A DNA stretch of 64,000 nucleotides from Paludisphaera borealis (GTDB lineage: Bacteria > Planctomycetota > Planctomycetia > Isosphaerales > Isosphaeraceae): assembly GCF_001956985.1 (NCBI RefSeq), contig NZ_CP019082.1:1426001-1490000 (forward strand), read 5' to 3'. Position 1 is the first letter of the stretch. Each line of letters begins with the position of its first letter. The notes beneath the pieces were generated by a model. The model did no database searches, was not told where the DNA came from, and was given only the letters and a program-made list of their open reading frames with translations. Made by a program: the position numbers and the translations under genes. Of this stretch, positions 1-64,000 are shown piece after piece.

Positions 1-103
1 CCGCCGTTGCGTCCTCATTCCGAGAAAGCAACGTGAAGGCCGTCGAGGCGGCCGCCGCCGACTTGAAGAAATCCCGGCGCGTGTTCGTTTCGCGGTCTCG
101 CAT
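1..103 (-). CDS. Tat-signal exported protein, N-terminal fragment (cut by left edge)
   Basis: An ATG at 103 on the minus strand opens a frame that stays open to the edge of the window (34 codons). It begins MRDRETNTRRDFFKSAAAAS, a textbook twin-arginine signal: the RRDFF motif followed by a small-residue hydrophobic stretch ending around TAFTLL. A GGGAG Shine-Dalgarno lies about 7 nt upstream of the ATG. In planctomycetes such leaders commonly belong to Gfo/Idh/MocA oxidoreductases, DUF1501 proteins and similar exported enzymes, but nothing here identifies the mature domain. The gene is divergent from the Tat-like gene at 344, so the 240-bp space between them should hold promoters for both. 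Confidence 0.7.
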   Translation of the reverse strand, partial: MRDRETNTRRDFFKSAAAASTAFTLLSRNEDATA

Positions 104-277
104 GAACCATCTCCCGTACATCAAGTCTCAAATCGAGGCCCCGTCCCTGGCCCGCAGCCTCATTCGAGAATAGCTTACCCGCCGCCGCCCGGCTCAGGAA
201 GCCTCGACGCTGGCGTCGTGACGTCGACCGGCCCGAGCGGTTGCGACCACGCCCGCCTTTCGGTTCTCTCCCGAACC

Positions 278-306
278 TGGACACCGACGGTCGCAAATGT
301 TATACA
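278..306 (+). promoter_or_regulatory. Putative sigma-70-type promoter of the tandem paralogue operon
   Basis: TGGACA (278-283) and TATACA (301-306) are separated by 17 nt. Transcription would start near 313, about 30 nt before the ATG at 344. This favours the 344 start over longer in-frame starts that would lie upstream of the promoter. Confidence 0.42.
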
Positions 307-343
307 TCTCTCAAACAGCCGTTTCGCCATCGAGGTCGATGTC

Positions 344-1672
344 ATGACAACGGAACCACGAGAGTCGGTGACGGATTGCACGAGGCGGTCGGCGGTGGCG
401 GCGATGGCCGTCGGGACGATCGGGGCCGGCCGGACGCGTGAGGCGGCGGTGGAGCAGCCGAAGCCGAAATCGCGACCGCGGATCGCGGCGGTCGTGACCG
501 AGTACCGCAAGGGGTCGCACGGTCAGGGGATCATTGACCGGTTGATGGACGGCTACGGCTGGCAAGGGGGCTGGCATCATCCGGCGGTCGACGTCGTCTC
601 GATGTACGTCGACCAGCGGCCGAAGGGCGACCTGACCGACGAGCGGCTGGCGCGTCACCCCGGCTTGAAGGTTTATCCCACGATCGCCGAGGCGCTCACG
701 AGGGGGACCGATTCGCTGGCGGTCGACGGCGTGATGCTGATCGGCGAGCACGGCACGTACCCGCGCGACGCCAAGGGGCACAGGCTCTATCCGCGCTACC
801 CGTTCTTCCAGCAGATCGTCGAGGTCTACAGGAAGACCGGTAAGACGGCGCCGGTGTTCAACGACAAGCACCTGTCGTGGAACTGGGAGTGGTGCCGCTC
901 GATGGTCGATCAGGCCCGCGAGCTGGATTTCCCGTTCCTGGCCGGCTCTTCGCTGCCGATCACCTGGCGGATTCCCGAGGTTGAAGCGCCGCTCGACGCG
1001 AAGATCGAGGAGGGCGTCTGCATCGGCTACGGCGGGGTCGACAGCTACGACTTCCACGGGCTCGAATCGCTCCAGTGCATGGTCGAGCGTCGCAAGGGAG
1101 GCGAGACCGGCGTGTCGGCCGTCGAGGCGTTCCGGGGCGACGCGGTCTGGAAGTTCCTCGCCGAGAAGTCCGACGGTTCGAAGACCCGGACCCGCGAGCT
1201 GTTCGACGCCTGCCTCTGCCGTAGCTTCCGGCTCTCCTCTCCCCTGCCCGGCTACGGCAACGCCTTCCCCGACACCAGCCAGTTGCCGGCCTTGGTCCGC
1301 GACCCAATTCTCTACCGGATCACTTACAACGACGGTCTGATCGGCAACCTGTTCATGATGTCGGGCCTGGTTTACGACTTCACCGTCGCGATCCGGCTTG
1401 AAGGCGGCTCGACCCTCTCCACCCAGTTGAACCTCCCCGGCCTCGCGCCCGGCCAGACCCTGCCGAACTTCTTCAGCCCGTTGGCCTACTACTGCGAGTC
1501 GATGTTCCTGACCGGCAAGACCCCCTACCCCGTTGAGCGGACGCTGCTGACGTCGGGAGTCCTTTGCACGGCCGTCGACCTGCTCGCGAGCGGCCAGACG
1601 CGGCTCGACACGCCCCACCTCCGCACGATCGCCTACCAACCGCCCCGGGAATCGCAGTTCATGAGGAGCTGA
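344..1672 (+). CDS. Exported protein of unknown function (tandem paralogue 1)
   Basis: A 442-residue protein whose family I do not recognise. The N-terminus has a twin-arginine-like leader (TRRSAVAAMAVGTIGAG), and the mature part begins near RPRIAAVVTEYRKGSHG. The body alternates beta-strand and loop patterns and has conserved blocks shared with the next gene: KVYPTIAEA, LAVDGV, LIGEHG.YPR, LYPRY.FF, NDKHLS, FPFLAGSSLP.TWR and VERRKGGETGV. The start at 344 is chosen because it has a GAGG Shine-Dalgarno about 8 nt upstream, lies downstream of a plausible promoter and places the Tat-like motif correctly. An in-frame upstream start at 218 exists but is less likely. It is followed after 4 nt by its paralogue, so the two are probably one operon made by tandem duplication. 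An enzymatic role is possible but cannot be named. Confidence 0.75.
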   Translation: MTTEPRESVTDCTRRSAVAAMAVGTIGAGRTREAAVEQPKPKSRPRIAAVVTEYRKGSHGQGIIDRLMDGYGWQGGWHHPAVDVVSMYVDQRPKGDLTDERLARHPGLKVYPTIAEALTRGTDSLAVDGVMLIGEHGTYPRDAKGHRLYPRYPFFQQIVEVYRKTGKTAPVFNDKHLSWNWEWCRSMVDQARELDFPFLAGSSLPITWRIPEVEAPLDAKIEEGVCIGYGGVDSYDFHGLESLQCMVERRKGGETGVSAVEAFRGDAVWKFLAEKSDGSKTRTRELFDACLCRSFRLSSPLPGYGNAFPDTSQLPALVRDPILYRITYNDGLIGNLFMMSGLVYDFTVAIRLEGGSTLSTQLNLPGLAPGQTLPNFFSPLAYYCESMFLTGKTPYPVERTLLTSGVLCTAVDLLASGQTRLDTPHLRTIAYQPPRESQFMRS

Positions 1673-1676
1673 CGCG

Positions 1677-2900
1677 ATGCGAAGCCGAACGACCAGCAGC
1701 CAGGCCGCATCGGCGCCGGGCGCCCGCAAGAAGATCGCGATCGTCACCACGGTCTGGAAGTACCTGTCTCACGCCCAGCATATGGGCGACCGCTTCCTCG
1801 TTGGCTACCCCCACGAAGGCTCCTGGCGCAAGCCGCCGATCGATGTGGTCGCGCTGTACATCGATCAGAAGCCCAAGGACGACCAGAGCGCGGAGCGCGC
1901 CAAGAGCTTCGGCTTCAAGGTCTACCCGACCATCGCCGAGGCCGTCCGGGTCGGCGGCGACAAGCTGGCGGTCGACGGCGTCCTTGTCATCGGCGAGCAC
2001 GGCGACTACCCGCGCAACGACAAGGGGCAGATCCTCTACCCGCGCTACGACTTCTTCCGCCAGATCGTCGACGTCTACGAGGCCGACGGCCGCGTAGCAC
2101 CGATCTTCAACGACAAGCACCTGTCGTACAGCTTCGAGAAGGCGAAGACGATGGTGTCGCTCGCGCGTCGGCTCGGCTTCCCGTTTCTCGCCGGCTCGTC
2201 GCTGCCGGTCACCTGGCGCCGGCCGAGCGTCGACCTGCCGAAGGGCGCGGAAGTCGAAGACGCCCTCATGATCGGCGTCGGCGGCTCCGACCCGATGGAC
2301 TTCCACGCACTCGAAGCAATGCAGTGCGTCCTCGAACGCCGCAAAGGGGGCGAAACCGGCGTCAAGCGCGTCCAGTTGATCGAAGGCGACGCCGTCTGGC
2401 GGGCCGCCGACCAGGGGCGATGGTCGCGAAAGCTGCTCGAAGCCGCGCTCTCGCGATCCGACTCCCTCAAGGGCCTGACGGTCGAGGACGGCCGCACTCA
2501 GAACCTCGCCGAAGGGAACGAGATCAAGCGGATCGTCGCCAATCCGGCCGCCTACTTCATCGACTACGCCGACGGCGTGAAAGCCACCCTCCTGATGCTC
2601 GACGGCGCGCTGGCCGACTACAACCTCGCTGTGAAGGTCAAGGGACGCCCCGAAATCCTCTCGACCCAGTTCCTCCTCCCGCCGAATCCGAACGTCGCCT
2701 ACTCCGCGTGCCTCATGAACCACGTTTCGACCATGTTCGAGACCGGCCGGGCCGACTACCCCGTCGAACGCACCATGCTCGTCAGCGGCATCCTCGAAAG
2801 CTGCCTCGAATCCAAGCTCAAAGGCCACGCGCCACTCGACACGCCCCACCTGGCCGTCCACTACCAGCCGCCGAAGGAATCGGTCTTCGAGCGTAGTTGA
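1677..2900 (+). CDS. Protein of unknown function (tandem paralogue 2)
   Basis: A 407-residue protein, clearly homologous along its length to the preceding gene (shared IGEHG, YPRY, NDKHLS, LAGSSLP.TWR and ERRKGGETGV blocks). It lacks a clear export signal: the N-terminus MRSRTTSSQAASAPGARKK leads straight into the first strand, KIAIVTTVWKYLSHAQHM. Its GAGGAG Shine-Dalgarno lies within the last codons of the upstream gene, so translational coupling is likely. The difference in predicted location (one copy with a Tat-like leader, the other without) is notable for duplicates. No catalytic motif is recognised. Confidence 0.8.
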   Translation: MRSRTTSSQAASAPGARKKIAIVTTVWKYLSHAQHMGDRFLVGYPHEGSWRKPPIDVVALYIDQKPKDDQSAERAKSFGFKVYPTIAEAVRVGGDKLAVDGVLVIGEHGDYPRNDKGQILYPRYDFFRQIVDVYEADGRVAPIFNDKHLSYSFEKAKTMVSLARRLGFPFLAGSSLPVTWRRPSVDLPKGAEVEDALMIGVGGSDPMDFHALEAMQCVLERRKGGETGVKRVQLIEGDAVWRAADQGRWSRKLLEAALSRSDSLKGLTVEDGRTQNLAEGNEIKRIVANPAAYFIDYADGVKATLLMLDGALADYNLAVKVKGRPEILSTQFLLPPNPNVAYSACLMNHVSTMFETGRADYPVERTMLVSGILESCLESKLKGHAPLDTPHLAVHYQPPKESVFERS

Positions 2901-3304
2901 ACGACTACTGTGACGAAGGAGGGCTTACAACTTCGTCAACGCCCGATCGTAGGTGCCGAGGAGCCCCTATCGCCCGACAAATTCGTGCGGGCCAAGGCTG
3001 TCAACATGGCAGGCTTTTCGGCCTATTTTCAGACCACTCCCGTCGAAACTCCCTGTGAGATCTGATTTAGAAAAGAACCAGAGTGCATTGGCGCGCACTT
3101 TGCTTTTATGGTCTTTCGGAAGCGGCTGATAGGCCGGCGATCCACGGGCCGCCGCCTCGAACGCTTCCGGTCTCCGGCGATTTACCTTGTGGAACGTGAT
3201 TTACGGCACCGGGACCTCGCACCCACCTTTGGTCGGAATCCTCGTTCGAAGGGACGGCTAAGGAGCGTTGACGACTTCGCCCGAGAGGAGAAAGGAGAAG
3301 AACC
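2901..3304. other. Gene-free stretch upstream of hsp20
   Basis: 404 bp with no convincing gene. The last 20 bases are purine-rich and hold a strong Shine-Dalgarno for hsp20. A short AGTGC/GCACT inverted repeat near 3080-3100 is too small to call an operator. Confidence 0.5.
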
Positions 3305-3778
3305 ATGTCGATCGAACGTTGGGATCCGTTCCGCGAGACCATCAGTCTCCGCGACGCGATGAACTCGCTGCTCCAGGAGAGTTTCGTGCGTCCCGGCGGC
3401 ATGGGCCTGCCCAGTGCGGCCACGCTGCCGCTCGACGTCACTGAGACGGAAAATGACTTCGTGATCAAGGCGTCTCTGCCGGGAGTCAAGCCCGACGACG
3501 TTCAGATCACCGTCCATGGCGATACCTTGACGATCCGCGGCGACAGCAAAGCCGAGGAGGAGAAGAAGGGCGAGCACTGGCACCTCCGCGAGCGGAGGTA
3601 CGGCTCGTTCCAGCGATCCGTGGCGCTTTCCACGCCGGTCGATTCGGAAAAGGCACGGGCCGATTACGAGAACGGCGTCCTGACTCTGACTCTCCCCAAG
3701 TCGGAGGCGGCCAAACCCCGGCAGATCAGGGTCGGCAACACAGCGAAAGCCCAGGTCGGCAATGGCAGCAAGAAGTAA
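3305..3778 (+). CDS. Hsp20/alpha-crystallin small heat-shock protein
   Basis: A 157-residue small heat-shock protein, the usual length for bacterial Hsp20. It is an ATP-independent holdase that forms oligomers and keeps unfolding cytosolic proteins soluble. The N-terminal arm (WDPFRETISLRDAMNSLL) is typical. The alpha-crystallin domain runs from about residue 38 (LPLDVTETENDFVIKASLPG) to about residue 140, with the signature YGSFQRSVALSTPVD and the A.YENGVLTLTLPK strand. An exceptionally strong Shine-Dalgarno (GGAGAA) precedes the ATG. It is monocistronic, with a GC-rich hairpin 25 nt after the stop. No CIRCE element was found upstream, so heat control is not visible in the DNA. Confidence 0.96.
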   Translation: MSIERWDPFRETISLRDAMNSLLQESFVRPGGMGLPSAATLPLDVTETENDFVIKASLPGVKPDDVQITVHGDTLTIRGDSKAEEEKKGEHWHLRERRYGSFQRSVALSTPVDSEKARADYENGVLTLTLPKSEAAKPRQIRVGNTAKAQVGNGSKK

Positions 3779-3802
3779 CGACGGCGCAATCCCAACACCG
3801 GT

Positions 3803-3828
3803 GGGCCCGTCGTGGATGCGACGGGCCC
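3803..3828 (+). terminator. Hairpin terminator after hsp20
   Basis: A 10-bp perfect stem (GGGCCCGTCG / CGACGGGCCC) with a 6-nt loop starts 25 nt after the hsp20 stop. It has almost no U-tract, so it may be a weak or factor-assisted terminator. Confidence 0.55.
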
Positions 3829-4003
3829 CTTGGACGTCGATCGAGCAGAGGGCGACGTCCCCTCGCCGGCCCGGACGTAACCTACCTGCCTGAGACGCCA
3901 CGTCGCGACGATGTTCGAGCCCGGCCCCGTCCGCCGCGTGCCTCTCGATCGCGATTGCAACTGCGAGCGGCTCGCGCTAGATCACGGATGAGGGGAACGA
4001 AAT

Positions 4004-4034
4004 CGGCCCGCGGCGAATCATTCGCCGCGGGCCG
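4004..4034 (-). terminator. Strong hairpin downstream of the PEP-CTERM gene
   Basis: A perfect 14-bp stem (CGGCCCGCGGCGAA and its complement) with a 3-nt loop, about 75 nt past the stop of the minus-strand PEP-CTERM gene. On the minus strand it is followed by ATTTCGTT, a poor U-tract. Confidence 0.55.
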
Positions 4035-4109
4035 TCTACCTCATTTTGATCTCATCGCGCGACAATCGCTTGATGTGCGGTCAGGACAGAGCGGCCGGCT
4101 GGACCGCGA

Positions 4110-4835
4110 TCAGGCGCGGGCCGCGTTCCGAGCACGCCTGGACAGCCCGGCGAGGCCGAACACGCAGGCGACGGCGGCCGAGACGATCGAGGCGGGCTCG
4201 GGCACGACGCCGGACGTATCCGTCGTCACCACGCCGTACAAGTCCGCGGACGCCGTCCCTTGCTCACGGACGTGGAGTTGGCTGCTGTTCGAATCGAGGA
4301 AGCCGTCGCCGACCACGTTCTCGAATCCGAGCACTCGGAGCGTATACGTCACCCCTTCCGACATGAACGTCGTGGACGAGAATGAGGACGGGAAGTAAAC
4401 GTAATCCGCACTGGCATCCGGATCACTCGTATTCGGCGTTGACACCAGATTCAGGGCGAAGTTGAAGTTCTGGTTGACCGCGCCCGGTTGGGTAAGGTTG
4501 AGTGAGATCTGCAGGCTGATCTGGTCGGGCGTCGTGTTTGACACGGTCGTTCCATTGAAGTACGTCAGTGTCCCTAGCTTGAACGGCGTCTCCGTCGTGG
4601 ACGAGATCGAACCGACCGCCGCGTAGGTCAGCGAGTTCGGAAGGCTGTCACTACCAACGCCATAGGTGACATGGCTGGTCCCAACGCCGGTCACCGTCAC
4701 CCCAGACGATGGCACGGGATTGACGAAGACCCCCGTATCCGTCCCCGTGACCACCGCGGCGAGCCCGACGGCCGGGGAAGTCAAGCAAGCTAGAGCCGCC
4801 GCGAAACCAATGCTTCGGAAAAGATGCGATGACAT
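4110..4835 (-). CDS. PEP-CTERM sorting-signal secreted protein
   Basis: A 241-residue predicted secreted surface or matrix protein. It has an N-terminal signal peptide (hydrophobic stretch IGFAAALACLTSPAVGLAA), a Ser/Thr/Asn-rich beta-type body and a C-terminal PEP-CTERM tripartite signal: VPEPAS, a short hydrophobic helix (IVSAAVACVFGLAGL) and basic RRARNAARA. PEP-CTERM tails are processed and anchored by exosortase in the exopolysaccharide export pathway. The block LGTLTYFNGTTV resembles the 'choice-of-anchor' domains found in such proteins, probably type K, but this is from memory of the family. GGAG lies about 9 nt before the ATG. The gene is monocistronic, with a strong hairpin downstream. 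No exosortase is in the window. Confidence 0.9.
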   Translation of the reverse strand: MSSHLFRSIGFAAALACLTSPAVGLAAVVTGTDTGVFVNPVPSSGVTVTGVGTSHVTYGVGSDSLPNSLTYAAVGSISSTTETPFKLGTLTYFNGTTVSNTTPDQISLQISLNLTQPGAVNQNFNFALNLVSTPNTSDPDASADYVYFPSSFSSTTFMSEGVTYTLRVLGFENVVGDGFLDSNSSQLHVREQGTASADLYGVVTTDTSGVVPEPASIVSAAVACVFGLAGLSRRARNAARA

Positions 4836-5410
4836 GAGTCGGATCTCCAGACAGGATCAAGGAGGGAAACCATGAGTTGGAAGCTGCACGAAAGCAGAAC
4901 AGCCGCTGCAGGGCACGCATGAATGAGGGTTGGCTATCAGGCTCTCTGCGATGAATACACGTCCCTGACCATGAAATGACACCCGCTCACCAAAACGCAT
5001 CACGACGATTCGCAAAAGCAGCCGGGGCCTCTCTATCGTGGTTTTCCCACCGCATGACATGACGCCGATCACCTCGCGGAGCAGGTCGGAGAGCGACTCG
5101 TCGAAGCAACTGGGCCGACGGCCGCACGAGAACGTCGCCGGCTCGGCGACGCCTTGTCCTCGGTGAATCCGCGGCCTATTCCGACTCGCTTCGCGTACGC
5201 GCCTCTCGATGTTATCGAAACAATTTAAGGCGATTCGGCGACGTGCGGGATTGCCGCGGTCACGACGGCGTGGTAGCCTGAACGCATTCGATCAACACGA
5301 ATGGAATCGACGTTCGTCCGTCGAGGCGATGGCCTGCACGACGACGCCAGGGACAAGCCGCTGCAGGGAAGTCACCGGTTTCGATCACCCCGAGACGGAG
5401 ACGCCGCCCG
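4836..5410. other. Gene-free stretch between divergent genes
   Basis: 575 bp between the PEP-CTERM gene (minus) and the ECF sigma gene (plus). The open frames here lack homology-like sequence and good ribosome sites. Promoters for both genes must lie here, but none stands out. Confidence 0.45.
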
Positions 5411-6052
5411 ATGCTTCACGTCAACGAAGGCTCGACCAACCCCGCCCTCCTGGAGCTCGGCGCCGACTGGAGCAATCACGACGCCTGGGTTGAGTTGCTG
5501 CGGCGTCACGACCCGTTGATTCGCCGCTGTTGCGCCTACCATGGGCTGACCGACGCCGACGCCGACGAGGTCCGTCAGGAGACCTGGATCGAACTGGCCA
5601 CACGACTGCGGCGGTTCCGCTACGACCCCGGGCGATCGTTCCGGGGGTGGCTCTGGATCGTCTGCCGGAACAAGGCCATGAGCTTTCTGAGGCTCAACAA
5701 GAAGCATCGAATCGAGAACCTGGACGAGTGGATGACGGCCTCACGCGCTGATCCCGACTCGTCGCTCGTTGACGACGAGCCGATCCCGAGCCGGACGGCG
5801 GCGGGAACAGACGGCGGTACGCTCGAATTGCTGTTCGCCAAGGCGGCGAGAATCCAGGCCGACGTGCGGGCGCGGGTCGAGCCGAGCACTTGGGAAGCGT
5901 TCTGGCTGGCGGACGTCTACCTGTGGAATATGGAAGACGTCGCGGCCCATCTCGGAATCAGCCTCGCCGCCGCCTACAAGGCCACGCAGCGGATGCGCGG
6001 GCGGCTGCGCGAGGAAGGGGAGCGAACGTCGGAACCACCCGTGGCGCGTTGA
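5411..6052 (+). CDS. ECF-family RNA polymerase sigma factor
   Basis: A 213-residue extracytoplasmic-function sigma factor. Region 2 is visible at about residues 25-95, with DADEVRQETWIELATRL followed by the -10-binding helix FRGWLWIVCRNKAMSFLR. After a variable linker, region 4 follows at about 155-200 as a helix-turn-helix: WNMEDVAAHLGISLAAAYKATQRMRGRLRE. Regions 1.1 and 3 are absent, as expected for ECFs. The gene lies 34 bp before a membrane Ser/Thr kinase whose N-terminus looks like a zinc-binding anti-sigma domain. This is the arrangement typical of planctomycete ECF groups, so the kinase is the likely regulator. A weak GGAG lies about 12 nt upstream. The target promoter is unknown. Confidence 0.93.
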   Translation: MLHVNEGSTNPALLELGADWSNHDAWVELLRRHDPLIRRCCAYHGLTDADADEVRQETWIELATRLRRFRYDPGRSFRGWLWIVCRNKAMSFLRLNKKHRIENLDEWMTASRADPDSSLVDDEPIPSRTAAGTDGGTLELLFAKAARIQADVRARVEPSTWEAFWLADVYLWNMEDVAAHLGISLAAAYKATQRMRGRLREEGERTSEPPVAR

Positions 6053-6086
6053 ACGTCGCGAGAACCATTTGGGAGTGATCGCCGCC

Positions 6087-8540
6087 ATGTCGTTCTGTCA
6101 TTCCGACGATTCCTTGCGCCGGCTGGGTGACGACGACGACCTCGAACCCGCCGACTCCTACGAGATCGAGCGACATATCGAGGCATGCCCGCGCTGCCAG
6201 GCTCAGTTGAAAGCGATCGTGGAGCAAACCTCGACGACGGGACGATTCATGGCGGACTGGCTGGCGAATTACGATGGCAAGCTCCCCGAAGTCTCCGGCT
6301 TCGAGATCGAGCGCGAGCTGGGCTGCGGCAACTGGGGGGGCGTCTACCTGGCCCGGAAGGCGGGCCAGAATCGGCTCATCGCCCTGAAGCTGATGCCCCA
6401 GTCGGCCTTCCCCAGCGACGGCCCGGACGACCGTCGCCGCTGGATCCGTGAGGCCCAGGCGGTCTCAAGCGTGCGACACCCCAACGTCGTCACGCTCTAC
6501 GACTACGGCGAGGAGGGCCGCTGGTTCTTCCTCGCCTTCGAGTACGTCCCCGGAGGCTCGCTCAAGGATCGGCTCACCGAACCCTTGCCGGCCCGGACGG
6601 CGGCCGAGTTGCTGGAGACGTCGGCCCGCGCCGTGGCGCATATCCACGCCGAGGGCTTCCTGCACCTGGACCTGAAGCCGGGCAACATCCTACTCGACGG
6701 CCAGCCCGATGCGCCCTGGGAGGATGTCGTCCCCAAGATCAGCGACTTCGGCCTGTCGCTCTCGCACGAGGACCTGGCGACGCCCGAGACCAGCCTGGAC
6801 GGTCCCCGAGGCACGCCCAGTTACATGGCGCCCGAGCAGACGGCCCCCCACCGCGGCAAGATCGGCCCCGGGGCCGACGTCTACGCCCTCGGCGCGGTGC
6901 TTTACGAGCTGCTGACCGGCCGCCCCCCGTTCCGCGGGGCGACGCACCACGAAACGATGGAAATGGTCCGTCACGCGGACCCGGTCCATCCTCGACGTCT
7001 GAACCCGAGGATTCCGCGCGACCTGGAGACGATCGCCCTCAAGTGCCTGGAGAAAACCCCCTCTCGGCGCTACGCCACCGCCGCGGCCGTGGCCGACGAT
7101 CTGCGACGCTGGCTCGACCGCCGCCCGATCCAGGCGCGCCCCGCGTCGCTCGCCGAGCGGACCGCCCGCCTCTGCCGCCGCAACCCGGTCGTCGCCGCCC
7201 TCTGCCTGACCCTCGTCCTGACCGTGGCGGCGGCCTTCGGCGGGATCATTCACACCCTCCGCCGAGAGCGCGCGGCCCGCCAAGCCGCCGAGTTGAACCT
7301 CGAAGCCGCCTCCATTGTCATGGGTCAGCTCGGCGGCATCCTGCTTCAAAGGTATTACGGGCACCCCGGCCGTCCCGGCGACGAGTTGAAACAGATTGGC
7401 GCCCTGATCAGGGAGCAGATCGCGAAGGTCGACTCCATCGGGAGCCGCCATCCCGAACTCCTCAACATGATGAGCGAGATCGACGGCCAGATCGCCGCGA
7501 GCCTGAAAAAAGGCGGGGGACGGGCGGAAGCGCGAGCCCTGGTCGTCGAGCGTCTCGAGCTGGCGCGAAGGGCCCATCAGGCCGCGCCGACCGATATTCG
7601 TTTTCTCATAGAAAACATCAACGCCCTGTTTCAAGCCGGTGAATTCGCCATCGACGATCAACACCCGATCGAGGCGCTCGCGGGCCGCGATCAGGCTGCG
7701 GCGTTGCTGCTTGGACATCCGGGTATTCTTCCGGACCTGCGGACCTTCCACCCGTACTGGACGACCTTCGCGCTGAGACTCTCCGACGCCTACCTTCAGC
7801 TTCCCACCGTCGCGGGGCGAGACGAGCACCGAATCGCCTGGGACCGGGCGCTGAATGAGCGCGTAGAGACGGCGATCCGCACCGGGGCGGTGGATGCGAA
7901 ACGCTCCGACGTGGTATTGTTCCGGGCCTGCCTGCTCGCCGATCGCGGCGATTGGACGGCGTTGCGCCGACTGGTGCCCTCGCTCGCCGCCTTACGCCTT
8001 GACGAAAGCAACGATTCCTACTGGAACCGGGTCGCCCGGGAACTTGGGCTCCAATCCTGGATGGACCGCGAATTACGTCACTACGTCGCGGCCTGCGAAC
8101 TCCTGACCGACGACCCCGAACTTGTCATGAAGGAAAGTGAGCAGCTCGCCAAGCTCCTTGGCTTGCCCAAAGTGAACGAATACACAAAGCATTCGATATT
8201 CGACGCAATTAACCGCGGGCTATCCATCTTCGCGAGTCGCCAACGTGCCACGGCTCGGCTCGACCGCGCCGATCGGTCGGCCCAGTTCTTTCGAGCGCTA
8301 GCGGACCGCTTGCTCCGCGAGTTTCCCACCGATCCGAGCGCTTATCGACTCATGAGCGAAGCCCACCTGCAGGAGTCAAAAAACGCTTGGAAGCGAGACG
8401 ACCTTGCGGGTGTCAGGAAGTCGCTCGCCGCGTCGATTTCTTCCCTCCGCCGCGCCCTCGAACTCGACCCCAGCGACGACATCGTCCGCTCGATGCTCAT
8501 AGACAAAACGAAACGCCTCGCCGCCCTGCCGGGCTCGTGA
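6087..8540 (+). CDS. Membrane Ser/Thr protein kinase with N-terminal zinc-binding anti-sigma-like segment
   Basis: An 817-residue protein. Residues 1-45 carry H30-x3-C34-x2-C37 (HIEACPRC), the ligand pattern of zinc anti-sigma domains. The kinase domain spans about 70-345: a glycine loop at 79 (GCGNWGGV), ATP lysine K101 (IALK), catalytic loop HLDLKPGN at 193-200 with D195 and K197, the metal-binding D220 (SDFG) and an APE-equivalent motif (MAPEQ). The usual HRD arginine is leucine (HLD), so this is a non-RD kinase that should not need activation-loop phosphorylation in the usual way. One membrane helix follows at about 368-388 (VVAALCLTLVLTVAAAFGGI), then about 430 helical, TPR-like residues. 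The ATG at 6087 has GGGAG upstream. It pairs with the ECF sigma factor just before it and probably controls it. Confidence 0.93.
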   Translation: MSFCHSDDSLRRLGDDDDLEPADSYEIERHIEACPRCQAQLKAIVEQTSTTGRFMADWLANYDGKLPEVSGFEIERELGCGNWGGVYLARKAGQNRLIALKLMPQSAFPSDGPDDRRRWIREAQAVSSVRHPNVVTLYDYGEEGRWFFLAFEYVPGGSLKDRLTEPLPARTAAELLETSARAVAHIHAEGFLHLDLKPGNILLDGQPDAPWEDVVPKISDFGLSLSHEDLATPETSLDGPRGTPSYMAPEQTAPHRGKIGPGADVYALGAVLYELLTGRPPFRGATHHETMEMVRHADPVHPRRLNPRIPRDLETIALKCLEKTPSRRYATAAAVADDLRRWLDRRPIQARPASLAERTARLCRRNPVVAALCLTLVLTVAAAFGGIIHTLRRERAARQAAELNLEAASIVMGQLGGILLQRYYGHPGRPGDELKQIGALIREQIAKVDSIGSRHPELLNMMSEIDGQIAASLKKGGGRAEARALVVERLELARRAHQAAPTDIRFLIENINALFQAGEFAIDDQHPIEALAGRDQAAALLLGHPGILPDLRTFHPYWTTFALRLSDAYLQLPTVAGRDEHRIAWDRALNERVETAIRTGAVDAKRSDVVLFRACLLADRGDWTALRRLVPSLAALRLDESNDSYWNRVARELGLQSWMDRELRHYVAACELLTDDPELVMKESEQLAKLLGLPKVNEYTKHSIFDAINRGLSIFASRQRATARLDRADRSAQFFRALADRLLREFPTDPSAYRLMSEAHLQESKNAWKRDDLAGVRKSLAASISSLRRALELDPSDDIVRSMLIDKTKRLAALPGS

Positions 8541-8609
8541 TCCCAATCCCGAGCCGGGGAGAATACGTTCGAGGCTCAGGAGGGATCGCAGGGCGGCTGC
8601 CCGATACGA

Positions 8610-8635
8610 GCAGCCGGCCTCACGAGGCCGGCTGC
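8610..8635. terminator. Bidirectional hairpin between convergent genes
   Basis: A perfect 11-bp stem (GCAGCCGGCCT / AGGCCGGCTGC) with loop CACG, midway between the convergent kinase and PEP-CTERM genes. It is well placed to stop transcription both ways, although U-tracts are poor. Confidence 0.6.
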
Positions 8636-8703
8636 AATAGGTAAATCGATCCTCGATCCCGGCGCGTCGTCCGCGCCTCGTCACCATGCGATCTTTCCCG
8701 GGC

Positions 8704-9420
8704 CTAAATTCGATTCCGACCAAGAACTCGAGCGCCGGCGGCGCGGGAACGGCGGAGTTTGACAAGCGCGAGGATCACGCCTCCCATCACGCCGCTCACC
8801 ACCGAGCTTGGCTCGGGAACGGCCGGGGTTATCTGAAAGGCCATATTGAAACCGGTCACCTTACCTGGGTCCATTCCTCCATCAAGGATATTCGAGTAAC
8901 TAGGAGTGAACGGACCGGCATTTTGCGTCAGGGAGGTCACTAAATTGGTCCCTTGGAGATAGGCAAGGTAGACATTGCGTCCTTCCGGATCGAGGGGGTT
9001 GGGAAGTATCGGCCTGAACTGGCCGAAAGGATAGATTGGTTCGGCCGGCTCTCCCGCGATGGTCCAGTACGCCATCTTGGCGGAGTACAGTTCCGGGGTT
9101 GTCAGTTGGACGTTGGAAACGTTCATTCCCCATGGAATATTTCTGTTGGTCGAGAGCAGGCCCTGCGTCGCCTCGAACCGCAGGTTGAGCCAGTCGGAAT
9201 TGCCTATGTGGAAAAAGCTCTGAGTGAGCGTGAGCCGGTCCCCATCGATCAAGGTCGTCCCGACTGATAAGACGACGTCTTGAGTAAACGTGGTAGGAGT
9301 ATTAGTTCCCACGACATGAAAGGTGCTGCCGATCAGGAATCCGGCAGACGCCTCGCGATTCCCGGTTCCAACGGTGGCGGCGACAAGAAGCAAAACGATC
9401 CTGACTACATGGCGGGACAT
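8704..9420 (-). CDS. PEP-CTERM sorting-signal secreted protein
   Basis: A 238-residue predicted secreted protein. It has an N-terminal signal peptide (VVRIVLLLVAATVGTG...ASA), a beta-rich mature part with no recognised domain, and a PEP-CTERM tail: VPEPSS, hydrophobic VVSGVMGGVILALV, then basic KLRRSRAAG. The tail is longer than average after the basic cluster (about 12 extra residues). GGAG precedes the ATG by about 11 nt. The gene converges on the kinase gene and is divergent from the parvulin gene across the long repeat-bearing gap. The function is unknown beyond likely exosortase-dependent surface display. Confidence 0.85.
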   Translation of the reverse strand: MSRHVVRIVLLLVAATVGTGNREASAGFLIGSTFHVVGTNTPTTFTQDVVLSVGTTLIDGDRLTLTQSFFHIGNSDWLNLRFEATQGLLSTNRNIPWGMNVSNVQLTTPELYSAKMAYWTIAGEPAEPIYPFGQFRPILPNPLDPEGRNVYLAYLQGTNLVTSLTQNAGPFTPSYSNILDGGMDPGKVTGFNMAFQITPAVPEPSSVVSGVMGGVILALVKLRRSRAAGARVLGRNRI

Positions 9421-9867
9421 TCGAGCGTTCTCCGGTGTTATGGATCCATGTCGAAGAGCACGTCATCGGCGCGAGCCGCCTGGAGCCACGGCGAACTCCA
9501 ACGCTGTTCACTTCGCTGTGAATGCGGGAAGAGCCGGCGTGCCGCAGGAGGTCCTGTGACGGCGGAAGTGCTGAGGTCGCCCTCACGATCAGCGTGATCG
9601 ATCTAGCCCCACCTCCGTTGGAAATACGCATCCCTTGGACACGGGCAGGCCGGTTTCGCGTGCCTCCGCTCTTCCGTCTAGGCCCCCCTTTTTTTGAAAG
9701 TCAAGGCGAGGACTCTCGGAATTCACCTCCGGCTTGCCGTTTGGGTCGTAAGTTAAGGAGAGGGAGAGTCTGCGCGCCCTGGGCACTTCCTCTATCCGGG
9801 GGGGCGTCCGAGTGGGAGGGCGATTGGGGAAGAGAGCCGGGCCGGGATCGATGCGGAAAACGGGGCC

Positions 9868-10195
9868 GAACGAACCCAATTTTCGGAGGGGCGGGTTGGT
9901 GATCGAGGGAGGCCGCTCTGGTGGGTCTGGGGGAGCGGAATCGGGTCGCTTGAACGATCCCAATCGCCGGTTTCCCGGCCGAACGAAGCCAAATTGGAAA
10001 CTGCACACAAAAAGCTTATCAGTAAAGGCTTTACGTCTTGCGCACGACGGCCGTGGGAGCGACGAACGAACCCAATTCCGGCGTGGCGGCGGGGGGAGGG
10101 CGGGAGGCCGTTGCGACGGGGGTTCGGGGGCGTTGCGAGGGAGTCGAGAGGGGTCTGCGACGGGTGATTTCGGCGCGATCGAACCCAATCGTCCG
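9868..10195 (+). repeat. Dispersed multi-motif element, copy A
   Basis: Five related motifs on the plus strand: GAACGAACCCAATT at 9868, GAACGATCCCAATC at 9952, GAACGAAGCCAAATT at 9981, GAACGAACCCAATT at 10064 and GATCGAACCCAATC at 10177. Leaving out 9952, the start-to-start intervals are 113, 83 and 113 nt. A second copy (39036-39336, opposite strand) has the same order of motif variants at 92, 82 and 112 nt. The intervals are not multiples of three, which argues against a protein repeat. The sequence between motifs is mostly diverged. Confidence 0.75.
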
Positions 10196-10276
10196 GGGGG
10201 CTGGGACGGGCGGGAGGCGTGTGGATGGGTCGGAGGATTCTCGGTCAAGTCGCGCGGCGGAATCCGCTGGAATTCG

Positions 10277-10282
10277 TATAAT
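10277..10282 (+). promoter_or_regulatory. Possible -10 element for the parvulin gene
   Basis: A perfect TATAAT lies 107 nt before the parvulin ATG, in an otherwise GC-rich region. No good -35 hexamer sits at 16-18 nt, so the call rests on the -10 alone. Confidence 0.3.
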
Positions 10283-10389
10283 CCCCAGAATCGGCCGACT
10301 CGCCTTTTTCCGTCAAGCCGCCGAGAATCGGCTTGATCGGAAACCGAGTTGGAATCCGCAGAATCGCTTTCGACAGGGAGATCCGTTCG

Positions 10390-11493
10390 ATGCGCAGGAT
10401 AGTCCTTACCGGTCTGGCGACGTTGGCGGCGACGGGGGTGTTCATCGGCGCCGAGACGGCTCGCGCCCAGACCGCGCCCGCGCAGAAGCCGGGCGCCGCG
10501 CCCGCCCCGGCGGCGGCGGCGAACGCGCCGCTCATCGCCAACGCGGGCGAGGTGGTCGCCACGGTGTCGTACAACGACGTGACCGAGAAGATCACCAAGG
10601 GCGACGTCTTCAACATCATCACCCGCTACCCGATCCCGGCCTCCGAGGATCGCGAGCAGGTCTACCGCGACGCCGTCGACACGCTGGTCAACACCAAGCT
10701 GGTGACCCAGTTCCTCAACCGCCAGCGAATCACGATCCCCCCCGCCAAGATCGACGAGGAGTTGGCGAAGCTCGAACAGGGGCTCAAGTCCGAGGGCAAG
10801 AGCCTGGAGTCGACCCTCCGAGAAAACGGCTTCTCGCCGGAGGAGATCCGCAAGGAGATCCAGGACCGACTCCGCTGGATCCAGTACGTCACCCTCAAGG
10901 CGACCGACGCCGAGCTGAAGCGGTACGTGGCCGACCACCACGACCTGTTCAGCGGCACCCAGATCCGCGCCAGCCACATCCTGCTGAAGACCGATCCCAA
11001 CGCCTCGGCGGCGGACAAGGAGAAGGTGAAGCAGAAGCTGACGGCGATCAAGAACGACATCGAGACCAGCAAGATCACCTTCGCCGAGGCCGCCAACAAG
11101 TTTTCGGAAGACCCGGCCAACGCCGGCGGCGGCGGCGGCGACCTCGACTTCTTCAACCTGAGCAGCGGCTTCATCCCCGAGTTCACGGACGTCGCGTTCA
11201 AGCTCAAGAAGGGATCGGTCTCCAACCCGGTCGAGACCCCCTACGGCTACCACCTGATCCAGGTGACCGACCGCAAGGAAGGCCGCCCGGTCGACCTTGA
11301 GCAGAACAAGCCGTACGTCACGACGGTCTACGCCGGCGAGCTTCAGAAGAACCTTCTGACCGAAGCCCGCAAGGCGGCCAAGATCGAAGTCAAGCCGATG
11401 CCCAAGGACCTGTATCCGCCGGTTCCGACCCAGGCCGCCCCGGCCGCGACCAAGCCGGCCGCGGCCGCCAAGGCGAAGGCCAAGGCGGGGTGA
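10390..11493 (+). CDS. Exported PpiC/SurA-type peptidyl-prolyl isomerase
   Basis: A 367-residue protein. The signal peptide (VLTGLATLAATGVFIGAETARA) is followed by an Ala/Pro-rich linker. A SurA-like helical chaperone region spans about 55-190. The parvulin domain spans about 195-300 (IRASHILLKTD, FAEAANKFSEDPANAGGGGG, YGYHLIQVTDRKEG). The Lys/Ala/Pro-rich tail looks disordered. The protein should help fold envelope proteins in the periplasm. The start at 10390 is preferred: it has AGGGAG upstream and places the signal peptide at the N-terminus, whereas an in-frame start 57 nt earlier adds a non-signal extension. It is monocistronic, with a strong hairpin 31 nt after the stop. Confidence 0.92.
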   Translation: MRRIVLTGLATLAATGVFIGAETARAQTAPAQKPGAAPAPAAAANAPLIANAGEVVATVSYNDVTEKITKGDVFNIITRYPIPASEDREQVYRDAVDTLVNTKLVTQFLNRQRITIPPAKIDEELAKLEQGLKSEGKSLESTLRENGFSPEEIRKEIQDRLRWIQYVTLKATDAELKRYVADHHDLFSGTQIRASHILLKTDPNASAADKEKVKQKLTAIKNDIETSKITFAEAANKFSEDPANAGGGGGDLDFFNLSSGFIPEFTDVAFKLKKGSVSNPVETPYGYHLIQVTDRKEGRPVDLEQNKPYVTTVYAGELQKNLLTEARKAAKIEVKPMPKDLYPPVPTQAAPAATKPAAAAKAKAKAG

Positions 11494-11524
11494 CGAGACG
11501 CGTTGAATCGAATCGAATCGAGAA

Positions 11525-11558
11525 GGACGGGCCCGATCGGCGACGACCGGGCCCGTCC
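11525..11558. terminator. Bidirectional hairpin between parvulin and epimerase genes
   Basis: An 11-bp perfect stem (GGACGGGCCCG / CGGGCCCGTCC) with a 12-nt loop, between two convergent genes that stop at 11493 and 11562. U-tracts are weak on both sides. Confidence 0.6.
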
Positions 11559-11561
11559 GAA

Positions 11562-12536
11562 TCAACCGAGATCGGACAGATCGAGCCGGCCCTCGCGATG
11601 CAGGGCCTCGAACCGCCGGTAGGTCTCGGCGATCCCTTCCCGAAGCGGGGTCCGGGGGATCGGCCCCAGGGTGGCCTGAAGCCGGGCGTCGTCGAGGCTG
11701 GGGGCGATCGGAAGCTGACGGTCGCCGTGGCTGACCAGAGGACCCGCCGCGGGAACTTCTTGAACCAGAGTCTCGACGAACGCCTCGATGGGCTCGACGG
11801 CCCCCCGCAGGTTGAACGCCTCGGCCCCCTTGAACGGGCGGTTCAGGGCGAGGACGAACGTGGCGGCGACGTCGCCGACGTATTGCAGATCTTGATAACC
11901 GCCGTAGCTGATCTGATACGGCCGGCCCGCCGCGACCGACTTGATCGCCTTGGTCGGCTCGCTGGTCATCCCGAAGTCGCGTCCCACGCCGTAGACCGTC
12001 CAGGGGCGAAGCCCGACGCTGGTGATCCCCTTGTCGAGCCAGTAGACGCGGGCGTTCAACTCGTTACAAACCTTGTAAGCGCCATAATGCGTCAGCGGGG
12101 CCAGGCGGATCTCGTCGGCCAGAGGGCCGGTCGAGCCGGCCTCGGGCGGGCCGTGAACCGCCGCCGAACTGGCGTAGACCACCCGCTCGACCTGATCCGG
12201 GAGGGCCGCCGCCGCCTCGAAAACCGCCAGGGTCCCGATCACGTTGACCTTGGCCCCGAGGATCGGGTTGGCCCGGCAGGTGGGCGTCTGCAGACCCGCC
12301 AGGTGCAGCAGGTGGGTCGCCCGGCAGTCCACCACGGCCTTGAGTACGGCCTCGGGATCGGAGACGTCGCCCTGGACGAAGCGGACCTCGGCCTTGCGCT
12401 CGGGGTCGAGGACGAGGTCGAGCCGGTGAGTGTCCTCGGCGAGGTCGTAAATCCAGACCTGATGGCCCTCTTCGACCAGTTGCTTCGCCGCCCACGAACC
12501 GATGCAGCCGTATCCGCCAGTCATCAAAACCCGCAC
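11562..12536 (-). CDS. NAD-dependent epimerase/dehydratase (extended SDR family)
   Basis: A 324-residue extended short-chain dehydrogenase of the nucleotide-sugar epimerase type. The Rossmann motif TGGYGCIG is at the N-terminus, followed by the acidic NAD-selecting end of beta-2 (IYDLAED) and HLAGLQTP. The catalytic Ser region is SSAAVHG and the YxxxK pair is YGAYK. RPWTVYGVGRDFG resembles the substrate loop. The GTG start at 12536 has GGAG 8 nt upstream and puts the beta-1 strand (VRVLMTGG) at the very N-terminus; a longer ATG frame adds 31 implausible residues. The true substrate cannot be told. It is divergent from the enolase-superfamily gene, so the two may share regulation. Confidence 0.9.
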   Translation of the reverse strand: MRVLMTGGYGCIGSWAAKQLVEEGHQVWIYDLAEDTHRLDLVLDPERKAEVRFVQGDVSDPEAVLKAVVDCRATHLLHLAGLQTPTCRANPILGAKVNVIGTLAVFEAAAALPDQVERVVYASSAAVHGPPEAGSTGPLADEIRLAPLTHYGAYKVCNELNARVYWLDKGITSVGLRPWTVYGVGRDFGMTSEPTKAIKSVAAGRPYQISYGGYQDLQYVGDVAATFVLALNRPFKGAEAFNLRGAVEPIEAFVETLVQEVPAAGPLVSHGDRQLPIAPSLDDARLQATLGPIPRTPLREGIAETYRRFEALHREGRLDLSDLG

Positions 12537-12773
12537 AGGATGATCTCCTTGAAGCCTCGTTCCGTAGCCGCTTTCCGCTCCGAAAGCCTGGTACCGCCCG
12601 ATTGTCGACGCCCGGCCGGCGGGCCGCAAGGCCCCGTCGAGCCAGCGCGGCCGCCGGACTTTTCGACGCCACCGCCCGACGACCGTCTGTCATCCGCCCC
12701 CGGCCTCTGAGAAACTGGGCCTTCGGCAAAGTCGCCGCTCCCCCGTTCCCCGCTCTTCTGGACACCAAGCTCC

Positions 12774-14126
12774 ATGCCCCAGGTCAACGACGCCCGCGTC
12801 AAGGACGTGAGCTGCGAGTTCGAGGACACCCCCTTCCGGACCCCCTTGAAGTTCGGCGGGCGGGTCGTGGACGGCAGCCAGATCGTCAACGTCGCCGTCA
12901 CGGTCGAGACGGCCGATGGTCGGCGGGCCGTCGGCCATGGGTCGATGCCGCTGGGCAACGTCTGGGGATGGCCGTCGCCGAATATCGCCCCGGTTGCCGC
13001 CGCCGAGGCCGTCCGCCGGCTGGCCCAATCGGCCTCGCGCTGGCTGGCCTCGTACCCCGACGCCGGCCACCCGCTCGATATCGGGAACGACCTGGAGCAC
13101 GCACTTGGAACCCTCGCGGACGAGGTGATCGGCGAACTGGGTCTCTCCGAGCCGATGCCCAAGCTGATGGCCCTGGTGGCGGCCTCGTCCGTCGACGCCG
13201 CCCTTCACGACGCCTACGGCAAGGTTCACGGGCGGTCCGTCTACGCCTGCTACGGCCCCGACTTCGTCGCCCGCGACCTCTCCCACTACCTGACGCCCGA
13301 GTTCCAGGGCGAGTTCCTCGACCGCTACGTCAGCCCCGCGCCCCGGCCGACCTTCCCCCTCTACCACCTGGTCGGGGCGATGGACCCGCTGTCGGCCGCC
13401 GACGTCGTCCGGCCGATCGGCGACGGCCTTCCGGAGACCCTGGCCGACTGGATCGACCGCGACGGCCTGACGCACCTCAAGATCAAGCTCAGCGGCGACG
13501 ATCCGGCCTGGGACGCCCAACGGGTGCTCGACGTGGATCGGATCGCCGAGGAGGCCGGCCGGCGTCGCGGTTGGGCCGGCTGGCGGTTCTCGCTCGACTT
13601 CAACGAGCGCTGCGACCGGCCCGAGCAGGTCCTCGACCTGTTCGACCGGCTCCGCGCCGAGTCGCCTGGGGCGCTCGAGAAGATCCAGTACGTCGAGCAG
13701 CCGACCGCCCGCGACCTGAACGCCCACCCCGAGGCCGACATGCACCGGGTCGCGGCCGTCCGTCCGGTGGTGATCGATGAGTCGCTGACGGGGCTCGACA
13801 GCCTGCTGTTGGCCCGCCAGCGCGGCTACTCGGGCGTCGCCCTGAAGACCTGCAAGGGGCACGGCCAGGCCCTCCTGATGGCCGCTTACGCCCGCAAGCA
13901 CGGCCTGTTTCTGTGTGTCCAGGACCTGACCTGCCCGGGGGCGTCGTTCCTGCACTCGGCCGGACTCGCCGCCCGAATCCCCGGGGTCGAGGCGATCGAG
14001 GGGAACGGCCGGCAGTACTGCCCGGCGGCCAACCGCAGGTGGGAAGACCGCTTTGCGGGCGTTTTCCACCCCCGCGACGGCGTGATCCAGACCGGCCTAC
14101 TGAGCGGCCCCGGCCTCGGTTACTGA
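12774..14126 (+). CDS. Enolase-superfamily enzyme (mandelate racemase/muconate-lactonising-like)
   Basis: A 450-residue enolase-superfamily protein. The N-terminal capping domain covers about 1-140, then a TIM barrel with the superfamily landmarks in order: LKIKLSGDD (catalytic lysine on beta-2), SLDFNE (first metal Asp), YVEQP (metal Glu), VIDES (third metal ligand) and LKTCKG (lysine on beta-6). Such enzymes abstract the proton alpha to a carboxylate in racemisation, epimerisation or dehydration of acid sugars, dipeptides or lactones. The next gene, 42 nt downstream on the same strand, is an MFS transporter, so the pair may import and convert a carboxylate substrate. It is longer than typical dipeptide epimerases (about 350-370). 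Confidence 0.9.
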
Positions 14127-14168
14127 CCGGCGGACGACGGCGAGCAGAGATCCGAGGAGACCCAGCGA

Positions 14169-15527
14169 ATGAACCACGACCCCACTTCCGACGCCTCCGG
14201 CCTGTACTCGACGGCTCTCGCCCCGCCCCCGGCCGACGCCTTCCGACGCGGGCGCTGGCTGGCCCTGCTGGCCGCCTCGCTGGGCTGGATGTTCGACGGC
14301 TTCGAGATGGGGCTCCACCCGCTGGTCGCGTACCCGGCGCTCCGGGAGTTGCTCAGTCCGGGAGTCGCCGCGACGCTGGGGCCGGGCGCCGACTCGGCCG
14401 CGGCGGCGACGGCCCTGGCGACGGCGGTCGGCCAGTGGAACGCGATCCTGAACGCCCTGTTCCTGTTCGGCGCGGCGTCCGGAGGGTTCCTGTTCGGCTG
14501 GCTCGGCGACCGGATCGGCCGCACCAGGGCCCTGACCCTGACGATCCTGACCTACACCCTGCTGACCGGGCTGGGGGGCTTCTCGACGTCGGTCTGGCAC
14601 CTGGCGGCGTCGCGGTTTCTGGCGGCGGTCGGGATGGGGGGGGAGTGGAGCCTGGGCGTCGCCCTGGTGATGGAAATCTGGCCGGCCTCGGCGCGCCCCC
14701 TCCTGGCCGGGGTGATCGGAGCGATGGGGAACCTCGGCTACCTGCTCATCGCCTTGACCAGCCTGGGCGTGAACGTCCTCTCCGGCCAGGCGACGACGAG
14801 CTGGCGGCCGTTGATGTTCATCGGCGTCGTGCCGGCGTTCCTGGTGTTCATGATCCGTCTCTGGGTCCCGGAATCGGCCCGCTGGGAAGCCGCCGTGGCC
14901 GACGCCGAGCCGGTCCGGCCATGGGAGCCCCTGGCCCCTGCGACGCGCTGGCGTTGCGTGATCGCCACGTTGCTGACGGGCGTCGCCCTGCTCGGCACCT
15001 GGGGGGCGGTCCAATGGATTCCGCTTTGGGCTGTCACTCTGGCTGGGCCGGAGCGAGCCGGCGCCAAGGAGTATTCCCAGATCGTCGCGGCGATCGGGGC
15101 CTGCATCGGAGCCTTGGCCGCCGCCCTGTTCTCGAGGCGGCACGGCCGCCGGCCGACCTACTTCCTGTTGTGTCTGCTCTCGCTGGCATCGACCGGCTGG
15201 CTATTCCGCACGCCCCAGACGTTCGGTCCGGGGTTCCTGGCCGGCGTGTTCGCCGTGGGGCTCACCACCGCGGCGTTCTACGGCTGGGCCCCGCTCTACC
15301 TGCCGGAACTGTTCCCGACCCGCATCCGGGCGACCGCCCAGGGAATCGCCTACAACTTCGGCCGGATTTTCGCCGGAATCGGCACTCTGGCCCTGACCGG
15401 CGCGATGCTCGACCGGTTCCGCAGCGACCTTCCGGCCAGCCTGGCGGTCACCAGCTTGATTTACGTCGTCGGTCTCGTACTGATCTGGTTCGCCCCCGAA
15501 ACCAAGGGACGGCCGTTGCCCGATTGA
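14169..15527 (+). CDS. MFS transporter, metabolite/aromatic-acid:proton symporter type
   Basis: A 452-residue inner-membrane transporter with about 12 hydrophobic helices. The family marks are [12 protein letters not shown] in helix 1 and the loop 2-3 motif [14 protein letters not shown] second-half equivalent, [12 protein letters not shown], lies in the helix 8-9 loop. Helix 11 ends in [19 protein letters not shown], typical of the sugar/acid symporter branch. It lies 42 nt after the enolase-superfamily gene and probably in its operon, which suggests uptake of an organic acid processed by that enzyme. Substrate specificity is not decidable from sequence. Confidence 0.92.
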
Positions 15528-15586
15528 GTCGGCTGCGGCCGTGGCGGAGCGAGCCGGTTCCTCATGGCGCAGCGATGGGAGTGATC

Positions 15587-17062
15587 ATGCCAGAGGCTAT
15601 GGATCGTGAGCCGACGCCCGCCCGCCGGGACGGTCTCGTGCAGCGGTTGCGCATCCACTTCGGCTTCCGTTCCTTCCGGCCCGGGCAGCGACGCGCCGTG
15701 CAGTCGGCGATGGATGGTCGCGATACGCTGGTCGTCATGCCCACGGGATCGGGCAAGAGCCTATGCTTTCAGCTCCCCGGCCTTGAGCTTCCCGGGGCGA
15801 CGGTCGTGGTCAGCCCGTTGATCGCCTTGATGAAAGATCAGACCGAGGCCCTCGAAAGTCGAGGCTTCGAGGCGATGGCGATCAACAGCACGCTCACCGC
15901 CGCCCAGCGCGAGGAGGCGGAGGAGCGGATCAAGAACGGGTTTCACGGCTTCATTTACACGACTCCCGAGCAACTCGCCGACCCCGAGTTCCGCACGTTG
16001 CTGCGAGCCGCGCAGCTTGATCTGTTCGTCGTTGACGAGGCGCATTGCGTCAGCCAATGGGGGCATGACTTCCGTCCGGAATACCTGGCGCTGGGCGCAG
16101 TGATCGAAGACCTCGGCCGCCCCACGGTGCTCGCTCTGACGGCCACGGCGACCGCCGACGTCGTCGAGGACGTCCTCAAGCAGCTTCGCATTCCCGACGC
16201 CGCGGTCGTCCACACGGGGTTTTACCGCCCCAATCTCCGGCTCGCGGTCGTCTCGGTCACCGAGGAAGTCGAGAAGTTCGATCGCCTCGTCGAGTTGCTG
16301 GGCGACGGCGAATCGTCGGGCGTCGTCTACGCCGCGACCGTCAAAGCGGTCGAGAGCTTGACCGAACAACTCGCCGAGCGGGGCTTTCGCGTCGTCGCGT
16401 ACCACGGCCGGATGAAGACCGTCGACCGCGCGACGAATCAAGATCGGTTCATGAAAGGCGAGGTCCCGATCATGGTCGCGACCAACGCGTTCGGCCTGGG
16501 AATCGACAAGCCCGACATCCGGTACGTGATCCACACCCATCTTCCCGGCACGATCGAGTCGTTCTACCAGGAGTTCGGTCGGGCGGGCCGCGACGGCGAA
16601 CCGGCGACTTGCACCTTGATCTATCGACCCGAGGACCGGAAGCTCCACGCGTTCTTCCAGGCCGGGCGCTATCCCTCGTCGGAAGACCTGGTCAACGCGC
16701 ATCACGCACTCAAGAGGCTGGCCGAGTCGCCTCCTCGATTCGACGAGCTTGAGCTGGTCTCGCCCTTGCCGCGCACGCGATTCAAGAGCGCGCTGAACGT
16801 CTTTCGAGCGGCGGGAATCGTCAAGGAAGACCTCTCGGGGCGGTTGCATTTGCTCCGTCCCGAGTTGACGCTCGACGACATGTCGCGGCTGGCGAGCCGC
16901 TACGAGGAACGCGACGAAATCGACCGCCTGAATCTCCAGCGGATGGTCGAGTACGCCGAGTCGCGTGATTGCCGCTGGCGCGTCGTGCTGGACTACTTCG
17001 GCCAGGACGACGAGCCCGTCGGAGCCTGCGGCCGGTGCGACCATTGCTCGCCAGGGCTTTGA
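15587..17062 (+). CDS. recQ: RecQ-family ATP-dependent DNA helicase (short form)
   Basis: A 491-residue 3'-5' superfamily-2 DNA helicase acting in recombination and fork repair. Visible motifs are [11 protein letters not shown] (motif 0), MPTGSGKS (Walker A, K57), [14 protein letters not shown] (150-163), [16 protein letters not shown], and [11 protein letters not shown] followed by EFGRAGRDG (motif VI). The C-terminus carries a zinc cluster (CRWRV....CGRCDHC) and stops a few residues later. The protein therefore lacks the trailing winged-helix and HRDC domains of E. coli RecQ (about 610 residues) and matches the size of the short RecS-like type. A winged-helix-like stretch lies before the zinc cluster. 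The ATG at 15587 has GGGAG upstream; an ATG 12 nt earlier is also possible. It starts 59 nt after the MFS gene. Confidence 0.94.
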
Positions 17063-17169
17063 AATCACATCAATGCGCCACGTCGCCGACGATTCCTGAG
17101 ACGACTGAACGCTACGCTTGCCGACCTTGATCTCGTCGATCGTGACGGCTCAGACGAGTCGAACCGTGA

Positions 17170-18048
17170 TCAAGCCTTGCCGAAGACGCGCTCGTCGACC
17201 ATGACGATCGGCTTCCATTCCGTGCCGTCCCACGCCTGATGGACGACTTTAACCCTGTCCGCGTCGAGATCGATCTCCAGGAAGCCCGGCGGCTGGAGGG
17301 CGGCGGGGTCGCGATAGAGCGGGGCGCCGGCGTTGAGACAGAGCTGGTCGGGAAGCTCTCTCGGCCGGAAAGCCCAGGCGGCGTGCACATGTCCGCAGCA
17401 GAATATGTGCGGGCCCACCCGCGCGAGCCATGCGGCCAGTTCGTCGGCGTTTTCCAGACGCTTGGCGGCCAGCTCGCGCTCGTAAGGCGGCGGGGCCGCG
17501 ATCGGGTAGTGGCTGGCGACGATCAGCCGCCGGGGGCGCCCGGGGGCGTCGGTCAGCAGTGCCCGGGCCTGGTCGAGCTGCGCGGTCGGAATCCGTCCGC
17601 GTGGCGTGTAGTGGAACCGCGTCGCGTCGAGCCCGAGAATCGCCGTCTCGTCGTCGAGACGACGCAGCCAGGGAAAAGTCAGCCGAGGCATGTATAAGCC
17701 GAAGGCCGATTCGAAGCGATTCGTCGTCGACGACCGCCGGGTCGCGCGATCGTGATTGCCCGGCAAGATTGTGATCCGCTCGCGATCCGCCATTAAGGGC
17801 GCAAGATGACGCTTGGCGTCGGCGAATTCGTCGGGAAGGGCCGACGTCGTCAAGTCCCCCGTAATGAGCACATGATCAGGATTAAGGCTTCTTACCCTCG
17901 CCACGACCTCGTCGACCCGTTCGAGCTGAAACTGATGGGCGCGGCCGCGCAGCAGCGCGAGCATCCACCAGGCGCGGACGCCGACCAGCTGACCGACGTT
18001 CCATGTGTATCGCCAGACGTGAATGTCGGAAAGGTGAACGACTTTCAA
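17170..18048 (-). CDS. Calcineurin-like metallophosphoesterase
   Basis: A 292-residue cytosolic metallophosphoesterase. All five metal-binding blocks are present in order: LSDIH (N-terminal), GDLT, GNHD, SHYP and GHVH. They bind the di-metal centre of the family. The overall pattern resembles 3',5'-cyclic-nucleotide phosphodiesterase or UDP-diacylglucosamine hydrolase relatives, but substrate is undecided. Translation appears to start at TTG (18048), overlapping the stop codon of the upstream lipid kinase gene by 3 nt (TTGA), so the two are translationally coupled. Confidence 0.9.
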   Translation of the reverse strand: MKVVHLSDIHVWRYTWNVGQLVGVRAWWMLALLRGRAHQFQLERVDEVVARVRSLNPDHVLITGDLTTSALPDEFADAKRHLAPLMADRERITILPGNHDRATRRSSTTNRFESAFGLYMPRLTFPWLRRLDDETAILGLDATRFHYTPRGRIPTAQLDQARALLTDAPGRPRRLIVASHYPIAAPPPYERELAAKRLENADELAAWLARVGPHIFCCGHVHAAWAFRPRELPDQLCLNAGAPLYRDPAALQPPGFLEIDLDADRVKVVHQAWDGTEWKPIVMVDERVFGKA

Positions 18049-18992
18049 CGCGTTCGGCTCTGGCCTTGCCTGTCGTCGATCTTCGCCGGGACGACGACCC
18101 GGACCGCCCGCGGAACAATCTCAACCGTGAGCGGAGTCTGGGTGATGATTTCGCCGTCGCCCTGGACGGGAAGCGGCTCGTTGGCTTGGACAAGGACGCT
18201 TCGCGAGGCCCTCAGGTAGGTCAGCCGGGTTTCCTGGCCGTGTCTGCCGACCAGGAAATTCCAGGCGATCCGCGGATAATCGAGTGGAGATCTGGGCCGG
18301 AAGATGCAGACGTCGATCCGGCCGTCGTCGACTTGAATGTCAGGCCCCCAACGAAGGCCTGAAACGCCCAGCGCCCCGCAGTTGGCCAGGAGCACTTGAA
18401 GCGATCGCGTGCGGACGCTGCGATCGTCGGCGGTGATCGTCATGCGGCGCGGCTTGTAGCCCAGCAGATTTTTCGTCATGGTCCACACGTAGGCGAATGC
18501 GCCCATCCGCCGCTTGTCGACCTCGGAGGTGTCGTGGATCATGAGCGCGTCGACGCCCACGCCGACCTGCGTGAAGTAGCAGAACTCCCCCACTTTCATG
18601 CCGTCGATGTGCGCCGTCCCGTTCGGACCCGAGATCAGCGCGCAGGCGGCTTCGAGGTCGAGCGGCACGCCGAGTTCACGCGCCAGAACGTTGGTCGTGC
18701 CAAGCGGAAGGATCGCCAGCCTCGCATCAGTTCCCACAACGCCGTTGGCCACGGCCGAAACGGTGCCGTCGCCGCCCGCCGCCACGATCGTATCGAAGCC
18801 GCCGCGCACCGCGTCGCGGACGATCGACGTGAGATCCTCATGCTCCCGCGTCTCGTGGATCTCACAGTCTTGATCGTGAGCAGCCAGATGCGTTCGAAGG
18901 GTCTGGATCACGCGCTCCGGCGCCGCTTGCCCCGAATGCGCGTTCACGACCGCAAAGACTCGCGAGACCTTCGTATCCTGCGCTGAAGACAT
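18045..18992 (-). CDS. Diacylglycerol kinase-family lipid kinase (YegS/DgkB-like)
   Basis: A 315-residue lipid kinase. The catalytic domain has the family signature AAGGDGTVSAVANGV and the substrate-side motif LPLGTTNVLARELGVP, followed by the C-terminal beta-sandwich (VLLANCGALGVSGLRWGPDIQVDDGRIDVCIF) ending near PVQGDGEII. Family members phosphorylate diacylglycerol, sphingosine-like bases or other lipids at the cytosolic membrane face. The ATG at 18992 is chosen for its strong GGGAGGG ribosome site; an in-frame upstream start adds 46 Arg-rich residues. It overlaps the metallophosphoesterase gene, hinting at a linked phosphorylation/dephosphorylation role. It lies 134 nt downstream of ettA, with a hairpin between. 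Confidence 0.92.
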   Translation of the reverse strand: MSSAQDTKVSRVFAVVNAHSGQAAPERVIQTLRTHLAAHDQDCEIHETREHEDLTSIVRDAVRGGFDTIVAAGGDGTVSAVANGVVGTDARLAILPLGTTNVLARELGVPLDLEAACALISGPNGTAHIDGMKVGEFCYFTQVGVGVDALMIHDTSEVDKRRMGAFAYVWTMTKNLLGYKPRRMTITADDRSVRTRSLQVLLANCGALGVSGLRWGPDIQVDDGRIDVCIFRPRSPLDYPRIAWNFLVGRHGQETRLTYLRASRSVLVQANEPLPVQGDGEIITQTPLTVEIVPRAVRVVVPAKIDDRQGQSRTR

Positions 18993-19073
18993 CGACCCTC
19001 CCTCGTTGATCCGTACGAGCACTTCCAGCTTTGGAACCAAGCCGACGTGGCAAACCCGATGCCGCGCACGGAA

Positions 19074-19108
19074 ACGCCTCGCGGATCGATCGGCCGTCCG
19101 CGAGGCGT
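19074..19108 (-). terminator. Hairpin after ettA
   Basis: A 12-bp perfect stem (ACGCCTCGCGGA / TCCGCGAGGCGT) with an 11-nt loop, 18 nt after the ettA stop and before the lipid kinase gene. It separates the two transcription units at least in part. Confidence 0.55.
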
Positions 19109-19126
19109 CGAGAAGCCGTCGGCGGC

Positions 19127-20800
19127 TCACCTCATCAGGGATTTGTACTTGATGCGGTGGGGCTGATCGGCGTCGAGCCCCAGACGCTCGTGGCGCTGGG
19201 CTTCATAGGTTTCGTAATTGCCGTCGCACCAGACGACGCGGCTGTCGCCTTCGAACGCGAGGATGTGCGTGGCGACCCGGTCCAGAAACCAACGATCGTG
19301 GCTGATGACAACGGCGCATCCCCCGAATTCAATAAGCGCCTCTTCCAAGGCCCGGAGCATGTCGACGTCGAGGTCGTTGGTGGGCTCGTCAAGCAACAGC
19401 AGGTTGCCGCCGCTCTTGAGGAGCTTGGCCAGATGGACCCGGTTGCGCTCGCCGCCGGAGAGCTTGCCGACGACCTTCTCCTGGTCGGGGCCTTTGAAAT
19501 TAAAGGCGGCGACGTACGCGCGGGCCGGCACCTTGCGCTTGCCGAGGATGATCTGGTCGAGGCCGCCGCTGATCTCCTGGAAGATGGTGTTCTCCGGATT
19601 CAAGGAATCGCGGTTCTGATCGACGTACGAGGGGACGACCGAGTCGCCGACCCGCAATTCGCCGCGATCGGCCTTCTCCTGGCCGACGATCATCCGGAAC
19701 AACGTCGTCTTGCCCGCGCCGTTGGGGCCGATGACTCCGACGATCCCGCCGGGAGGAAGCCGAAAACTCATGTCCTCGAACAGGAGACGATCGTTGAAGC
19801 CCTTGGCGACCCCCTCGGCCTCGACGACCAGCGTGCCCAGGTGCGGGCCGGCCGGGATCTGGATGACGACGGCCTCGTCGCGCTTGTCGTAGTCTTGCGC
19901 CGCGAGTTGCTCATACCGCTGGAGTCGCGCCCGGTTCTTGGCCACGCGCGCCCGGGGCGACATCCGCACCCATTCCAGCTCGCGCGCCAGGTTCTTGCGG
20001 CGCGTGCTCTCGTGCTTCTCCTCGAGCGCCAGCCGGCTCTGCTTCTGCTCCAGCCACGACGAGTAGTTGCCTTCCCAGGGAATCCCCTGCCCTCGGTCGA
20101 GTTCGAGGATCCACTTCACGACGTTGTCGAGGAAGTAGCGGTCGTGGGTGACCAGGATGACCGTCCCCGCGTGCTCCTGGAGATGCCGTTCAAGCCAGGC
20201 GACGCTCTCGGCGTCGAGATGGTTGGTCGGCTCGTCGAGGAGCAGGATGTCATGGCTCTCCAGGAGGATCTTGCAGAGAGCCACGCGCCGTCGCTCACCG
20301 CCGGAAAGGGTGGCAACCTCGGCGTCGCCCGGCGGAAGCCGCATGGCGTCCATCGCGATTTCGAGCCGACGGTCAAGATCCCATCCATTGGCGGCCTCGA
20401 TGCCGTCCTGGACGTTGGCTTGCTCTTCGAGCAGTCGGTCCATCTCGTCGGCGTCGGGCCCTTCGCCGAGCCGGGCGTTGATCGCGTCGAACCGGGTTAG
20501 AAGGTCGCGCACCGGCTTCACGGCGAGTTCGACGTTGCCCCGCACGTCGAACCGATCGTCGAGCACGGGCTCCTGGGGCAGGTAGCCGATCGAAATCCCC
20601 GTCGCGGGTCGTGCCGTGCCGACGAAATCGGAGTCCAGGCCGGCCATGATCCGCAGCAAGGTGCTTTTGCCCGAGCCGTTGCCGCCGATCACCCCGATCT
20701 TCGCCCCGGGGTAGAACGAGAGCCAGACGTTTTTCAGAACTTCTTTTTTGGCATAGACTTTCGACAAATTTTCGATGCTGAAGATGTATTGTGGCGGCAT
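19127..20800 (-). CDS. ettA: ABC-F ATPase EttA (energy-dependent translational throttle)
   Basis: A 557-residue ABC-F protein of the standard EttA length. It has two nucleotide-binding domains: Walker [10 protein letters not shown], signature [13 protein letters not shown] and Walker [12 protein letters not shown] in the first; [22 protein letters not shown] and [11 protein letters not shown] in the second. The P-site tRNA-interaction linker lies between them ([20 protein letters not shown]). The arm insertion in domain 1 is short, as in EttA. It binds the ribosomal E site and gates entry to elongation according to ATP/ADP. No membrane domains or transporter partners are nearby. It is divergent from the tRNA-Met gene. 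Confidence 0.96.
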
Positions 20801-20931
20801 AACCTGAAGGTTCCCTGATGATCAGCCCCGGGTCGAGGCGATCGGAATCGTGTTTCGGGCGAGAAGAGTCCGGCAACCCACCCAGCGTTCCCAACCAGAC
20901 AAGCCGACCATTCCCAATGGTCGTCTTGAAC

Positions 20932-20960
20932 TTGAAGTCGCGCCGGATGTCTGGTAGCGT
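20932..20960 (+). promoter_or_regulatory. Possible promoter of tRNA-Met
   Basis: TTGAAG (20932-20937) and TAGCGT (20955-20960) are spaced 17 nt apart, ending about 58 nt before the tRNA 5' end. Both hexamers are imperfect. Confidence 0.27.
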
Positions 20961-21018
20961 TGGATTATGGTCATGGCGAGGGCTACGGACAAGCTTCCGA
21001 GACTCACCACAAAGCCAT

Positions 21019-21092
21019 GCCGGGGTAGCTCAGTTGGTTAGAGCGGCGGTCTCATAATCCGCAGGTCTCCGGTTCAAGTCCGGACCCCGGTA
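21019..21092 (+). tRNA. tRNA-Met (anticodon CAT)
   Basis: A full cloverleaf of 74 nt. Acceptor arms GCCGGGG and CCCCGGT pair (a G-U wobble at the end), with discriminator A. The D arm is GCTC...GAGC, the anticodon loop is CTCATAA and the T arm is TCCGG-TTCAAGT-CCGGA. The anticodon stem has a T-T mismatch next to the loop, common in elongator tRNA-Met. CCA is not encoded. A CAT anticodon could also belong to lysidine-modified tRNA-Ile2; it lacks initiator features (unpaired first base pair, three consecutive G-C pairs in the anticodon stem), so elongator Met is preferred. Confidence 0.92.
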
Positions 21093-21736
21093 ATCTTTCC
21101 ATCAATGGAAATCGCGGCTCGCCTTGAGATTCGGGCGACGCCGTCGTTAAGCGCCGGTTGAGCGGGATCGTCGCGATGACGACGAACACCCCTGCAAACC
21201 CCCTGAACTTCGATTTGAAGTTTCGGTCTGGATCGGCGACGAACGGAGGCCCCCTGTCGGCCTGGCGCGTTCTCATCGAGCGTGGGTCGTCATGAAGGCG
21301 GCGTTTCTTGAGGAGATTTTTCTCCCCTTGTCACGGAGTCGTACGGCGTCTCGTAATCAGGTACGGGGGTTTGTGCGACGACATGCCCCCGAGGACGCTT
21401 CGACCTGCCTCCGGCGCGAGCTCGCTCTCTCCCAGGGCCTGAACCTCCGATTTCGATGTGGATGTTGCGGCCGACGGAAGCAATAGGCGTCGAGATCGGT
21501 GATCGGGATCTTAATAAACCCATCTGGATCGAATCAGGATGGAATTTACTTCCAGATGGATACCCTGTTGCCAAGAAACCACGAGGAGAAGCGGTTCTTT
21601 TGTTGCCGGTGAAGATGAGCATCTTGACCATTGACTACCGGCGTCCGGATTCGTTATGTTACGTTGCTTGTTCGGAATAGCAGGTCCATTTGTCCTCGAG
21701 ATCTGTCCCCACCTACTAGAGCAAAGGAGACACTGA
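21093..21736. other. Gene-free stretch after tRNA-Met
   Basis: 644 bp without a convincing gene. The right end (about 21490-21690) is distinctly AT-richer than the surroundings and holds the probable promoter of the PEP-CTERM gene. Confidence 0.45.
21631..21660 (+). promoter_or_regulatory. Putative promoter of the third PEP-CTERM gene
   Basis: TTGACT (21631-21636) and TATGTT (21655-21660) are spaced 18 nt apart within an AT-rich patch, 76 nt before the GTG start at 21737. Confidence 0.45.
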
Positions 21737-22309
21737 GTGATTAAGTTGCATCGCGCCCTCATGGCGGGGGCTCTGTTCGTTCTCGCCGCGGTTCCTGCCC
21801 AGGCCGCCACGGAAGTTGCCGGCGCCCTCTCGCTGGTCGGCTTCGGCGACCTCACGTCGAACAGCTTGGATCTCTCCGTGCCCAACCTCTCCGTGACGGC
21901 CGCCCAGACGCTCGTCTCGAAGCCGGGCAACGGTGATTTCTCGGTGGTTCCGCTCTCGACCGACTTCGGTCCCAACACGGTCGACGTCACCAACCTGTCG
22001 GCCTTCACGCTTACGAACGCGACCTACGGGAAGTTCACCGCGACCAGCGGAACCGTCGTCGGCACTCCGACGAGCGGATTCATCAACATCTACATCCTCG
22101 GCACGTTCACCCCGCTCTTCGGCGGTTTTGGCCCCAGCCCGGCCAGCGTGCAGATCACCATCACGTCGTCGTCCCTCGGCGGCTTGAGCGAGGCCATCAC
22201 CATCAACGCGCCGCCGACCTCGATTCCGGAACCCGCCTCGATCGCCATGGCCGGCATCGGCCTGGCCGCGGCCGGTCTCGTTCGGGTGCTCCGCAAGCGC
22301 TCCGTCTGA
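21737..22309 (+). CDS. PEP-CTERM sorting-signal secreted protein
   Basis: A 190-residue predicted secreted protein starting at GTG, with AGGAG 9 nt upstream. The signal peptide is ALMAGALFVLAAVPAQA, the body is rich in Ser/Thr/Val/Asn without Cys, and the PEP-CTERM tail is IPEPAS, hydrophobic IAMAGIGLAAAGLV and basic RVLRKRSV. It is monocistronic, with a classical intrinsic terminator. No enzymatic motif is seen. It may be a matrix or surface structural protein. Confidence 0.9.
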   Translation: MIKLHRALMAGALFVLAAVPAQAATEVAGALSLVGFGDLTSNSLDLSVPNLSVTAAQTLVSKPGNGDFSVVPLSTDFGPNTVDVTNLSAFTLTNATYGKFTATSGTVVGTPTSGFINIYILGTFTPLFGGFGPSPASVQITITSSSLGGLSEAITINAPPTSIPEPASIAMAGIGLAAAGLVRVLRKRSV

Positions 22310-22345
22310 TCGACTTGCGAATACGCAACCAAGATAAGCATCAAG

Positions 22346-22382
22346 GGCGGCCGATTCTCACGAATCGGCCGTCTTTTTTTTT
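22346..22382 (+). terminator. Intrinsic terminator after the third PEP-CTERM gene
   Basis: A 12-bp stem (GGCCGATTC / GAATCGGCC core, extended by three pairs including one G-U) with loop TCAC and nine Ts. It is the only textbook Rho-independent terminator with a long U-tract that I found here. Confidence 0.92.
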
Positions 22383-22544
22383 CCTCGCTCGACCCCGTCT
22401 CTACTATAGGACGAGTTCGACGTCGTGACTCCGAGGATCTGGTGGAAGCCGGAACCTTGTTGTAGATTAGCGACGCTCGGGCGCGACGTGGGTCTTAGCG
22501 TGCGCGCGGTCTTCGTCTCACGGTTCGCTTTCGGAGTCGAGCCC

Positions 22545-23726
22545 ATGTTCGATCTCGCGTCGATCCAGAAGAGCCTTCGGGAGTTCGGCGTTGACGGCTG
22601 GCTCTTGTACGACTTCCGGGGCAGCAACTTGCCGGCGCGGCGGATTCTGGGGCTCGAAGATCGCCCGCCGGGCTCGCGACGCTTCTTTTACATGATCCCG
22701 GCCGAGGGCGAACCGAGGAAGCTCGTACACGCGATCGAGCCCCGCGCCCTGGAACACCTGCCGGGTTCCAAGACCATTTACATGGCCTGGCAAGATCTTG
22801 AGGCCGGCATCACCGCGTTAGTTTCCGGAAGAAAACGCGTTGCGATGGAGTATGCGCCTAATCTTTCCAATCCTTATGTGTCCAAGGTCGATGCGGGAAC
22901 CATCGAATTTGTGCGAGGGTTGGCTGTCGAAGTCGTCTCCTCGGGCGATCTGATCCAGTTTTTCGAGGCGACATGGGACGACCGCCAGTGGAGCCTGCAC
23001 CAGCAGGCCGAGACGGGAACGACGACGGCCTTCGACCTGGCCTGGCGGCTGATCGCCGATCGGACGCGGGACGGCGGCTCGATCCGCGAGACCGAAGTTC
23101 AGGCGGCGATCCTGGAACACTTTCGCAAGCACGGACTTACGACCTACAGTCCGCCGAACGTCTCGGCGAACGCTCACAGCGGTGACCCGCACTATGAGCC
23201 GAAGGCCGGAGAAGATTCCGCCATTCAGGCTGGCGAGTTCGTGCTGATCGATCTTTGGGCGAAGGTCGACGAGCCTCGCGCCGTTTACAGCGACCTCACG
23301 CGCGTCGGATTCGTGGGCACGAGCGTTCCGGAGAAATACGAGACGATCTTCGCCGTCGTGGCCGCGGCGCGCGACGCGGCGATCGCCTGCGTCAAGGACG
23401 CCTACGCCGCGGGCCGACCGCTGCGCGGGTACGAAGTCGACGACGCAGCCCGTAAAATCATCGCCGACGCCGGCTACGGGAAATACTACATCCACCGAAC
23501 GGGCCACAACATCGGTCAAGAAGTTCATGGCAACGGGGCCAATATGGACGACCTCGAAACCCGCGATGAGCGATTGGTCCTGCCCCGCACCTGCTTCTCT
23601 GTCGAGCCGGGGATTTATCTGCCGGAATTCGGCGTTCGCAGCGAAGTGAACGTGTTCGTGGACGGCTCAGGCAAGGTCCACGTCACGGGGGGCCTGCAAC
23701 CGCGCGTGGTCCCGATCCTTGCCTAG
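22545..23726 (+). CDS. M24-family metallopeptidase (Xaa-Pro aminopeptidase-like)
   Basis: A 393-residue creatinase/prolidase-fold peptidase. The N-terminal domain (about 1-150) has the creatinase N motif YDFRGSN and the C-terminal pita-bread domain carries the five metal ligands: LIDLWA, YSDLTRVGF, HRTGHNIGQEVHG, SVEPGIYLPE and RSEVNVFV. It should cleave the N-terminal residue before proline in the cytosol. The ATG at 22545 has GGAG 9 nt upstream and matches the family N-terminus; the frame extends 120 nt further upstream without family-like sequence. The ligand WAKV after the first Asp is slightly unusual (canonical DxG). Confidence 0.9.
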   Translation: MFDLASIQKSLREFGVDGWLLYDFRGSNLPARRILGLEDRPPGSRRFFYMIPAEGEPRKLVHAIEPRALEHLPGSKTIYMAWQDLEAGITALVSGRKRVAMEYAPNLSNPYVSKVDAGTIEFVRGLAVEVVSSGDLIQFFEATWDDRQWSLHQQAETGTTTAFDLAWRLIADRTRDGGSIRETEVQAAILEHFRKHGLTTYSPPNVSANAHSGDPHYEPKAGEDSAIQAGEFVLIDLWAKVDEPRAVYSDLTRVGFVGTSVPEKYETIFAVVAAARDAAIACVKDAYAAGRPLRGYEVDDAARKIIADAGYGKYYIHRTGHNIGQEVHGNGANMDDLETRDERLVLPRTCFSVEPGIYLPEFGVRSEVNVFVDGSGKVHVTGGLQPRVVPILA

Positions 23727-23770
23727 ATCTCGGCCTCAACCGAGTATTCCTCGCCAGAGCAAGCGACCCG

Positions 23771-23787
23771 ACCGCGAAGTTCGCGGT
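23771..23787 (+). terminator. Small hairpin after the M24 peptidase gene
   Basis: A 7-bp stem (ACCGCGA / TCGCGGT) with a 3-nt loop followed by TTA, 44 nt after the stop codon. Confidence 0.35.
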
Positions 23788-23924
23788 TTACGATGAAGCG
23801 CGGGGCTGCACGAAGCTTTGCGCCTCGGAACAGCCGAACCTCGGGGATTCCAAGCATTCTGGTGTGATCCAGAACCTTGAGTGATGTGGCTGGTGCTCGG
23901 TCGCGGAGGGAGGAGTATCGAGAG

Positions 23925-23995
23925 CTACCCGGCCAGGATTCGAACCTGGAAAAACAGGACCAAAACCTGTTGTGATACCGTTTCACCACCGGGTA
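23925..23995 (-). tRNA. tRNA-Gln (anticodon TTG)
   Basis: A 71-nt cloverleaf on the minus strand. Acceptor arms TACCCGG and CCGGGTA pair fully, with discriminator G. The anticodon stem is ACAGG/CCTGT with loop TTTTGGT (anticodon TTG), and the T arm is CCAGG-TTCGAAT-CCTGG. It lies 42 nt after the rex stop on the same strand and could be read from rex or from its own promoter. CCA is not encoded. Confidence 0.95.
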
Positions 23996-24037
23996 AAGGT
24001 TCCAGCATTCTAGCGACCGACTCGCCCAACGGGAAGA

Positions 24038-24712
24038 CTAGCCGCCGTAAGAAACGCCTTCCTGGGTTTTTTGGACCTTGTAGGCGAGGTTTTCGAGCTG
24101 GATGCTCAGGTCGACGGCCGCGACGTTGACGTGCGACGGCACCGACAACGGCGCTGGGGCGAAGTTCAAGATTCCGCGAATCCCCCCCGCAACCATCAGG
24201 TCGGCCACTTGCTGGGCGGATTCGGCCGGCACGCAGAGGAGGGCGAGACTCGTCTTGTGCGAGGCGATGCTCTTCCGCAGGGCCTCGATCGGTTCGACGA
24301 TCATCCCTCCGAACTCCTGGCCGATCTTCCGCGGGTCGTTGTCGAAGATCGCCACGATGTGGAACCGACGCGAGCGGAACCCACGATACTTCAAGAGCGC
24401 GCGTCCGAGGTTGCCGAGCCCGACCAGGGCCAGCGGCCAATCCTTGTCGACCCCGAGGATCTCCCTCAAGACCGAGATCAGAGCGTCGACGTGATAGCCG
24501 ATGCCCGGATGACCAAACTGGCCGAAAAAGGCGAGATCTTTGCGAACCTGGGCATTTTTGATGCCGAACGGCTCGCCGAGCTGGCGGCTCGAGATCTTGT
24601 CCAGACCCTGGAGTTGGAGCGTTTCCAACTGCCTCAGATAAAGACTGACCCGACCGACGACGGCCTTGGGGGCCAGCTTGGCGTTCGGATGCCCGTTTCG
24701 TGAGCTGCTCAC
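24038..24712 (-). CDS. rex: Redox-sensing transcriptional repressor Rex
   Basis: A 224-residue Rex, full family length. The N-terminal winged helix (about 10-85) includes SSRQLGEPFGIKNAQVRKDLAFFGQFG, with the DNA-reading helix. The Rossmann NADH-binding domain follows with VGLGNLGRALL and AIFDNDPRKIG. The C-terminal domain-swap helix is SIQLENLAYKVQ. Rex represses fermentation or respiration genes when NAD+ is high and releases DNA on NADH binding. Translation starts at GTG with GGAG 9 nt upstream. It lies 86 nt after ribD on the same strand, behind a possible promoter of its own. No clear Rex operator (TTGTGAA...TTCACAA) was found next to it. Confidence 0.95.
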   Translation of the reverse strand: MSSSRNGHPNAKLAPKAVVGRVSLYLRQLETLQLQGLDKISSRQLGEPFGIKNAQVRKDLAFFGQFGHPGIGYHVDALISVLREILGVDKDWPLALVGLGNLGRALLKYRGFRSRRFHIVAIFDNDPRKIGQEFGGMIVEPIEALRKSIASHKTSLALLCVPAESAQQVADLMVAGGIRGILNFAPAPLSVPSHVNVAAVDLSIQLENLAYKVQKTQEGVSYGG

Positions 24713-24775
24713 GAGGCGTGTCTCCGATGAGAACTCTCAGGGTGAGCAAAAACCGTGCCCTTACGATCTTCGACT

Positions 24776-24802
24776 CTAATAGTTTTCGACCGCCCTGGTC
24801 AA
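24776..24802 (-). promoter_or_regulatory. Possible rex promoter
   Basis: On the minus strand, TTGACC (24802-24797) overlaps the ribD stop and TATTAG (24781-24776) follows after 15 nt. The spacing is short; a TAGAGT 19 nt downstream is an alternative. Confidence 0.3.
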
Positions 24803-25953
24803 TACGCGTTGCCTGTCCGATCCCTGATCAGGGAATCCAGACGGGCTCTCCACGATTGGGGAACCAGACCCTGGATGCGGAGGTCGCCGTCGATCGTCGT
24901 GTGGACGAGGTGGTCGAGCCGCGCTGCGTCGCTCATGAGCGACCGGCCCTGGCCGCGGGCCGGCGTTCTCGCGTGATCGCCTCCTTCGATGAGCGGGGCG
25001 ATGAAGACGTCGACCTCGTCAACCTCACCGGCGTCCAGAAACGCGCCCAGAACCAGGCCGCCCCCCTCGACCAGTAGGTTCGTCATCCCGCGGCGGCCGA
25101 GTTCGGCGAGCAGCGGGACGATCGGCACGCGGGACGCGCCTTCGAAGACAACGACTTCGCATCCTCGCTCCTCCAGGTTTCGGCGACGATCAACGGGGGC
25201 CCGATCGGTCACGGCGACGAGCGTCGGCGTCTCGCGGGCGGATTTCACGAGGCTCGAGGTCGACGGCAGCAGCGCCTGGCTGTCGAGCACGACCCGTCGC
25301 GGAGTTCGAGGTCCGGGGGGGCGGGCGGTGAGCTGGGGGTCGTCGGCGATCGCGGTGCCGATCCCGACGACGATCGCGTCCATCCGGCCCCGAACGGCGT
25401 GGACGAGCGCCCGCGAGGCCGCCGACGAGATCCAGCGGCTGTCGCCCGGACCGACGGCCGCCTTGCCGTCGAGCGTCATGGCCCATTTGGCGATGACGTA
25501 CGGCCGACCGGTGAAGACCCGCTTGAGATAAGGGGCGTTGAGCGCGACGGCGGAATCGGCGGCCGGTCCGACCGTCACGTCCAGGCCGGCCGCGAGGAGG
25601 CGGCTCAGGCCGCCGCCGTCGACCTTCGGGAACGGGTCGCGGTGGGCCGCCACGACGCGCGAGACCCCCGCGCGGAGGATGGCTTCGGCGCAGGGCGGAG
25701 TCTTGCCGTGATGACAGCACGGTTCGAGCGTGACGTAGAGCGTCGCCCCGCGCGCTTGCTCGCCGGCCGCCTCCAGCGCGGCGGCCTCGGCGTGCGGACC
25801 GCCGAACTGGGCGTGATGCCCGGTCGCGACGAGCCGGCCGTCTCGAACCACGACGGCCCCAACCATCGGGTTCGGCTCGACCATCCCCCTCCCCCGGGCG
25901 GCGGCGTCCAGGGCCAGACGCATCCAGTTGCGGTCCTCCTCGTCGCGATCCAT
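24799..25953 (-). CDS. ribD: Bifunctional riboflavin biosynthesis deaminase/reductase RibD
   Basis: A 384-residue fusion of the usual RibD size. The N-terminal cytidine-deaminase-like domain (about 1-145) has the zinc site HAE (GGPHAEAAAL) and PCC-x8-C (LEPCCHHGKTPPCAEAI). It deaminates the 2,5-diamino-pyrimidinone phosphate. The C-terminal reductase domain has KWAMTLDGKAA, a strong DSRWISS motif and LLVEGGG, and reduces the ribosyl side chain with NADPH. It lies 24 nt after a hypothetical gene in the same orientation, so it is the distal gene of a three-gene run rather than part of a classical rib operon. There is no room for an FMN riboswitch directly upstream. Confidence 0.96.
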   Translation of the reverse strand: MDRDEEDRNWMRLALDAAARGRGMVEPNPMVGAVVVRDGRLVATGHHAQFGGPHAEAAALEAAGEQARGATLYVTLEPCCHHGKTPPCAEAILRAGVSRVVAAHRDPFPKVDGGGLSRLLAAGLDVTVGPAADSAVALNAPYLKRVFTGRPYVIAKWAMTLDGKAAVGPGDSRWISSAASRALVHAVRGRMDAIVVGIGTAIADDPQLTARPPGPRTPRRVVLDSQALLPSTSSLVKSARETPTLVAVTDRAPVDRRRNLEERGCEVVVFEGASRVPIVPLLAELGRRGMTNLLVEGGGLVLGAFLDAGEVDEVDVFIAPLIEGGDHARTPARGQGRSLMSDAARLDHLVHTTIDGDLRIQGLVPQSWRARLDSLIRDRTGNAY

Positions 25954-25977
25954 CGGTCGATGATCCTCATCGAGAGC

Positions 25978-27075
25978 CTAAAAAGGAGACTGGACCGGGT
26001 TCGAGGGTTTGGAAGTCGCGTTCTTCGGCTGGGCCTGCGGCGCGGACGGGCGGGGTTGGGCGGTCTTGGACGCGGCGGGCGACGGGGACGCTTGAGCTTT
26101 GGTTCCGGCTCCGGCCCGGGGGTCGAACTCCTGGGGATGGGGATAAACCAGTCGATACACGAGCGTAAGCCGCCTTCGGGCCTCATCGCTGGGGAAGACG
26201 TTGAAGGTCGACTGCACCCAGGAGGGAATGGACGCGAAGAACTGGGCGAGCCGGCCGGAGTCGACCTTGGCGGGCGGGGTGTGCTCCTGGACGTACAGGT
26301 TGACCGCCAGGCGATGGAGGAACGGGCGCGGCGATTCCTTGCCATCGCCTTTCCGGTTGGCCGAGGTTTGCGCGATCCGGTTTTCGAGCTTGGTGATCCA
26401 GTCTTTCTGAACGGTTCCAGAGCCGCGGATCTCATTGAGGCGGTTCTCGGCCTGATCGATCCAATGCTTTTCGTTGTAATCGGGGGGTGTCAACTCGGCG
26501 GGAATGTTGCGATTGTGTCCGAGACGGTGCAGCTCGGCGCGGCGGCTCCCCGCGGGTGAAGCGTCCAGTTTTTGTCGCTCTTGCGGCGACAGGGCCAACC
26601 ACGTCTTGCACAGGGACGCCACCTCGAAAGCCCCAGTGCCTCCGGTCTGGATGAAATCGACCGGCGAACGGGCTTCCACGTCGGGAAGGGGGTATTTGGC
26701 GACCAGGGTCTTGACCGAGCTGAGACGCTGGTCGGGGGCCTTGGCGAGCAGGTCGTCGCGGACGCGCTCCGGCAGGCCCTCGACCCAGTTGTGGAACCGT
26801 CGCATCGCGGCGAGATAATGCTCGCGTTCCTCGGTCGGCAGCGTCTTGAGTCGGTCGTCGATCGACCGCACCGCCTGCTGCTGCTCGACCCGGAAATCCT
26901 GGTCGAAGCGCCGAAGCGACTCGGCCAGGTCGCGACGCGCGACGGCTGACGTCTGGAGGAACCGCGCCCGGTTCTCGTCGAGGCTGGCTGCGCCCGCCGC
27001 CATGACGACCAACGTTCCGGCGAGCAGGCCGAGCGGCCGGGAGCGTGGGAAACTGTTTTTCGCGTTGTCGGTCAT
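25978..27075 (-). CDS. Hypothetical exported or membrane-anchored protein, Pro/Ala/Gln-rich tail
   Basis: A 365-residue protein of no recognised family. A hydrophobic N-terminal segment (PLGLLAGTLVVMAAGAASL) is a signal peptide or anchor. A charged helical region follows (about 25-290), rich in Arg/Glu/Leu with repeated patterns such as LRRFDQDFRVEQQQAVRSID and PEERVRDDL-like helices, suggestive of a DUF3106-type helical protein. The last 60 residues are low-complexity Pro/Ala/Ser/Gln/Lys. The ATG at 27075 lies 10 nt after the stop of the anti-sigma-like gene, so the two are probably co-expressed. Extracytoplasmic location is inferred. Confidence 0.72.
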   Translation of the reverse strand: MTDNAKNSFPRSRPLGLLAGTLVVMAAGAASLDENRARFLQTSAVARRDLAESLRRFDQDFRVEQQQAVRSIDDRLKTLPTEEREHYLAAMRRFHNWVEGLPERVRDDLLAKAPDQRLSSVKTLVAKYPLPDVEARSPVDFIQTGGTGAFEVASLCKTWLALSPQERQKLDASPAGSRRAELHRLGHNRNIPAELTPPDYNEKHWIDQAENRLNEIRGSGTVQKDWITKLENRIAQTSANRKGDGKESPRPFLHRLAVNLYVQEHTPPAKVDSGRLAQFFASIPSWVQSTFNVFPSDEARRRLTLVYRLVYPHPQEFDPRAGAGTKAQASPSPAASKTAQPRPSAPQAQPKNATSKPSNPVQSPF

Positions 27076-27085
27076 GGACGAGGCT

Positions 27086-27586
27086 CTACGGGGGCGTTCC
27101 AAATTCGGCCGAGTTCTTCAATTCGTCGAGGAACTCGAAAGAGCCGACTTCAAGGTATTCGTCGAGATGCTCCGCCAGGGAGAGGTCGCGGATGACCCTC
27201 TCTTCCGGAACCGGCCAGACTTGTCGCGTGACGGCGAAGCCCGACGCGACGCCGGCCGCGGCGATCAAGAGGCAGACCGCAAGCTTGAGGAAGGTCTCGC
27301 CCCATTTCTTCGCCGGAGCGTATCGGCTTTCAGCCCGCAGTTCGAGCGAGCGGACGTACGTCAGCGTCCGCTCGTGAAACTGTTCGGTGACCGTGGGGCG
27401 AGGGAGCGAATCGAGGACGTCCCAGGTCTTTTTGAGCAGCTCGACTTCGCGCCGGGCGGTCGCGCTGTGGGTCAGTTTGGTGGTCAGCGACCGCGATTCG
27501 ACCTCGGTCAGCTCGCCGTCGATGAACGCGACCAGATTCGCTCGTTCTTCCGGGTTCAAACGTTGCTGGTCCGCGCCCGCCGACAT
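27086..27586 (-). CDS. Anti-sigma-factor-like single-pass membrane protein
   Basis: A 166-residue protein. The N-terminal cytosolic part (about 10-60: NLVAFIDGELTEVESRSLTTKL) matches the fold pattern of anti-sigma domains ('Y.DGEL...E...') but lacks the H-x3-C-x2-C zinc residues. One membrane helix follows at about 97-117 (LKLAVCLLIAAAGVASGFAV), then a short acidic tail (LAEHLDEYLEVGSFEFLDEL). AGGAG lies 7 nt before the ATG. No sigma factor gene is adjacent, so its partner would be encoded elsewhere. It heads the run to the hypothetical gene and ribD. Confidence 0.75.
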   Translation of the reverse strand: MSAGADQQRLNPEERANLVAFIDGELTEVESRSLTTKLTHSATARREVELLKKTWDVLDSLPRPTVTEQFHERTLTYVRSLELRAESRYAPAKKWGETFLKLAVCLLIAAAGVASGFAVTRQVWPVPEERVIRDLSLAEHLDEYLEVGSFEFLDELKNSAEFGTPP

Positions 27587-27717
27587 GCACGACTCCTGAG
27601 GCCCGATTCGAGTCCGTCGGGGGGACGGACGCGATGCAGATCCGACTCGAATGGTGGCCGGGCAAGGCGCTCGGCACCACCGCCGTCCACCGTTCGACTT
27701 TCAAAGGGGAGGCTTGA

Positions 27718-27810
27718 CTATCCCGGCATACCCATGCCGCCGCCCATGCCACCGCCCATGCCGCCCATGCCGCCCATGCCCATGCCACCCATGCCGCCGC
27801 CGCGTCGTCC
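27718..27810. repeat. Tandem CCCATGCCG-type codon repeat
   Basis: Imperfect repeats of CCCATGCC(G/A)CC on the plus strand encode the Gly/Met tail of the secreted protein on the minus strand. They are a likely site of length variation. Confidence 0.8.
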
Positions 27811-28290
27811 GCCGCCGGTTCTGCGACCGGCGGTCGCGGTGTTGGCATTCGGGCCGCGACCGGCTCTCAGGGTGGGGTAGTACTGCGTGGCTCGGCCGTA
27901 ATAGAGGGAAGGACCGGAGCCGTCGGCGTTTGACGGGTTTTGGGCGAATCTGTGGGCGGAGCCGAGACGCTCTTTGCCCTGCTGTTGCGAGTAGGGTTTG
28001 AGGGGGTCGTACTCGGAATCGGTGTAAGGCGAAACCGGGTTGTAAAGGGTCGGGCGCTGGAGGGTCGCGTAATACTGGCGTTGCTGGACGGCCTGATTGA
28101 TGGCGTCGTCCGGGCGAGGCCGCATGGCCTGCATCTGCTGATTGGGCAGATAGTAGGCGTAGTAAAACGCGAAAGGATCGGAAGCGATGTCTCCGATCGT
28201 CGTCGTTTGCGCCTGCACCGTCGAGGGGGTGAAGATGGCCCCGACGCCCAGAACGAACAGGGCCGCGCCGCGAAAGCCTGAGCGAATCAT
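27718..28290 (-). CDS. Secreted protein with Gly-Gly-Met repeat tail
   Basis: A 190-residue protein. The signal peptide (GFRGAALFVLGVGAIFTPSTVQA) is followed by a Tyr/Gln/Pro/Asn-rich region (YYAYYLPNQQMQAMRP, QQRQYYATLQRPTLYN). The tail from about residue 160 to the end is almost only Gly and Met in GGM/GMGG repeats after an RR-rich patch. Such GGM-tailed secreted proteins recur in planctomycetes; their role is unknown. The ATG at 28290 is chosen for its GGAGAGGGG ribosome site and signal peptide; an upstream in-frame start adds 35 non-signal residues. It is monocistronic. Confidence 0.75.
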   Translation of the reverse strand: MIRSGFRGAALFVLGVGAIFTPSTVQAQTTTIGDIASDPFAFYYAYYLPNQQMQAMRPRPDDAINQAVQQRQYYATLQRPTLYNPVSPYTDSEYDPLKPYSQQQGKERLGSAHRFAQNPSNADGSGPSLYYGRATQYYPTLRAGRGPNANTATAGRRTGGGRRGGGMGGMGMGGMGGMGGGMGGGMGMPG

Positions 28291-28427
28291 GGATGCCACC
28301 CCTCTCCTGAAGAACGACCGTGAAGGGAAAACCGTATCCTGATGCGCAATTTCGGTCGGAAGATGCACTCGACGCGAGCGCAAAGCTTCGCTCAAAGTGC
28401 GCTCTGCTCCCCTCTTCTCTTCCTTTC

Positions 28428-28435
28428 AGTATAAT
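28428..28435. promoter_or_regulatory. Overlapping -10-like elements between divergent genes
   Basis: TATAAT on the plus strand (28430-28435) overlaps TATACT on the minus strand (28433-28428) in the gap between the GGM-tail gene and the small membrane-protein gene. No convincing -35 is seen for either. Confidence 0.3.
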
Positions 28436-28585
28436 CGAACAATGCGCCCGGGCAATGCGTGCGAAACCATCGCAACACACGTTTCCACGAACAGCGCCGG
28501 TCGACGATCATACCGGACCCGCAGCCGGCGGCTTTCAAGGATCGCGAATCGTCCCGAGCCAGGCACTGGAAAAGGAGGACGCCGA

Positions 28586-28861
28586 ATGGGCGTCGTGAGG
28601 TTCATCAACGAGGCGGCCCCCGGGCTGTTCGCCATGGAGGGGCTGACGGGGGCTTCCTACTATTTCGGTCTGGCGGTGCTGGTGGTCGCGATGATCTGGG
28701 GAGCGGTCCTCGCCTACCGATCCTGGGAGGAAGCGCATGAGGACCTTGATCCGGCCACGCGCGACGAGCTGCTCGACGTTTTCGAACAGGCGCGCGCCGA
28801 CGGCGAGCTCGACGAAGACGAGCTCGCCCGCGTCCGCAGCCGACTCGATCGCGGCGAGTAG
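28586..28861 (+). CDS. Small membrane protein with C-terminal acidic helical domain
   Basis: A 91-residue protein with a GGAGG ribosome site 6 nt upstream. One membrane helix (about 27-47, YYFGLAVLVVAMIWGAVLAY) is followed by a charged segment, LDVFEQARADGELDEDELARVRSRL. This resembles SHOCT-type short C-terminal motifs, where 'G.ldeeEf...r.rL' is the pattern. The function is unknown. It converges on lpxA with a 31-nt gap. Confidence 0.7.
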   Translation: MGVVRFINEAAPGLFAMEGLTGASYYFGLAVLVVAMIWGAVLAYRSWEEAHEDLDPATRDELLDVFEQARADGELDEDELARVRSRLDRGE

Positions 28862-28892
28862 TAGGCGGCGACGACCGCGTCGGGCCCGCGCG

Positions 28893-29717
28893 TCACTGGA
28901 TGTCGTAATTGCCCCGCTCGTTGGAGCGCGCGGGGTTGACTCCGAGTTTCGAATGGCGGATGAAGTCGAGGAATTCCGCGACCTCGGCGATCTCTCCGAA
29001 ATCCTGTTCGACCCGGTCCAGCGCCGACGAGATCGGGCGGCCCTCGCGATACAGCACCCGATACGCTTGCCTGAGTGCGTTGATCGACGCGGTCGACGCC
29101 CCCGACCGCCGCAGGCCGACGAGGTTCAGCCCGGTCACACAGTTGTAACCCTGCTGGAGGATGAACGGCGGGATGTCCTTCGTGGAGGACGACATGCCGC
29201 CGAGCATGGCCAGACGGCCGACCCGAACACGCTGCTGAACGGCGGTGTTGCCCGACAGGATGCAGTCGTTTCCAAGGGTGACGTGCCCCGCGACCAGGGC
29301 GTTGTTGACGATCGTGCAGCCGTTTCCGACCCGGACGTCGTGGCCCAGGTGGGAGTTGCACATGAACAGGTTGCGGTCGCCGACCGTCGTCACGCCGTTG
29401 CCTTGCACCGTGCCGCGATGGACCGTGACGAATTCACGGAAGACGTTGCCGTCGCCGATCTCCAGTCCCGTGGGCTCGTCGCCGTAGCCTCGGTGCTGCG
29501 GGCTCTTGCCCAGGACGGCGCCGTGGCCCACGAAATTGTCGCGGCCCATCCGCAGCGGGCCGTTGAGGCAGGCGTGCGATTCGATGACGCACCCCGGCCC
29601 CACCTCCACCGGCCCCTCGATGATCGCGTAGGCGCCGACTTGAACGTCGGGCGCGAGGATCGCATCGGGATCGACGATGGCCGTCGCGTGAATCTGTTCC
29701 GAATAAATCGTTGCCAT
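28893..29717 (-). CDS. lpxA: Acyl-ACP--UDP-N-acetylglucosamine O-acyltransferase LpxA
   Basis: A 274-residue left-handed beta-helix acyltransferase that performs the first step of lipid A synthesis in the cytosol. The hexapeptide repeats are clear (VGAYAIIEGPVEVGPGCVIES and onward), with the catalytic-histidine context CNSHLGHDVRVGNGCTI and the FREFVTVHRGT block of LpxA. The C-terminal helical bundle begins about QGYNCVTGLNLVGLRRSG, also characteristic. GGAGG lies about 11 nt before the ATG at 29717. It is not in an lpx operon here. It implies that this organism makes lipid A, consistent with a diderm planctomycete. Confidence 0.95.
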   Translation of the reverse strand: MATIYSEQIHATAIVDPDAILAPDVQVGAYAIIEGPVEVGPGCVIESHACLNGPLRMGRDNFVGHGAVLGKSPQHRGYGDEPTGLEIGDGNVFREFVTVHRGTVQGNGVTTVGDRNLFMCNSHLGHDVRVGNGCTIVNNALVAGHVTLGNDCILSGNTAVQQRVRVGRLAMLGGMSSSTKDIPPFILQQGYNCVTGLNLVGLRRSGASTASINALRQAYRVLYREGRPISSALDRVEQDFGEIAEVAEFLDFIRHSKLGVNPARSNERGNYDIQ

Positions 29718-29975
29718 CGCCCTATCCTCCGTGCCGGCGACTCCGTTCCAGGCGCCATTCGCCATCACTTGGAATCGGATTTCCGGAACGAACGTCTTGA
29801 GCCAAACGTGACGGGGCGAACGGTTGAGCCGGCGCGGCGGGATGTGCCGAGCCAGCGCCGAAACCTCTCGGAGCCGCGACCGCTCCCACAGCCCGGCCGG
29901 ATGGGCTTCCTTCGACGGCGCTTCGTCGGTCGGCTCCGCTGGTCGAGGTTCGAGGGGGAATCCTCGAAACCGGTG

Positions 29976-30004
29976 TTGGACGGGGCGCGAGCCCAGCCTA
30001 TAAA
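29976..30004 (+). promoter_or_regulatory. Putative promoter of the alpha/beta hydrolase gene
   Basis: TTGGAC (29976-29981) and TATAAA (29999-30004) are spaced exactly 17 nt apart, ending 93 nt before the ATG at 30098. Confidence 0.5.
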
Positions 30005-30097
30005 TCGACCGCCGTCCGCTGTGACGGATCTCCCGCCTCAGCCGGTTCGATCCTGACTCGTCGGATGCGAGCTTCGCTTCGTTCTAAGGAGGGTGCG

Positions 30098-31000
30098 ATG
30101 GCTGTCGGCTTTGGGTCCAGGACGTTCCGTCGCCGCGTCGTCGCGCTGGCGGCGACTGGTTTCATGTGCCTTTACGCGATGATTTCGTGTCTGACCGCCG
30201 AGCGCCTGACTCGGGCGACGAATCATCCCTTGACCTTCGATCCGCACCAGCTCAGCCGAGACGCGGCGCCGTGGCAGACGCGGACGCAGGACGGCCTGAC
30301 GCTTCGCGGCTGGCGACTGCCGACGGCCGAGCATCGTCATCTGATCGTCCTGGTGCACGGCATGTGGAGTTCGTGGCTGGAAATGGCGGGCCTGGGCCGC
30401 GACCTCCACAATCAGGGGTACGACGTGCTCCTCTTCGATCTCCGCGGCCACGGCCAGAGCGATCCGTCGCGGCTCTCGCTGGGGAGCCGCGAGCGCGCCG
30501 ACTTGCGGGCGGTGATGCGCTGGGCGCTCGCGGAGGGCTACGAGGAGGATCGGATCGGCTGGCTCGGCTATTCGATGGGGGCGTCGACCCTGATGCTGGA
30601 GGCCGCGCACAATCCCTCCATCCAGGCCGCCGTGATCGACAGCCCCTACGGCGACCTCCCCGCCCTGCTCAAGACCCAGTTGAGCAAGCACAGCCGGCTG
30701 CCGAGCTGGTTCAATCCGGGAATTCTGACGGCCGCGCGGCTGCTCTACGGGCTGCGCACGGACGAACTCGTCCCCATTCAGGCCGCGGCCTCCTGGGGGG
30801 ACCGTCCCTTACTGTTGATCCACGGCGAATCCGACTCGATCGTTCCGGTCGCGCAGGCGCTTCGACTCAGCCGCGCCGCCGGGGCGTCGTGCCTCACCCT
30901 GACGCTGCCGGGCGTCGAGCACGTCCAGGCCTACCGGACCTACCCCAAGAAGTACGTCAGCCTGATCACCGAGTTCTTCCACGACCATCTCAGCCCGTGA
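30098..31000 (+). CDS. Alpha/beta hydrolase, membrane-anchored or exported
   Basis: A 300-residue serine hydrolase. The basic N-terminus (RTFRRR) and hydrophobic helix VVALAATGFMCLYAMISCL suggest a membrane anchor or signal. The fold landmarks are LVHGMWSSW (oxyanion loop), DLRGHGQSD, nucleophile elbow GYSMGAS, acid HGESDSIVP and the histidine in GVEHVQAY. An ester or acyl substrate is likely; specificity is unknown. AGGAGGG precedes the ATG by 6 nt. It is monocistronic behind a good promoter candidate. Confidence 0.88.
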   Translation: MAVGFGSRTFRRRVVALAATGFMCLYAMISCLTAERLTRATNHPLTFDPHQLSRDAAPWQTRTQDGLTLRGWRLPTAEHRHLIVLVHGMWSSWLEMAGLGRDLHNQGYDVLLFDLRGHGQSDPSRLSLGSRERADLRAVMRWALAEGYEEDRIGWLGYSMGASTLMLEAAHNPSIQAAVIDSPYGDLPALLKTQLSKHSRLPSWFNPGILTAARLLYGLRTDELVPIQAAASWGDRPLLLIHGESDSIVPVAQALRLSRAAGASCLTLTLPGVEHVQAYRTYPKKYVSLITEFFHDHLSP

Positions 31001-31126
31001 CGTGGTCGTTACGCCGGTAGGGTCTGATTAAGCTGGTGACGGCGCGCAAGCGAAGACCGACCTGGCGGCGTACACCCCCGGTCGGCCTCGTCGAGTCGTT
31101 GTTTTCCAGGGAAGATCCCGACGGGA

Positions 31127-31360
31127 TCAGGGCCCAAGGCCGCCGTGGGTGCGGAACGGCGTCATGTGCGAAGGCTGATCGAGGAACCAGAAGCGTTCCC
31201 AATCGTCGCCCGCCTGCCGCAGGTTTTCCGATTCGTTGAGCAGTTCTTCAACGCGCTTGGGCTTGTAGGCCGCGTATCGCGGCAGAGGCACAGGCGCACA
31301 ACCCTCGAAGAGTGCGAGGGAGGCGACCATGATGGCCAGGGCCGCCAGAAGTTTTCGCAT
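31127..31360 (-). CDS. Short lipoprotein-like peptide
   Basis: A 77-residue protein. The hydrophobic leader MRKLLAALAIMVASLALFEG ends at a Cys, giving a lipoprotein-like but non-canonical lipobox (FEGC). The mature part is only about 57 residues and ends WFLDQPSHMTPFRTHGGLGP. From memory, short planctomycete peptides often carry a similar 'QPSHxTPxRxHGG' end; the function is unknown. A strong GGGAGGAG site lies 6 nt before the ATG. It lies downstream of the HU gene in the same direction. Confidence 0.72.
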   Translation of the reverse strand: MRKLLAALAIMVASLALFEGCAPVPLPRYAAYKPKRVEELLNESENLRQAGDDWERFWFLDQPSHMTPFRTHGGLGP

Positions 31361-31402
31361 GTCGGGCTCCTCCCGCTTTCGATGATCACGCGAACCAGTC
31401 TC

Positions 31403-31423
31403 GCCAGGCAATCCTTGCCTGGC
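31403..31423 (-). terminator. Hairpin between HU and lipoprotein genes
   Basis: A 9-bp perfect stem (GCCAGGCAA / TTGCCTGGC) with a 3-nt loop, about 104 nt after the HU stop. A second hairpin-forming segment (GGCTTG...CAAGCC) lies at 31435-31469. Both lack U-tracts. Confidence 0.4.
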
Positions 31424-31526
31424 TCTGATCCGTGGGCTTGCGCCAGGGCCTCCGCCCTCGGCTCAAGCCGAAACCCCCATCTTGCAGGGCCTTGCGCATC
31501 GACCTCGAAGCCGCCCCGGCGTTCGC

Positions 31527-31910
31527 TTAATCCTTGGCGGCCTGACGTTGAGCTTCGGCGACCGGTTCGATGGGTCCGTTGCCATCTAGATCGGCATCTG
31601 AACCGTCTTCCAATAGGGGAAGATTGTCCGGATTCATCTTTCGGACGAGTTCTTCCATTTCTTTGCCCGGTTTGAAGGTCACCACGTTTTTCGACGGGAC
31701 GTAGACCTTGTCCCCGGTACGGGGGTTGCGCGCCTTGCGCGGGGCTCGCCGCTTGACCTCGAAGACGCCGAAATTGCGAAGCTCGATCCGTCCCTCGGAA
31801 ACCAGAGTCTGGATGATCGCGTCGAGGGTCCGCTGAACGATGTCCTTGGTCTTGAGCTGCGTCAGACCGATGTCCTCGGATATTTTCTTCACGATCTCTT
31901 TTTTCGTCAC
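31527..31910 (-). CDS. HU/IHF-family DNA-binding protein with acidic tail
   Basis: A 127-residue nucleoid protein. Residues 1-92 are a complete HU/IHF fold: [17 protein letters not shown], then the beta-arm [22 protein letters not shown] with the intercalating Pro-containing tip, and [14 protein letters not shown] further 35 residues are acidic ([19 protein letters not shown]), unlike the Lys-rich tails of many large HU variants. The GTG at 31910 is chosen because it gives the conserved family N-terminus and has GGAG 9 nt upstream; a GTG 12 nt earlier is also possible. A strong promoter lies about 56 nt upstream. Confidence 0.93.
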
Positions 31911-31965
31911 GATGGCGATCTCCACGATGGCGCGGTCCGCTCGCTGGCGAGCGTAGAACGGCTCA

Positions 31966-31994
31966 AATGTATTTGCCACATAGGTTAGTGTCAA
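31966..31994 (-). promoter_or_regulatory. Strong putative promoter of the HU gene
   Basis: Minus strand: a perfect TTGACA (31994-31989), a 17-nt spacer and TACATT (31971-31966). The predicted transcript starts near 31959, giving a leader of about 49 nt. Confidence 0.6.
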
Positions 31995-32064
31995 GCAAAA
32001 ACCCCCCTCAAGTCGCTCCGGGAGGCGTCTCCAGCGGGTCGATGGGCGGGGCGGGCGAGCGATT

Positions 32065-32610
32065 TCAGGGCTGGCGACCGGGGGGGGCCGACGAGCCGGT
32101 GATCGGCGAGGCGAGGCCGACCACTTCCCCGGGCTCGCGGGGGTCGAAAAGCTCGCCCGACGCGTACGCCGGGGCAAGGTGGCGATGCAGGGGCGCGTAG
32201 TTCCAGGGCCATCCCCGCTGGTCGGTGAGTTCCTTAAGACGAGTTAAGAATCGCTCGGTGAGGACGGGCGCCTGCGCGTCGTACCGGGGGTCGCAGAAGT
32301 AGACCCGGCAGCCGAGTGGGCGGGCTTCCCGCGCGGTGCACCGTCCTTGGCGGTCTTGCCACGGGCAGGTCGCTCCTGGATCGAACGGTCGGGCGGTGGG
32401 CGGGGCGTCGGCGATCAAGACCGCCGCTTCGGCCGCGGAAAGGAACAGCGTGTGGCCGTATTCCTCGAACCGGCAGCAGCGGCCGCTGAGCTGGCAGACC
32501 GGGGCGAGGTCGGCGACGGCCTGATCAAGCTCGCCGTAGAGCGTGCGGAGGGGAAGACGGGCTTCGTCGGCGAGGCTCGTCGTGGGTTGCGGGAGAGGTT
32601 CCGTGGTCAT
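32065..32610 (-). CDS. YkgJ-family Cys-cluster (zinc/iron-chelating) protein
   Basis: A 181-residue protein with the CxxCxxCC-type cluster of the YkgJ family. Here it is [20 protein letters not shown], followed by [25 protein letters not shown]. Family members are thought to bind zinc or an iron-sulphur centre; the cellular role is not settled. The ATG at 32610 overlaps the stop codon of the upstream gene (ATGA), so the two are translationally coupled. Two members of the same family in one operon suggests a hetero-pair. The C-terminal 40 residues are Pro/Gly-rich. Confidence 0.85.
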
Positions 32611-33032
32611 ATGCGAACCATCCCGATCGACGTGATGATCTCGTCGGCGGTGTAGTGACGGCCCTTGCCTGAGCCGGGGCAGATCTCGGTGACCCTCTGC
32701 CAGTCTTCCGGGGTCTCGACGTTCTCTTCCCAGAACGGCCAGGTCCGACATTGCACCGGCCGGGCCGAGTAGACCGTGCAGCCGGCCTTCGAATCCCAGA
32801 AGATGCAGTCGCCCCCCGGCCGTTCGATCAGGCTGTAACGGCTGCCGACCTGCCGCACGAATCGAGTCGAGAATTCGTCGATCGACTCGCCCCGGAACTC
32901 GGCCAGCCGGGCGACCTCCTCAACCGTCACCCAGACGTACCCCGGCGCGCCGGTGCAGCACGCGCCGCATTTCGTGCAGGTGAAGGACAACCCGTCGCGA
33001 TACCACGGCTCATCCTCTTGACGACCACTCAT
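32607..33032 (-). CDS. YkgJ-family Cys-cluster protein
   Basis: A 141-residue protein with an intact cluster: FTCTKCGACCTGAPGYVWVT, then CIFWDSKAGCTVYSARPVQC and CPGSG near the C-terminus. The motif C-x2-C-x2-CC and the later C-x(n)-C...C residues are the metal ligands typical of the family. The ribosome site before the ATG at 33032 is weak (TTTTGGATG). It is the first gene of a two-gene operon with the overlapping paralogue downstream. Confidence 0.88.
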   Translation of the reverse strand: MSGRQEDEPWYRDGLSFTCTKCGACCTGAPGYVWVTVEEVARLAEFRGESIDEFSTRFVRQVGSRYSLIERPGGDCIFWDSKAGCTVYSARPVQCRTWPFWEENVETPEDWQRVTEICPGSGKGRHYTADEIITSIGMVRI

Positions 33033-33222
33033 ATTGCATCCAAAATTGTTGATGTGCTGTCGTCGCGGGTCCTCTGCGTCCAGTCTACCAACCTGGTGGT
33101 CCGGCGGCAATTCCGCCGTTTCCAAGGTGATGAAAAGCCAGGGGTTGTGTTAAAGTGGGAGGGTGACGCCGGGGCCGGCGAGCTGGTCGAAAGCAGCCTC
33201 GGCTTTGAGAATGGAGGCCGTC

Positions 33223-34365
33223 GTGGCAACCGACAAGAGCCCGATCGATCGGGTGGTGCTGACGCATATTCAGATTCCGCTCAAGGAGCCTTGTCCGGGA
33301 GACGAAGGCGAGGCGCCGGTCAAAAACGCGATCGTGGTGACCGTCGAGACGTCCAGCGGCGTCGCCCACGGCGAAAGCTCGCCGGCCTCGGTCTCGTCCG
33401 GCGGGTCGGTCGAGGGATGCTGGAACGATCTGGCCGGATCGATCGCCCCCAGCCTGCTCGGCGCGACCGTCGATTCGACGCGCCGGATCGCCGAAATCGC
33501 GTCGTCGTGGCGGACGAGCCGGACCGCCGCCGCCGGGGCCGAGACCGCGCTCTGGGACCTGCTCGGCCAGGCGCACCGCGCGACCGTCGCCCAGCTTCTC
33601 GGGGCCGACGACGCCCAGGCCGTCCGGGGGGTTCAATCGGGCCTGGTGATGGGTCTTTATCCCTCGGTCGTCGAGCTGCTCAAGGCCATCGAACCGCATC
33701 TGGACGAAGGCTACAGGCGGCTCAAGATCCGGATCGCCCCCGGCCACGACGTGGAGTTCGTCCGCGCGGTCCGACAGCACTTCGAGGACGTCCCGCTCAT
33801 GGTCGACGGCGGCGGAGCGTACACGACGGCCGACCTCGACCTCTTCCGCGAGCTGGACGACCTCGACCTGCTCATGATCGAACAGCCGTTCGCGGCCGAC
33901 GACGTCGACGGGCTCGCCGTCTTGCAGAAAGAGCTGGCCACGCCGATCTGTCTCGACGAGACCGCCGAGTCCCACGACCAGACCGCCGAGGCGATCCGCC
34001 GTGGCGCCTGTCGGATCGTCAGTCTGAAGATCCAGCGCACCGGTGGCCTGGGGCCGGCCCGGGCGATCCACGACCTCTGCTTTCAGCAAGGGGTCGCCTG
34101 CTGGGTCGGTTCGACGCCCGAGCTGGGCTTGGGCCAGGCGTACGGCGTCCACCTCGCGACACTGGCCAATTCGAAGTATCCCGCCGACCTCGAACCGAGC
34201 GCCCGGTGGTTCGTCGACGACTACGTCGCGCCGGTCTTCGAGCTGTCGTCCCCCGGCCTCTTCGCCGTCCCCGATCGACCCGGCGTCGGCTTCCAGGTCG
34301 ACCCCCAGAAGCTCCGGCGCTATCAGGTGCGCCAGGAGACGTTCAGCCGCAGTACTTCCGCCTGA
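33223..34365 (+). CDS. N-acylamino acid racemase / o-succinylbenzoate synthase-like enolase-superfamily enzyme
   Basis: A 380-residue enolase-superfamily enzyme of the NSAR/OSBS group. The landmarks in order are RRLKIRIAPGHDVEFV (beta-2 lysine of the KxK pair), LMVDGGGAY (metal Asp), LMIEQPFAADD (metal Glu), ICLDETAES (metal Asp) and VSLKIQRTGGL (beta-6 lysine). Group members make o-succinylbenzoate for menaquinone, racemise N-acyl amino acids, or do both. No men genes are adjacent; the neighbour is an exported amidohydrolase, which fits a catabolic or racemase role. The GTG at 33223 is chosen for its GGAGG site 5 nt upstream; an ATG 12 nt earlier is possible. Confidence 0.85.
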   Translation: MATDKSPIDRVVLTHIQIPLKEPCPGDEGEAPVKNAIVVTVETSSGVAHGESSPASVSSGGSVEGCWNDLAGSIAPSLLGATVDSTRRIAEIASSWRTSRTAAAGAETALWDLLGQAHRATVAQLLGADDAQAVRGVQSGLVMGLYPSVVELLKAIEPHLDEGYRRLKIRIAPGHDVEFVRAVRQHFEDVPLMVDGGGAYTTADLDLFRELDDLDLLMIEQPFAADDVDGLAVLQKELATPICLDETAESHDQTAEAIRRGACRIVSLKIQRTGGLGPARAIHDLCFQQGVACWVGSTPELGLGQAYGVHLATLANSKYPADLEPSARWFVDDYVAPVFELSSPGLFAVPDRPGVGFQVDPQKLRRYQVRQETFSRSTSA

Positions 34366-34383
34366 CCCTTGATGAAAGGTTCG

Positions 34384-35328
34384 ATGATGACCCCGACCCG
34401 TCGCGAATTCCTGGGATGGACCGCCGCCGCGGCCGCCACGACCACCGCCGCCGCCCGCGCCGCGACGGCCGCCGCGCCCGCGTCGCCGATCATTGACACT
34501 CACGTCCACCTCTGGGAACCCGCCAAGCAGCGCCTCCTCTGGCTCGAAAAGGGGTCCGAGCTTGACCGGAACGCCCTGTGGGACGATTACCTGAAGGCGG
34601 CCGCCGGCCTCGACGTCGTCAAGGCTGTGTATATGGAAGTGGACGTCGATCCGTCGCAGCACGAGGCCGAGGCCCGCATGGTCCTCGACCAGTGCCGCAA
34701 GGGTGACACGGCCCTGTGCGCCGCGGTGATCGGCGGCCGACCGGCGTTCGAGGGGTTCGCGGCCTACATCGAGCCGCTGGCCAAGGACCCGGCCGTGAAG
34801 GGAGTGCGACAGGTGCTCCACGGGCCGCCCACGCCGGCGGGGTATTGCTTGCAGGAGGCGTTCGTCAAGGGCGTGCGCCGGCTCGGCGAGCTGGGCCTTT
34901 GCTTCGACCTCTGCATGCGGCACGCCGAGCTGGCCGACGGAGCGAAGCTCATCGAGCAGGCGACCGGCACGCGGTTCGTCCTCGATCACTGCGGCAACCC
35001 TCCGGTCTTCGGCGATCTCGCCGCCTGGAAGCGCGACGTCGACCGCATCGCCGCCCTGCCCAACGTCGTCGGCAAGGTGTCGGGGATCGTCGCGTCGGCC
35101 AAGGGGAGGAGCTGGAAGGCGGACGACCTCGCGCCGGTGATCCATCATATGATCGAAGCCTTCGGTCCCGACCGGGTGATGTTCGGCGGCGATTGGCCCG
35201 TCTGCACGCTCGGCGCCCCGCTCCGCGACTGGGTGAACGCCCTCTCGGAAATCGTCCGCGACCGCAAGGCCGAGGATCAGCGGAAGCTGTTTCACGACAA
35301 CGCGGCGAAGTTCTACCGGCTGGTTTGA
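34384..35328 (+). CDS. Tat-exported amidohydrolase 2 family (TIM-barrel, L-fuconolactonase-like)
   Basis: A 314-residue protein. The Tat leader TPTRREFLGWTAAAAA is followed by a long Ala/Thr hydrophobic stretch. The mature enzyme opens with IIDTHVHLWEP (HxH metal motif) and shows FVLDHCGNP (His) and VMFGGDWPVC (catalytic Asp), the layout of the COG3618 lactonase/decarboxylase group. It probably hydrolyses a lactone or related ring outside the cytosol. The start is one of two adjacent ATGs (34384 or 34387), with AAAGG just upstream. It follows the enolase-superfamily gene by 18 nt, so the two probably act on related compounds, although one is exported and the other is not. Confidence 0.87.
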   Translation: MMTPTRREFLGWTAAAAATTTAAARAATAAAPASPIIDTHVHLWEPAKQRLLWLEKGSELDRNALWDDYLKAAAGLDVVKAVYMEVDVDPSQHEAEARMVLDQCRKGDTALCAAVIGGRPAFEGFAAYIEPLAKDPAVKGVRQVLHGPPTPAGYCLQEAFVKGVRRLGELGLCFDLCMRHAELADGAKLIEQATGTRFVLDHCGNPPVFGDLAAWKRDVDRIAALPNVVGKVSGIVASAKGRSWKADDLAPVIHHMIEAFGPDRVMFGGDWPVCTLGAPLRDWVNALSEIVRDRKAEDQRKLFHDNAAKFYRLV

Positions 35329-35346
35329 CCGGGCCGAGCCTCGGAT

Positions 35347-36348
35347 TCAGCCGCCGATCGAATGCATGGCCCGCTCCGGCTGGATGAACCGCGCGGTGTT
35401 GATCTCGTGCCCTTCCCACTTGGCGGCCACGCTCTCGACGAGCGCCCGGGCGATCTCGGCGTCGGGGGCGTTCGACCGCAACAGGCCGCGGACGTCGGTC
35501 TCGTCGAGGGCGAAGAGGCAGTTGCGGAGCTTGCCGTCGGACGTGAGCCGGATCCGGTTGCAGCTCATGCAGAACGGCCGGCTGACCGAGGCGATCATGC
35601 CGACCCGCCCCTTGCCGTCGAGGTAGTCGTAATCGACGGCCGGGGCCCTCGGGTCCTGGTTGGGGGCGGGGGCGAGCGGGCCGACCTCGCGAGCCAGGGT
35701 TTCGAGGACTTCGGCCGCGAAGACCACCTTCTCACGCTCCCAGAGATGGCCGGCGTCGAGGGGCATGTACTCGATGAACCGCATCTCCAGCCCGTGCTCG
35801 CGGGCGAACCGGCCCAGGGGCGCGACGTCTTCCTCGTTGAAGCCCCGGATGATCACCGCGTTGATCTTCACCGGATCGAACCCGGCCGCCTTGGCCGCGA
35901 GAATCCCCTCGATCGTCGGCTCCAAACCCTTGCGCCGCGAGAGCCGCAGAAAGCGGTCGGGGTCGAGGGTGTCGAGGCTGACGTTGATCCGCCTCAGCCC
36001 CGAGTCCCACAGCCGCTGGGCCACCGGCGCCAGCAGCATGCCGTTGGTCGTCAGGCCGACGTCGACGATCCCCTCGATCTCGACCAGCTTGCGAACCAGG
36101 ACGTCGACGTCCTTGCGCAGCAGGGGTTCGCCGCCGGTCAGGCGGATCTTGTCGATCCCGAGCGGCACCGCGACCCGCACGAACCGGACGATCTCCTCAT
36201 AGGACAGGAGCTGTTCGCGAGGCAGGAACTCGACCTTCTCCGGCATGCAGTAGACGCAACGGATGTTGCAACGATCGGTGACGCTGATCCGCAAGTTGTT
36301 GTGGATGCGGCCGAACGAATCGATCAGTTGCGGTAGCTCAAACTTCAT
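35347..36348 (-). CDS. moaA: GTP 3',8-cyclase MoaA
   Basis: A 333-residue radical-SAM enzyme performing the first step of molybdenum cofactor synthesis from GTP. The N-terminal 4Fe-4S motif C27-x3-C31-x2-C34 (CNIRCVYC) and the LTGGEPLLR motif are present. The C-terminal second cluster is CMSCNRIRLTSDGKLRNC, and the chain ends in the essential Gly-Gly (SIGG). The ATG at 36348 gives the family N-terminus (FGRIHNNLRISVTDRC). It is the last gene of the Moco operon, 112 nt after moaE. MoaC, needed for the next step, is not in the window. Confidence 0.96.
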   Translation of the reverse strand: MKFELPQLIDSFGRIHNNLRISVTDRCNIRCVYCMPEKVEFLPREQLLSYEEIVRFVRVAVPLGIDKIRLTGGEPLLRKDVDVLVRKLVEIEGIVDVGLTTNGMLLAPVAQRLWDSGLRRINVSLDTLDPDRFLRLSRRKGLEPTIEGILAAKAAGFDPVKINAVIIRGFNEEDVAPLGRFAREHGLEMRFIEYMPLDAGHLWEREKVVFAAEVLETLAREVGPLAPAPNQDPRAPAVDYDYLDGKGRVGMIASVSRPFCMSCNRIRLTSDGKLRNCLFALDETDVRGLLRSNAPDAEIARALVESVAAKWEGHEINTARFIQPERAMHSIGG

Positions 36349-36460
36349 GAGGGGCCGTCGTCTCTCGCGAGCGTGGGGCGTGGTCCGTCTCCCTGCATTG
36401 TACCGGAGCGCGGCAAGCCTCAACTGAGTTTACTACGGAATCACCGCTTCCAACGAACCT

Positions 36461-36880
36461 TCACGACGACAGGCCCGGATGAACCCATTCTTCCTGGCCG
36501 TCGGCCCAGGTCTCGCGCTTCCAGATCGGGACGGTTTCCTTGAAGGCGTCGATCAGCCATCGGCAGGCCTCGAAGGAGTCGCCCCGGTGCGGGCAGCTCA
36601 CGGCGACGACCACGCTGATTTCGCCCAGCCCGAGCCGTCCGACGCGGTGGACGATCGCGGCCTCGATCACCGGCCATCGTCGACGGGCCTCGGCCTCCAG
36701 CTCGGCCATCTGCTTGAGGGCCATCTCGGGGAACGCCTCATAATCCAGGACGACGGTCCGGCGCTCGCCGGTCATCTCGCGGACGGTGCCCAAAAAGGTG
36801 CAGACGGCCCCGGCGTTGTTGTGGCGGACACGCTCGGTCAGGGCCGCGTGGTCCAGCGGCTGTTCGGTGATCTCGACCAT
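36461..36880 (-). CDS. moaE: Molybdopterin synthase catalytic subunit MoaE
   Basis: A 139-residue large subunit of molybdopterin synthase. Family features are GAVCTFLGTVREM, the LDYEAFPEMA strand-helix, HRVGRLGLGE, SCPHRGDSFEACRWLID and the active-site lysine motif PIWKRE. It receives sulphur from thiocarboxylated MoaD; the MoaD here is the C-terminal part of the fusion protein encoded 30 nt upstream. GGAG lies 9 nt before the ATG. Confidence 0.96.
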   Translation of the reverse strand: MVEITEQPLDHAALTERVRHNNAGAVCTFLGTVREMTGERRTVVLDYEAFPEMALKQMAELEAEARRRWPVIEAAIVHRVGRLGLGEISVVVAVSCPHRGDSFEACRWLIDAFKETVPIWKRETWADGQEEWVHPGLSS

Positions 36881-36910
36881 GGTTCGGCTCCAGGCGGGCG
36901 TTGAGTCGGT

Positions 36911-37792
36911 TCAGCCCCCGCTCACCGGCGGGATGACCGCCAGGCTGGCGCCCGGCTTCAGTTCGTGGTCGTCGTCGGCGTACTCCGAATCGACGGCGAT
37001 CATCACCTGGGGGGCGATCGAAGCCAACTCGGGGACCTGCTCGGCGAGAGCCGCTCGCAGGTCGGCGACCGTGGCCCGCGCGGGGAGCCGGACCGAGACC
37101 TCGCCCCGACCCGCGCGCTCCCGAGCGATCGCGAACAGCCGGACGGAACGCTCCTGGACCTCGCCCCCCTGCCCTTGCAGCCTGCGGAGATCGTCGGGGG
37201 TGTCCAGGTCGGTGACGACCGACTCGTCGCCGACTTCGATCTCGACCACGTCGGCCGCGTGATTCGCGACCAGGGCGTTGACGCCGACGTCCGGCGGCAG
37301 GTCGGCGATCGTCCGGGCCAGCCGCCAGGGAACGACGATCGGATGACCGCGACGGCCGCCGGCCGTGGGGATCACGATCGCCTCGGGCCGTTCGCGCCAG
37401 CAGGCGAGCACCCGGGCGACGATCGAGCCGTCGAGCATCGGGCTGTCGGCCGGGGCCAGCACGACGGCTTGGGGTGGCTCGGCCGAACGCTCCAACTCGG
37501 CGACGGCCAGCTCGATCGAGTCGCGCATCTCGGCCGGCCGGGTCTCGGGCGCGACGACGACGGCCCCGGCTCGCGAGGCGGCTTCGGCCAGCGGCGGGCC
37601 TTCGGGGGCGTCGGGCGGTGGTGTGACGACGATCACCGGACGCGCCCCGCCGGCGAGCAGGGCCGAAACGACGCGCGCGATCAGCGGCCGGCCCTCGAAT
37701 TCGAGGAGCAGCTTGGGGCTTCCCATGCGTCGGGACGAGCCGGCGGCCGGGACGATCGCGGCGATGGTGGTCATGTCGATTGTAGGGGTCAT
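36911..37792 (-). CDS. Fusion of MocA-like molybdopterin nucleotidyltransferase with MoaD
   Basis: A 293-residue two-domain protein. Residues 1-205 are a MobA/MocA-type nucleotidyltransferase: VPAAGSSRRMGSPKLLLEF (P-loop-like signature), LAPADSPML (metal site), GRRGHPIVVP and the closing TDLDTPDDL. MocA members transfer CMP to molybdopterin for the xanthine dehydrogenase family. Residues 215-293 are a beta-grasp MoaD domain (RSVRLFAIARERAGRGEVSV...) ending in the Gly-Gly needed for thiocarboxylation. The ATG at 37792 overlaps the xdhC stop (ATGA). The fusion joins early (sulphur carrier) and late (cytidylation) steps in one chain; moaE follows directly. It may be cleaved or act as a fusion. 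Confidence 0.9.
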   Translation of the reverse strand: MTPTIDMTTIAAIVPAAGSSRRMGSPKLLLEFEGRPLIARVVSALLAGGARPVIVVTPPPDAPEGPPLAEAASRAGAVVVAPETRPAEMRDSIELAVAELERSAEPPQAVVLAPADSPMLDGSIVARVLACWRERPEAIVIPTAGGRRGHPIVVPWRLARTIADLPPDVGVNALVANHAADVVEIEVGDESVVTDLDTPDDLRRLQGQGGEVQERSVRLFAIARERAGRGEVSVRLPARATVADLRAALAEQVPELASIAPQVMIAVDSEYADDDHELKPGASLAVIPPVSGG

Positions 37793-38862
37793 GATGCGCA
37801 GGTCGAAGGTGTCGGAGTGGCGGCCTTGGGGCCGAGGTTGCGCCGGGCGATCAGCTCGGCGACGATGCTGACGGCGATCTCGGGGACCGTCCGCGAGCCG
37901 ATGTCCAGGCCGACGGGCGCCGTGACGCGGGCCAGGTCGTCGGCGGCGATCCCCATCTCGCGGAGGCTCTCGAAGATCATCTTGATCTTCCGCTGGCTGC
38001 CGATCAGCCCGACGTACGAGGCGGGAGTCGGGGCCATGTGGAAGAGGGCTTCCTGGTCGTGACCGTGGCCTCGGGTGACGATCAGTACGAACGTGTTGCG
38101 GGTGACTTCGAGCGTCTTGAGGACCTCCTCGACCGGCCCGACGATGAACTTCTGGGCCTTGGGGAACCGCTCGCGGCTAGCGTACTGGCTGCGGTCGTCG
38201 ACCACCCAGACGTCGAAATCGGCCTCGGCGGCCAGGTTGCCGACGGCCTGGCCGACGTGCCCCGCGCCGACGACCACCAGCCGGATACGGGGCAAGACCG
38301 GCAGCCAGGCCACGCCCTGATCGACCCGCGCCCGGGGGCGGTCGACGAGGGCCGTCAGCCGCTCGCCGAGGACATCGGGAAACGCGCCTCCCGGCCGGCA
38401 GGTCAGCGGTTTGCCATCGTGGTCGAACAGGAACCGCCGGCCCGGCGACGAGTCCTCGACCCGCTCGGGGGCGACGACGACGGCCTCGGTGAACCCCTCG
38501 CCGGTCTCGATGGCCTGGTGCAGTCGGCGGTAATAGTCGAGGGCTCCCGCCCCCTTGAGGGCCTCGGTGGCGATGACCATCTTGCCGCCGCAGATCAGGC
38601 CGTCGGCCCAGGCGTAGTCGTGGTCGAGGACGAAGGAATGGAGCCGGACGCCTTCCTCGCCGAGCTGGCGGACGGCGTTTTGCTTGACCTCGTTCTCGAC
38701 GCAGCCGCCGCCGAGCGTGCCGACCTGGCCGCCGTCGGGGTCGACCGCCATGATCGCTCCCGCCTTCTGCGGCGTCGACCCGCGCGTCTCCACGACCTGG
38801 CACAGGAGCAGCTCGCGGCCGTCATCCAGGGCTCGGATCAGATGTCGCACGACGTCGCGCAT
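37789..38862 (-). CDS. xdhC: XdhC/CoxI-family molybdenum-cofactor insertion protein
   Basis: A 357-residue protein. The N-terminal XdhC/CoxI domain has CQVVETRGSTPQKAGA and GTLGGGCVENEV. The C-terminal Rossmann domain has LVVVGAGHVGQAVGNLA and the closing VGLIGSQRKIKMIF...VTAPVGLDIGSRTVPEIAVSI. XdhC binds and delivers sulphurated MCD cofactor to xanthine-dehydrogenase-type enzymes. It is the first gene of the operon xdhC, mocA-moaD, moaE, moaA, and overlaps the next by 4 nt. The ATG at 38862 gives the normal family N-terminus; a 78-residue in-frame extension upstream is not family-like. No molybdoenzyme gene is in the window. Confidence 0.93.
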   Translation of the reverse strand: MRDVVRHLIRALDDGRELLLCQVVETRGSTPQKAGAIMAVDPDGGQVGTLGGGCVENEVKQNAVRQLGEEGVRLHSFVLDHDYAWADGLICGGKMVIATEALKGAGALDYYRRLHQAIETGEGFTEAVVVAPERVEDSSPGRRFLFDHDGKPLTCRPGGAFPDVLGERLTALVDRPRARVDQGVAWLPVLPRIRLVVVGAGHVGQAVGNLAAEADFDVWVVDDRSQYASRERFPKAQKFIVGPVEEVLKTLEVTRNTFVLIVTRGHGHDQEALFHMAPTPASYVGLIGSQRKIKMIFESLREMGIAADDLARVTAPVGLDIGSRTVPEIAVSIVAELIARRNLGPKAATPTPSTCAS

Positions 38863-39523
38863 TGGGCGGTTTTCCCCGGTTTGTCGATTCTGTCGATCGC
38901 GGCGATTTCCGGGCCTGCGACGGTCCAGCCGGACCGGCCCGTCAACAATCTTGCACGGGAGCCGACGACGAAGGCATCCAACGAACCAACCTAGCGAAGT
39001 TCGGCCCGCCGGACAATCCGCCTCCCGGATCGCCCGGATTGGGTTCGTTCGACCCCGAATCAAGGCCGTGGCGACGACCGGCGACCACCTCTTCACACCC
39101 CTCGATCAAGCTCGGCTCCCCCATCCTTGGACTCGGGTCGACGGGGGGAATTGGGTTCGTTCGGCGTCGGCCCGACGCTGGAAATCTGGATGTAAGTTGT
39201 GTGTCCATAGATTGTTGCGTTCGCAAGGTCGGTTGGCTTCGTTTGGACCAAAAATGGGTGAACGTACCGGCGTCGCCGGTGTCTACAAAGGGGATCAAGC
39301 GATCCCAGCAGCAGTAGGCCGAGATTGGGTTTGATCGCGCGTTTTTTCGAAGGGTCGGCTTGTCTCCTCGGTGCTGCCGGATTGCCAGAGAGCCGACCAG
39401 ACGATGCGGTACTCCTCCTTAATTTACTATGTGCGGGCGCCGGATTCGACCGAGATCGGAATGAACCGCATGCTCGGTCGACCGCCCGACTTGTCCCTAT
39501 CCTCGAAGTTGCGGGAGGTGCTG
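38863..39523. other. Gene-free divergent region carrying repeat copy B
   Basis: 661 bp between xdhC (minus) and the phosphotransferase gene (plus). Open frames here translate to low-complexity strings without family likeness. It contains the second copy of the dispersed multi-motif element, with a short AT-rich patch at 39415-39430. Confidence 0.55.
39036..39336 (-). repeat. Dispersed multi-motif element, copy B
   Basis: Read on the minus strand, motifs start at 39336 (GATCAAACCCAATC), 39244 (AAACGAAGCCAACC), 39162 (GAACGAACCCAATT) and 39050 (GAACGAACCCAATC). Intervals are 92, 82 and 112 nt. The order of variants, including the distinctive GAAGCCAA in second place, and the last two intervals match copy A to within 1 nt. 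The element lies in a divergent intergenic region, as does copy A. Confidence 0.75.
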
Positions 39524-40435
39524 ATGGCGGCGTTGGAAGGAGCATCGGCCGATCGGGATGCGCTTGCGGCGATTGCGTGCCGTCATGGCCTTGCGCTGGT
39601 CGGCGAGATCGAGGTGAACGACATCGGGCTCGATTTCCGCGCTGCGTTCGCGACGGACGAGGCGGGGGCGGCCTGGGTGCTGCGAGTCCCTCGCCGGCCC
39701 GACGTCCTACCGAGGGCCGAGAACGAGGCGCGCGTGCTGGGGCTGGTCAAGGGCCGGCTGCCGGTCGAGGTTCCCGACTGGCGGATCTACTCACCGGAGC
39801 TGATCGCGTATCCGCGTCTGGCCGGTACGACCGCCGTGACCGTCGACCCGGCGACGAAGGAGCCGACCTGGAATATCGACAAGGAGTCCCCCGTTTTCGC
39901 GGAGAGCTTCGGGCGGACCCTCGCGGCGCTCCACGGCGTCGACCCCGCCGAGGCTGTCGCGGCCGGCCTGAAATCGTCCTCGTCGGAGGAGGCGCGGCGA
40001 GCCTTCGCTGACGACCTCGACCGGGTGAATCGGGAAATCGGAATCAGCGACGACCTCTGGCTCCGATGGCGCGGCTGGCTCGACGATGATGCGTCGTGGC
40101 CTCCGTTCTCGGCGCTGGTTCACGGCGATTTGCACGTCGGTCACATCGTCGTCGATGAGGCTTCCCGCGCGACGGGGGTGCTCGATTGGACCGAGGCCGA
40201 GGTCAGCGACCCCGCCATCGACTTCGTCTTCCACCTCATGGCGTTTGGCGAGCCAGGCCTCGACCGGCTCCTGACCGAATATGAGGAGGCCGGCGGGCGG
40301 ACGTGGCCGAGCATCCGAGGTCACATCGCCGAGCGGCTCTCTGCCTTCCCCGTCAAGTACGCGCTGTTCGCGCTGATGTCCGGCCTGGACGAGCACCTCG
40401 ATGCGGTCCGGCCGCAACTGGGACTCGATGTGTAA
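39524..40435 (+). CDS. Macrolide 2'-phosphotransferase (Mph)-family kinase
   Basis: A 303-residue aminoglycoside/macrolide-kinase-fold enzyme, matching Mph family length (about 300). Family features are the N-terminal HGLALVGEIEVNDIGLDFR, WVLRVPRR (ATP lysine region), VPDWRIYSPELIAYPRLAGT, VTVDP...TWN, FGRTLAALHGV, catalytic LVHGDLHVGH and metal-binding GVLDWTEAEVSDPAIDF. Family members use GTP to phosphorylate the macrolide desosamine. Whether this one acts on macrolides or another compound is not decidable. The ATG at 39524 has GGGAGG 5 nt upstream and matches the family start; earlier in-frame ATGs are unlikely. It is divergent from xdhC and converges on the SnoaL-like gene (27 nt). Confidence 0.88.
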   Translation: MAALEGASADRDALAAIACRHGLALVGEIEVNDIGLDFRAAFATDEAGAAWVLRVPRRPDVLPRAENEARVLGLVKGRLPVEVPDWRIYSPELIAYPRLAGTTAVTVDPATKEPTWNIDKESPVFAESFGRTLAALHGVDPAEAVAAGLKSSSSEEARRAFADDLDRVNREIGISDDLWLRWRGWLDDDASWPPFSALVHGDLHVGHIVVDEASRATGVLDWTEAEVSDPAIDFVFHLMAFGEPGLDRLLTEYEEAGGRTWPSIRGHIAERLSAFPVKYALFALMSGLDEHLDAVRPQLGLDV

Positions 40436-40462
40436 CCGCGCGGAATGAACCGGCCGACCGAT

Positions 40463-40885
40463 TCAATCCTCCCTTTGGGCGGCGAGAGCGCCGGCGGTGT
40501 CGAAGAAGTCACGGTACTCGGCGACGGCGCCGTCGCGGAAGCGGAAGACGTCGGCCTTGTGCGACGCGGTGGTCTTGCCGGTGGCCTTGCTGCGGAACGC
40601 CACCTGGCTGAGAACGACCACGCGCTCGCCGTCGGCGATGAACTCTTCTGGAAGGAAGTAGATCAACTCCCACGAGTCGCCCAGCGCCGAGAAATAGGCG
40701 TTGGCCGCGACCTTCCCTTTGCATCCCTGGAAGAATCCCGTGCCGGCGTCGTGTCCCCCTGGCGGGTGGAGAACGACGTCGTCGGCGAACAGGTCCATCC
40801 ACTCGCTCACGCTGCCGCCTCGCGTGTCGTTCCAGAGTTGATAGGCCTGTCGGAGCTTGGCGATATTCTGCTGGACGTCTTCCAC
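40463..40885 (-). CDS. SnoaL-like / NTF2-fold protein
   Basis: A 140-residue cone-shaped alpha+beta barrel protein of the SnoaL/ketosteroid-isomerase-like group. It shows an N-terminal helix pair (IAKLRQAYQLWNDTRGGSVS) and WMDLFADDVVLHPPGGHDAG, then the strand pattern WELIYFLPEEFIADGERVVVLSQVAF and HKADVFRFRDGAVAEYRDFFDTAGAL. Such proteins bind small hydrophobic ligands, some as enzymes; nothing fixes the substrate. Translation starts at GTG with GGAGG 6 nt upstream. It is a single gene convergent with the phosphotransferase gene. Confidence 0.85.
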   Translation of the reverse strand: MEDVQQNIAKLRQAYQLWNDTRGGSVSEWMDLFADDVVLHPPGGHDAGTGFFQGCKGKVAANAYFSALGDSWELIYFLPEEFIADGERVVVLSQVAFRSKATGKTTASHKADVFRFRDGAVAEYRDFFDTAGALAAQRED

Positions 40886-41023
40886 GGCTGCCTCCGTCGG
40901 GTTCGGCAGATTGTTGCCCAGATCGTTCGGACGTGCTCCGGGTATTGGAACCGAACGGTGAAGTGTTCGCCAGCAAAATCAAATCAAGGGATCAACCATC
41001 GGCGCGGCGGTCCTCCATGTCCT

Positions 41024-41052
41024 TTCTCACGAGCCTTCAGGGGTCTTATACT
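41024..41052 (+). promoter_or_regulatory. Putative promoter of the chitinase gene
   Basis: TTCTCA (41024-41029) and TATACT (41047-41052) are spaced 17 nt apart, ending 58 nt before the ATG at 41111. Confidence 0.48.
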
Positions 41053-41110
41053 TGGTCCGTCCGAGCCGAGGAGACGCCGCGCTTTCTTGTCGCTTTCGAG
41101 GAACCAAGGA

Positions 41111-42226
41111 ATGAGACGTACCGCATTGCGCCGGATGATCGCCGCACCCGTTCTGCTGGCCGGCCTGCTCTCGTCGGGGTTCGCGGCCGACGTCGAGGCG
41201 AAACGCGACAAGGTGTTCGTCGGTTACCTCTACGGGTCGCCGCGCGACGTGAACTTCTCGCTGTATACGCACCTGTGCCATGCGTTCGTGACGGCGGGAC
41301 CCGACGGGAAGCTCAATCGCGGCCGCAGCGCGCCCGATCGCGACCTTACCACCCTGGCGCACAAGGCGGGCGTGAAGGTCTTGATCTCGCTGGGCGGCTG
41401 GGGCTGGGACAAGCAGTTCGCGGCGATCGTCGCCAGCCCCGAGGCGGAGAAGCTGTACGTCGATTCCGTGGTCAAGATGCTCGACGAGTTCGACTATGAC
41501 GGCCTCGACCTCGACTGGGAGTATCCCGATACGGCCAAGGAAGTCGAGGGTTTCGAACGCCTGACGCGGACCCTGCGCGCCCGGATCGACGCGATCGGCA
41601 AGATGAAGAACCGGCCAATGAACCTGACGATGGCCGCGTCGTCGAACCAGGGCACGCTCGAATGGCTCAAGAAAGACTTCCTGGTCGAAAACATGGACTG
41701 GGTCAACGTCATGACCTACGACTACGCCGGCGACTGGACCCCGTACGCGGGTCACAACTCGCCGTTGTTCCCCTCGACCAAGGAGCCGACCAAGACTCCC
41801 AAGTCGATCGAGGCGACCATGCTTTACCTGCTGGAGAAACGCGGCATCCCCGCCGACCGACTCGCCGTCGGCCTGCCGCTCTACGGTCGCGGCTTCAACG
41901 TCGCCAAGCCCTACGACTCGACCAAGGGCGCGCCCAAGAAGCGGCTGCCGAACCTCGACTACCGGGGGATCGTCGGCCTTGAGAAAGAAGGTTGGAAGCG
42001 ATCTTGGGACGAGGAGATCAAGGCCCCCTGGCTGACCGCCCCCGACGGCGCGGCGGTCGTCGGCTACGATGACGCCGAGTCGATCCGCCTGAAGACCGAG
42101 TGGGCCATGTCCAAGGGCTTCCGCGGCGTCTTCTTCTGGCAAGTCGCCGGCGACCGGCTTCCCACCGGCGGCAACCCGTTGCAAGAAGCCGCGCGGAAGG
42201 CCTGGGAAGCCGGAAGTGGAAAGTAG
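41111..42226 (+). CDS. Secreted glycoside hydrolase family 18 protein (chitinase-like)
   Basis: A 371-residue protein with a signal peptide (MIAAPVLLAGLLSSGFAA) and a single GH18 TIM barrel. Landmarks are YTHLCHAFV, VLISLGGWGW, the catalytic DGLDLDWEYP (DxxDxDxE with the acid Glu), NVMTYDYAG and the terminal GVFFWQVAGD. It should hydrolyse beta-1,4-linked N-acetylglucosamine polymers outside the cytosol. No chitin-binding module is present, and an inserted alpha+beta subdomain lies between the last strands (GLPLYGRGFNV... and DDAESI). The ATG at 41111 is the first compatible with a signal peptide, with AAGGA just upstream. It is single, behind a good promoter. Confidence 0.93.
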   Translation: MRRTALRRMIAAPVLLAGLLSSGFAADVEAKRDKVFVGYLYGSPRDVNFSLYTHLCHAFVTAGPDGKLNRGRSAPDRDLTTLAHKAGVKVLISLGGWGWDKQFAAIVASPEAEKLYVDSVVKMLDEFDYDGLDLDWEYPDTAKEVEGFERLTRTLRARIDAIGKMKNRPMNLTMAASSNQGTLEWLKKDFLVENMDWVNVMTYDYAGDWTPYAGHNSPLFPSTKEPTKTPKSIEATMLYLLEKRGIPADRLAVGLPLYGRGFNVAKPYDSTKGAPKKRLPNLDYRGIVGLEKEGWKRSWDEEIKAPWLTAPDGAAVVGYDDAESIRLKTEWAMSKGFRGVFFWQVAGDRLPTGGNPLQEAARKAWEAGSGK

Positions 42227-42254
42227 TGTGTCGCCCGGCGGACGAGTCGGCCGG

Positions 42255-42350
42255 AATACAAGCCCGAAGCGCCAGCGAGTGCATGAGTTTGCGTTTGCTT
42301 ATTCAGCACGTTGACTGGAAATGCACTCGCTTGCGCTTCGGGCTTGTATT
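42255..42350. repeat. Near-perfect 30-bp inverted repeat (palindromic intergenic element)
   Basis: Arms 42255-42284 and 42321-42350 are inverse complements at 29 of 30 positions (core ACAAGCCCGAAGCGC then AGCGAGTGCAT), with a 36-nt centre. The element lies between the convergent chitinase and VanZ genes and would form a strong hairpin in RNA of either strand, so it may serve as a bidirectional terminator. From memory, the sequence resembles a repeat widely scattered in planctomycete intergenic DNA. Confidence 0.85.
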
Positions 42351-42359
42351 TCTGGCTGG

Positions 42360-42839
42360 TCAGACCCACCGGGAAACAGCGTGTGCGTCGGCCGATTGGG
42401 CAAGCCGTTTCTGTCGTACGTAGCACACCAACGCCGCCAGGCCGGCTCCCAGGCAGTCGATCGCGACGTCGGTCCAGGTCCCACCGCGACCGGGGACGAA
42501 GGTCTGATGGTATTCGTCCGACATGGCGAAGAGGACGCAGAAGGCCAGGGCGAACAGGATGCTTCGCCGAGGTCGCAGGCTCGTGAAGCGGTCGAGCATC
42601 GCCCGTGTGAAGAGGAACAGGATCGCGTACTCGGCCGCATGCCAGCCCTTCACGATGGCGAACCAGCTCAGCCCCCAAAAGACGCGGAAGCCTTGCATCG
42701 ATTCCGGGTCGGTGAGGACGTGGGAGGCGATCCAGGCGAAGAAAGCATGCGGCATGACGACCGTGCTGGACGTGCCGAAGATGAGGCCGCACCATGTCAT
42801 CGCGGCCAGGAGTGACATCCAGCCTGCGCTTGCTTTCAT
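42360..42839 (-). CDS. VanZ-like membrane protein
   Basis: A 159-residue membrane protein of the VanZ family with about four hydrophobic helices. The family marks are KGWHAAEYAILFLF (helix with HxxEY) and SDEYHQTFVPGRGGTWTDVAIDCLGA (E/H and the GR..D...N/D motif). In the original VanZ the family confers low-level teicoplanin resistance; most members have no known role. It starts 7 nt after the permease gene, its ribosome site (GAGG) overlapping that gene's stop, so it is probably the last gene of the efflux operon. Confidence 0.9.
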   Translation of the reverse strand: MKASAGWMSLLAAMTWCGLIFGTSSTVVMPHAFFAWIASHVLTDPESMQGFRVFWGLSWFAIVKGWHAAEYAILFLFTRAMLDRFTSLRPRRSILFALAFCVLFAMSDEYHQTFVPGRGGTWTDVAIDCLGAGLAALVCYVRQKRLAQSADAHAVSRWV

Positions 42840-42846
42840 TCGAGCC

Positions 42847-44130
42847 TCATTCGGATCGCAGGGCTTCGACGGGGTCGAGCATGGCGGCGCGGCGGGCGGG
42901 GTAGACGCCGAACACGACGCCGGTGCCGACGGCGATCAAGAACGCGACGACCGGCGACCAGAAGTTGACCACGACGGGGATGCCCGAGAACCGGGCGACG
43001 AGCGGGGGGACCGCGAGGCCCAGGGCCACGCCGATCAGGCCGCCGGAACCGGACATGACGGTGGTTTCGATGAGGAACTGCTGGATGATGTCGCGGCGCT
43101 TCGCGCCCAGGGCGCGGCGGATGCCGATCTCGCGGGTCCGCTCGGAGACAGTCGCCAGCATGATGTTCATGATGCCGATGCCGCCGACCAGGAGCGAGAT
43201 GCTGGCGATCGAGCCGAGCACCAGGTTGAAGATCCGCTTGGTGGCCTCGGCCTTTTCGAGCAGTTCGAGCGGGACGGTGATCGCGAAGTCCTTCTTGGGG
43301 TGGAACTGGTTGAGCATGCTCTCGATCGCTTCGGCGGTTCGCTTGACCTCCTCCATCGACTCCACGGCGACGGTGACCTGGCTGATCTCGATCTTCTCGG
43401 CGGTGTAGGAGCCTTGCTTGACCGTGGAGAGGATCTCGCCGAACCGGGCGCGGTCGGTGGTGCGGGGGATGTAGACGTCCTTGTTGAAGTCCTGTGCGGC
43501 GAGGCTCGATCCGGTGCCGGCCGAGGGGGCGCGGTTCTTGGTCACGCCGATGATCCGGTAGAAGTGGTTCTCGCCGATCCGGATCGACTTGTCGAGCGGG
43601 TCGCCGTAGGGGAACAGCAGGGTCGCGACGTCGTCGCCGATCACGACCACGTTGGCCAGGTAGAAGAGGTCGGCGTCGGTGATGAACCGGCCCTGAGCCA
43701 GGTGTTGATTCGTGAGCTTGATGTACTCGGGACTGACGCCCACGACCCGGCCTTCGATCTCGTGGTCGAGGTGGCGGAGGTTCTGGCGGAACTCGCGGAT
43801 CGGCGTCGCGCCGACGACCGTGGGGATGGTCTCGATGATCCGGTCGAAGTCCTTGTAGGTCAGCCCGTACTGGAAGATGAAGCTGTCGTTGTTGTTCTGC
43901 TTCGACGGATTCTTGTCGTCGGCGGGCTTCTTGCTCTGGACGATGACGTTGGTGGCGCCCAGGTCGGCGATCTGTCGCTGAGCCTCGGCGCTCGCCCCCT
44001 CGGCGATCGCCAGCATGGCGATGACCGAGGAGACGCCGAAGATCAGCCCCAGGATCGTCAGCAGGACGCGCAGCTTGTGCAGCGTCAGGTTGCGCAGGGC
44101 CAGGGCGATGGTGTTGGTGAGACGATGCAC
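42847..44130 (-). CDS. MacB-type ABC transporter permease
   Basis: A 427-residue permease. It has an N-terminal membrane helix (LHKLRVLLTILGLIFGVSSVIAML), a large periplasmic MacB domain (about 50-285) and three C-terminal helices: NLVLGSIASISLLVGGIGIMNIML, GGLIGVALGLAVPPLVARF and VVAFLIAVGTGVVFGVYPARRAAMLDPVEALR. SERTREIGIRRALGAKRRDII is the coupling-helix signature of this family. The GTG start at 44130 lies one base after the adaptor gene stop. The cognate ATP-binding subunit is not fused and is not in this operon, so the transporter must borrow an ATPase encoded elsewhere. Confidence 0.93.
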   Translation of the reverse strand: MHRLTNTIALALRNLTLHKLRVLLTILGLIFGVSSVIAMLAIAEGASAEAQRQIADLGATNVIVQSKKPADDKNPSKQNNNDSFIFQYGLTYKDFDRIIETIPTVVGATPIREFRQNLRHLDHEIEGRVVGVSPEYIKLTNQHLAQGRFITDADLFYLANVVVIGDDVATLLFPYGDPLDKSIRIGENHFYRIIGVTKNRAPSAGTGSSLAAQDFNKDVYIPRTTDRARFGEILSTVKQGSYTAEKIEISQVTVAVESMEEVKRTAEAIESMLNQFHPKKDFAITVPLELLEKAEATKRIFNLVLGSIASISLLVGGIGIMNIMLATVSERTREIGIRRALGAKRRDIIQQFLIETTVMSGSGGLIGVALGLAVPPLVARFSGIPVVVNFWSPVVAFLIAVGTGVVFGVYPARRAAMLDPVEALRSE

Positions 44131-44131
44131 G

Positions 44132-45763
44132 TCAGGGACTCTTCGGCTGGGGGGTGGTCGATGGGGGGTCGGCGGGCTTCTCGCCATCGCCTTCCTTCGC
44201 GTCTTCGTTCTTGAACTCGGCGGCCGCGCGGGCGTGGGCGTCGAGGGCGACGGTATCACCTTCCTGAAGCCCCTCAAGCACTTCCACAAGCTTCTCGTTG
44301 TTCTCCCCGATCTTGACCTTGCGCCGGTGGAATCCACCGGGGTCTTCGACGAAGGCGAAGAAGTCTCCCTTGTGCTCGGCGATGGCCTGGACCGGGACGA
44401 CGAGGATGTTGCTCAGCTCGCCGACGCGAATCCGCGCCTCGGCGGTCATGCCGGGCTTCAACTCGTGGGTGAAGATGTCGTCGATGGTGACGATGGTCGT
44501 GTACTGCTTGATGCCTCCGCTCCGCCACGAGTCGCTCGAGTCGGCGAGCTGGGAGACCGACTTAACGGTACCCACGAAGACGACGCTGGGGAAGGCATCG
44601 ACGCGGACCTCGGCCTTCTGGCCCTTCTTGATCTTCTTGATCAAGGATTCATGGATCTGGACCTTCACCTGCATCCGGGTCATGTCGGGGAGGCTGAAGA
44701 TCTTCTGCCGCGAGTAGACGGTCGCGCCTTCGCGGACCTGGCTGCTGGGGTCCCAGTAGCGTTCGTTGCTGTAGGCGACGATGCCTTCCTGCTGGGCCTT
44801 GATGACGGTCTTTTCCTTCTGGGCGAGATAGGCGTCGAGCTGCTGTTTCTCGATCCCGGCGGTGGACTTGGCCGCCTCGTACTCGCTGGCCGCCTTCGAG
44901 ACCTGGGCCTTGGCGGTCGCCGCCTGCTGCTCGACCTTCTTCTGCGCCTGATCGGCCTTCGAGCTGAACTCGGTCGACTTGCGTTTGTACTCGTAATCGG
45001 TCTTCACGCTGAGGAATAGCTCGGAGCTGGTGTAGTCCAGTTTCTTGGCCTCGAGCGTCGATTCCTGAATGCGGACGTCGTCCTTTGTCTTGAATCCCTT
45101 ACGCATCAGTGCGTTGTACTGGGCGAGCTTGGCCTCCTCCGCCTTCACGTCTTTCTTCAACTTCTCCATCTCGCCCTTCGACTTGGTGATCTCGGCGGGA
45201 TAGTCGCCTTTCTGGTATTTTTCGAGGTCGAGCCGGGCGAGGGTGAGTTCGACCTCGGCGGCGATGACGTCGCTTTCGCCCTTGTTGCGCTGAATCTCCA
45301 TCTCCTGCTGCGTGGTCTCGATTCGCGCCGTGGCCTGTTTGTGCTTGATCTCTTGCTGGGAGATGTTCTTCTGGATCTCGGAGCCGTCGAATTTGACGAC
45401 GACGTCCCCTTTCTTGACCTTCGTCCCCTCAGGAATCAGGTAGCTGATCTTGTTCTGCCCGCCGTCCAACTCGCAGATGCCGTCGACCGTGACGCAGCTT
45501 TCGACGTTGCCGCGCTCGGAGACGGTGATGCTCAGGGTCGCCCGCTTGGCGTGCGCGACCAGGGGTCGGTCGGCTTTGCTGGAGACGCTCCAGGCTGGCA
45601 GGACGCCGAAGTAACCGACCCCGCCGACCAGCCCCGCGCCCCCCAGCATCACCAGCAGCCGCGTCGGAATTCGGAACCTCTTACCGGGGCGTCGGCGCGA
45701 AGGGGCTTGGAGTTTGGGGAGGTCCAGCGGGCGCGCCGGGGCCGGCTCCGACTCCTGGAACAC
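44132..45763 (-). CDS. HlyD/MacA-type periplasmic adaptor (membrane fusion protein)
   Basis: About 543 residues. A basic N-terminus (RRRPGKRFRIPTRLL) precedes a membrane anchor (VMLGGAGLVGGVGYFGVLPAW). Then come a lipoyl/barrel half (LVAHAKRATLSITVSERGNVE), a long coiled coil (about 190-360, rich in Lys/Glu/Gln/Ala) and a beta-barrel domain (RMQVKVQIHESLIKKIKKGQKAEVRV, PGMTAEARIRVGEL). The acidic C-terminus is Lys/Asp/Pro-rich. It bridges the permease and the TolC-like protein. The start is uncertain: GTG 45763 has GGAGG upstream and overlaps tolC by 83 nt; a GTG/ATG near 45654 would remove the basic N-terminus. A longer frame reaching 46018 reads through TolC tail codons and is unlikely. Confidence 0.88.
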   Translation of the reverse strand: MFQESEPAPARPLDLPKLQAPSRRRPGKRFRIPTRLLVMLGGAGLVGGVGYFGVLPAWSVSSKADRPLVAHAKRATLSITVSERGNVESCVTVDGICELDGGQNKISYLIPEGTKVKKGDVVVKFDGSEIQKNISQQEIKHKQATARIETTQQEMEIQRNKGESDVIAAEVELTLARLDLEKYQKGDYPAEITKSKGEMEKLKKDVKAEEAKLAQYNALMRKGFKTKDDVRIQESTLEAKKLDYTSSELFLSVKTDYEYKRKSTEFSSKADQAQKKVEQQAATAKAQVSKAASEYEAAKSTAGIEKQQLDAYLAQKEKTVIKAQQEGIVAYSNERYWDPSSQVREGATVYSRQKIFSLPDMTRMQVKVQIHESLIKKIKKGQKAEVRVDAFPSVVFVGTVKSVSQLADSSDSWRSGGIKQYTTIVTIDDIFTHELKPGMTAEARIRVGELSNILVVPVQAIAEHKGDFFAFVEDPGGFHRRKVKIGENNEKLVEVLEGLQEGDTVALDAHARAAAEFKNEDAKEGDGEKPADPPSTTPQPKSP

Positions 45764-48299
45764 CGGGGGCGCCTCCTGGCGGCGGGGCGACGTCGTTGGC
45801 GAGTTCGGAATCGGTGAGTGGTCCTTCGTTGCCTTGAGACTCGGCTTCGTCGGGGACGATGAGGCCGCGATCGCTGGACTTGACGTCGGAGAACAGGGCG
45901 TCCTCTCGGGACTTGGTTCCAGAGAGGTCGAAAGGTCCGGCGGGGATGGCGAGGCTGGCGGCTGGTGCGTCGGCGGCGATTCGGAGTGCTGTGGCGAGGA
46001 GCTGGGGGTCGTTCTCATTGGTCCATATCCCGTTGGCGTCGATATCCATGAGATCGAAGTCTCGGTACAGGTTGAGGCGCGACGTCTCGTAGCTGACCCA
46101 GGTGCCGATGAGGGTGTTCCGGGCGCCGAGCAACGATTGGAGCGCGTTGAGCAAGTTAAGGGTGACGGGGCGCCCTTCCGAGGGGTATTGCAGGGCGTAT
46201 TCGGCCTCTTCGACCTGGCGCGCCGACGTGATGAGCTGCTCGCGGCCGATGTCGAACTGCTTGCGGCTCACCAGAAGCTGACGCATGTCGAAGCGGATCT
46301 GCTGGACGATGGAGTCGCGGAGCTGCATGTAGGCGCGACGGGAACGCTGGAAGGTGATTTGCGAGGCGCGATAGGCGTTGCGTTCGGCCCGGCGGTTGAT
46401 CGGGGCGTCGAAGGTCAGGCCCATGCGATGGATGCTGTTCGAGGCGTCGAATCGGTAGAGCGTCGAGTGATTGGGGGCCGCGGCCAGGTTGCCGGAATAC
46501 TGGAAGTTCAAGAAGCCCCGCAGCGAGTTGGCCTCGACCTCGATGTCACGCCACGCGTCGGTCACTTGCGCCAGCGCGTTTTTCAGGTCCAGGCGGTTGC
46601 TGAGCGCGATCAGGATCGCCTGTTCGACGCTCAGGTCCACCGGCTGAAGCTCGATCAGGAACACCCGCATCTGGTTCTGAGAGACGAAGATCTCGGACAG
46701 CCGGGCGCGGAACTCCTTGTTGACCAGCTCGTCGCGGAGACGCTTTGCCGCGTCTTCAGGCTTGAGGTCGGCCAGCCCCGCGATCAGGCTCTCCAATTTG
46801 TCCTGATCGTCGTGGAGCGAGAGCTGGGCCTCGTCGAGCACCTTTTTGACCTGGCCCGCCAGAGTCGATTTGCGCTCGAAGATCGCCTCGGCTTCGTGGC
46901 CGTCGGGGCCTTTGAAACCTTGCTTGCGCTCGGCCTCGAGCTTGGCCCGCCAGCCGGCCAGGTCGTCGAAGGTCTGCGTGAGGATGGTGGACAGCTCGGT
47001 GAAAGACGTCCGTAGACTCGCGGCCGACGCGGCGATTTGCGCCCGCGGGATCTCGGTGTCCGGAGTGTCGTCTTCGCCGTACAGGCTCAGGTAGAGCTTG
47101 TCGTTGCCGGCGCGGAGCGCGTCGAGCTTCTCGTCGTTGAGTTGAAAGGGCTGAAGCACCGAGTCGTCGAGTCGCACCTTCAACTCCGGCGGCAGGCCGA
47201 GCTGGATCTTGTAGAGGTCGAGCTGCGTCTGCAATCCGGCTTCCGCCTGGAGCAGGACCAACTGCGATTGCTGATACTGCTGCGCTAGCTGGTCGCGTTC
47301 GAGAATCGTCTTGAGATCCGCCTTGACCTCGGCCTCGTACTGCTGAAGGTTCCGCTCAAGCGACTTGAGGTTCTGCTCCTGGTTGCGAATGTTCTGGAGC
47401 TGGGTCAACAGGCCGAGGTAGCCGTTGGACGCGATCAGGCCGACGTAGAACTCGCGGCGGTAGTGCGCGAAGCCGCGCAGGGCGTACAGCACGCCGCGCT
47501 CCTGGAGCGACAGCGCCTGGGTAACGATCCGCGCCCAGGCCCCCCGCAGCAGCGGCTGCGTGAAGTTGATCGCCAGGTTCGGCGACGCCATCTGGAAGCC
47601 CTTGCCCGAATACTCGAACACCAGCGTGTTGGCCAGGTCGACCAGAAGTTGCGCCCCGGTCATGAACTCCTTGTTGAAGCCGTCGGCGGAGGCCAGTTGG
47701 AGCTGGTTGCTGTTGTTCCGGAAGTTTCCGAGATGCTGGAAGAACACACCGTTCTGGCTGAAACCCTGGACCATGAACTGGAACTGAGCGAGCGTCAGGT
47801 TGAGGGCCGCGAGGTACAGGTCTTCATAATTGAACTGGTACTCGCGGCTGTTGACGATCGCCAGATTCATGATCGATTCGCGGCTGAGCTTGACCCGGTC
47901 GTCGTCCTCGGTGGGGAGCTTCTTCTGCCAGTCGAGGTACTCGATCGGCGCGACTCCGCGCTTCTTCCAGCCGTGGTACTCGAACGGAAACGCCGACGAG
48001 ACCTGGAACAGCCGGGCGGCGGGGTCGTCGCCGGGGATCGGCGGGCGATTCGGGTTGCTCGGGTCGGCCATCCGCGACTTCGGGTCGGCCTCGACCTTCC
48101 GTTCGGGGACCCGCCACCGCCAGTCGAGGACCCGTTTGCTCAAGATCCGGTAAACGTCCTGGTCGGCGTAGTCCCGGTAATACGACCGGGTGCAACCGCC
48201 GCCCGCGAGCACGACCAAGCAGAGCGCCCCGATCCGCGCCAAACGACGCAGCCGGGCCGTCGGCTTCTCCGCGTCTCGTTGTCGACGTCCTTCGCCCAT
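45681..48299 (-). CDS. TolC-like outer-membrane efflux lipoprotein (oversized)
   Basis: An 872-residue outer-membrane factor, roughly twice the usual length. The leader ends in LVVLAGGGC, a lipobox, so it should be lipid-anchored. Helical TolC repeats are visible in two halves: YEDLYLAALNLTLAQFQF...LRGAWARIVTQALSLQERGVL and LNQSVEQAILIALSNRLDLKNALAQ...FDMRQLLVSRKQFDIGREQL. An extra long helical insert (about residues 390-560) lies between them, rich in Leu/Asp/Glu/Lys. The C-terminal 100 residues are Pro/Gly/Ala-rich. GAGG lies about 10 nt before the ATG. It is first in the operon with adaptor, permease and VanZ. Confidence 0.9.
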   Translation of the reverse strand: MGEGRRQRDAEKPTARLRRLARIGALCLVVLAGGGCTRSYYRDYADQDVYRILSKRVLDWRWRVPERKVEADPKSRMADPSNPNRPPIPGDDPAARLFQVSSAFPFEYHGWKKRGVAPIEYLDWQKKLPTEDDDRVKLSRESIMNLAIVNSREYQFNYEDLYLAALNLTLAQFQFMVQGFSQNGVFFQHLGNFRNNSNQLQLASADGFNKEFMTGAQLLVDLANTLVFEYSGKGFQMASPNLAINFTQPLLRGAWARIVTQALSLQERGVLYALRGFAHYRREFYVGLIASNGYLGLLTQLQNIRNQEQNLKSLERNLQQYEAEVKADLKTILERDQLAQQYQQSQLVLLQAEAGLQTQLDLYKIQLGLPPELKVRLDDSVLQPFQLNDEKLDALRAGNDKLYLSLYGEDDTPDTEIPRAQIAASAASLRTSFTELSTILTQTFDDLAGWRAKLEAERKQGFKGPDGHEAEAIFERKSTLAGQVKKVLDEAQLSLHDDQDKLESLIAGLADLKPEDAAKRLRDELVNKEFRARLSEIFVSQNQMRVFLIELQPVDLSVEQAILIALSNRLDLKNALAQVTDAWRDIEVEANSLRGFLNFQYSGNLAAAPNHSTLYRFDASNSIHRMGLTFDAPINRRAERNAYRASQITFQRSRRAYMQLRDSIVQQIRFDMRQLLVSRKQFDIGREQLITSARQVEEAEYALQYPSEGRPVTLNLLNALQSLLGARNTLIGTWVSYETSRLNLYRDFDLMDIDANGIWTNENDPQLLATALRIAADAPAASLAIPAGPFDLSGTKSREDALFSDVKSSDRGLIVPDEAESQGNEGPLTDSELANDVAPPPGGAPGVPGVGAGPGAPAGPPQTPSPFAPTPR

Positions 48300-48996
48300 G
48301 CGGAATCTACCTCAACGATAAGGCGTTCGTCCTCGTCGTGGACATCGTCATCCACTCAATTCTGGCAGACATGTGGGGGGGATACTAGCGAAAAACGACA
48401 GTTGTACAAGACGATCTTTCCACCCCACATCGCGACGCCTCCCGACGCATTCCGTAGGTGTTCACAGTCGCAGTCGCAAAGGTTTATCAGAAAATGACTT
48501 GGGCGAAATGACCCGACCCTCGAACAGGCCCTCCGGCGCAGGACGCGGGGGATGAGAAATCGTTCATGAAAGGGCCGCCGCGATCCATTCCGGTCGCCGC
48601 GTCATCATCGCGCCGCGCCGTCATGGCCGCACGATGCGAGGAACAGTCCGTCAGGCGAGATGACCAGAGCGTTGATCTCGGCCTTGCGCCTTCCGAACTC
48701 CGACGCAGCATCCATCAGCCGTTATTTCTAAGTTTTTGCTTGACAGTGTCCGTTTGAGGTACGAAAACTATTGTATCGTTTCCTTCGAGCCGTTCGAGAG
48801 GGGACACAGAGGCTTTAGGTAGCGACTAACTCGTCTGCCACTGACTGTTCGCCTCGCGCGCCGGCTCGTGACCGATTCACCGATGTCGACTGGGACCAAT
48901 GTGCCTTCGGACGCGGTCGGATCCTCCCATCGACATGTGCGCCTTGACGGCCTCTCGGGCGGATACTTCCATCTCTTCCGAACGGAGAATTGTTGA
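48300..48996. other. Gene-free divergent region between efflux operon and cytochrome cluster
   Basis: 697 bp without a convincing gene. Its left end probably carries the efflux promoter. A locally AT-rich patch lies at 48720-48780, including a TTGACA at 48740 that has no matching -10. Confidence 0.5.
48382..48409 (-). promoter_or_regulatory. Possible promoter of the efflux operon
   Basis: Minus strand: TTGTAC (48409-48404), a 16-nt spacer and TAGTAT (48387-48382), ending about 82 nt before the tolC ATG. The -35 is poor. Confidence 0.3.
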
Positions 48997-51747
48997 ATGA
49001 GACGCATCATTCTCGCTCTCGCCGTTTGCGTTCCGCTCGGTCTGGGATGGATTTCCTCTGTTCCGTTGCCCATGCGTGAGGCGGGGGCCGAACCCCCGTC
49101 GGCGTCGCAAGATCCAGCAAGATCACAGGTTGAGAAGAAGTCGGCGGCGTACGGCGGCGCGGAGGACGGCCCCGGATACGACCGATCGAGCCGCCCCGAC
49201 AGCTTCCGGTACTACGGGCCCAACGGCCTCTGGGCCAAGTGGAACGACGCGCAGAAGCTCGGCCGGAACACCTGGTTGTTCTACACGGCGGGGGACCAAA
49301 AGTTTTACCGCATCCTGGCGGAATTCGCGGGCGAGAGCGGCGTCTCGATCGACTTCTACAGGTTGCTCGACTCGAACCGCCGCCCTGTTCGGTTCCGTGA
49401 AGTCGGGCTCGTCAACGAGCCTAATTTCGTCCAGGCGAATGAAGGGGAGACGGATGAATACGGGTTCCACGTCGACAAATGGAAGGGCGATCCCGAGGGT
49501 TGCTACGACGAGGCCACGGGCGCTCCGCTCGGACCCAAGGGAGAGCCCCTGGACGACCCCGCCGGAAAGAAGGGCTCTTACCCGTGGAACCCGAAATGGT
49601 ACGGCGAGCCGACCGGGATCATGGGGCTCCGCAAGTTCCCCAACCCAGCCTTTAATGACGACCTCAAGAAAGCCTGGCTGGCGGACCCGATCAAGAGCGT
49701 CCGAGCGTATTTCAAGAACCCGGGCAAGGTCCAGCCTCCGCACATATTTGGGATCACCTGCGGGTTCTGCCACGTCGCGTTCGACCCCCTGAACCCGCCG
49801 AAGGACCCGGCGAACCCTCGGTGGGAGAACCTGGCGGCGAACATGGGGAACCAGTACCTCCGCGAGGGCGACCTGTTTTTCGGCGCCGGTCGGATCGTCG
49901 GCGGCGACGCGAACCCCGGATCGAAATATCAGAACGGGGACGGCGACCCGTACGACACCAAGGGGCTTGGCGAGGCGAGCCTGATCTACCAGTACGGCCA
50001 CACGCAGCAGCCGGGGACGTCGGAAACCTCGCGGTTCTCCTACGACTTCATCAACAACCCCAACACCATCAACCAGATCATCAACATCGGTCACCGCAGA
50101 GACTTCAAGGAGACCGCGCCCGACGGCAGCCTGGTCACGGTGAAGCATATACTCAAGGACGGCTCCGACTCGGTCGGCCTCACGACGGCCTTGCTCCGCG
50201 TGTTCGTGAACATCGGAGAGGAGGGGGATTACTGGGCCGACCACCTCTGGAACCCCGCGACGGGGACGCCGCAGTCGCCGTTCCAGCTCAAGGAGGTCCA
50301 AGGCTTCGTGAATCAGGCCCGCTGGAGCGAGCTGAGGAAGCGATATCCCCAGTTCGGCGACGCCTGGGCCGAATCCAAGACGCGGGTCAACGCGTTGGTC
50401 AGCTATCTTGCCTCGTACGGGCCCTACTCGCTCGACGGGGTGAAAGACAAGGATGGACGGCCTTACCTCAGCCAGGACGCGAAGCAGTTGGCGCGCGGGG
50501 CCGAACTGTTCGTCCAGAATTGCATGAAGTGCCATTCGAGCGACCAGCCGAAGGACGCGTATCCGGAGTCCCTCAACCCCGACGTGATCTCGTACTATCG
50601 CAACAGCCTCGCCGCGAAGGACGTCCGGCTGACGAACACGTTCACGGACGACGTCCGGTATCCGTTCAACTACGAGGGGCTCGGAATCAACGCGGCCCGC
50701 GCGATGGCGACCAACGCGATCGACGGCGACATCTGGGCCGAGCTTTCGTCGAAAGACTACAAGGCCCTTCCGCCGTTGATGACGATGAAGTTCGCCAACC
50801 CGCTGAACCTGCTCGACCCTGGGCGGTTCGGGGGCGCTCCGATCGTCACCGAGTTCGTCGCGCCAGGTGGGGGCCGGGGGTACTACCGCTCGGCGGCCCT
50901 GAACAGTATGTGGGCCACCGCGCCGTTCCTCCACAACAACTCCATCGGCGTCGACCCGGTCAGTAAGGACGCGACGACGGGAGAAGAGTACCTCGATGCG
51001 AAGTACGTCAGCATCGAGGGCCGTCTCGAACTGTTCGAGAAGGCCATGGACCACCTCCTGAACCCCGACAATCGCCCTTTGAAGATCAAGGTCACCTCCG
51101 CCGACAGCGGCCTGATCGGCGAGTTGCCCGGAGTCCGGCCTCGGGTCGACGCGATCATCCGCGATCTGGGCAAGCAGCAGCTTCACGAACTCATCCAGAA
51201 GGCCGTCGGCGAAGCCGTCGACGACGTCGAGCTGCCCGACGCCTTCAAACCCTTGCGGCCCTCGATCAAGAAGGGGCTGCTGGATCTGCTCGTCGTGTTC
51301 GATCCGGTCTTCAAGGATCTGTACACCAAGGAAAACTTCAACAAGGTCAAGCAGCACATCACCGACTCGGTCCACGAGCAAATCGACAAGGTGATCAGGG
51401 AGAAGATCGCCGGCCGGCCGAAGCTGGAGGAGCTTGTCGCCGCCATCAAGCCCAAGTTCGACGCCGAGCTTGAGAAGAAGCTGAAGGAGTTGGACGAGCT
51501 GATTCCGCACGACCTGATCATCCCCAAGGGGACGCCGCTCAACTTGCTCCTGAACCTGAACGCCGCCCGGGCGCCTCACGCCTTGAAGTTCTACCTCAAG
51601 AACAAGGGGAACGAACGACTCGTGGTCGAGGAGCTGCTGAAGCTCAGCGACTGCCCGGACCTCGTCGAGAACAGGGGCCACACCTACGGGTCGGAACTGA
51701 AGCCGTCGGAGAAGCGCGACCTGATCGAATTTCTCAAGACCCTATGA
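48997..51747 (+). CDS. Exported di-haem cytochrome c (CcP/RoxA-like superfamily)
   Basis: A 916-residue protein with an N-terminal signal (RRIILALAVCVPLGLGWISS). It has two haem-binding CXXCH motifs, CGFCH at 255-259 and CMKCH at 509-513. WATAPFLHNNSIGV (about 639-652) resembles the WxTxPYLHNGS motif of di-haem peroxidases and the rubber oxygenase RoxA. The C-terminal closing block is SEKRDLIEFLKTL. Between about residues 700 and 860 lies an extra charged helical segment (KKLKELDELIPHDL and similar), making it larger than RoxA (about 680) and CcP (about 350). It is probably periplasmic, accepting or passing electrons, or activating O2 or peroxide. It lies 69 nt upstream of a GMC oxidoreductase, a likely redox partner. 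Confidence 0.87.
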   Translation: MRRIILALAVCVPLGLGWISSVPLPMREAGAEPPSASQDPARSQVEKKSAAYGGAEDGPGYDRSSRPDSFRYYGPNGLWAKWNDAQKLGRNTWLFYTAGDQKFYRILAEFAGESGVSIDFYRLLDSNRRPVRFREVGLVNEPNFVQANEGETDEYGFHVDKWKGDPEGCYDEATGAPLGPKGEPLDDPAGKKGSYPWNPKWYGEPTGIMGLRKFPNPAFNDDLKKAWLADPIKSVRAYFKNPGKVQPPHIFGITCGFCHVAFDPLNPPKDPANPRWENLAANMGNQYLREGDLFFGAGRIVGGDANPGSKYQNGDGDPYDTKGLGEASLIYQYGHTQQPGTSETSRFSYDFINNPNTINQIINIGHRRDFKETAPDGSLVTVKHILKDGSDSVGLTTALLRVFVNIGEEGDYWADHLWNPATGTPQSPFQLKEVQGFVNQARWSELRKRYPQFGDAWAESKTRVNALVSYLASYGPYSLDGVKDKDGRPYLSQDAKQLARGAELFVQNCMKCHSSDQPKDAYPESLNPDVISYYRNSLAAKDVRLTNTFTDDVRYPFNYEGLGINAARAMATNAIDGDIWAELSSKDYKALPPLMTMKFANPLNLLDPGRFGGAPIVTEFVAPGGGRGYYRSAALNSMWATAPFLHNNSIGVDPVSKDATTGEEYLDAKYVSIEGRLELFEKAMDHLLNPDNRPLKIKVTSADSGLIGELPGVRPRVDAIIRDLGKQQLHELIQKAVGEAVDDVELPDAFKPLRPSIKKGLLDLLVVFDPVFKDLYTKENFNKVKQHITDSVHEQIDKVIREKIAGRPKLEELVAAIKPKFDAELEKKLKELDELIPHDLIIPKGTPLNLLLNLNAARAPHALKFYLKNKGNERLVVEELLKLSDCPDLVENRGHTYGSELKPSEKRDLIEFLKTL

Positions 51748-51816
51748 CGACATCGGGGCTCGGCCGCCCGGACGCGGGGCGGCTGGCGTACGAACGACAA
51801 CGAGGAGGGTTGATCC

Positions 51817-53880
51817 ATGGCTCAGGAACAGCAGCCCCAGTTCGATTACGTCGTTGTCGGCTCCGGCGGCGGCGGAGGACCGGTCGCCGCCAATCTCGCC
51901 AGCGCGGGGTTCAAGGTGCTCTTGATCGAGGCCGGCGACGAACACGAAAACCTGAGCTATCAGGTTCCCGCGTTCCACGGCCAGGCGACGGAGGACCCGG
52001 AGATGCGCTGGGACTTTTTCGTCCAGCACTACTCCGCCCCGGAGCGGAACACCGACGGCTACGACTCGAAGTACGTCACCGAAAAGAAGGGGGTCCTGTA
52101 CCCCCGCGCCGGCACGCTCGGGGGCTGCACGGGGCACCACGCCCTGATTACGCTCTATCCGCACAACAGCGACTGGGAGGAGATATCCCGGATCGCCAAG
52201 ACGTACGACCCTACGGATGAATCGTGGGCCCCGGACCGGATGCGGCGGATCTTCGAGCGGATCGAGCGATGCGGCTATCTCGGGGAGCAAGGCCCCAAAG
52301 ACGTGGAGGCACGCCACGGGTTTAGCGGCTGGCTCACGACCGAGGTGCTCACCGACCTGATCGACCCCGAGGCGCTTCTGGATTCGCCCGATCTCCAGTT
52401 GCTTCAGACCGTGATCGGCGCCGTGCACGCGACGATCTGGGACGTCGACTTCAACCCCCACGATCCCAAGTCCCTCGGCAGGCTGCTCGACCGGCTCGAG
52501 AGCACGCTCGAACGGGCTCCCAACCTGAAACAGCTCTTCAAGCTCCAGCCCCTCGTGGACAAGAAGGCCGAGCTCGAGGCCCACGTCAAGGGCTCGCTGA
52601 ATCAGTTCCTCGACCCGAACGATTACCGGGTGACGCTCGAACATCGAGAAGGGGTGTTCCTCATCCCGATCTCGGTCAGCCCCGACGAGAGAAAGCGGGT
52701 CGGAACGCGGGAACGGATCAAACAGGTGAAGGCGCGGTTTCCCGAGAACCTGACGATCTGGTGCAACTCGTTCGTCACCCGGATCGTTTTCGAGGGGAAC
52801 AAGGCGGTGGGCGTCGAGTACGTCAACAGCCAGAAGTATTATGACGCCGCGCGAGAAGACCGGTCCGCCCCGCCCCGCAACGAAGAGCGCAAGGTGGAGC
52901 GGGTGAAGCGCGAGGTGGTCGTCGCGGGGGGCTCGTTCAACACGCCTCAGCTCCTCATGCTCTCGGGGATCGGCCCGAAAGAACAGGTCGAGAAATACAA
53001 GATCAAGTCCGTGATCGACCTGCCGGCCGTGGGCGGCTTCCTCCAGGATCGCTACGAGCTAGGGTTCATCTCGGAGGCCCCGAAGAACTATACGATCCTC
53101 AGCGACTACCTGTTCCGGGAGCCGAAACCCGGCGAAAAGGACGCCGCGCTGGACCAATGGAAAGCGACGCACAACGGGCTCTACGCGACCAACGGCGCGG
53201 TTTTGTGCGTGATCCGGAAGTCGTCCCACCGCGCGGACGAGAATCCCGACCTATTCATCTTCGGACTCCCGGCCGCATTCAAGGGATATTTCCCAGGGTA
53301 CGCCGACACGCTCGAACAGAGGCGGAACCGATTCACCTGGGCGATCCTCAAAGGCCACACGCGAAACAAGGGTGGGTACGTCCGTCTCAAGTCGTCCGAC
53401 CCGTTCGAGCGGCCGGAAATCAACTTCAAATACTTCGACGAGGGGACCGACGAAGGGGGAGACGACCTCGCGGCCATGGTCGAGGGGGTCGATTTCGTTC
53501 GGCGATTCACGTCCCACCTCGGCCTTCACGCCCTACCGCTCGTCGCCCAGAAGAAGAAGCATCCGCCGGATATGAACGACGGTTATCAGATCAGCGAATG
53601 GGTCAAGCAAGAAGCGTGGGGACACCACGCCTGCGGCACCTGCCGGATCGGGCCCAAGGACAAGCCGGACGAGGCCGCGCTCGACGCCGACTTCAAGGTC
53701 CGAGGCGCGGAAGGCCTGCGCGTGGTCGACGCGTCGGTCTTCCCAAGCATCCCGGGGTTTTTCATCGTAACTCCGATCTACATGATCGCCGAAAAGGCTA
53801 GCGAGTCGATCCTCAAGGACGCCGGCTGGAAACCCAGGGACGGCGGCCAGAACGGCCTGAATCTGCCGGAGATCGGCTGA
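51817..53880 (+). CDS. GMC-family FAD-dependent oxidoreductase
   Basis: A 687-residue flavoprotein of the glucose-methanol-choline family. The N-terminal FAD motif is YVVVGSGGGGGPVAA, followed by LIEAGDE, GTLGGCTGHHALI (family signature region) and, in the middle, VAGGSFNTPQLLMLSGIGP. The C-terminal substrate domain ends with WGHHACGTCRIG (catalytic His region) and LRVVDASVFPSIPG. It oxidises an alcohol, sugar or sterol. No signal peptide or Tat motif is seen, so it would be cytosolic unless carried out by a partner. GAGGAGGG lies upstream of the ATG. It is tightly linked to the cytochrome gene (69 nt), consistent with electron transfer to a haem acceptor. Confidence 0.92.
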   Translation: MAQEQQPQFDYVVVGSGGGGGPVAANLASAGFKVLLIEAGDEHENLSYQVPAFHGQATEDPEMRWDFFVQHYSAPERNTDGYDSKYVTEKKGVLYPRAGTLGGCTGHHALITLYPHNSDWEEISRIAKTYDPTDESWAPDRMRRIFERIERCGYLGEQGPKDVEARHGFSGWLTTEVLTDLIDPEALLDSPDLQLLQTVIGAVHATIWDVDFNPHDPKSLGRLLDRLESTLERAPNLKQLFKLQPLVDKKAELEAHVKGSLNQFLDPNDYRVTLEHREGVFLIPISVSPDERKRVGTRERIKQVKARFPENLTIWCNSFVTRIVFEGNKAVGVEYVNSQKYYDAAREDRSAPPRNEERKVERVKREVVVAGGSFNTPQLLMLSGIGPKEQVEKYKIKSVIDLPAVGGFLQDRYELGFISEAPKNYTILSDYLFREPKPGEKDAALDQWKATHNGLYATNGAVLCVIRKSSHRADENPDLFIFGLPAAFKGYFPGYADTLEQRRNRFTWAILKGHTRNKGGYVRLKSSDPFERPEINFKYFDEGTDEGGDDLAAMVEGVDFVRRFTSHLGLHALPLVAQKKKHPPDMNDGYQISEWVKQEAWGHHACGTCRIGPKDKPDEAALDADFKVRGAEGLRVVDASVFPSIPGFFIVTPIYMIAEKASESILKDAGWKPRDGGQNGLNLPEIG

Positions 53881-54022
53881 CCTTTCCTTGTCCGTCGCGA
53901 GTAACCCGGCGGCTCGTGCACTCAGCCTGGTCGCGTGGCTCGCCGGAGTGCTCATCATCGTCGCGTTGTTTCGAATCGCCGACATGATCCGTGATTACGT
54001 CAACTCTGACTGGAGAAGGTGG

Positions 54023-55918
54023 ATGCCGCGCAAGGATCGACTTTTGGAACGATGTTGTCTCATTCTGCTGGCCTGGGCGCTGGCGGAGGGGTCGGTCCGC
54101 GCCCAGGGGCCAGCCCCCGAGAGCGCGGTCGCCGCGCCGCCGATCTTGTTCGTCCCGGGGACGTCAGGCTCGTTCCTGACGTTCAGCAACGGCTCGGTTT
54201 ACTGGCTGGACAGCGACGCGCTGCTGCAACAGACGGTGAGCCAGGGCATGTTGAGCCCTTCGGGAGACGACACCGGCGTTCAAGTTTTGCAGCCTGGAGA
54301 GGTGCTCGACTCGGTGCGGGTCGTGCTCCCCGCTTCCGTGAAGTCGGAACTGGAACGTATCGGCCTCATGCCCACGGACAAGCCGCTGCACCACCTACCC
54401 GTCTACGCACCGTTTCTGGATTGGGCCCGAAAAACGTTCGGGCCGTCGGCCGTGTACCTCGCCCCATACGACTGGAGGAAAGGGGCGGGGCACGCGAGTT
54501 CTCAACGGATCGACTCGGTCGTCGACGAGGCGTTGGCGAAGACCGGCGCGAAAAAAGTCGTCCTGCTCGCCCACTCACTCGGCGGCCTGGTCTGCCGCGA
54601 CTACATCGCCGGCGCCGGGAAAGGGAAGGTCGACGCCTTGATCTCGGTCGGCACGCCCTGGCTCGGAGCGCCCAAGTCCGCCCGGGGGCTGGAGTGGGGC
54701 TATAACTTCGGCGTTGGATTTACGACGAAGCCAACCCCCTTCCTGCCGAAACTTTACTGGTACGTGATCGACCCAGCCAACCCGGGCAAGCCGATCCGCC
54801 AAGAGCCGCCGTTCCGGCTCACGTTCCTCCCCAACGAGGCGACCGCCGGGCTCGCCCGCAACTTCCCTTGCGTCTACCAGCAGCTTCCCACGGCCGACTT
54901 GCAACGTCTCTACGGCAAGCCGTTCCTGTTCGGGTTGTCGCCCGAGGCTTCGCTGTCACATCTCCGCGACAAGAATCCGGCCCTCTACGACGAGTCGCAG
55001 ACCTGGCGCAAGGATCACCTCAAGGACGACAACTTCGGAGTCGCCCACTACGCCATCGCCGGCCTGTGCGATTCCAAGGGCGATCCCGGCGACTTCCAGG
55101 ACATGCAGATGGCCCTGCCCGGCAACGACCATCTGACTACCGTCGACAGTGGCGGACTCCGCGACGTGTTGAACCGGCGCGTCATCAAGGAGCGTCGCCG
55201 CGTCTTCACAGAGATCCAATCTCGGCGCATCCCCGTGTTCCTTGACGAGTTCATCGCCATGGACACCGATGTCGACTGGGGAGACGGCACCTCGCCGTTG
55301 TTGAGCGCCACCGCCAGCGCGCAGCGCCGGGCCAACGAGCCGCTCGACCCGTCGGCCGCGGAGAAATACCTCGGGACGGGGGTGAAGGTCGCCGTGCTGG
55401 CATTGGAGCCTCCCTATTCGCACGGCACGTTGCTCAACGACCCCGCCATCCGCCAGGAGGTGCTTCGCACTTACAGCGAGCGCCGGGCGGCCTCCGGGCT
55501 CGGCGTCGATCCCCGCGCCGAGGACGTCGCCGTCATGACCCTCGAACTGACGACCAAGGCGGGCGACGTCACCAACGGCACCGTCGAGTCCGTGTCGGTG
55601 CAAATCGCGGGGGCCGACTTCGAGACGAACAACCATTTCTTTCAGAACGGCGCGTTCTGGTCGGACCCGCTCAGCAGCGGCGCCACCGCGAAATACTTCT
55701 ACCACGGCCCCATGCGCCGCGATCCCGCGACCGGTGTCATGCGGGCGCTCCGACGCTCCGACCTTCCCGGGACCGTCCTCCGGCTGACCAAGGCCGGGTT
55801 CAGCAAGTGGACCGGCGCGGGGGTCCGACTGCTCATCGACGGCCGGCCGGTCGTCGAGAGAAAGGAAGAGTTCGTGCTCTCAGCTTTCAACCGGTCGCTG
55901 GAGATTCCGATTCCGTGA
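54023..55918 (+). CDS. Exported LCAT-like alpha/beta hydrolase
   Basis: A 631-residue protein. The signal peptide is MPRKDRLLERCCLILLAWAL...VRAQ. The hydrolase has the lecithin:cholesterol-acyltransferase-type pattern: ILFVPGTSGSFL (oxyanion region), LAPYDWRKG (LCAT 'YDWR' block), nucleophile elbow LLAHSLGGLVCRDYI and SVGTPWLGAPKSARG. The His/Asp partners are probably NDHLTTVDSGG and the D in AIAGLCDSKGD. The C-terminal 200 residues are a separate beta-rich domain. Candidate activities are lipid-ester hydrolysis or acyl transfer. The ATG at 54023 is chosen for its GGAGAAGGTGG ribosome site and signal peptide; a TTG-started frame extends 135 nt upstream. It lies 142 nt after the GMC gene. Confidence 0.85.
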   Translation: MPRKDRLLERCCLILLAWALAEGSVRAQGPAPESAVAAPPILFVPGTSGSFLTFSNGSVYWLDSDALLQQTVSQGMLSPSGDDTGVQVLQPGEVLDSVRVVLPASVKSELERIGLMPTDKPLHHLPVYAPFLDWARKTFGPSAVYLAPYDWRKGAGHASSQRIDSVVDEALAKTGAKKVVLLAHSLGGLVCRDYIAGAGKGKVDALISVGTPWLGAPKSARGLEWGYNFGVGFTTKPTPFLPKLYWYVIDPANPGKPIRQEPPFRLTFLPNEATAGLARNFPCVYQQLPTADLQRLYGKPFLFGLSPEASLSHLRDKNPALYDESQTWRKDHLKDDNFGVAHYAIAGLCDSKGDPGDFQDMQMALPGNDHLTTVDSGGLRDVLNRRVIKERRRVFTEIQSRRIPVFLDEFIAMDTDVDWGDGTSPLLSATASAQRRANEPLDPSAAEKYLGTGVKVAVLALEPPYSHGTLLNDPAIRQEVLRTYSERRAASGLGVDPRAEDVAVMTLELTTKAGDVTNGTVESVSVQIAGADFETNNHFFQNGAFWSDPLSSGATAKYFYHGPMRRDPATGVMRALRRSDLPGTVLRLTKAGFSKWTGAGVRLLIDGRPVVERKEEFVLSAFNRSLEIPIP

Positions 55919-56083
55919 CGATCCACCGGAGGCTGAAGGCATCCAGAAGCAGGTTGTGATGGTTCGGGGCGAAACGCAACGCGTTCTTTCTCGGGGATTG
56001 CTTCGCTTCTGTCGTCAGTCGTCGTCCCTGCCCGGTTCAGACGCCGGACAGCCTCTGAGTCAAGCCCTCAAGGAAACGATCCA

Positions 56084-57742
56084 ATGACCAGACGCCACCT
56101 TACGGCCTGCCGCCCCCTGATCCTGATCTGCTCGCTCGCGATGCTCGGCGGGCTGTCGCCCACGGGTGATTCCTGGGCCGCCGACCACAACGACCCCAAC
56201 GCCATCAACTCGATCTTCGCAGACATTCCCCCCAGCGCCGCCGACCTCTACGACATGTTCGGGTTCCCGAGCGAGGACAAGACCGGCGGGGAGAAAGTCG
56301 TGCTGGCCCTGACGTTCGCGTCGGTGCCGAAGACCGGCGTGTTCGACTCCGACCTGCTCTACAAGATCCGGATCTACGCCACGCCGAGGGTCGACAACCC
56401 GTTCGCCGCGGAGCCGAGCCTCGGCGCCTTGCTGGAATACGCCGACGAGGTCGCGAAGAAGTATCTCACGCTCCAGTCTTCGGAGATCCGCGTTCGCGTC
56501 GGCGCCGACGGCCGGGCCAAGGTCAGCCTCATCAACTTTCCGGGCGGGAGCTTCACCAATTTCGTCGACACGAACCAGGTCGTGACGATCGACACGCCGG
56601 ACGGGCACAAGATCAAGGCCTACATCGGCGGGCGCGACGACGCCTTCTTCAACGATCTCCCTGGTTTTTTCCGGTCGATCAACTACGCCCCCCAGTTCTA
56701 CAACGTCCCCCTGGCGATGGACGGCGCCCGGGAGCTGAAGATCCCGAAGACGCTGATCGAGCTTGAAGGGAACACGTTGTTCAACTTCGACCCCAGCCGG
56801 CCGAAGCACGGGCAAGGGGTCAAGCTCGACCTTCCGAAAGGCCCGCTGTCGTGGACGGGGAACGCATACAAGAAGGATGATAAGGGAAACTTCAGGTTCG
56901 TCTACAGCGGGGTCGACGCGCAGGCGGGGCGGAATATCAACGCGGTGGTAGTCGAGCTGCCGCTGGCTTATATCACCCGGGCCCCGGAGACCGACCGGAT
57001 CGTCAACGCCTGGGGCGAGAGCTGGGTCAAGAAGGCGTCGCACAAGGCGCCGACCATTCCCGACCGCCGCGCCAACCCGCTCGACCGCGTGGAGAAGCTT
57101 CTCGCCGCGCCGGAGTTCGAGGAAGAGATGGCCGCCTACAAGCTCGTCGACACCGACGGTCAGCCGTTCGCCGACGCAGCGCTGAACGAGCGCGAGGACG
57201 ACCGGCAGCTCGGCGCCAACAACGTGCTGCTCGCCCGCCATTTCGTCACCCGGCTCGCCCACCTCGGTTGGGGCTTCGGTCCGTCGATCCGGGCGCTCGG
57301 GCTCCGCTCCGCGTTCGAGGACGACGGCGCGCCCGTCTCGGTCCACCGGACCTACGTCTTCGCCACCCCGGCCTTTCCGCGTGTGGCGAAGCTGATCTGG
57401 CAGGAGTTGAATATGCCCGACGACTCCTGGAATACCAGCGGCAAGAAGATACCGCTCCGGCGGCCGTTCGAGATCTTCGTCCCGAACGTCAACGCGATCG
57501 ACATGGACACCAACGGAAGCTGGCCTTTCGGCCGACGCCTGGAGGATCAGGTTGCCACGCGGTTTCTCTCGCTGTTCCTCGATCATACGGCGTCGGTGAA
57601 CGGCAAGAGGTATCACATCGAACTCCTCGGCGATCAGTCGCTCTGGGACGGCGTCAAGATCGAGCCCAAGACGCCTCCGAACCCATTGAAGAACGACAAG
57701 GAATTCCTCAAGGATTTCCCGTATCTGGCGGAACCTTGGTGA
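56084..57742 (+). CDS. DUF4331-family exported protein
   Basis: A 552-residue protein with a signal peptide (LICSLAMLGGLSPTGDSWA) whose mature part begins ADHNDPNAINSIFADIPPSA, the usual opening of DUF4331 proteins, followed by the LYDMFGFPSED and VVLALTFASVP blocks. The family has no known function. The body is predicted beta-rich, with NINAVVVELPLAYI and a C-terminal GRRLEDQVATRFLSLFL motif. It lies 165 nt after the LCAT-like gene and 26 nt before the TPR gene, with which it probably forms a sub-operon together with the HupE-like gene. A secreted or periplasmic role is inferred. Confidence 0.83.
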   Translation: MTRRHLTACRPLILICSLAMLGGLSPTGDSWAADHNDPNAINSIFADIPPSAADLYDMFGFPSEDKTGGEKVVLALTFASVPKTGVFDSDLLYKIRIYATPRVDNPFAAEPSLGALLEYADEVAKKYLTLQSSEIRVRVGADGRAKVSLINFPGGSFTNFVDTNQVVTIDTPDGHKIKAYIGGRDDAFFNDLPGFFRSINYAPQFYNVPLAMDGARELKIPKTLIELEGNTLFNFDPSRPKHGQGVKLDLPKGPLSWTGNAYKKDDKGNFRFVYSGVDAQAGRNINAVVVELPLAYITRAPETDRIVNAWGESWVKKASHKAPTIPDRRANPLDRVEKLLAAPEFEEEMAAYKLVDTDGQPFADAALNEREDDRQLGANNVLLARHFVTRLAHLGWGFGPSIRALGLRSAFEDDGAPVSVHRTYVFATPAFPRVAKLIWQELNMPDDSWNTSGKKIPLRRPFEIFVPNVNAIDMDTNGSWPFGRRLEDQVATRFLSLFLDHTASVNGKRYHIELLGDQSLWDGVKIEPKTPPNPLKNDKEFLKDFPYLAEPW

Positions 57743-57768
57743 CCGGCTCAGGCAAGGAGCCACACTCC

Positions 57769-58974
57769 ATGCGCGTCGTCACGACAGCGTTTCTGCTCCT
57801 CGGTTTCGCGGGCCCGGCTCGTGGATTGACGGACTACGACGCCGAGGTCCGCCAGCTCGAGGAGGCCGTCGCGGCGATCCAGCCGGCCAAGGACCTCGAC
57901 CCCGCGAGCGGCGCGCGGTGGGTCCACCTCCGATACCGCCGCGCCACGCTCACCGGCAGCCTCGCTGAACTGGAGGCCGTCAGGATCGACATCGACGAGA
58001 TACTTCGCCGCCAGGGCGGCCCCGTCGACCTCTTCCGGTTGCGGGCCCAGCTTATGTTCAAATTCCACCGGCTCAAGGACGTCGAAGCCGACCTGGCGCG
58101 GGCCGGCGACCCTCGCGACGTGGCCCTGAGGGCCGACCTCGATTTCCAGTACGGCCGGCTCGACGACGCGCGTCGGGGCTACGAGGACGCCGTTCGTCGA
58201 GATCAAACTTGGGACAACCTCGCGCGGCTGGCGTTCTACCGGGCTAAAACCGGCGATCCGGACGGCGCCGACCGGCTCTACGCCGCGGCCGAGGATCAAC
58301 TGTCCGCGAAGGAGATGCGGTCCTTCGCCTGGCTGGAACTCCAGCGCGGGCTCCTCGACCTCGGCCGGGGACGTCACGAGGAGGCGGCCGCCCACTACGA
58401 GCGAGCCGGCCGGGCGTACTCGGGCTACTGGCTCATGGACGAGTACAACGCGGAGCTGCTCGCGGCGACGGGAAAGTTCGACGCCGCCGTCGCGCTTTAT
58501 GAGAGCGTCCTCAAGAGTACGCCCCGGCCGGAGACCGAGCAGGCCCTCGGCGATCTCTATGCGTACATGGGGCGAGCCGAGCAGGCGAAGCCCTGGCACG
58601 ACAAGGCTCTCGCCGCCTACCTCGCGTCGGCCCGCCGCGGGGAGGTTCACTATTACCACCACCTCGTCGGCTATTACGCCGACGTCCTCGAAGACGGCCC
58701 CGAGGCCGTGAAGTGGGCCCGCAAGGACCTGGAGTTGCGGCCGAACCCCGCCACCCGCGAGGCGCTCGCATGGGCGCTGTACCGTGAAGGTCGGTTCGAT
58801 GAGGCTCTCGCCCTCGTGATCCAGGCGCTCGCCTCGGGCGTGAGCGACGCCCACCTCACCTACCACGCCGCGATGATCCATCTCGCCGCCGGCCGGGTCG
58901 AACAGGGCAAACAACTTCTGGCGCGGACCGCCGCGCTGAACCCGCGTTACAACAGCTTCCATGTCCACCATTGA
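57769..58974 (+). CDS. Exported tetratricopeptide-repeat protein
   Basis: A 401-residue protein with a signal peptide (VVTTAFLLLGFAGPARG) followed by repeated helical pairs of TPR type, for example ARRGYEDAVRRDQTWDNLARLAFYRAK, EEAAAHYERAGRAYSGYW and DLYAYMGRAEQAKPWHDKALAAY. A probable protein-interaction scaffold in the periplasm. AAGGAG lies about 12 nt before the ATG. It lies 26 nt after the DUF4331 gene, and its last codons overlap the start of the next gene by 14 nt, so the three should be translated together. Confidence 0.85.
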   Translation: MRVVTTAFLLLGFAGPARGLTDYDAEVRQLEEAVAAIQPAKDLDPASGARWVHLRYRRATLTGSLAELEAVRIDIDEILRRQGGPVDLFRLRAQLMFKFHRLKDVEADLARAGDPRDVALRADLDFQYGRLDDARRGYEDAVRRDQTWDNLARLAFYRAKTGDPDGADRLYAAAEDQLSAKEMRSFAWLELQRGLLDLGRGRHEEAAAHYERAGRAYSGYWLMDEYNAELLAATGKFDAAVALYESVLKSTPRPETEQALGDLYAYMGRAEQAKPWHDKALAAYLASARRGEVHYYHHLVGYYADVLEDGPEAVKWARKDLELRPNPATREALAWALYREGRFDEALALVIQALASGVSDAHLTYHAAMIHLAAGRVEQGKQLLARTAALNPRYNSFHVHH

Positions 58975-60130
58975 AACCCGCCGCCATCGACTCCTGGGAC
59001 ATGTCCCGCTCGCGCGAGTCGCGGTCGCGATAGCGGTGCTTGCGCACCTGTTCGCGACGCCCGCCGGAGCGCACCCGGTCTCCCAGGGAAAGCTGGAGAT
59101 CGCCGTGTCTCCCGACCGGGTGAGCGTGCGCGCCACGGTCTCGAACGAGGAGGTTCTCGTCGCCGCGGCCGCCGTCGAGAGTAGGCATGCGTCGCCCATC
59201 GAAATCCGGAATGCCCACGGAGACTACCTCCTCGGCCATCTCCACGTCACGGCCGACGGCGCACCGCTCGCGGGGAAAGTCGTCGCGCGGCCCGCGACGC
59301 TGTCGGGGCGGCCGGAGTACGTGATCGAGTTCCGACTCTCCGTCCCGAGGCCCGCACGACTCGTTTTTTGGGAGGACGTGCTTCGTGAGTTCGAGTTCGC
59401 GCCAGGGGTTCCGTGGGAGGCGAGCTACGTCGTCCAGGTCCGCCAGGGAGTGCGGCCCCCGCGCGGGGTGTCGCTGTTGACCTTCCGGGAGCCGCTGGAG
59501 TTCGCGTGCGACTGGTCGTCCGACCTTCCCGGTCCGGCGGCCGCGCCGTCCCACGAGCGTCATCGAACGGCGCTGACCTTCTTTCGTCACGGAGTCATGC
59601 ACATCCTCACCGGGTACGATCACCTGCTCTTCGTCGCCGCGCTGTTGCTGGCGGCGAGAAGCCTGTGGGACCTGGTGAAGGTCGTCACGTCGTTCTCGAT
59701 GGCCCACACGCTCACGCTCGCGATGTCGGCGCTGGACGTGTTCCGACTCCCGGAACAAGTCGTCGAGCCGATGATCGCCGCGAGCATCGTCTTCGTCGCG
59801 GTCCAGAACATCGTCCAGCCGGAGCGAAGTCGCGGCGCGAGCCGGCTGCTGGCGGCGTTCCTGTTCGGTCTGTTCCACGGGCTCGGGTTCGCGGGCGGCC
59901 TGCTCGAAGCCATGTCCGGCCTGAACCTCTCGGATCTCGCGGGGACGGTCGCCGCCTTCAGCGCCGGCGTCGAGTTCGGGCATCAAGCCGTTGTGCTGCC
60001 GGTCTTCGGCTTGCTCTATTTCCTCCGGCGCTCGTCCGCCGGCAAGGCCGGTTGCGACCGACTCGTTGAGCGGGGCGGCTCCGCCGTCATCTCACTTCTG
60101 GGAGCGATCTATTTCTCGCTTGCGATTTGA
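58961..60130 (+). CDS. HupE/UreJ-family membrane protein
   Basis: A 389-residue protein. An N-terminal signal (VAVAIAVLAHLFATPAGA) leads to an extracytoplasmic beta-rich domain (about 40-200). A C-terminal membrane domain of about six helices follows, with the family signature HGVMHILTGYDHLLFVAALLL, FSMAHTLTLAMSAL and FLFGLFHGLGFAGGLL (His/Asp residues in membrane helices, as in metal permeases). HupE/UreJ relatives are tied to nickel/cobalt uptake for hydrogenase or urease; whether this branch moves a metal is unknown. It overlaps the TPR gene by 14 nt. Confidence 0.85.
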   Translation: MSTIETRRHRLLGHVPLARVAVAIAVLAHLFATPAGAHPVSQGKLEIAVSPDRVSVRATVSNEEVLVAAAAVESRHASPIEIRNAHGDYLLGHLHVTADGAPLAGKVVARPATLSGRPEYVIEFRLSVPRPARLVFWEDVLREFEFAPGVPWEASYVVQVRQGVRPPRGVSLLTFREPLEFACDWSSDLPGPAAAPSHERHRTALTFFRHGVMHILTGYDHLLFVAALLLAARSLWDLVKVVTSFSMAHTLTLAMSALDVFRLPEQVVEPMIAASIVFVAVQNIVQPERSRGASRLLAAFLFGLFHGLGFAGGLLEAMSGLNLSDLAGTVAAFSAGVEFGHQAVVLPVFGLLYFLRRSSAGKAGCDRLVERGGSAVISLLGAIYFSLAI

Positions 60131-60237
60131 TGCACGATATGTGATTGCAGTGATACTAGAATCGGAATTCCCCTCGGCGTCGTGCCGGGCGGCCCGCGAC
60201 TCTGATAGGAATTCGCCACGTCCGACGGAGGGTGATT

Positions 60238-63200
60238 GTGAATCGGGACCCATTGTTCGCGGATGTTCTGTCCGAAGAGTTGCACGCCATCGACATGCGC
60301 CGGGCGTGTGCGCTGTTCGGGCGGGACGAGGTGCTCGCCGAGGGAGAGACGGAACCCGATTTACAGCTCGTCGAGACCCCCGCGCCATCCGGCGAGACCC
60401 CGGAAGAACGGCAGAAGAGAGAAGACCACGACAGTGCGCGGTTCGATAGGGAGATGAGGAAGGCGGCTCTCGACCGCGACCTCGTGGGGCTTGCGTTCTC
60501 CGGGGGAGGCATCCGCAGCGCGACGTTCTCGCTCGGCATTCTCCAAGGCCTGGGCAGGATGAAGCTACTGAGGCGGATCGACTACCTCTCGACGGTTTCC
60601 GGGGGCGGGTATATCGGGAGCTGGCTGGCCGCCTGGATCCGCCGGGAGGGGACCAGGGCCGAGCCGCCGGACCCGGCCTCGCCGGGGGACGGCGCGACGG
60701 TTCCCGATGCGATGGAGAACGTCGAGCTCCAGCTCAACCCCAGCCGGATCGAGCAATCCAATGCCAGGCGGCCGGTTTTCGAGGAGAGATCCATAGTCGA
60801 CGAAGAGCCGGAGGCCATCCGCCATCTGCGGTCCTACAGCAACTACCTCACGCCCCGCCCCGGCCTCTTCACGACGGACACCTGGACGCTGCTGGGGATC
60901 TACATCCGGAACTTCCTGCTCAACCAGTTGATCCTTTTCCCCCTCACCGTGGCCTTCGTCGTCCTCGTCTGGATCGTCGTTCTTTTCTTCGGCCCTCATC
61001 GATGGGGGAGCGGGAAGTGGTGCGGGTTTTTCTTTCTCGCCTTGCTGGCGTGGTCATTCACCCTGCTTGGTCTTGAACTCTCCAAGCTCTATCGGGCGCG
61101 GACTCAATTTTCCAAGGAGCCGCCCAGGTTGATGCAGTGGTTCGCGAAAGCGTATGGTGCACGCTGGCTGGTGCGGTCGTTGGGGAGCGGCGCGTTTCAG
61201 CTCCTCGTCATCTTGCCTCTGTTCATTGCCGCCGTGGTGGCGGTCTGGTTGTTCGGCGTTTACCCCAATGGTGATTTCCACTGGCGGGCCGCGGCCGAAC
61301 TGGTTAACCAGTTCAAGGAAGAGAAGGTCAGCGTGCCTGGGGGGATCGTCCAGGATTGGACGGTCGATGGGAATTTCTCCGTCACCCAGGCCGCCGTCTT
61401 CGCCATCGGTTTCGGCCTGTTGCACTTTGCGGCGCACCTGTTCGGGATGTCCAGCGGGCTGGCCTTGGATTTCGCGCGACTCAAGGGGTTTGAGGAGTGG
61501 ACGACCCGCTTGAGGCGGGACGTTCTCGTGCTGTTGGCGTCACTTGCGTCAGGCGCCTTCGGTGGGTTCCTCTTTTACTTGTTCATGATCTGGTATCTGA
61601 TCCCCTTCAGCAACGACGCCGGGGCGCTGGCGACCTTCGGTCCACCTCTCGCGGTTCTGCTCTTCACCGCGGCGGTCTATCTTGAGGTCGGCCTGCTCGG
61701 GCGCTTCCTGGCGGAGGACGAGCGGGAATGGTGGGCGACCGTCACCTCGCTCTTGCTGACCAAGGCGGCCGTCTGGCTGGTGGTTCTCGGTACGATCGTC
61801 TACGTGCCCTGGCTCGTGTTGCGGCTCAACCAGTGGGCCCAGATCACCCTGACGCCGGCGCTCGTCATGGGATGGGTTGCGACCTCGCTCGGTGCGGCCC
61901 TGGCGGGGCGGACAGGCGAGCCGAATCAGACGCAGAAGGGCTCCGGTTGGATCCTCGGCCTCTTCCTCAAGGCCGCGCCGGTCGTCTTTTTGATCGGCCT
62001 CCTGTCCGGAGTCTCGTGGATGGTCTGGAGAATTGTGTTCGAGTCTCTGTCGGTCCCGATGAAGCTCTCGTGGTTTACGGAAGCAATCGAGAGGGACTTG
62101 GTGACTCTTCCGGCGCTCGTCGCCGCCTTCTTGAGCTGCCTTCTCGTCGCGGCCGCCGCAAACATTCTGATCAACGTCAACCTGTTCTCACTTCACTCGA
62201 TGTACGCGAACCGCTTGACGCGCTGCTATCTGGGGGCGTCCCGGCGCAAGGAGGAATGGACGACGACCTGGCGAAACGGAGTCTGGAACCCCGGCACGGG
62301 AGGGGCTCCGACCGGCAGCGGCGGCAAGTTGCGCAGCGGCCAGTTGCTCACCGGGTTCGACTTCCATGACGATTTACCTCTGCGTGACTTACGGATCGGC
62401 TCGCGGCCCGATTCCAATAGTCGGCCCTCCACCGCTGACAACGGCTATTGGGGCCCGTTCCGGCTGATCAACACCGCGATGAACCTGGTGAAGGGCCAGG
62501 AACTCGCCGTGCAGGACCGAAAGGCCGAGTCCTTCGTGCTGTCGCCGCTTTATTGCGGGAGCAAGGGGACCGGCTACCGCAAGCTCGGGCAGGACTCCGA
62601 CGAGATCCTGACTCTGGGCCGGGCCATGGCGATCTCGGGCGCCGCCGCTGATCCGAGCGTCGGGGCCAAGCAGTCCGGGGCGTTGACGGCCCTGTTGACC
62701 ATCTTCAACGCGCGCCTTGGATGGTGGATCGAGAACCCCAAGACCACGAAGAACTGGACTGCGCGCAGTCCCCGGTTCGCCGGACTGCTCTGGTACGAAC
62801 TCGCAGGCCTGAGCGACGAGAACGGCTCCTACGTTCATCTTTCCGACGGCGGCCACTTCGAGAACCTCGGCGTCTACGAGCTGATCCGCCGCCGCTGCCG
62901 ATACATCATCGTCTGCGACGCCGGCCAGGATCGCAAGTCGATCTACGACGACCTGGCCACTCTCACTCGGCTCTGTCGGTCCGACTTCGGCGTGAGGATC
63001 ACGATCGACACAGGCCCCATCGATCCAGCGAACGAGACCTTGCGCGGGCGTTGGCATTGCGCTATCGGTCAGATCCATTATGAAGACGTCGACCCTGGTG
63101 AGGTCCCTGGCCTTCTAATCTACATCAAGGCGTCGCTCACCGGCGACGAGCCCTCGGACGTGCGGAACTACGCGGCGACCCACCCCGACTTCCCACACCA

Positions 63201-64000
63201 GACGACGGCCGACCAATTTTTCGACGAAGCGCAGTTCGAGAGCTATCGGGCGCTCGGGCACCACATCGCCAGCACGGTGTTCAACCCCGTGGCCTACGAC
63301 GGGCCGGGCGTGGTTGAGAAGACCCAAGACGAAGGGGATGTCCGGCAGGGGTTCAAACAGAACAACCGAGAGCTGTTTTCGCGGCTCCGCTCTCACTGGT
63401 TCCCCGCGCCGCCGGGCATCGAAGCGACTTATGAAGAGACGGCGCAAGCCTTCGGAATACTCCAGGGGGTGATGAGGAGCGACGGAACCTTGCGAGCGTT
63501 CAGCCGCGACATGAACCCCGAACTGGGACGCGCTGACGCCGGCGTCCAAGGGGGCGGAGATCACGTCGGGATCGCCCCCTCCGCCGAGGAGGAACGGGCC
63601 AACCGGCGCTCGGCCGAGTTGCACATGGTCAATCAGGTGGTTCAGGTCATGGAGAAGGCCTGGAGGGGCGTCCGCCTGGAGGGCTACCCCGAGCACCCCA
63701 TCAACCGCGGCTGGATGAACGCCCTCCGCCGCGTCTCCCGCTCGAAAACCCTCCAACGCAACTGGCCCATCGTTCGCGGCGGATTCGATCAGGAGTTCGT
63801 CCAGTTCCTCGAACGCGAACTGGGTCTCCCCGACGGCTCGCCGACCCCATTCCCACTCTCCAGGAACGCGGCCGGCGTCTACGTGATCGTCATGGATTCG
63901 GGCGACAAGATCGTCGGTGGTTCGGTTCGCCTGCTAGGCAAGGAGTTCGCGCGAGAATGGCCGAAGGAGCAAGCTCTCGAGGACCTGATCGGCCAGGCGC
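60238..64000 (+). CDS. Giant membrane-embedded patatin-like phospholipase (3' end beyond the window)
   Basis: At least 1,254 residues, still open at the right edge. Translation probably starts at GTG 60238, with GGAGGG 6 nt upstream. The patatin elements are GLAFSGGGIRS (84-94, oxyanion glycines), VSGGGYIG with the nucleophile Ser near residue 121, and catalytic DGGHFENLG with Asp870. In ordinary patatins Ser and Asp are far closer; here about 750 residues separate them. That insert holds about ten hydrophobic helices between residues 225 and 670. The C-terminal part after 880 is soluble and of unknown fold. The protein should be an integral membrane acyl hydrolase. It is the last gene of the redox/lipid cluster, 107 nt after the HupE-like gene. 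Confidence 0.88.
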   Translation, partial: MNRDPLFADVLSEELHAIDMRRACALFGRDEVLAEGETEPDLQLVETPAPSGETPEERQKREDHDSARFDREMRKAALDRDLVGLAFSGGGIRSATFSLGILQGLGRMKLLRRIDYLSTVSGGGYIGSWLAAWIRREGTRAEPPDPASPGDGATVPDAMENVELQLNPSRIEQSNARRPVFEERSIVDEEPEAIRHLRSYSNYLTPRPGLFTTDTWTLLGIYIRNFLLNQLILFPLTVAFVVLVWIVVLFFGPHRWGSGKWCGFFFLALLAWSFTLLGLELSKLYRARTQFSKEPPRLMQWFAKAYGARWLVRSLGSGAFQLLVILPLFIAAVVAVWLFGVYPNGDFHWRAAAELVNQFKEEKVSVPGGIVQDWTVDGNFSVTQAAVFAIGFGLLHFAAHLFGMSSGLALDFARLKGFEEWTTRLRRDVLVLLASLASGAFGGFLFYLFMIWYLIPFSNDAGALATFGPPLAVLLFTAAVYLEVGLLGRFLAEDEREWWATVTSLLLTKAAVWLVVLGTIVYVPWLVLRLNQWAQITLTPALVMGWVATSLGAALAGRTGEPNQTQKGSGWILGLFLKAAPVVFLIGLLSGVSWMVWRIVFESLSVPMKLSWFTEAIERDLVTLPALVAAFLSCLLVAAAANILINVNLFSLHSMYANRLTRCYLGASRRKEEWTTTWRNGVWNPGTGGAPTGSGGKLRSGQLLTGFDFHDDLPLRDLRIGSRPDSNSRPSTADNGYWGPFRLINTAMNLVKGQELAVQDRKAESFVLSPLYCGSKGTGYRKLGQDSDEILTLGRAMAISGAAADPSVGAKQSGALTALLTIFNARLGWWIENPKTTKNWTARSPRFAGLLWYELAGLSDENGSYVHLSDGGHFENLGVYELIRRRCRYIIVCDAGQDRKSIYDDLATLTRLCRSDFGVRITIDTGPIDPANETLRGRWHCAIGQIHYEDVDPGEVPGLLIYIKASLTGDEPSDVRNYAATHPDFPHQTTADQFFDEAQFESYRALGHHIASTVFNPVAYDGPGVVEKTQDEGDVRQGFKQNNRELFSRLRSHWFPAPPGIEATYEETAQAFGILQGVMRSDGTLRAFSRDMNPELGRADAGVQGGGDHVGIAPSAEEERANRRSAELHMVNQVVQVMEKAWRGVRLEGYPEHPINRGWMNALRRVSRSKTLQRNWPIVRGGFDQEFVQFLERELGLPDGSPTPFPLSRNAAGVYVIVMDSGDKIVGGSVRLLGKEFAREWPKEQALEDLIGQA

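What the first reader, a model, noticed from the sequence alone, without database searches (positions are those of the whole stretch)
9868..10195. Dispersed multi-motif element with conserved spacing, copy A
Five variants of GAACGAACCCAATT occur in one orientation in a gene-free region. Intervals of 113, 83 and 113 nt recur, and the order of variants (standard, GAAGCCAA form, standard, GATCGAACC form) recurs in a second place 29 kb away. The intervals are not multiples of three and the motif frames differ, so this is not a coding repeat. It could be a small mobile or REP-like element, a structured RNA or a regulatory array. Translated, it gives 'NEPN'/'TKPN' peptides, so spurious ORFs over it may be annotated as genes.
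Basis: seen in the sequence. Interest (0 to 1): 0.7.

Follow-up and report, generated by a model that had tools for sequence, protein, structure and literature searches.

The report
Genome-wide phased DNA-binding-site arrays
The odd repeats are one of about a hundred evenly spread, non-coding DNA elements in a soil bacterium's chromosome, each a row of short identical sites placed on one face of the double helix around a symmetrical core. They look like docking platforms for an unknown protein and occur, patchily, in at least three bacterial phyla.

Summary
The window matches the Paludisphaera borealis PX4 chromosome in size. Its genome holds 28 exact CGAACGAACCCAATT motifs (0 in the reversed control) and about 94-103 array loci. 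Each array has 3-9 direct "arm" motifs. Arm spacings fall on a ladder of 45, 57, 68, 79, 90, 101, 112, 123 bp (period ~11.1 bp, close to the DNA helical repeat measured in living cells), plus one separate interval of 82 bp. That interval holds an AT-rich, dyad-symmetric, hypervariable 25-bp core. Full-length copies of ~430-510 bp sit at unrelated loci, so the element spreads. It encodes nothing, has no terminal inverted repeats, no RNA fold and no linked gene. All six Paludisphaera genomes carry it; 18 other planctomycetes score 0-2. Pattern matches also occur in Phycisphaerae, Verrucomicrobiota and Acidobacteriota MAGs. Arrays are spaced more evenly than chance. An IS110 element (17 near-identical copies) inserts into the arms.

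Structured-RNA and coding readings are rejected. Best reading: a non-autonomous mobile DNA element whose working part is a helically phased protein-binding array around a recombination-like core, with the protein supplied from elsewhere. The protein was not found. A chromosome-organising role is the main rival.

The parts
9745..9800 (+). copy A, 5' box (GTCGTAAGTTAAGGAGAGG..TCTGCGCGCC..CACTTCCTCTATCCGGG), divergent version of the GTCGTAAACTTATAATGGAGGACTCT..CTCTTTGGCAATCCGGC box
   Evidence: box aligned across arrays (this copy: 6 of 17 positions of the second half differ)
9867..9881 (+). copy A, left arm, perfect consensus CGAACGAACCCAATT, preceded by GAAAA
9951..9965 (+). copy A, weak arm TGAACGATCCCAATC
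   Evidence: falls 84 bp after the first arm
9980..9994 (+). copy A, first core arm, GAAGCC form, preceded by GGTTTCCCGGC
10009..10033 (+). copy A, dyad core, 9-7-9: AAAAAGCTT atcagta AAGGCTTTA
   Evidence: fixed ~31 bp before the next arm
10063..10077 (+). copy A, second core arm, perfect consensus
10176..10190 (+). copy A, right (last) arm, GATCGAACC form, 3' end of the element
   Evidence: homologous copies end about 7-20 nt after the last arm in most pairs
39376..39430 (-). copy B, 5' box (TAGTAAATTAAGGAGGAG...CTCTCTGGCAATCCGGC)
   Evidence: one mismatch to the box
39323..39337 (-). copy B, left arm CGATCAAACCCAATC
39231..39245 (-). copy B, first core arm CAAACGAAGCCAACC
39193..39217 (-). 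copy B, dyad core CAACAATCT atggaca CACAACTTA
39149..39163 (-). copy B, second core arm, perfect consensus
39037..39051 (-). copy B, right (last) arm CGAACGAACCCAATC

Best explanation
Each array is one copy of a dispersed, non-coding, non-autonomous mobile DNA element of about 430-510 bp in Paludisphaera (about 125 bp in the minimal Phycisphaerae form). Its working part is double-stranded DNA. A sequence-specific protein binds the 15-bp arms, which all point the same way and lie on one face of the helix. The bound arms gather the DNA around a short symmetric core, giving a nucleoprotein complex that works like a phage attP site or transposon end. A recombinase or transposase supplied in trans would act at the core and copy or move the element. 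Shown: the arms, their phasing, the core, the full-length copies at unrelated loci, the lack of genes, RNA fold and terminal inverted repeats. Inferred: the binding protein, its action at the core, and the enzyme class.
For: Arm copy number far above chance: 322 PWM hits against 8 in reversed sequence over 1.26 Mb. Spacing ladder of 11.0-11.15 bp, Rayleigh power 86.8 (null max 14.3), still 25 with one spacing per array; in-vivo helical repeats of 11.08 and 11.60 bp per turn are published (PMC1762422). In Phycisphaerae the arms overlap at exactly 10-11 bp. Core YAA N10 aAnAA N4 TTRYG shows dyad symmetry without covariation, so it is read as DNA. Four pairs of arrays at unrelated loci are homologous over essentially the whole element (71-78% identity) and diverge sharply outside; a fifth pair is partial. 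Arrays come and go between congeners (L007 and L022/L106 loci), and one lies on a plasmid. The core interior is only 51% identical in homologous pairs against 74% for other spacers (random pairs 45%; p=7e-5), as expected of a site that is cut or exchanged. Distribution is patchy across phyla. Few arrays lie closer than 15 kb, which target immunity would explain.
Against: No gene family is linked to the arrays. Tyrosine recombinases do not track them: PF00589 counts are 8, 20, 8, 19, 23, 18 in the six Paludisphaera genomes, and 3 in G240, which has only Xer-like genes and a fragment. No terminal inverted repeats or target duplications were found. Element ends were placed by similarity, not by a clean empty site. 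Even spacing and presence in all six congeners also fit a host function.
Confidence: 0.45

Rival explanations
1. Chromosome-organising arrays: a host DNA-bridging or wrapping protein binds the phased arms about every 75 kb and helps shape or segregate the chromosome. Copies were duplicated in the past but are now kept for this role.
For: Arrays are more evenly spaced than random (mean gap 73-80 kb, CV 0.62-0.68 against 0.95+-0.09, P<=1e-4). Orientation is random along the chromosome and neutral to genes. All six Paludisphaera genomes have 49-138 matches. The array upstream of mutL is present in three species.
Against: 18 other planctomycete genomes have 0-2 matches, so it is not a general nucleoid function. 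Some arrays are gained or lost between congeners. One lies on a plasmid. A fast-changing core is unexpected for a stable organiser.
Confidence: 0.28
2. Transcription-regulatory or transcription-ending arrays acting on neighbouring genes.
For: Arrays are nearly all intergenic. The 5' box contains a TAWANT-like hexamer that could be a promoter (from the sequence only).
Against: Flanking gene orientation around arrays (19 divergent, 17 same-way, 10 convergent, 9 opposite) matches all intergenic gaps. No shared function of the neighbours.
Confidence: 0.1
3. Structured non-coding RNA with repeated motifs.
For: Possible promoter in the 5' box; constant order of parts.
Against: Folding z-scores near zero on both strands, RNAalifold finds no pair in 40 aligned units, no covariation at the dyad, no Rfam hit at the arrays, and a single-turn spacing ladder that a folded RNA would not need.
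Confidence: 0.03
4. The arms are only landing pads: sequences kept or spread because IS110-type elements recognise them.
For: 17 near-identical IS110 copies, nearly all inside an arm or arm-like sequence. The IS 5' region holds ATTGGCTTTG, complementary to the CAAAGCCAAT arm form.
Against: Most arrays carry no IS110. The phasing, core and 5' box are not explained by an 11-14 bp insertion target.
Confidence: 0.05

Closest known systems
Phage attP-type sites (lambda Int: arm-type and core-type sites)
   Same: Strong directional arm sites on both sides of a weak, dyad-symmetric core of two 9-bp half-sites 7 bp apart (geometry compared from own knowledge of lambda)
   Different: About a hundred copies per genome, no integrase gene beside any, no tyrosine recombinase that tracks the arrays; core half-sites variable
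REP / BIME with RAYT transposases
   Same: High-copy intergenic repeats; used as targets by an IS110-family element, as IS621 uses REP (PMC11208160)
   Different: No palindromes or hairpins. RAYT is absent from G002, which has 118 matches
MITEs
   Same: Short, non-coding, full-length copies at unrelated loci
   Different: No terminal inverted repeats, no target duplication, no matching transposon found
matS / parS-type chromosome-organising sites
   Same: Dispersed protein-site-like motifs with regular distribution
   Different: Arrays of direct repeats with a core; mobile copies; absent from sister genera
CRISPR arrays
   Same: Short repeats with variable stretches between
   Different: 3-9 copies, variable phased spacing, core stretches match nothing else in the held sequence

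Membership tests
Tyrosine-recombinase attachment site (attP) | arm-type plus core-type sites with an inverted-repeat core | tested here: met
   geometry only, not binding
Tyrosine-recombinase attachment site (attP) | linked or co-occurring integrase | tested here: not met
Tyrosine-recombinase attachment site (attP) | strand exchange at the core | not testable with these tools
   needs biochemistry; core hypervariability is only suggestive
REP/BIME | 20-40 nt palindromic stem-loop | tested here: not met
REP/BIME | RAYT (Y1_Tnp) gene present and flanked by the repeats | tested here: not met
   G002 has 118 matches and no Y1_Tnp; the Y1_Tnp genes of six other array-bearing genomes (G001, G003, G004, G005, G176, G240) show no array beside them, though the three in P. 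borealis lie 0.6-3.2 kb from arms
MITE | terminal inverted repeats and target-site duplication | tested here: not met
   (10 elements, no consistent signal)
MITE | short non-coding copies at unrelated loci | tested here: met
Structured RNA | conserved base-paired structure | tested here: not met
CRISPR | identical repeats, near-constant spacing, unique spacers matching foreign DNA | tested here: not met
   variable phased spacing; core stretches match nothing else in the held sequence
Chromosome-organising site (matS/parS type) | regular chromosomal distribution | tested here: met
Chromosome-organising site (matS/parS type) | bound by a structural chromosome protein | not testable with these tools
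   no protein identified

The most novel reading that the evidence does not exclude
A so far undescribed class of DNA element: a selfish or domesticated helically phased arm array with a hypervariable dyad core, mobilised in trans by an unknown recombinase with spacing immunity, shared patchily by Planctomycetota, Verrucomicrobiota and Acidobacteriota, and doubling as an evenly spread chromosome-structuring site.
Probability: 0.3. Interest if true: 0.88.

Novelty: new variant of a known kind. Interest (0 to 1): 0.7.

Why it matters
A repeat family with about 100 loci per genome, found in at least three phyla, appears to be undescribed; the P. borealis genome paper does not mention it and paper searches found nothing. 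The spacing ladder is a fossil record of in-cell DNA helical geometry, and would give direct evidence of how a planctomycete protein assembles on DNA. Either outcome is useful: a new mode of DNA mobility with a trans-acting enzyme, or a sequence-defined chromosome-organising system in a phylum whose nucleoid is poorly understood. It also explains spurious 'NEPN' ORFs and shows a new natural target for an IS110 element.

Tried and rejected
Coding repeat: rejected (intergenic, frames differ; the clearest exception is L047, where 57-bp units lie inside a long ORF). Structured RNA: rejected. Core as a guide sequence: no matches elsewhere in the held sequence. Linked mobility gene: none among 142 + 98 neighbouring proteins except IS110 transposases sitting in arms. 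Tyrosine recombinase or RAYT tracking array number: no. Phage origin: no paired pattern in IMG/VR. My early idea that congeners G001, G004 and G005 lack arrays was wrong: their arms are only diverged, and model R1 finds 49-138 matches. Replichore polarity: orientation runs are random and GC skew of the pieces was too weak to place ori/ter. GAAAA/TTTTC long-range pairing between left and right arms: no matching changes seen by eye, none in folding.

Full report
WHAT IS THERE. The window lies at 1,426,001-1,490,000 of a 7,497,544-bp chromosome. The chromosome and the 111,833-bp second contig match Paludisphaera borealis PX4 and its plasmid PALBO1 (PMC5352709). Five arm motifs occur at 9868-10190 on the + strand, and four more at 39037-39337 on the - strand. 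Copy A has intervals 113/83/113; copy B has 92/82/112.

MORE THAN CHANCE. The genome has 28 exact CGAACGAACCCAATT (0 reversed), 153 with at most one mismatch (0 reversed) and 661 with at most three (57 reversed). A PWM scan of 1.26 Mb gives 322 hits against 8 in reversed sequence, in clusters of 3-9 with one orientation.

SPACING. Spacings between neighbouring arms fall at 45, 57, 68, 79, 90, 101, 112, 123 and 134 bp, with a separate class at 82+-1. Without the 82 class the period is 11.0-11.15 bp, Rayleigh power 86.8 against at most 14.3 in 500 jittered sets, and about 25 when one spacing is taken per array. DNA looping in living E. coli gives 11.08 or 11.60 bp per turn (PMC1762422). In Phycisphaerae the arms overlap at 10-11 bp. 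The simplest reading is protein sites on one face of supercoiled DNA.

CORE. The 82-bp interval is AT-rich and holds YAA..T, seven bases, A..TTR, symmetric about one point. Its place is fixed relative to the following arm. Mirrored positions do not covary. The selection of aligned cores used the symmetric positions, so the ungapped 82-bp profile is the fairer view; it was filtered for AT content but not for these positions, and it shows AA and TT at 100%. The same core, YAA N10 aAnAA N4 TTRYG, recurs in Phycisphaerae units of ~90 bp.

ELEMENT AND COPIES. Many arrays share a 5' box, GTCGTAAACTTATAATGGAGGACTCT...CTCTTTGGCAATCCGGC. Pairs L044/L050, L002/L055, L025/L036 and L026/L033 are homologous over essentially the whole element and unlike outside it; L034/L052 is a partial pair. 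In Phycisphaerae MAGs many copies begin ~9 nt before the first arm and end with the last arm. There are no terminal inverted repeats or target duplications. Within the four main pairs the core interior is 51% identical, other spacers 74%, unrelated cores 45% (Fisher p=7e-5). The core is therefore exchanged or mutates fast.

NOT RNA, NOT CODING. Folding z-scores are near zero and no base pair is predicted; Rfam finds only two tRNAs in the window. Nearly all arrays are intergenic and orientation-neutral.

DISTRIBUTION. A sequence model of 40 core units finds 137, 49, 118, 123, 101 and 138 matches at E<=0.01 in the six Paludisphaera genomes (at most 150 candidates were scored per genome, so counts are lower bounds). 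It finds 0-2 in 18 other planctomycete genomes. IMG/VR had none. Arrays upstream of mutL exist in three species, while others are present in one and missing in another. In P. borealis the ~94-103 chromosomal loci are more evenly spaced than random (CV 0.62-0.68 against 0.95+-0.09, P<=1e-4; 2-4 gaps under 15 kb against 12.5-14.9 expected).

HOW IT MOST LIKELY WORKS. Shown: phased arms, symmetric variable core, duplicated copies, no gene of its own. Inferred: a protein binds the arms on one helix face and, with an enzyme supplied in trans, acts at the core. Against a classical integrase, PF00589 genes do not track the arrays and no family is linked to them. RAYT is also excluded as a general agent, since G002 (size-matched to strain SH-PL62 in PMC5352709) has 118 matches and none. 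Even spacing could mean target immunity or a chromosome-organising role; these data cannot separate them.

IS110. A 1476-bp IS110-family element (PF01548/PF02371) has 17 near-identical copies, nearly all inserted inside an arm or arm-like sequence. Its 5' non-coding part contains ATTGGCTTTG, complementary to an arm form, as expected of a bridge RNA guide. IS621 uses REP in the same way (PMC11208160).

NOVELTY. No paper found mentions the motif or such arrays, and the P. borealis genome paper does not. The library holds open-access papers only.

Noticed in passing
L010:10013-11488 and L251-L267 (P. borealis): An IS110-family element with 17 near-identical copies inserts into the arm motif; its 5' non-coding region carries a likely bridge-RNA guide for the arm.
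   Followed up: partly
chromosome-wide: Arrays are spaced more evenly than random along the chromosome; the 4.55-6.8 Mb stretch has 19 minus-strand and 6 plus-strand arrays.
   Followed up: partly
L047 minus strand 9643-9971: Arms lie inside a 3.9-kb ORF as 57-bp tandem repeats (a multiple of three) that give NEPN-type peptides.
   Followed up: no
L038, L045, L046, L048 (5' of the arrays): Other intergenic repeats next to arrays: a palindromic GAAGCGCCAGCGAGTGAATT... family and a GGGCACCCACAAGGGGCGCCCCTACG family.
   Followed up: no
L284, L285, L286: All three Y1 (RAYT-like) transposase genes of P. borealis lie 0.6-3.2 kb from arm motifs, but this is not seen in the other array-bearing genomes checked.
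   Followed up: yes
G003, 10-bp spaced hits; L139, L142, L146: In several genomes arms form simple tandem repeats (10, 84 or 90 bp units) without the AT-rich core, as if arms can multiply on their own.
   Followed up: no
window 21019-21092 (+) and 23925-23995 (-): Two tRNA genes, the only Rfam hits in the window.
   Followed up: no
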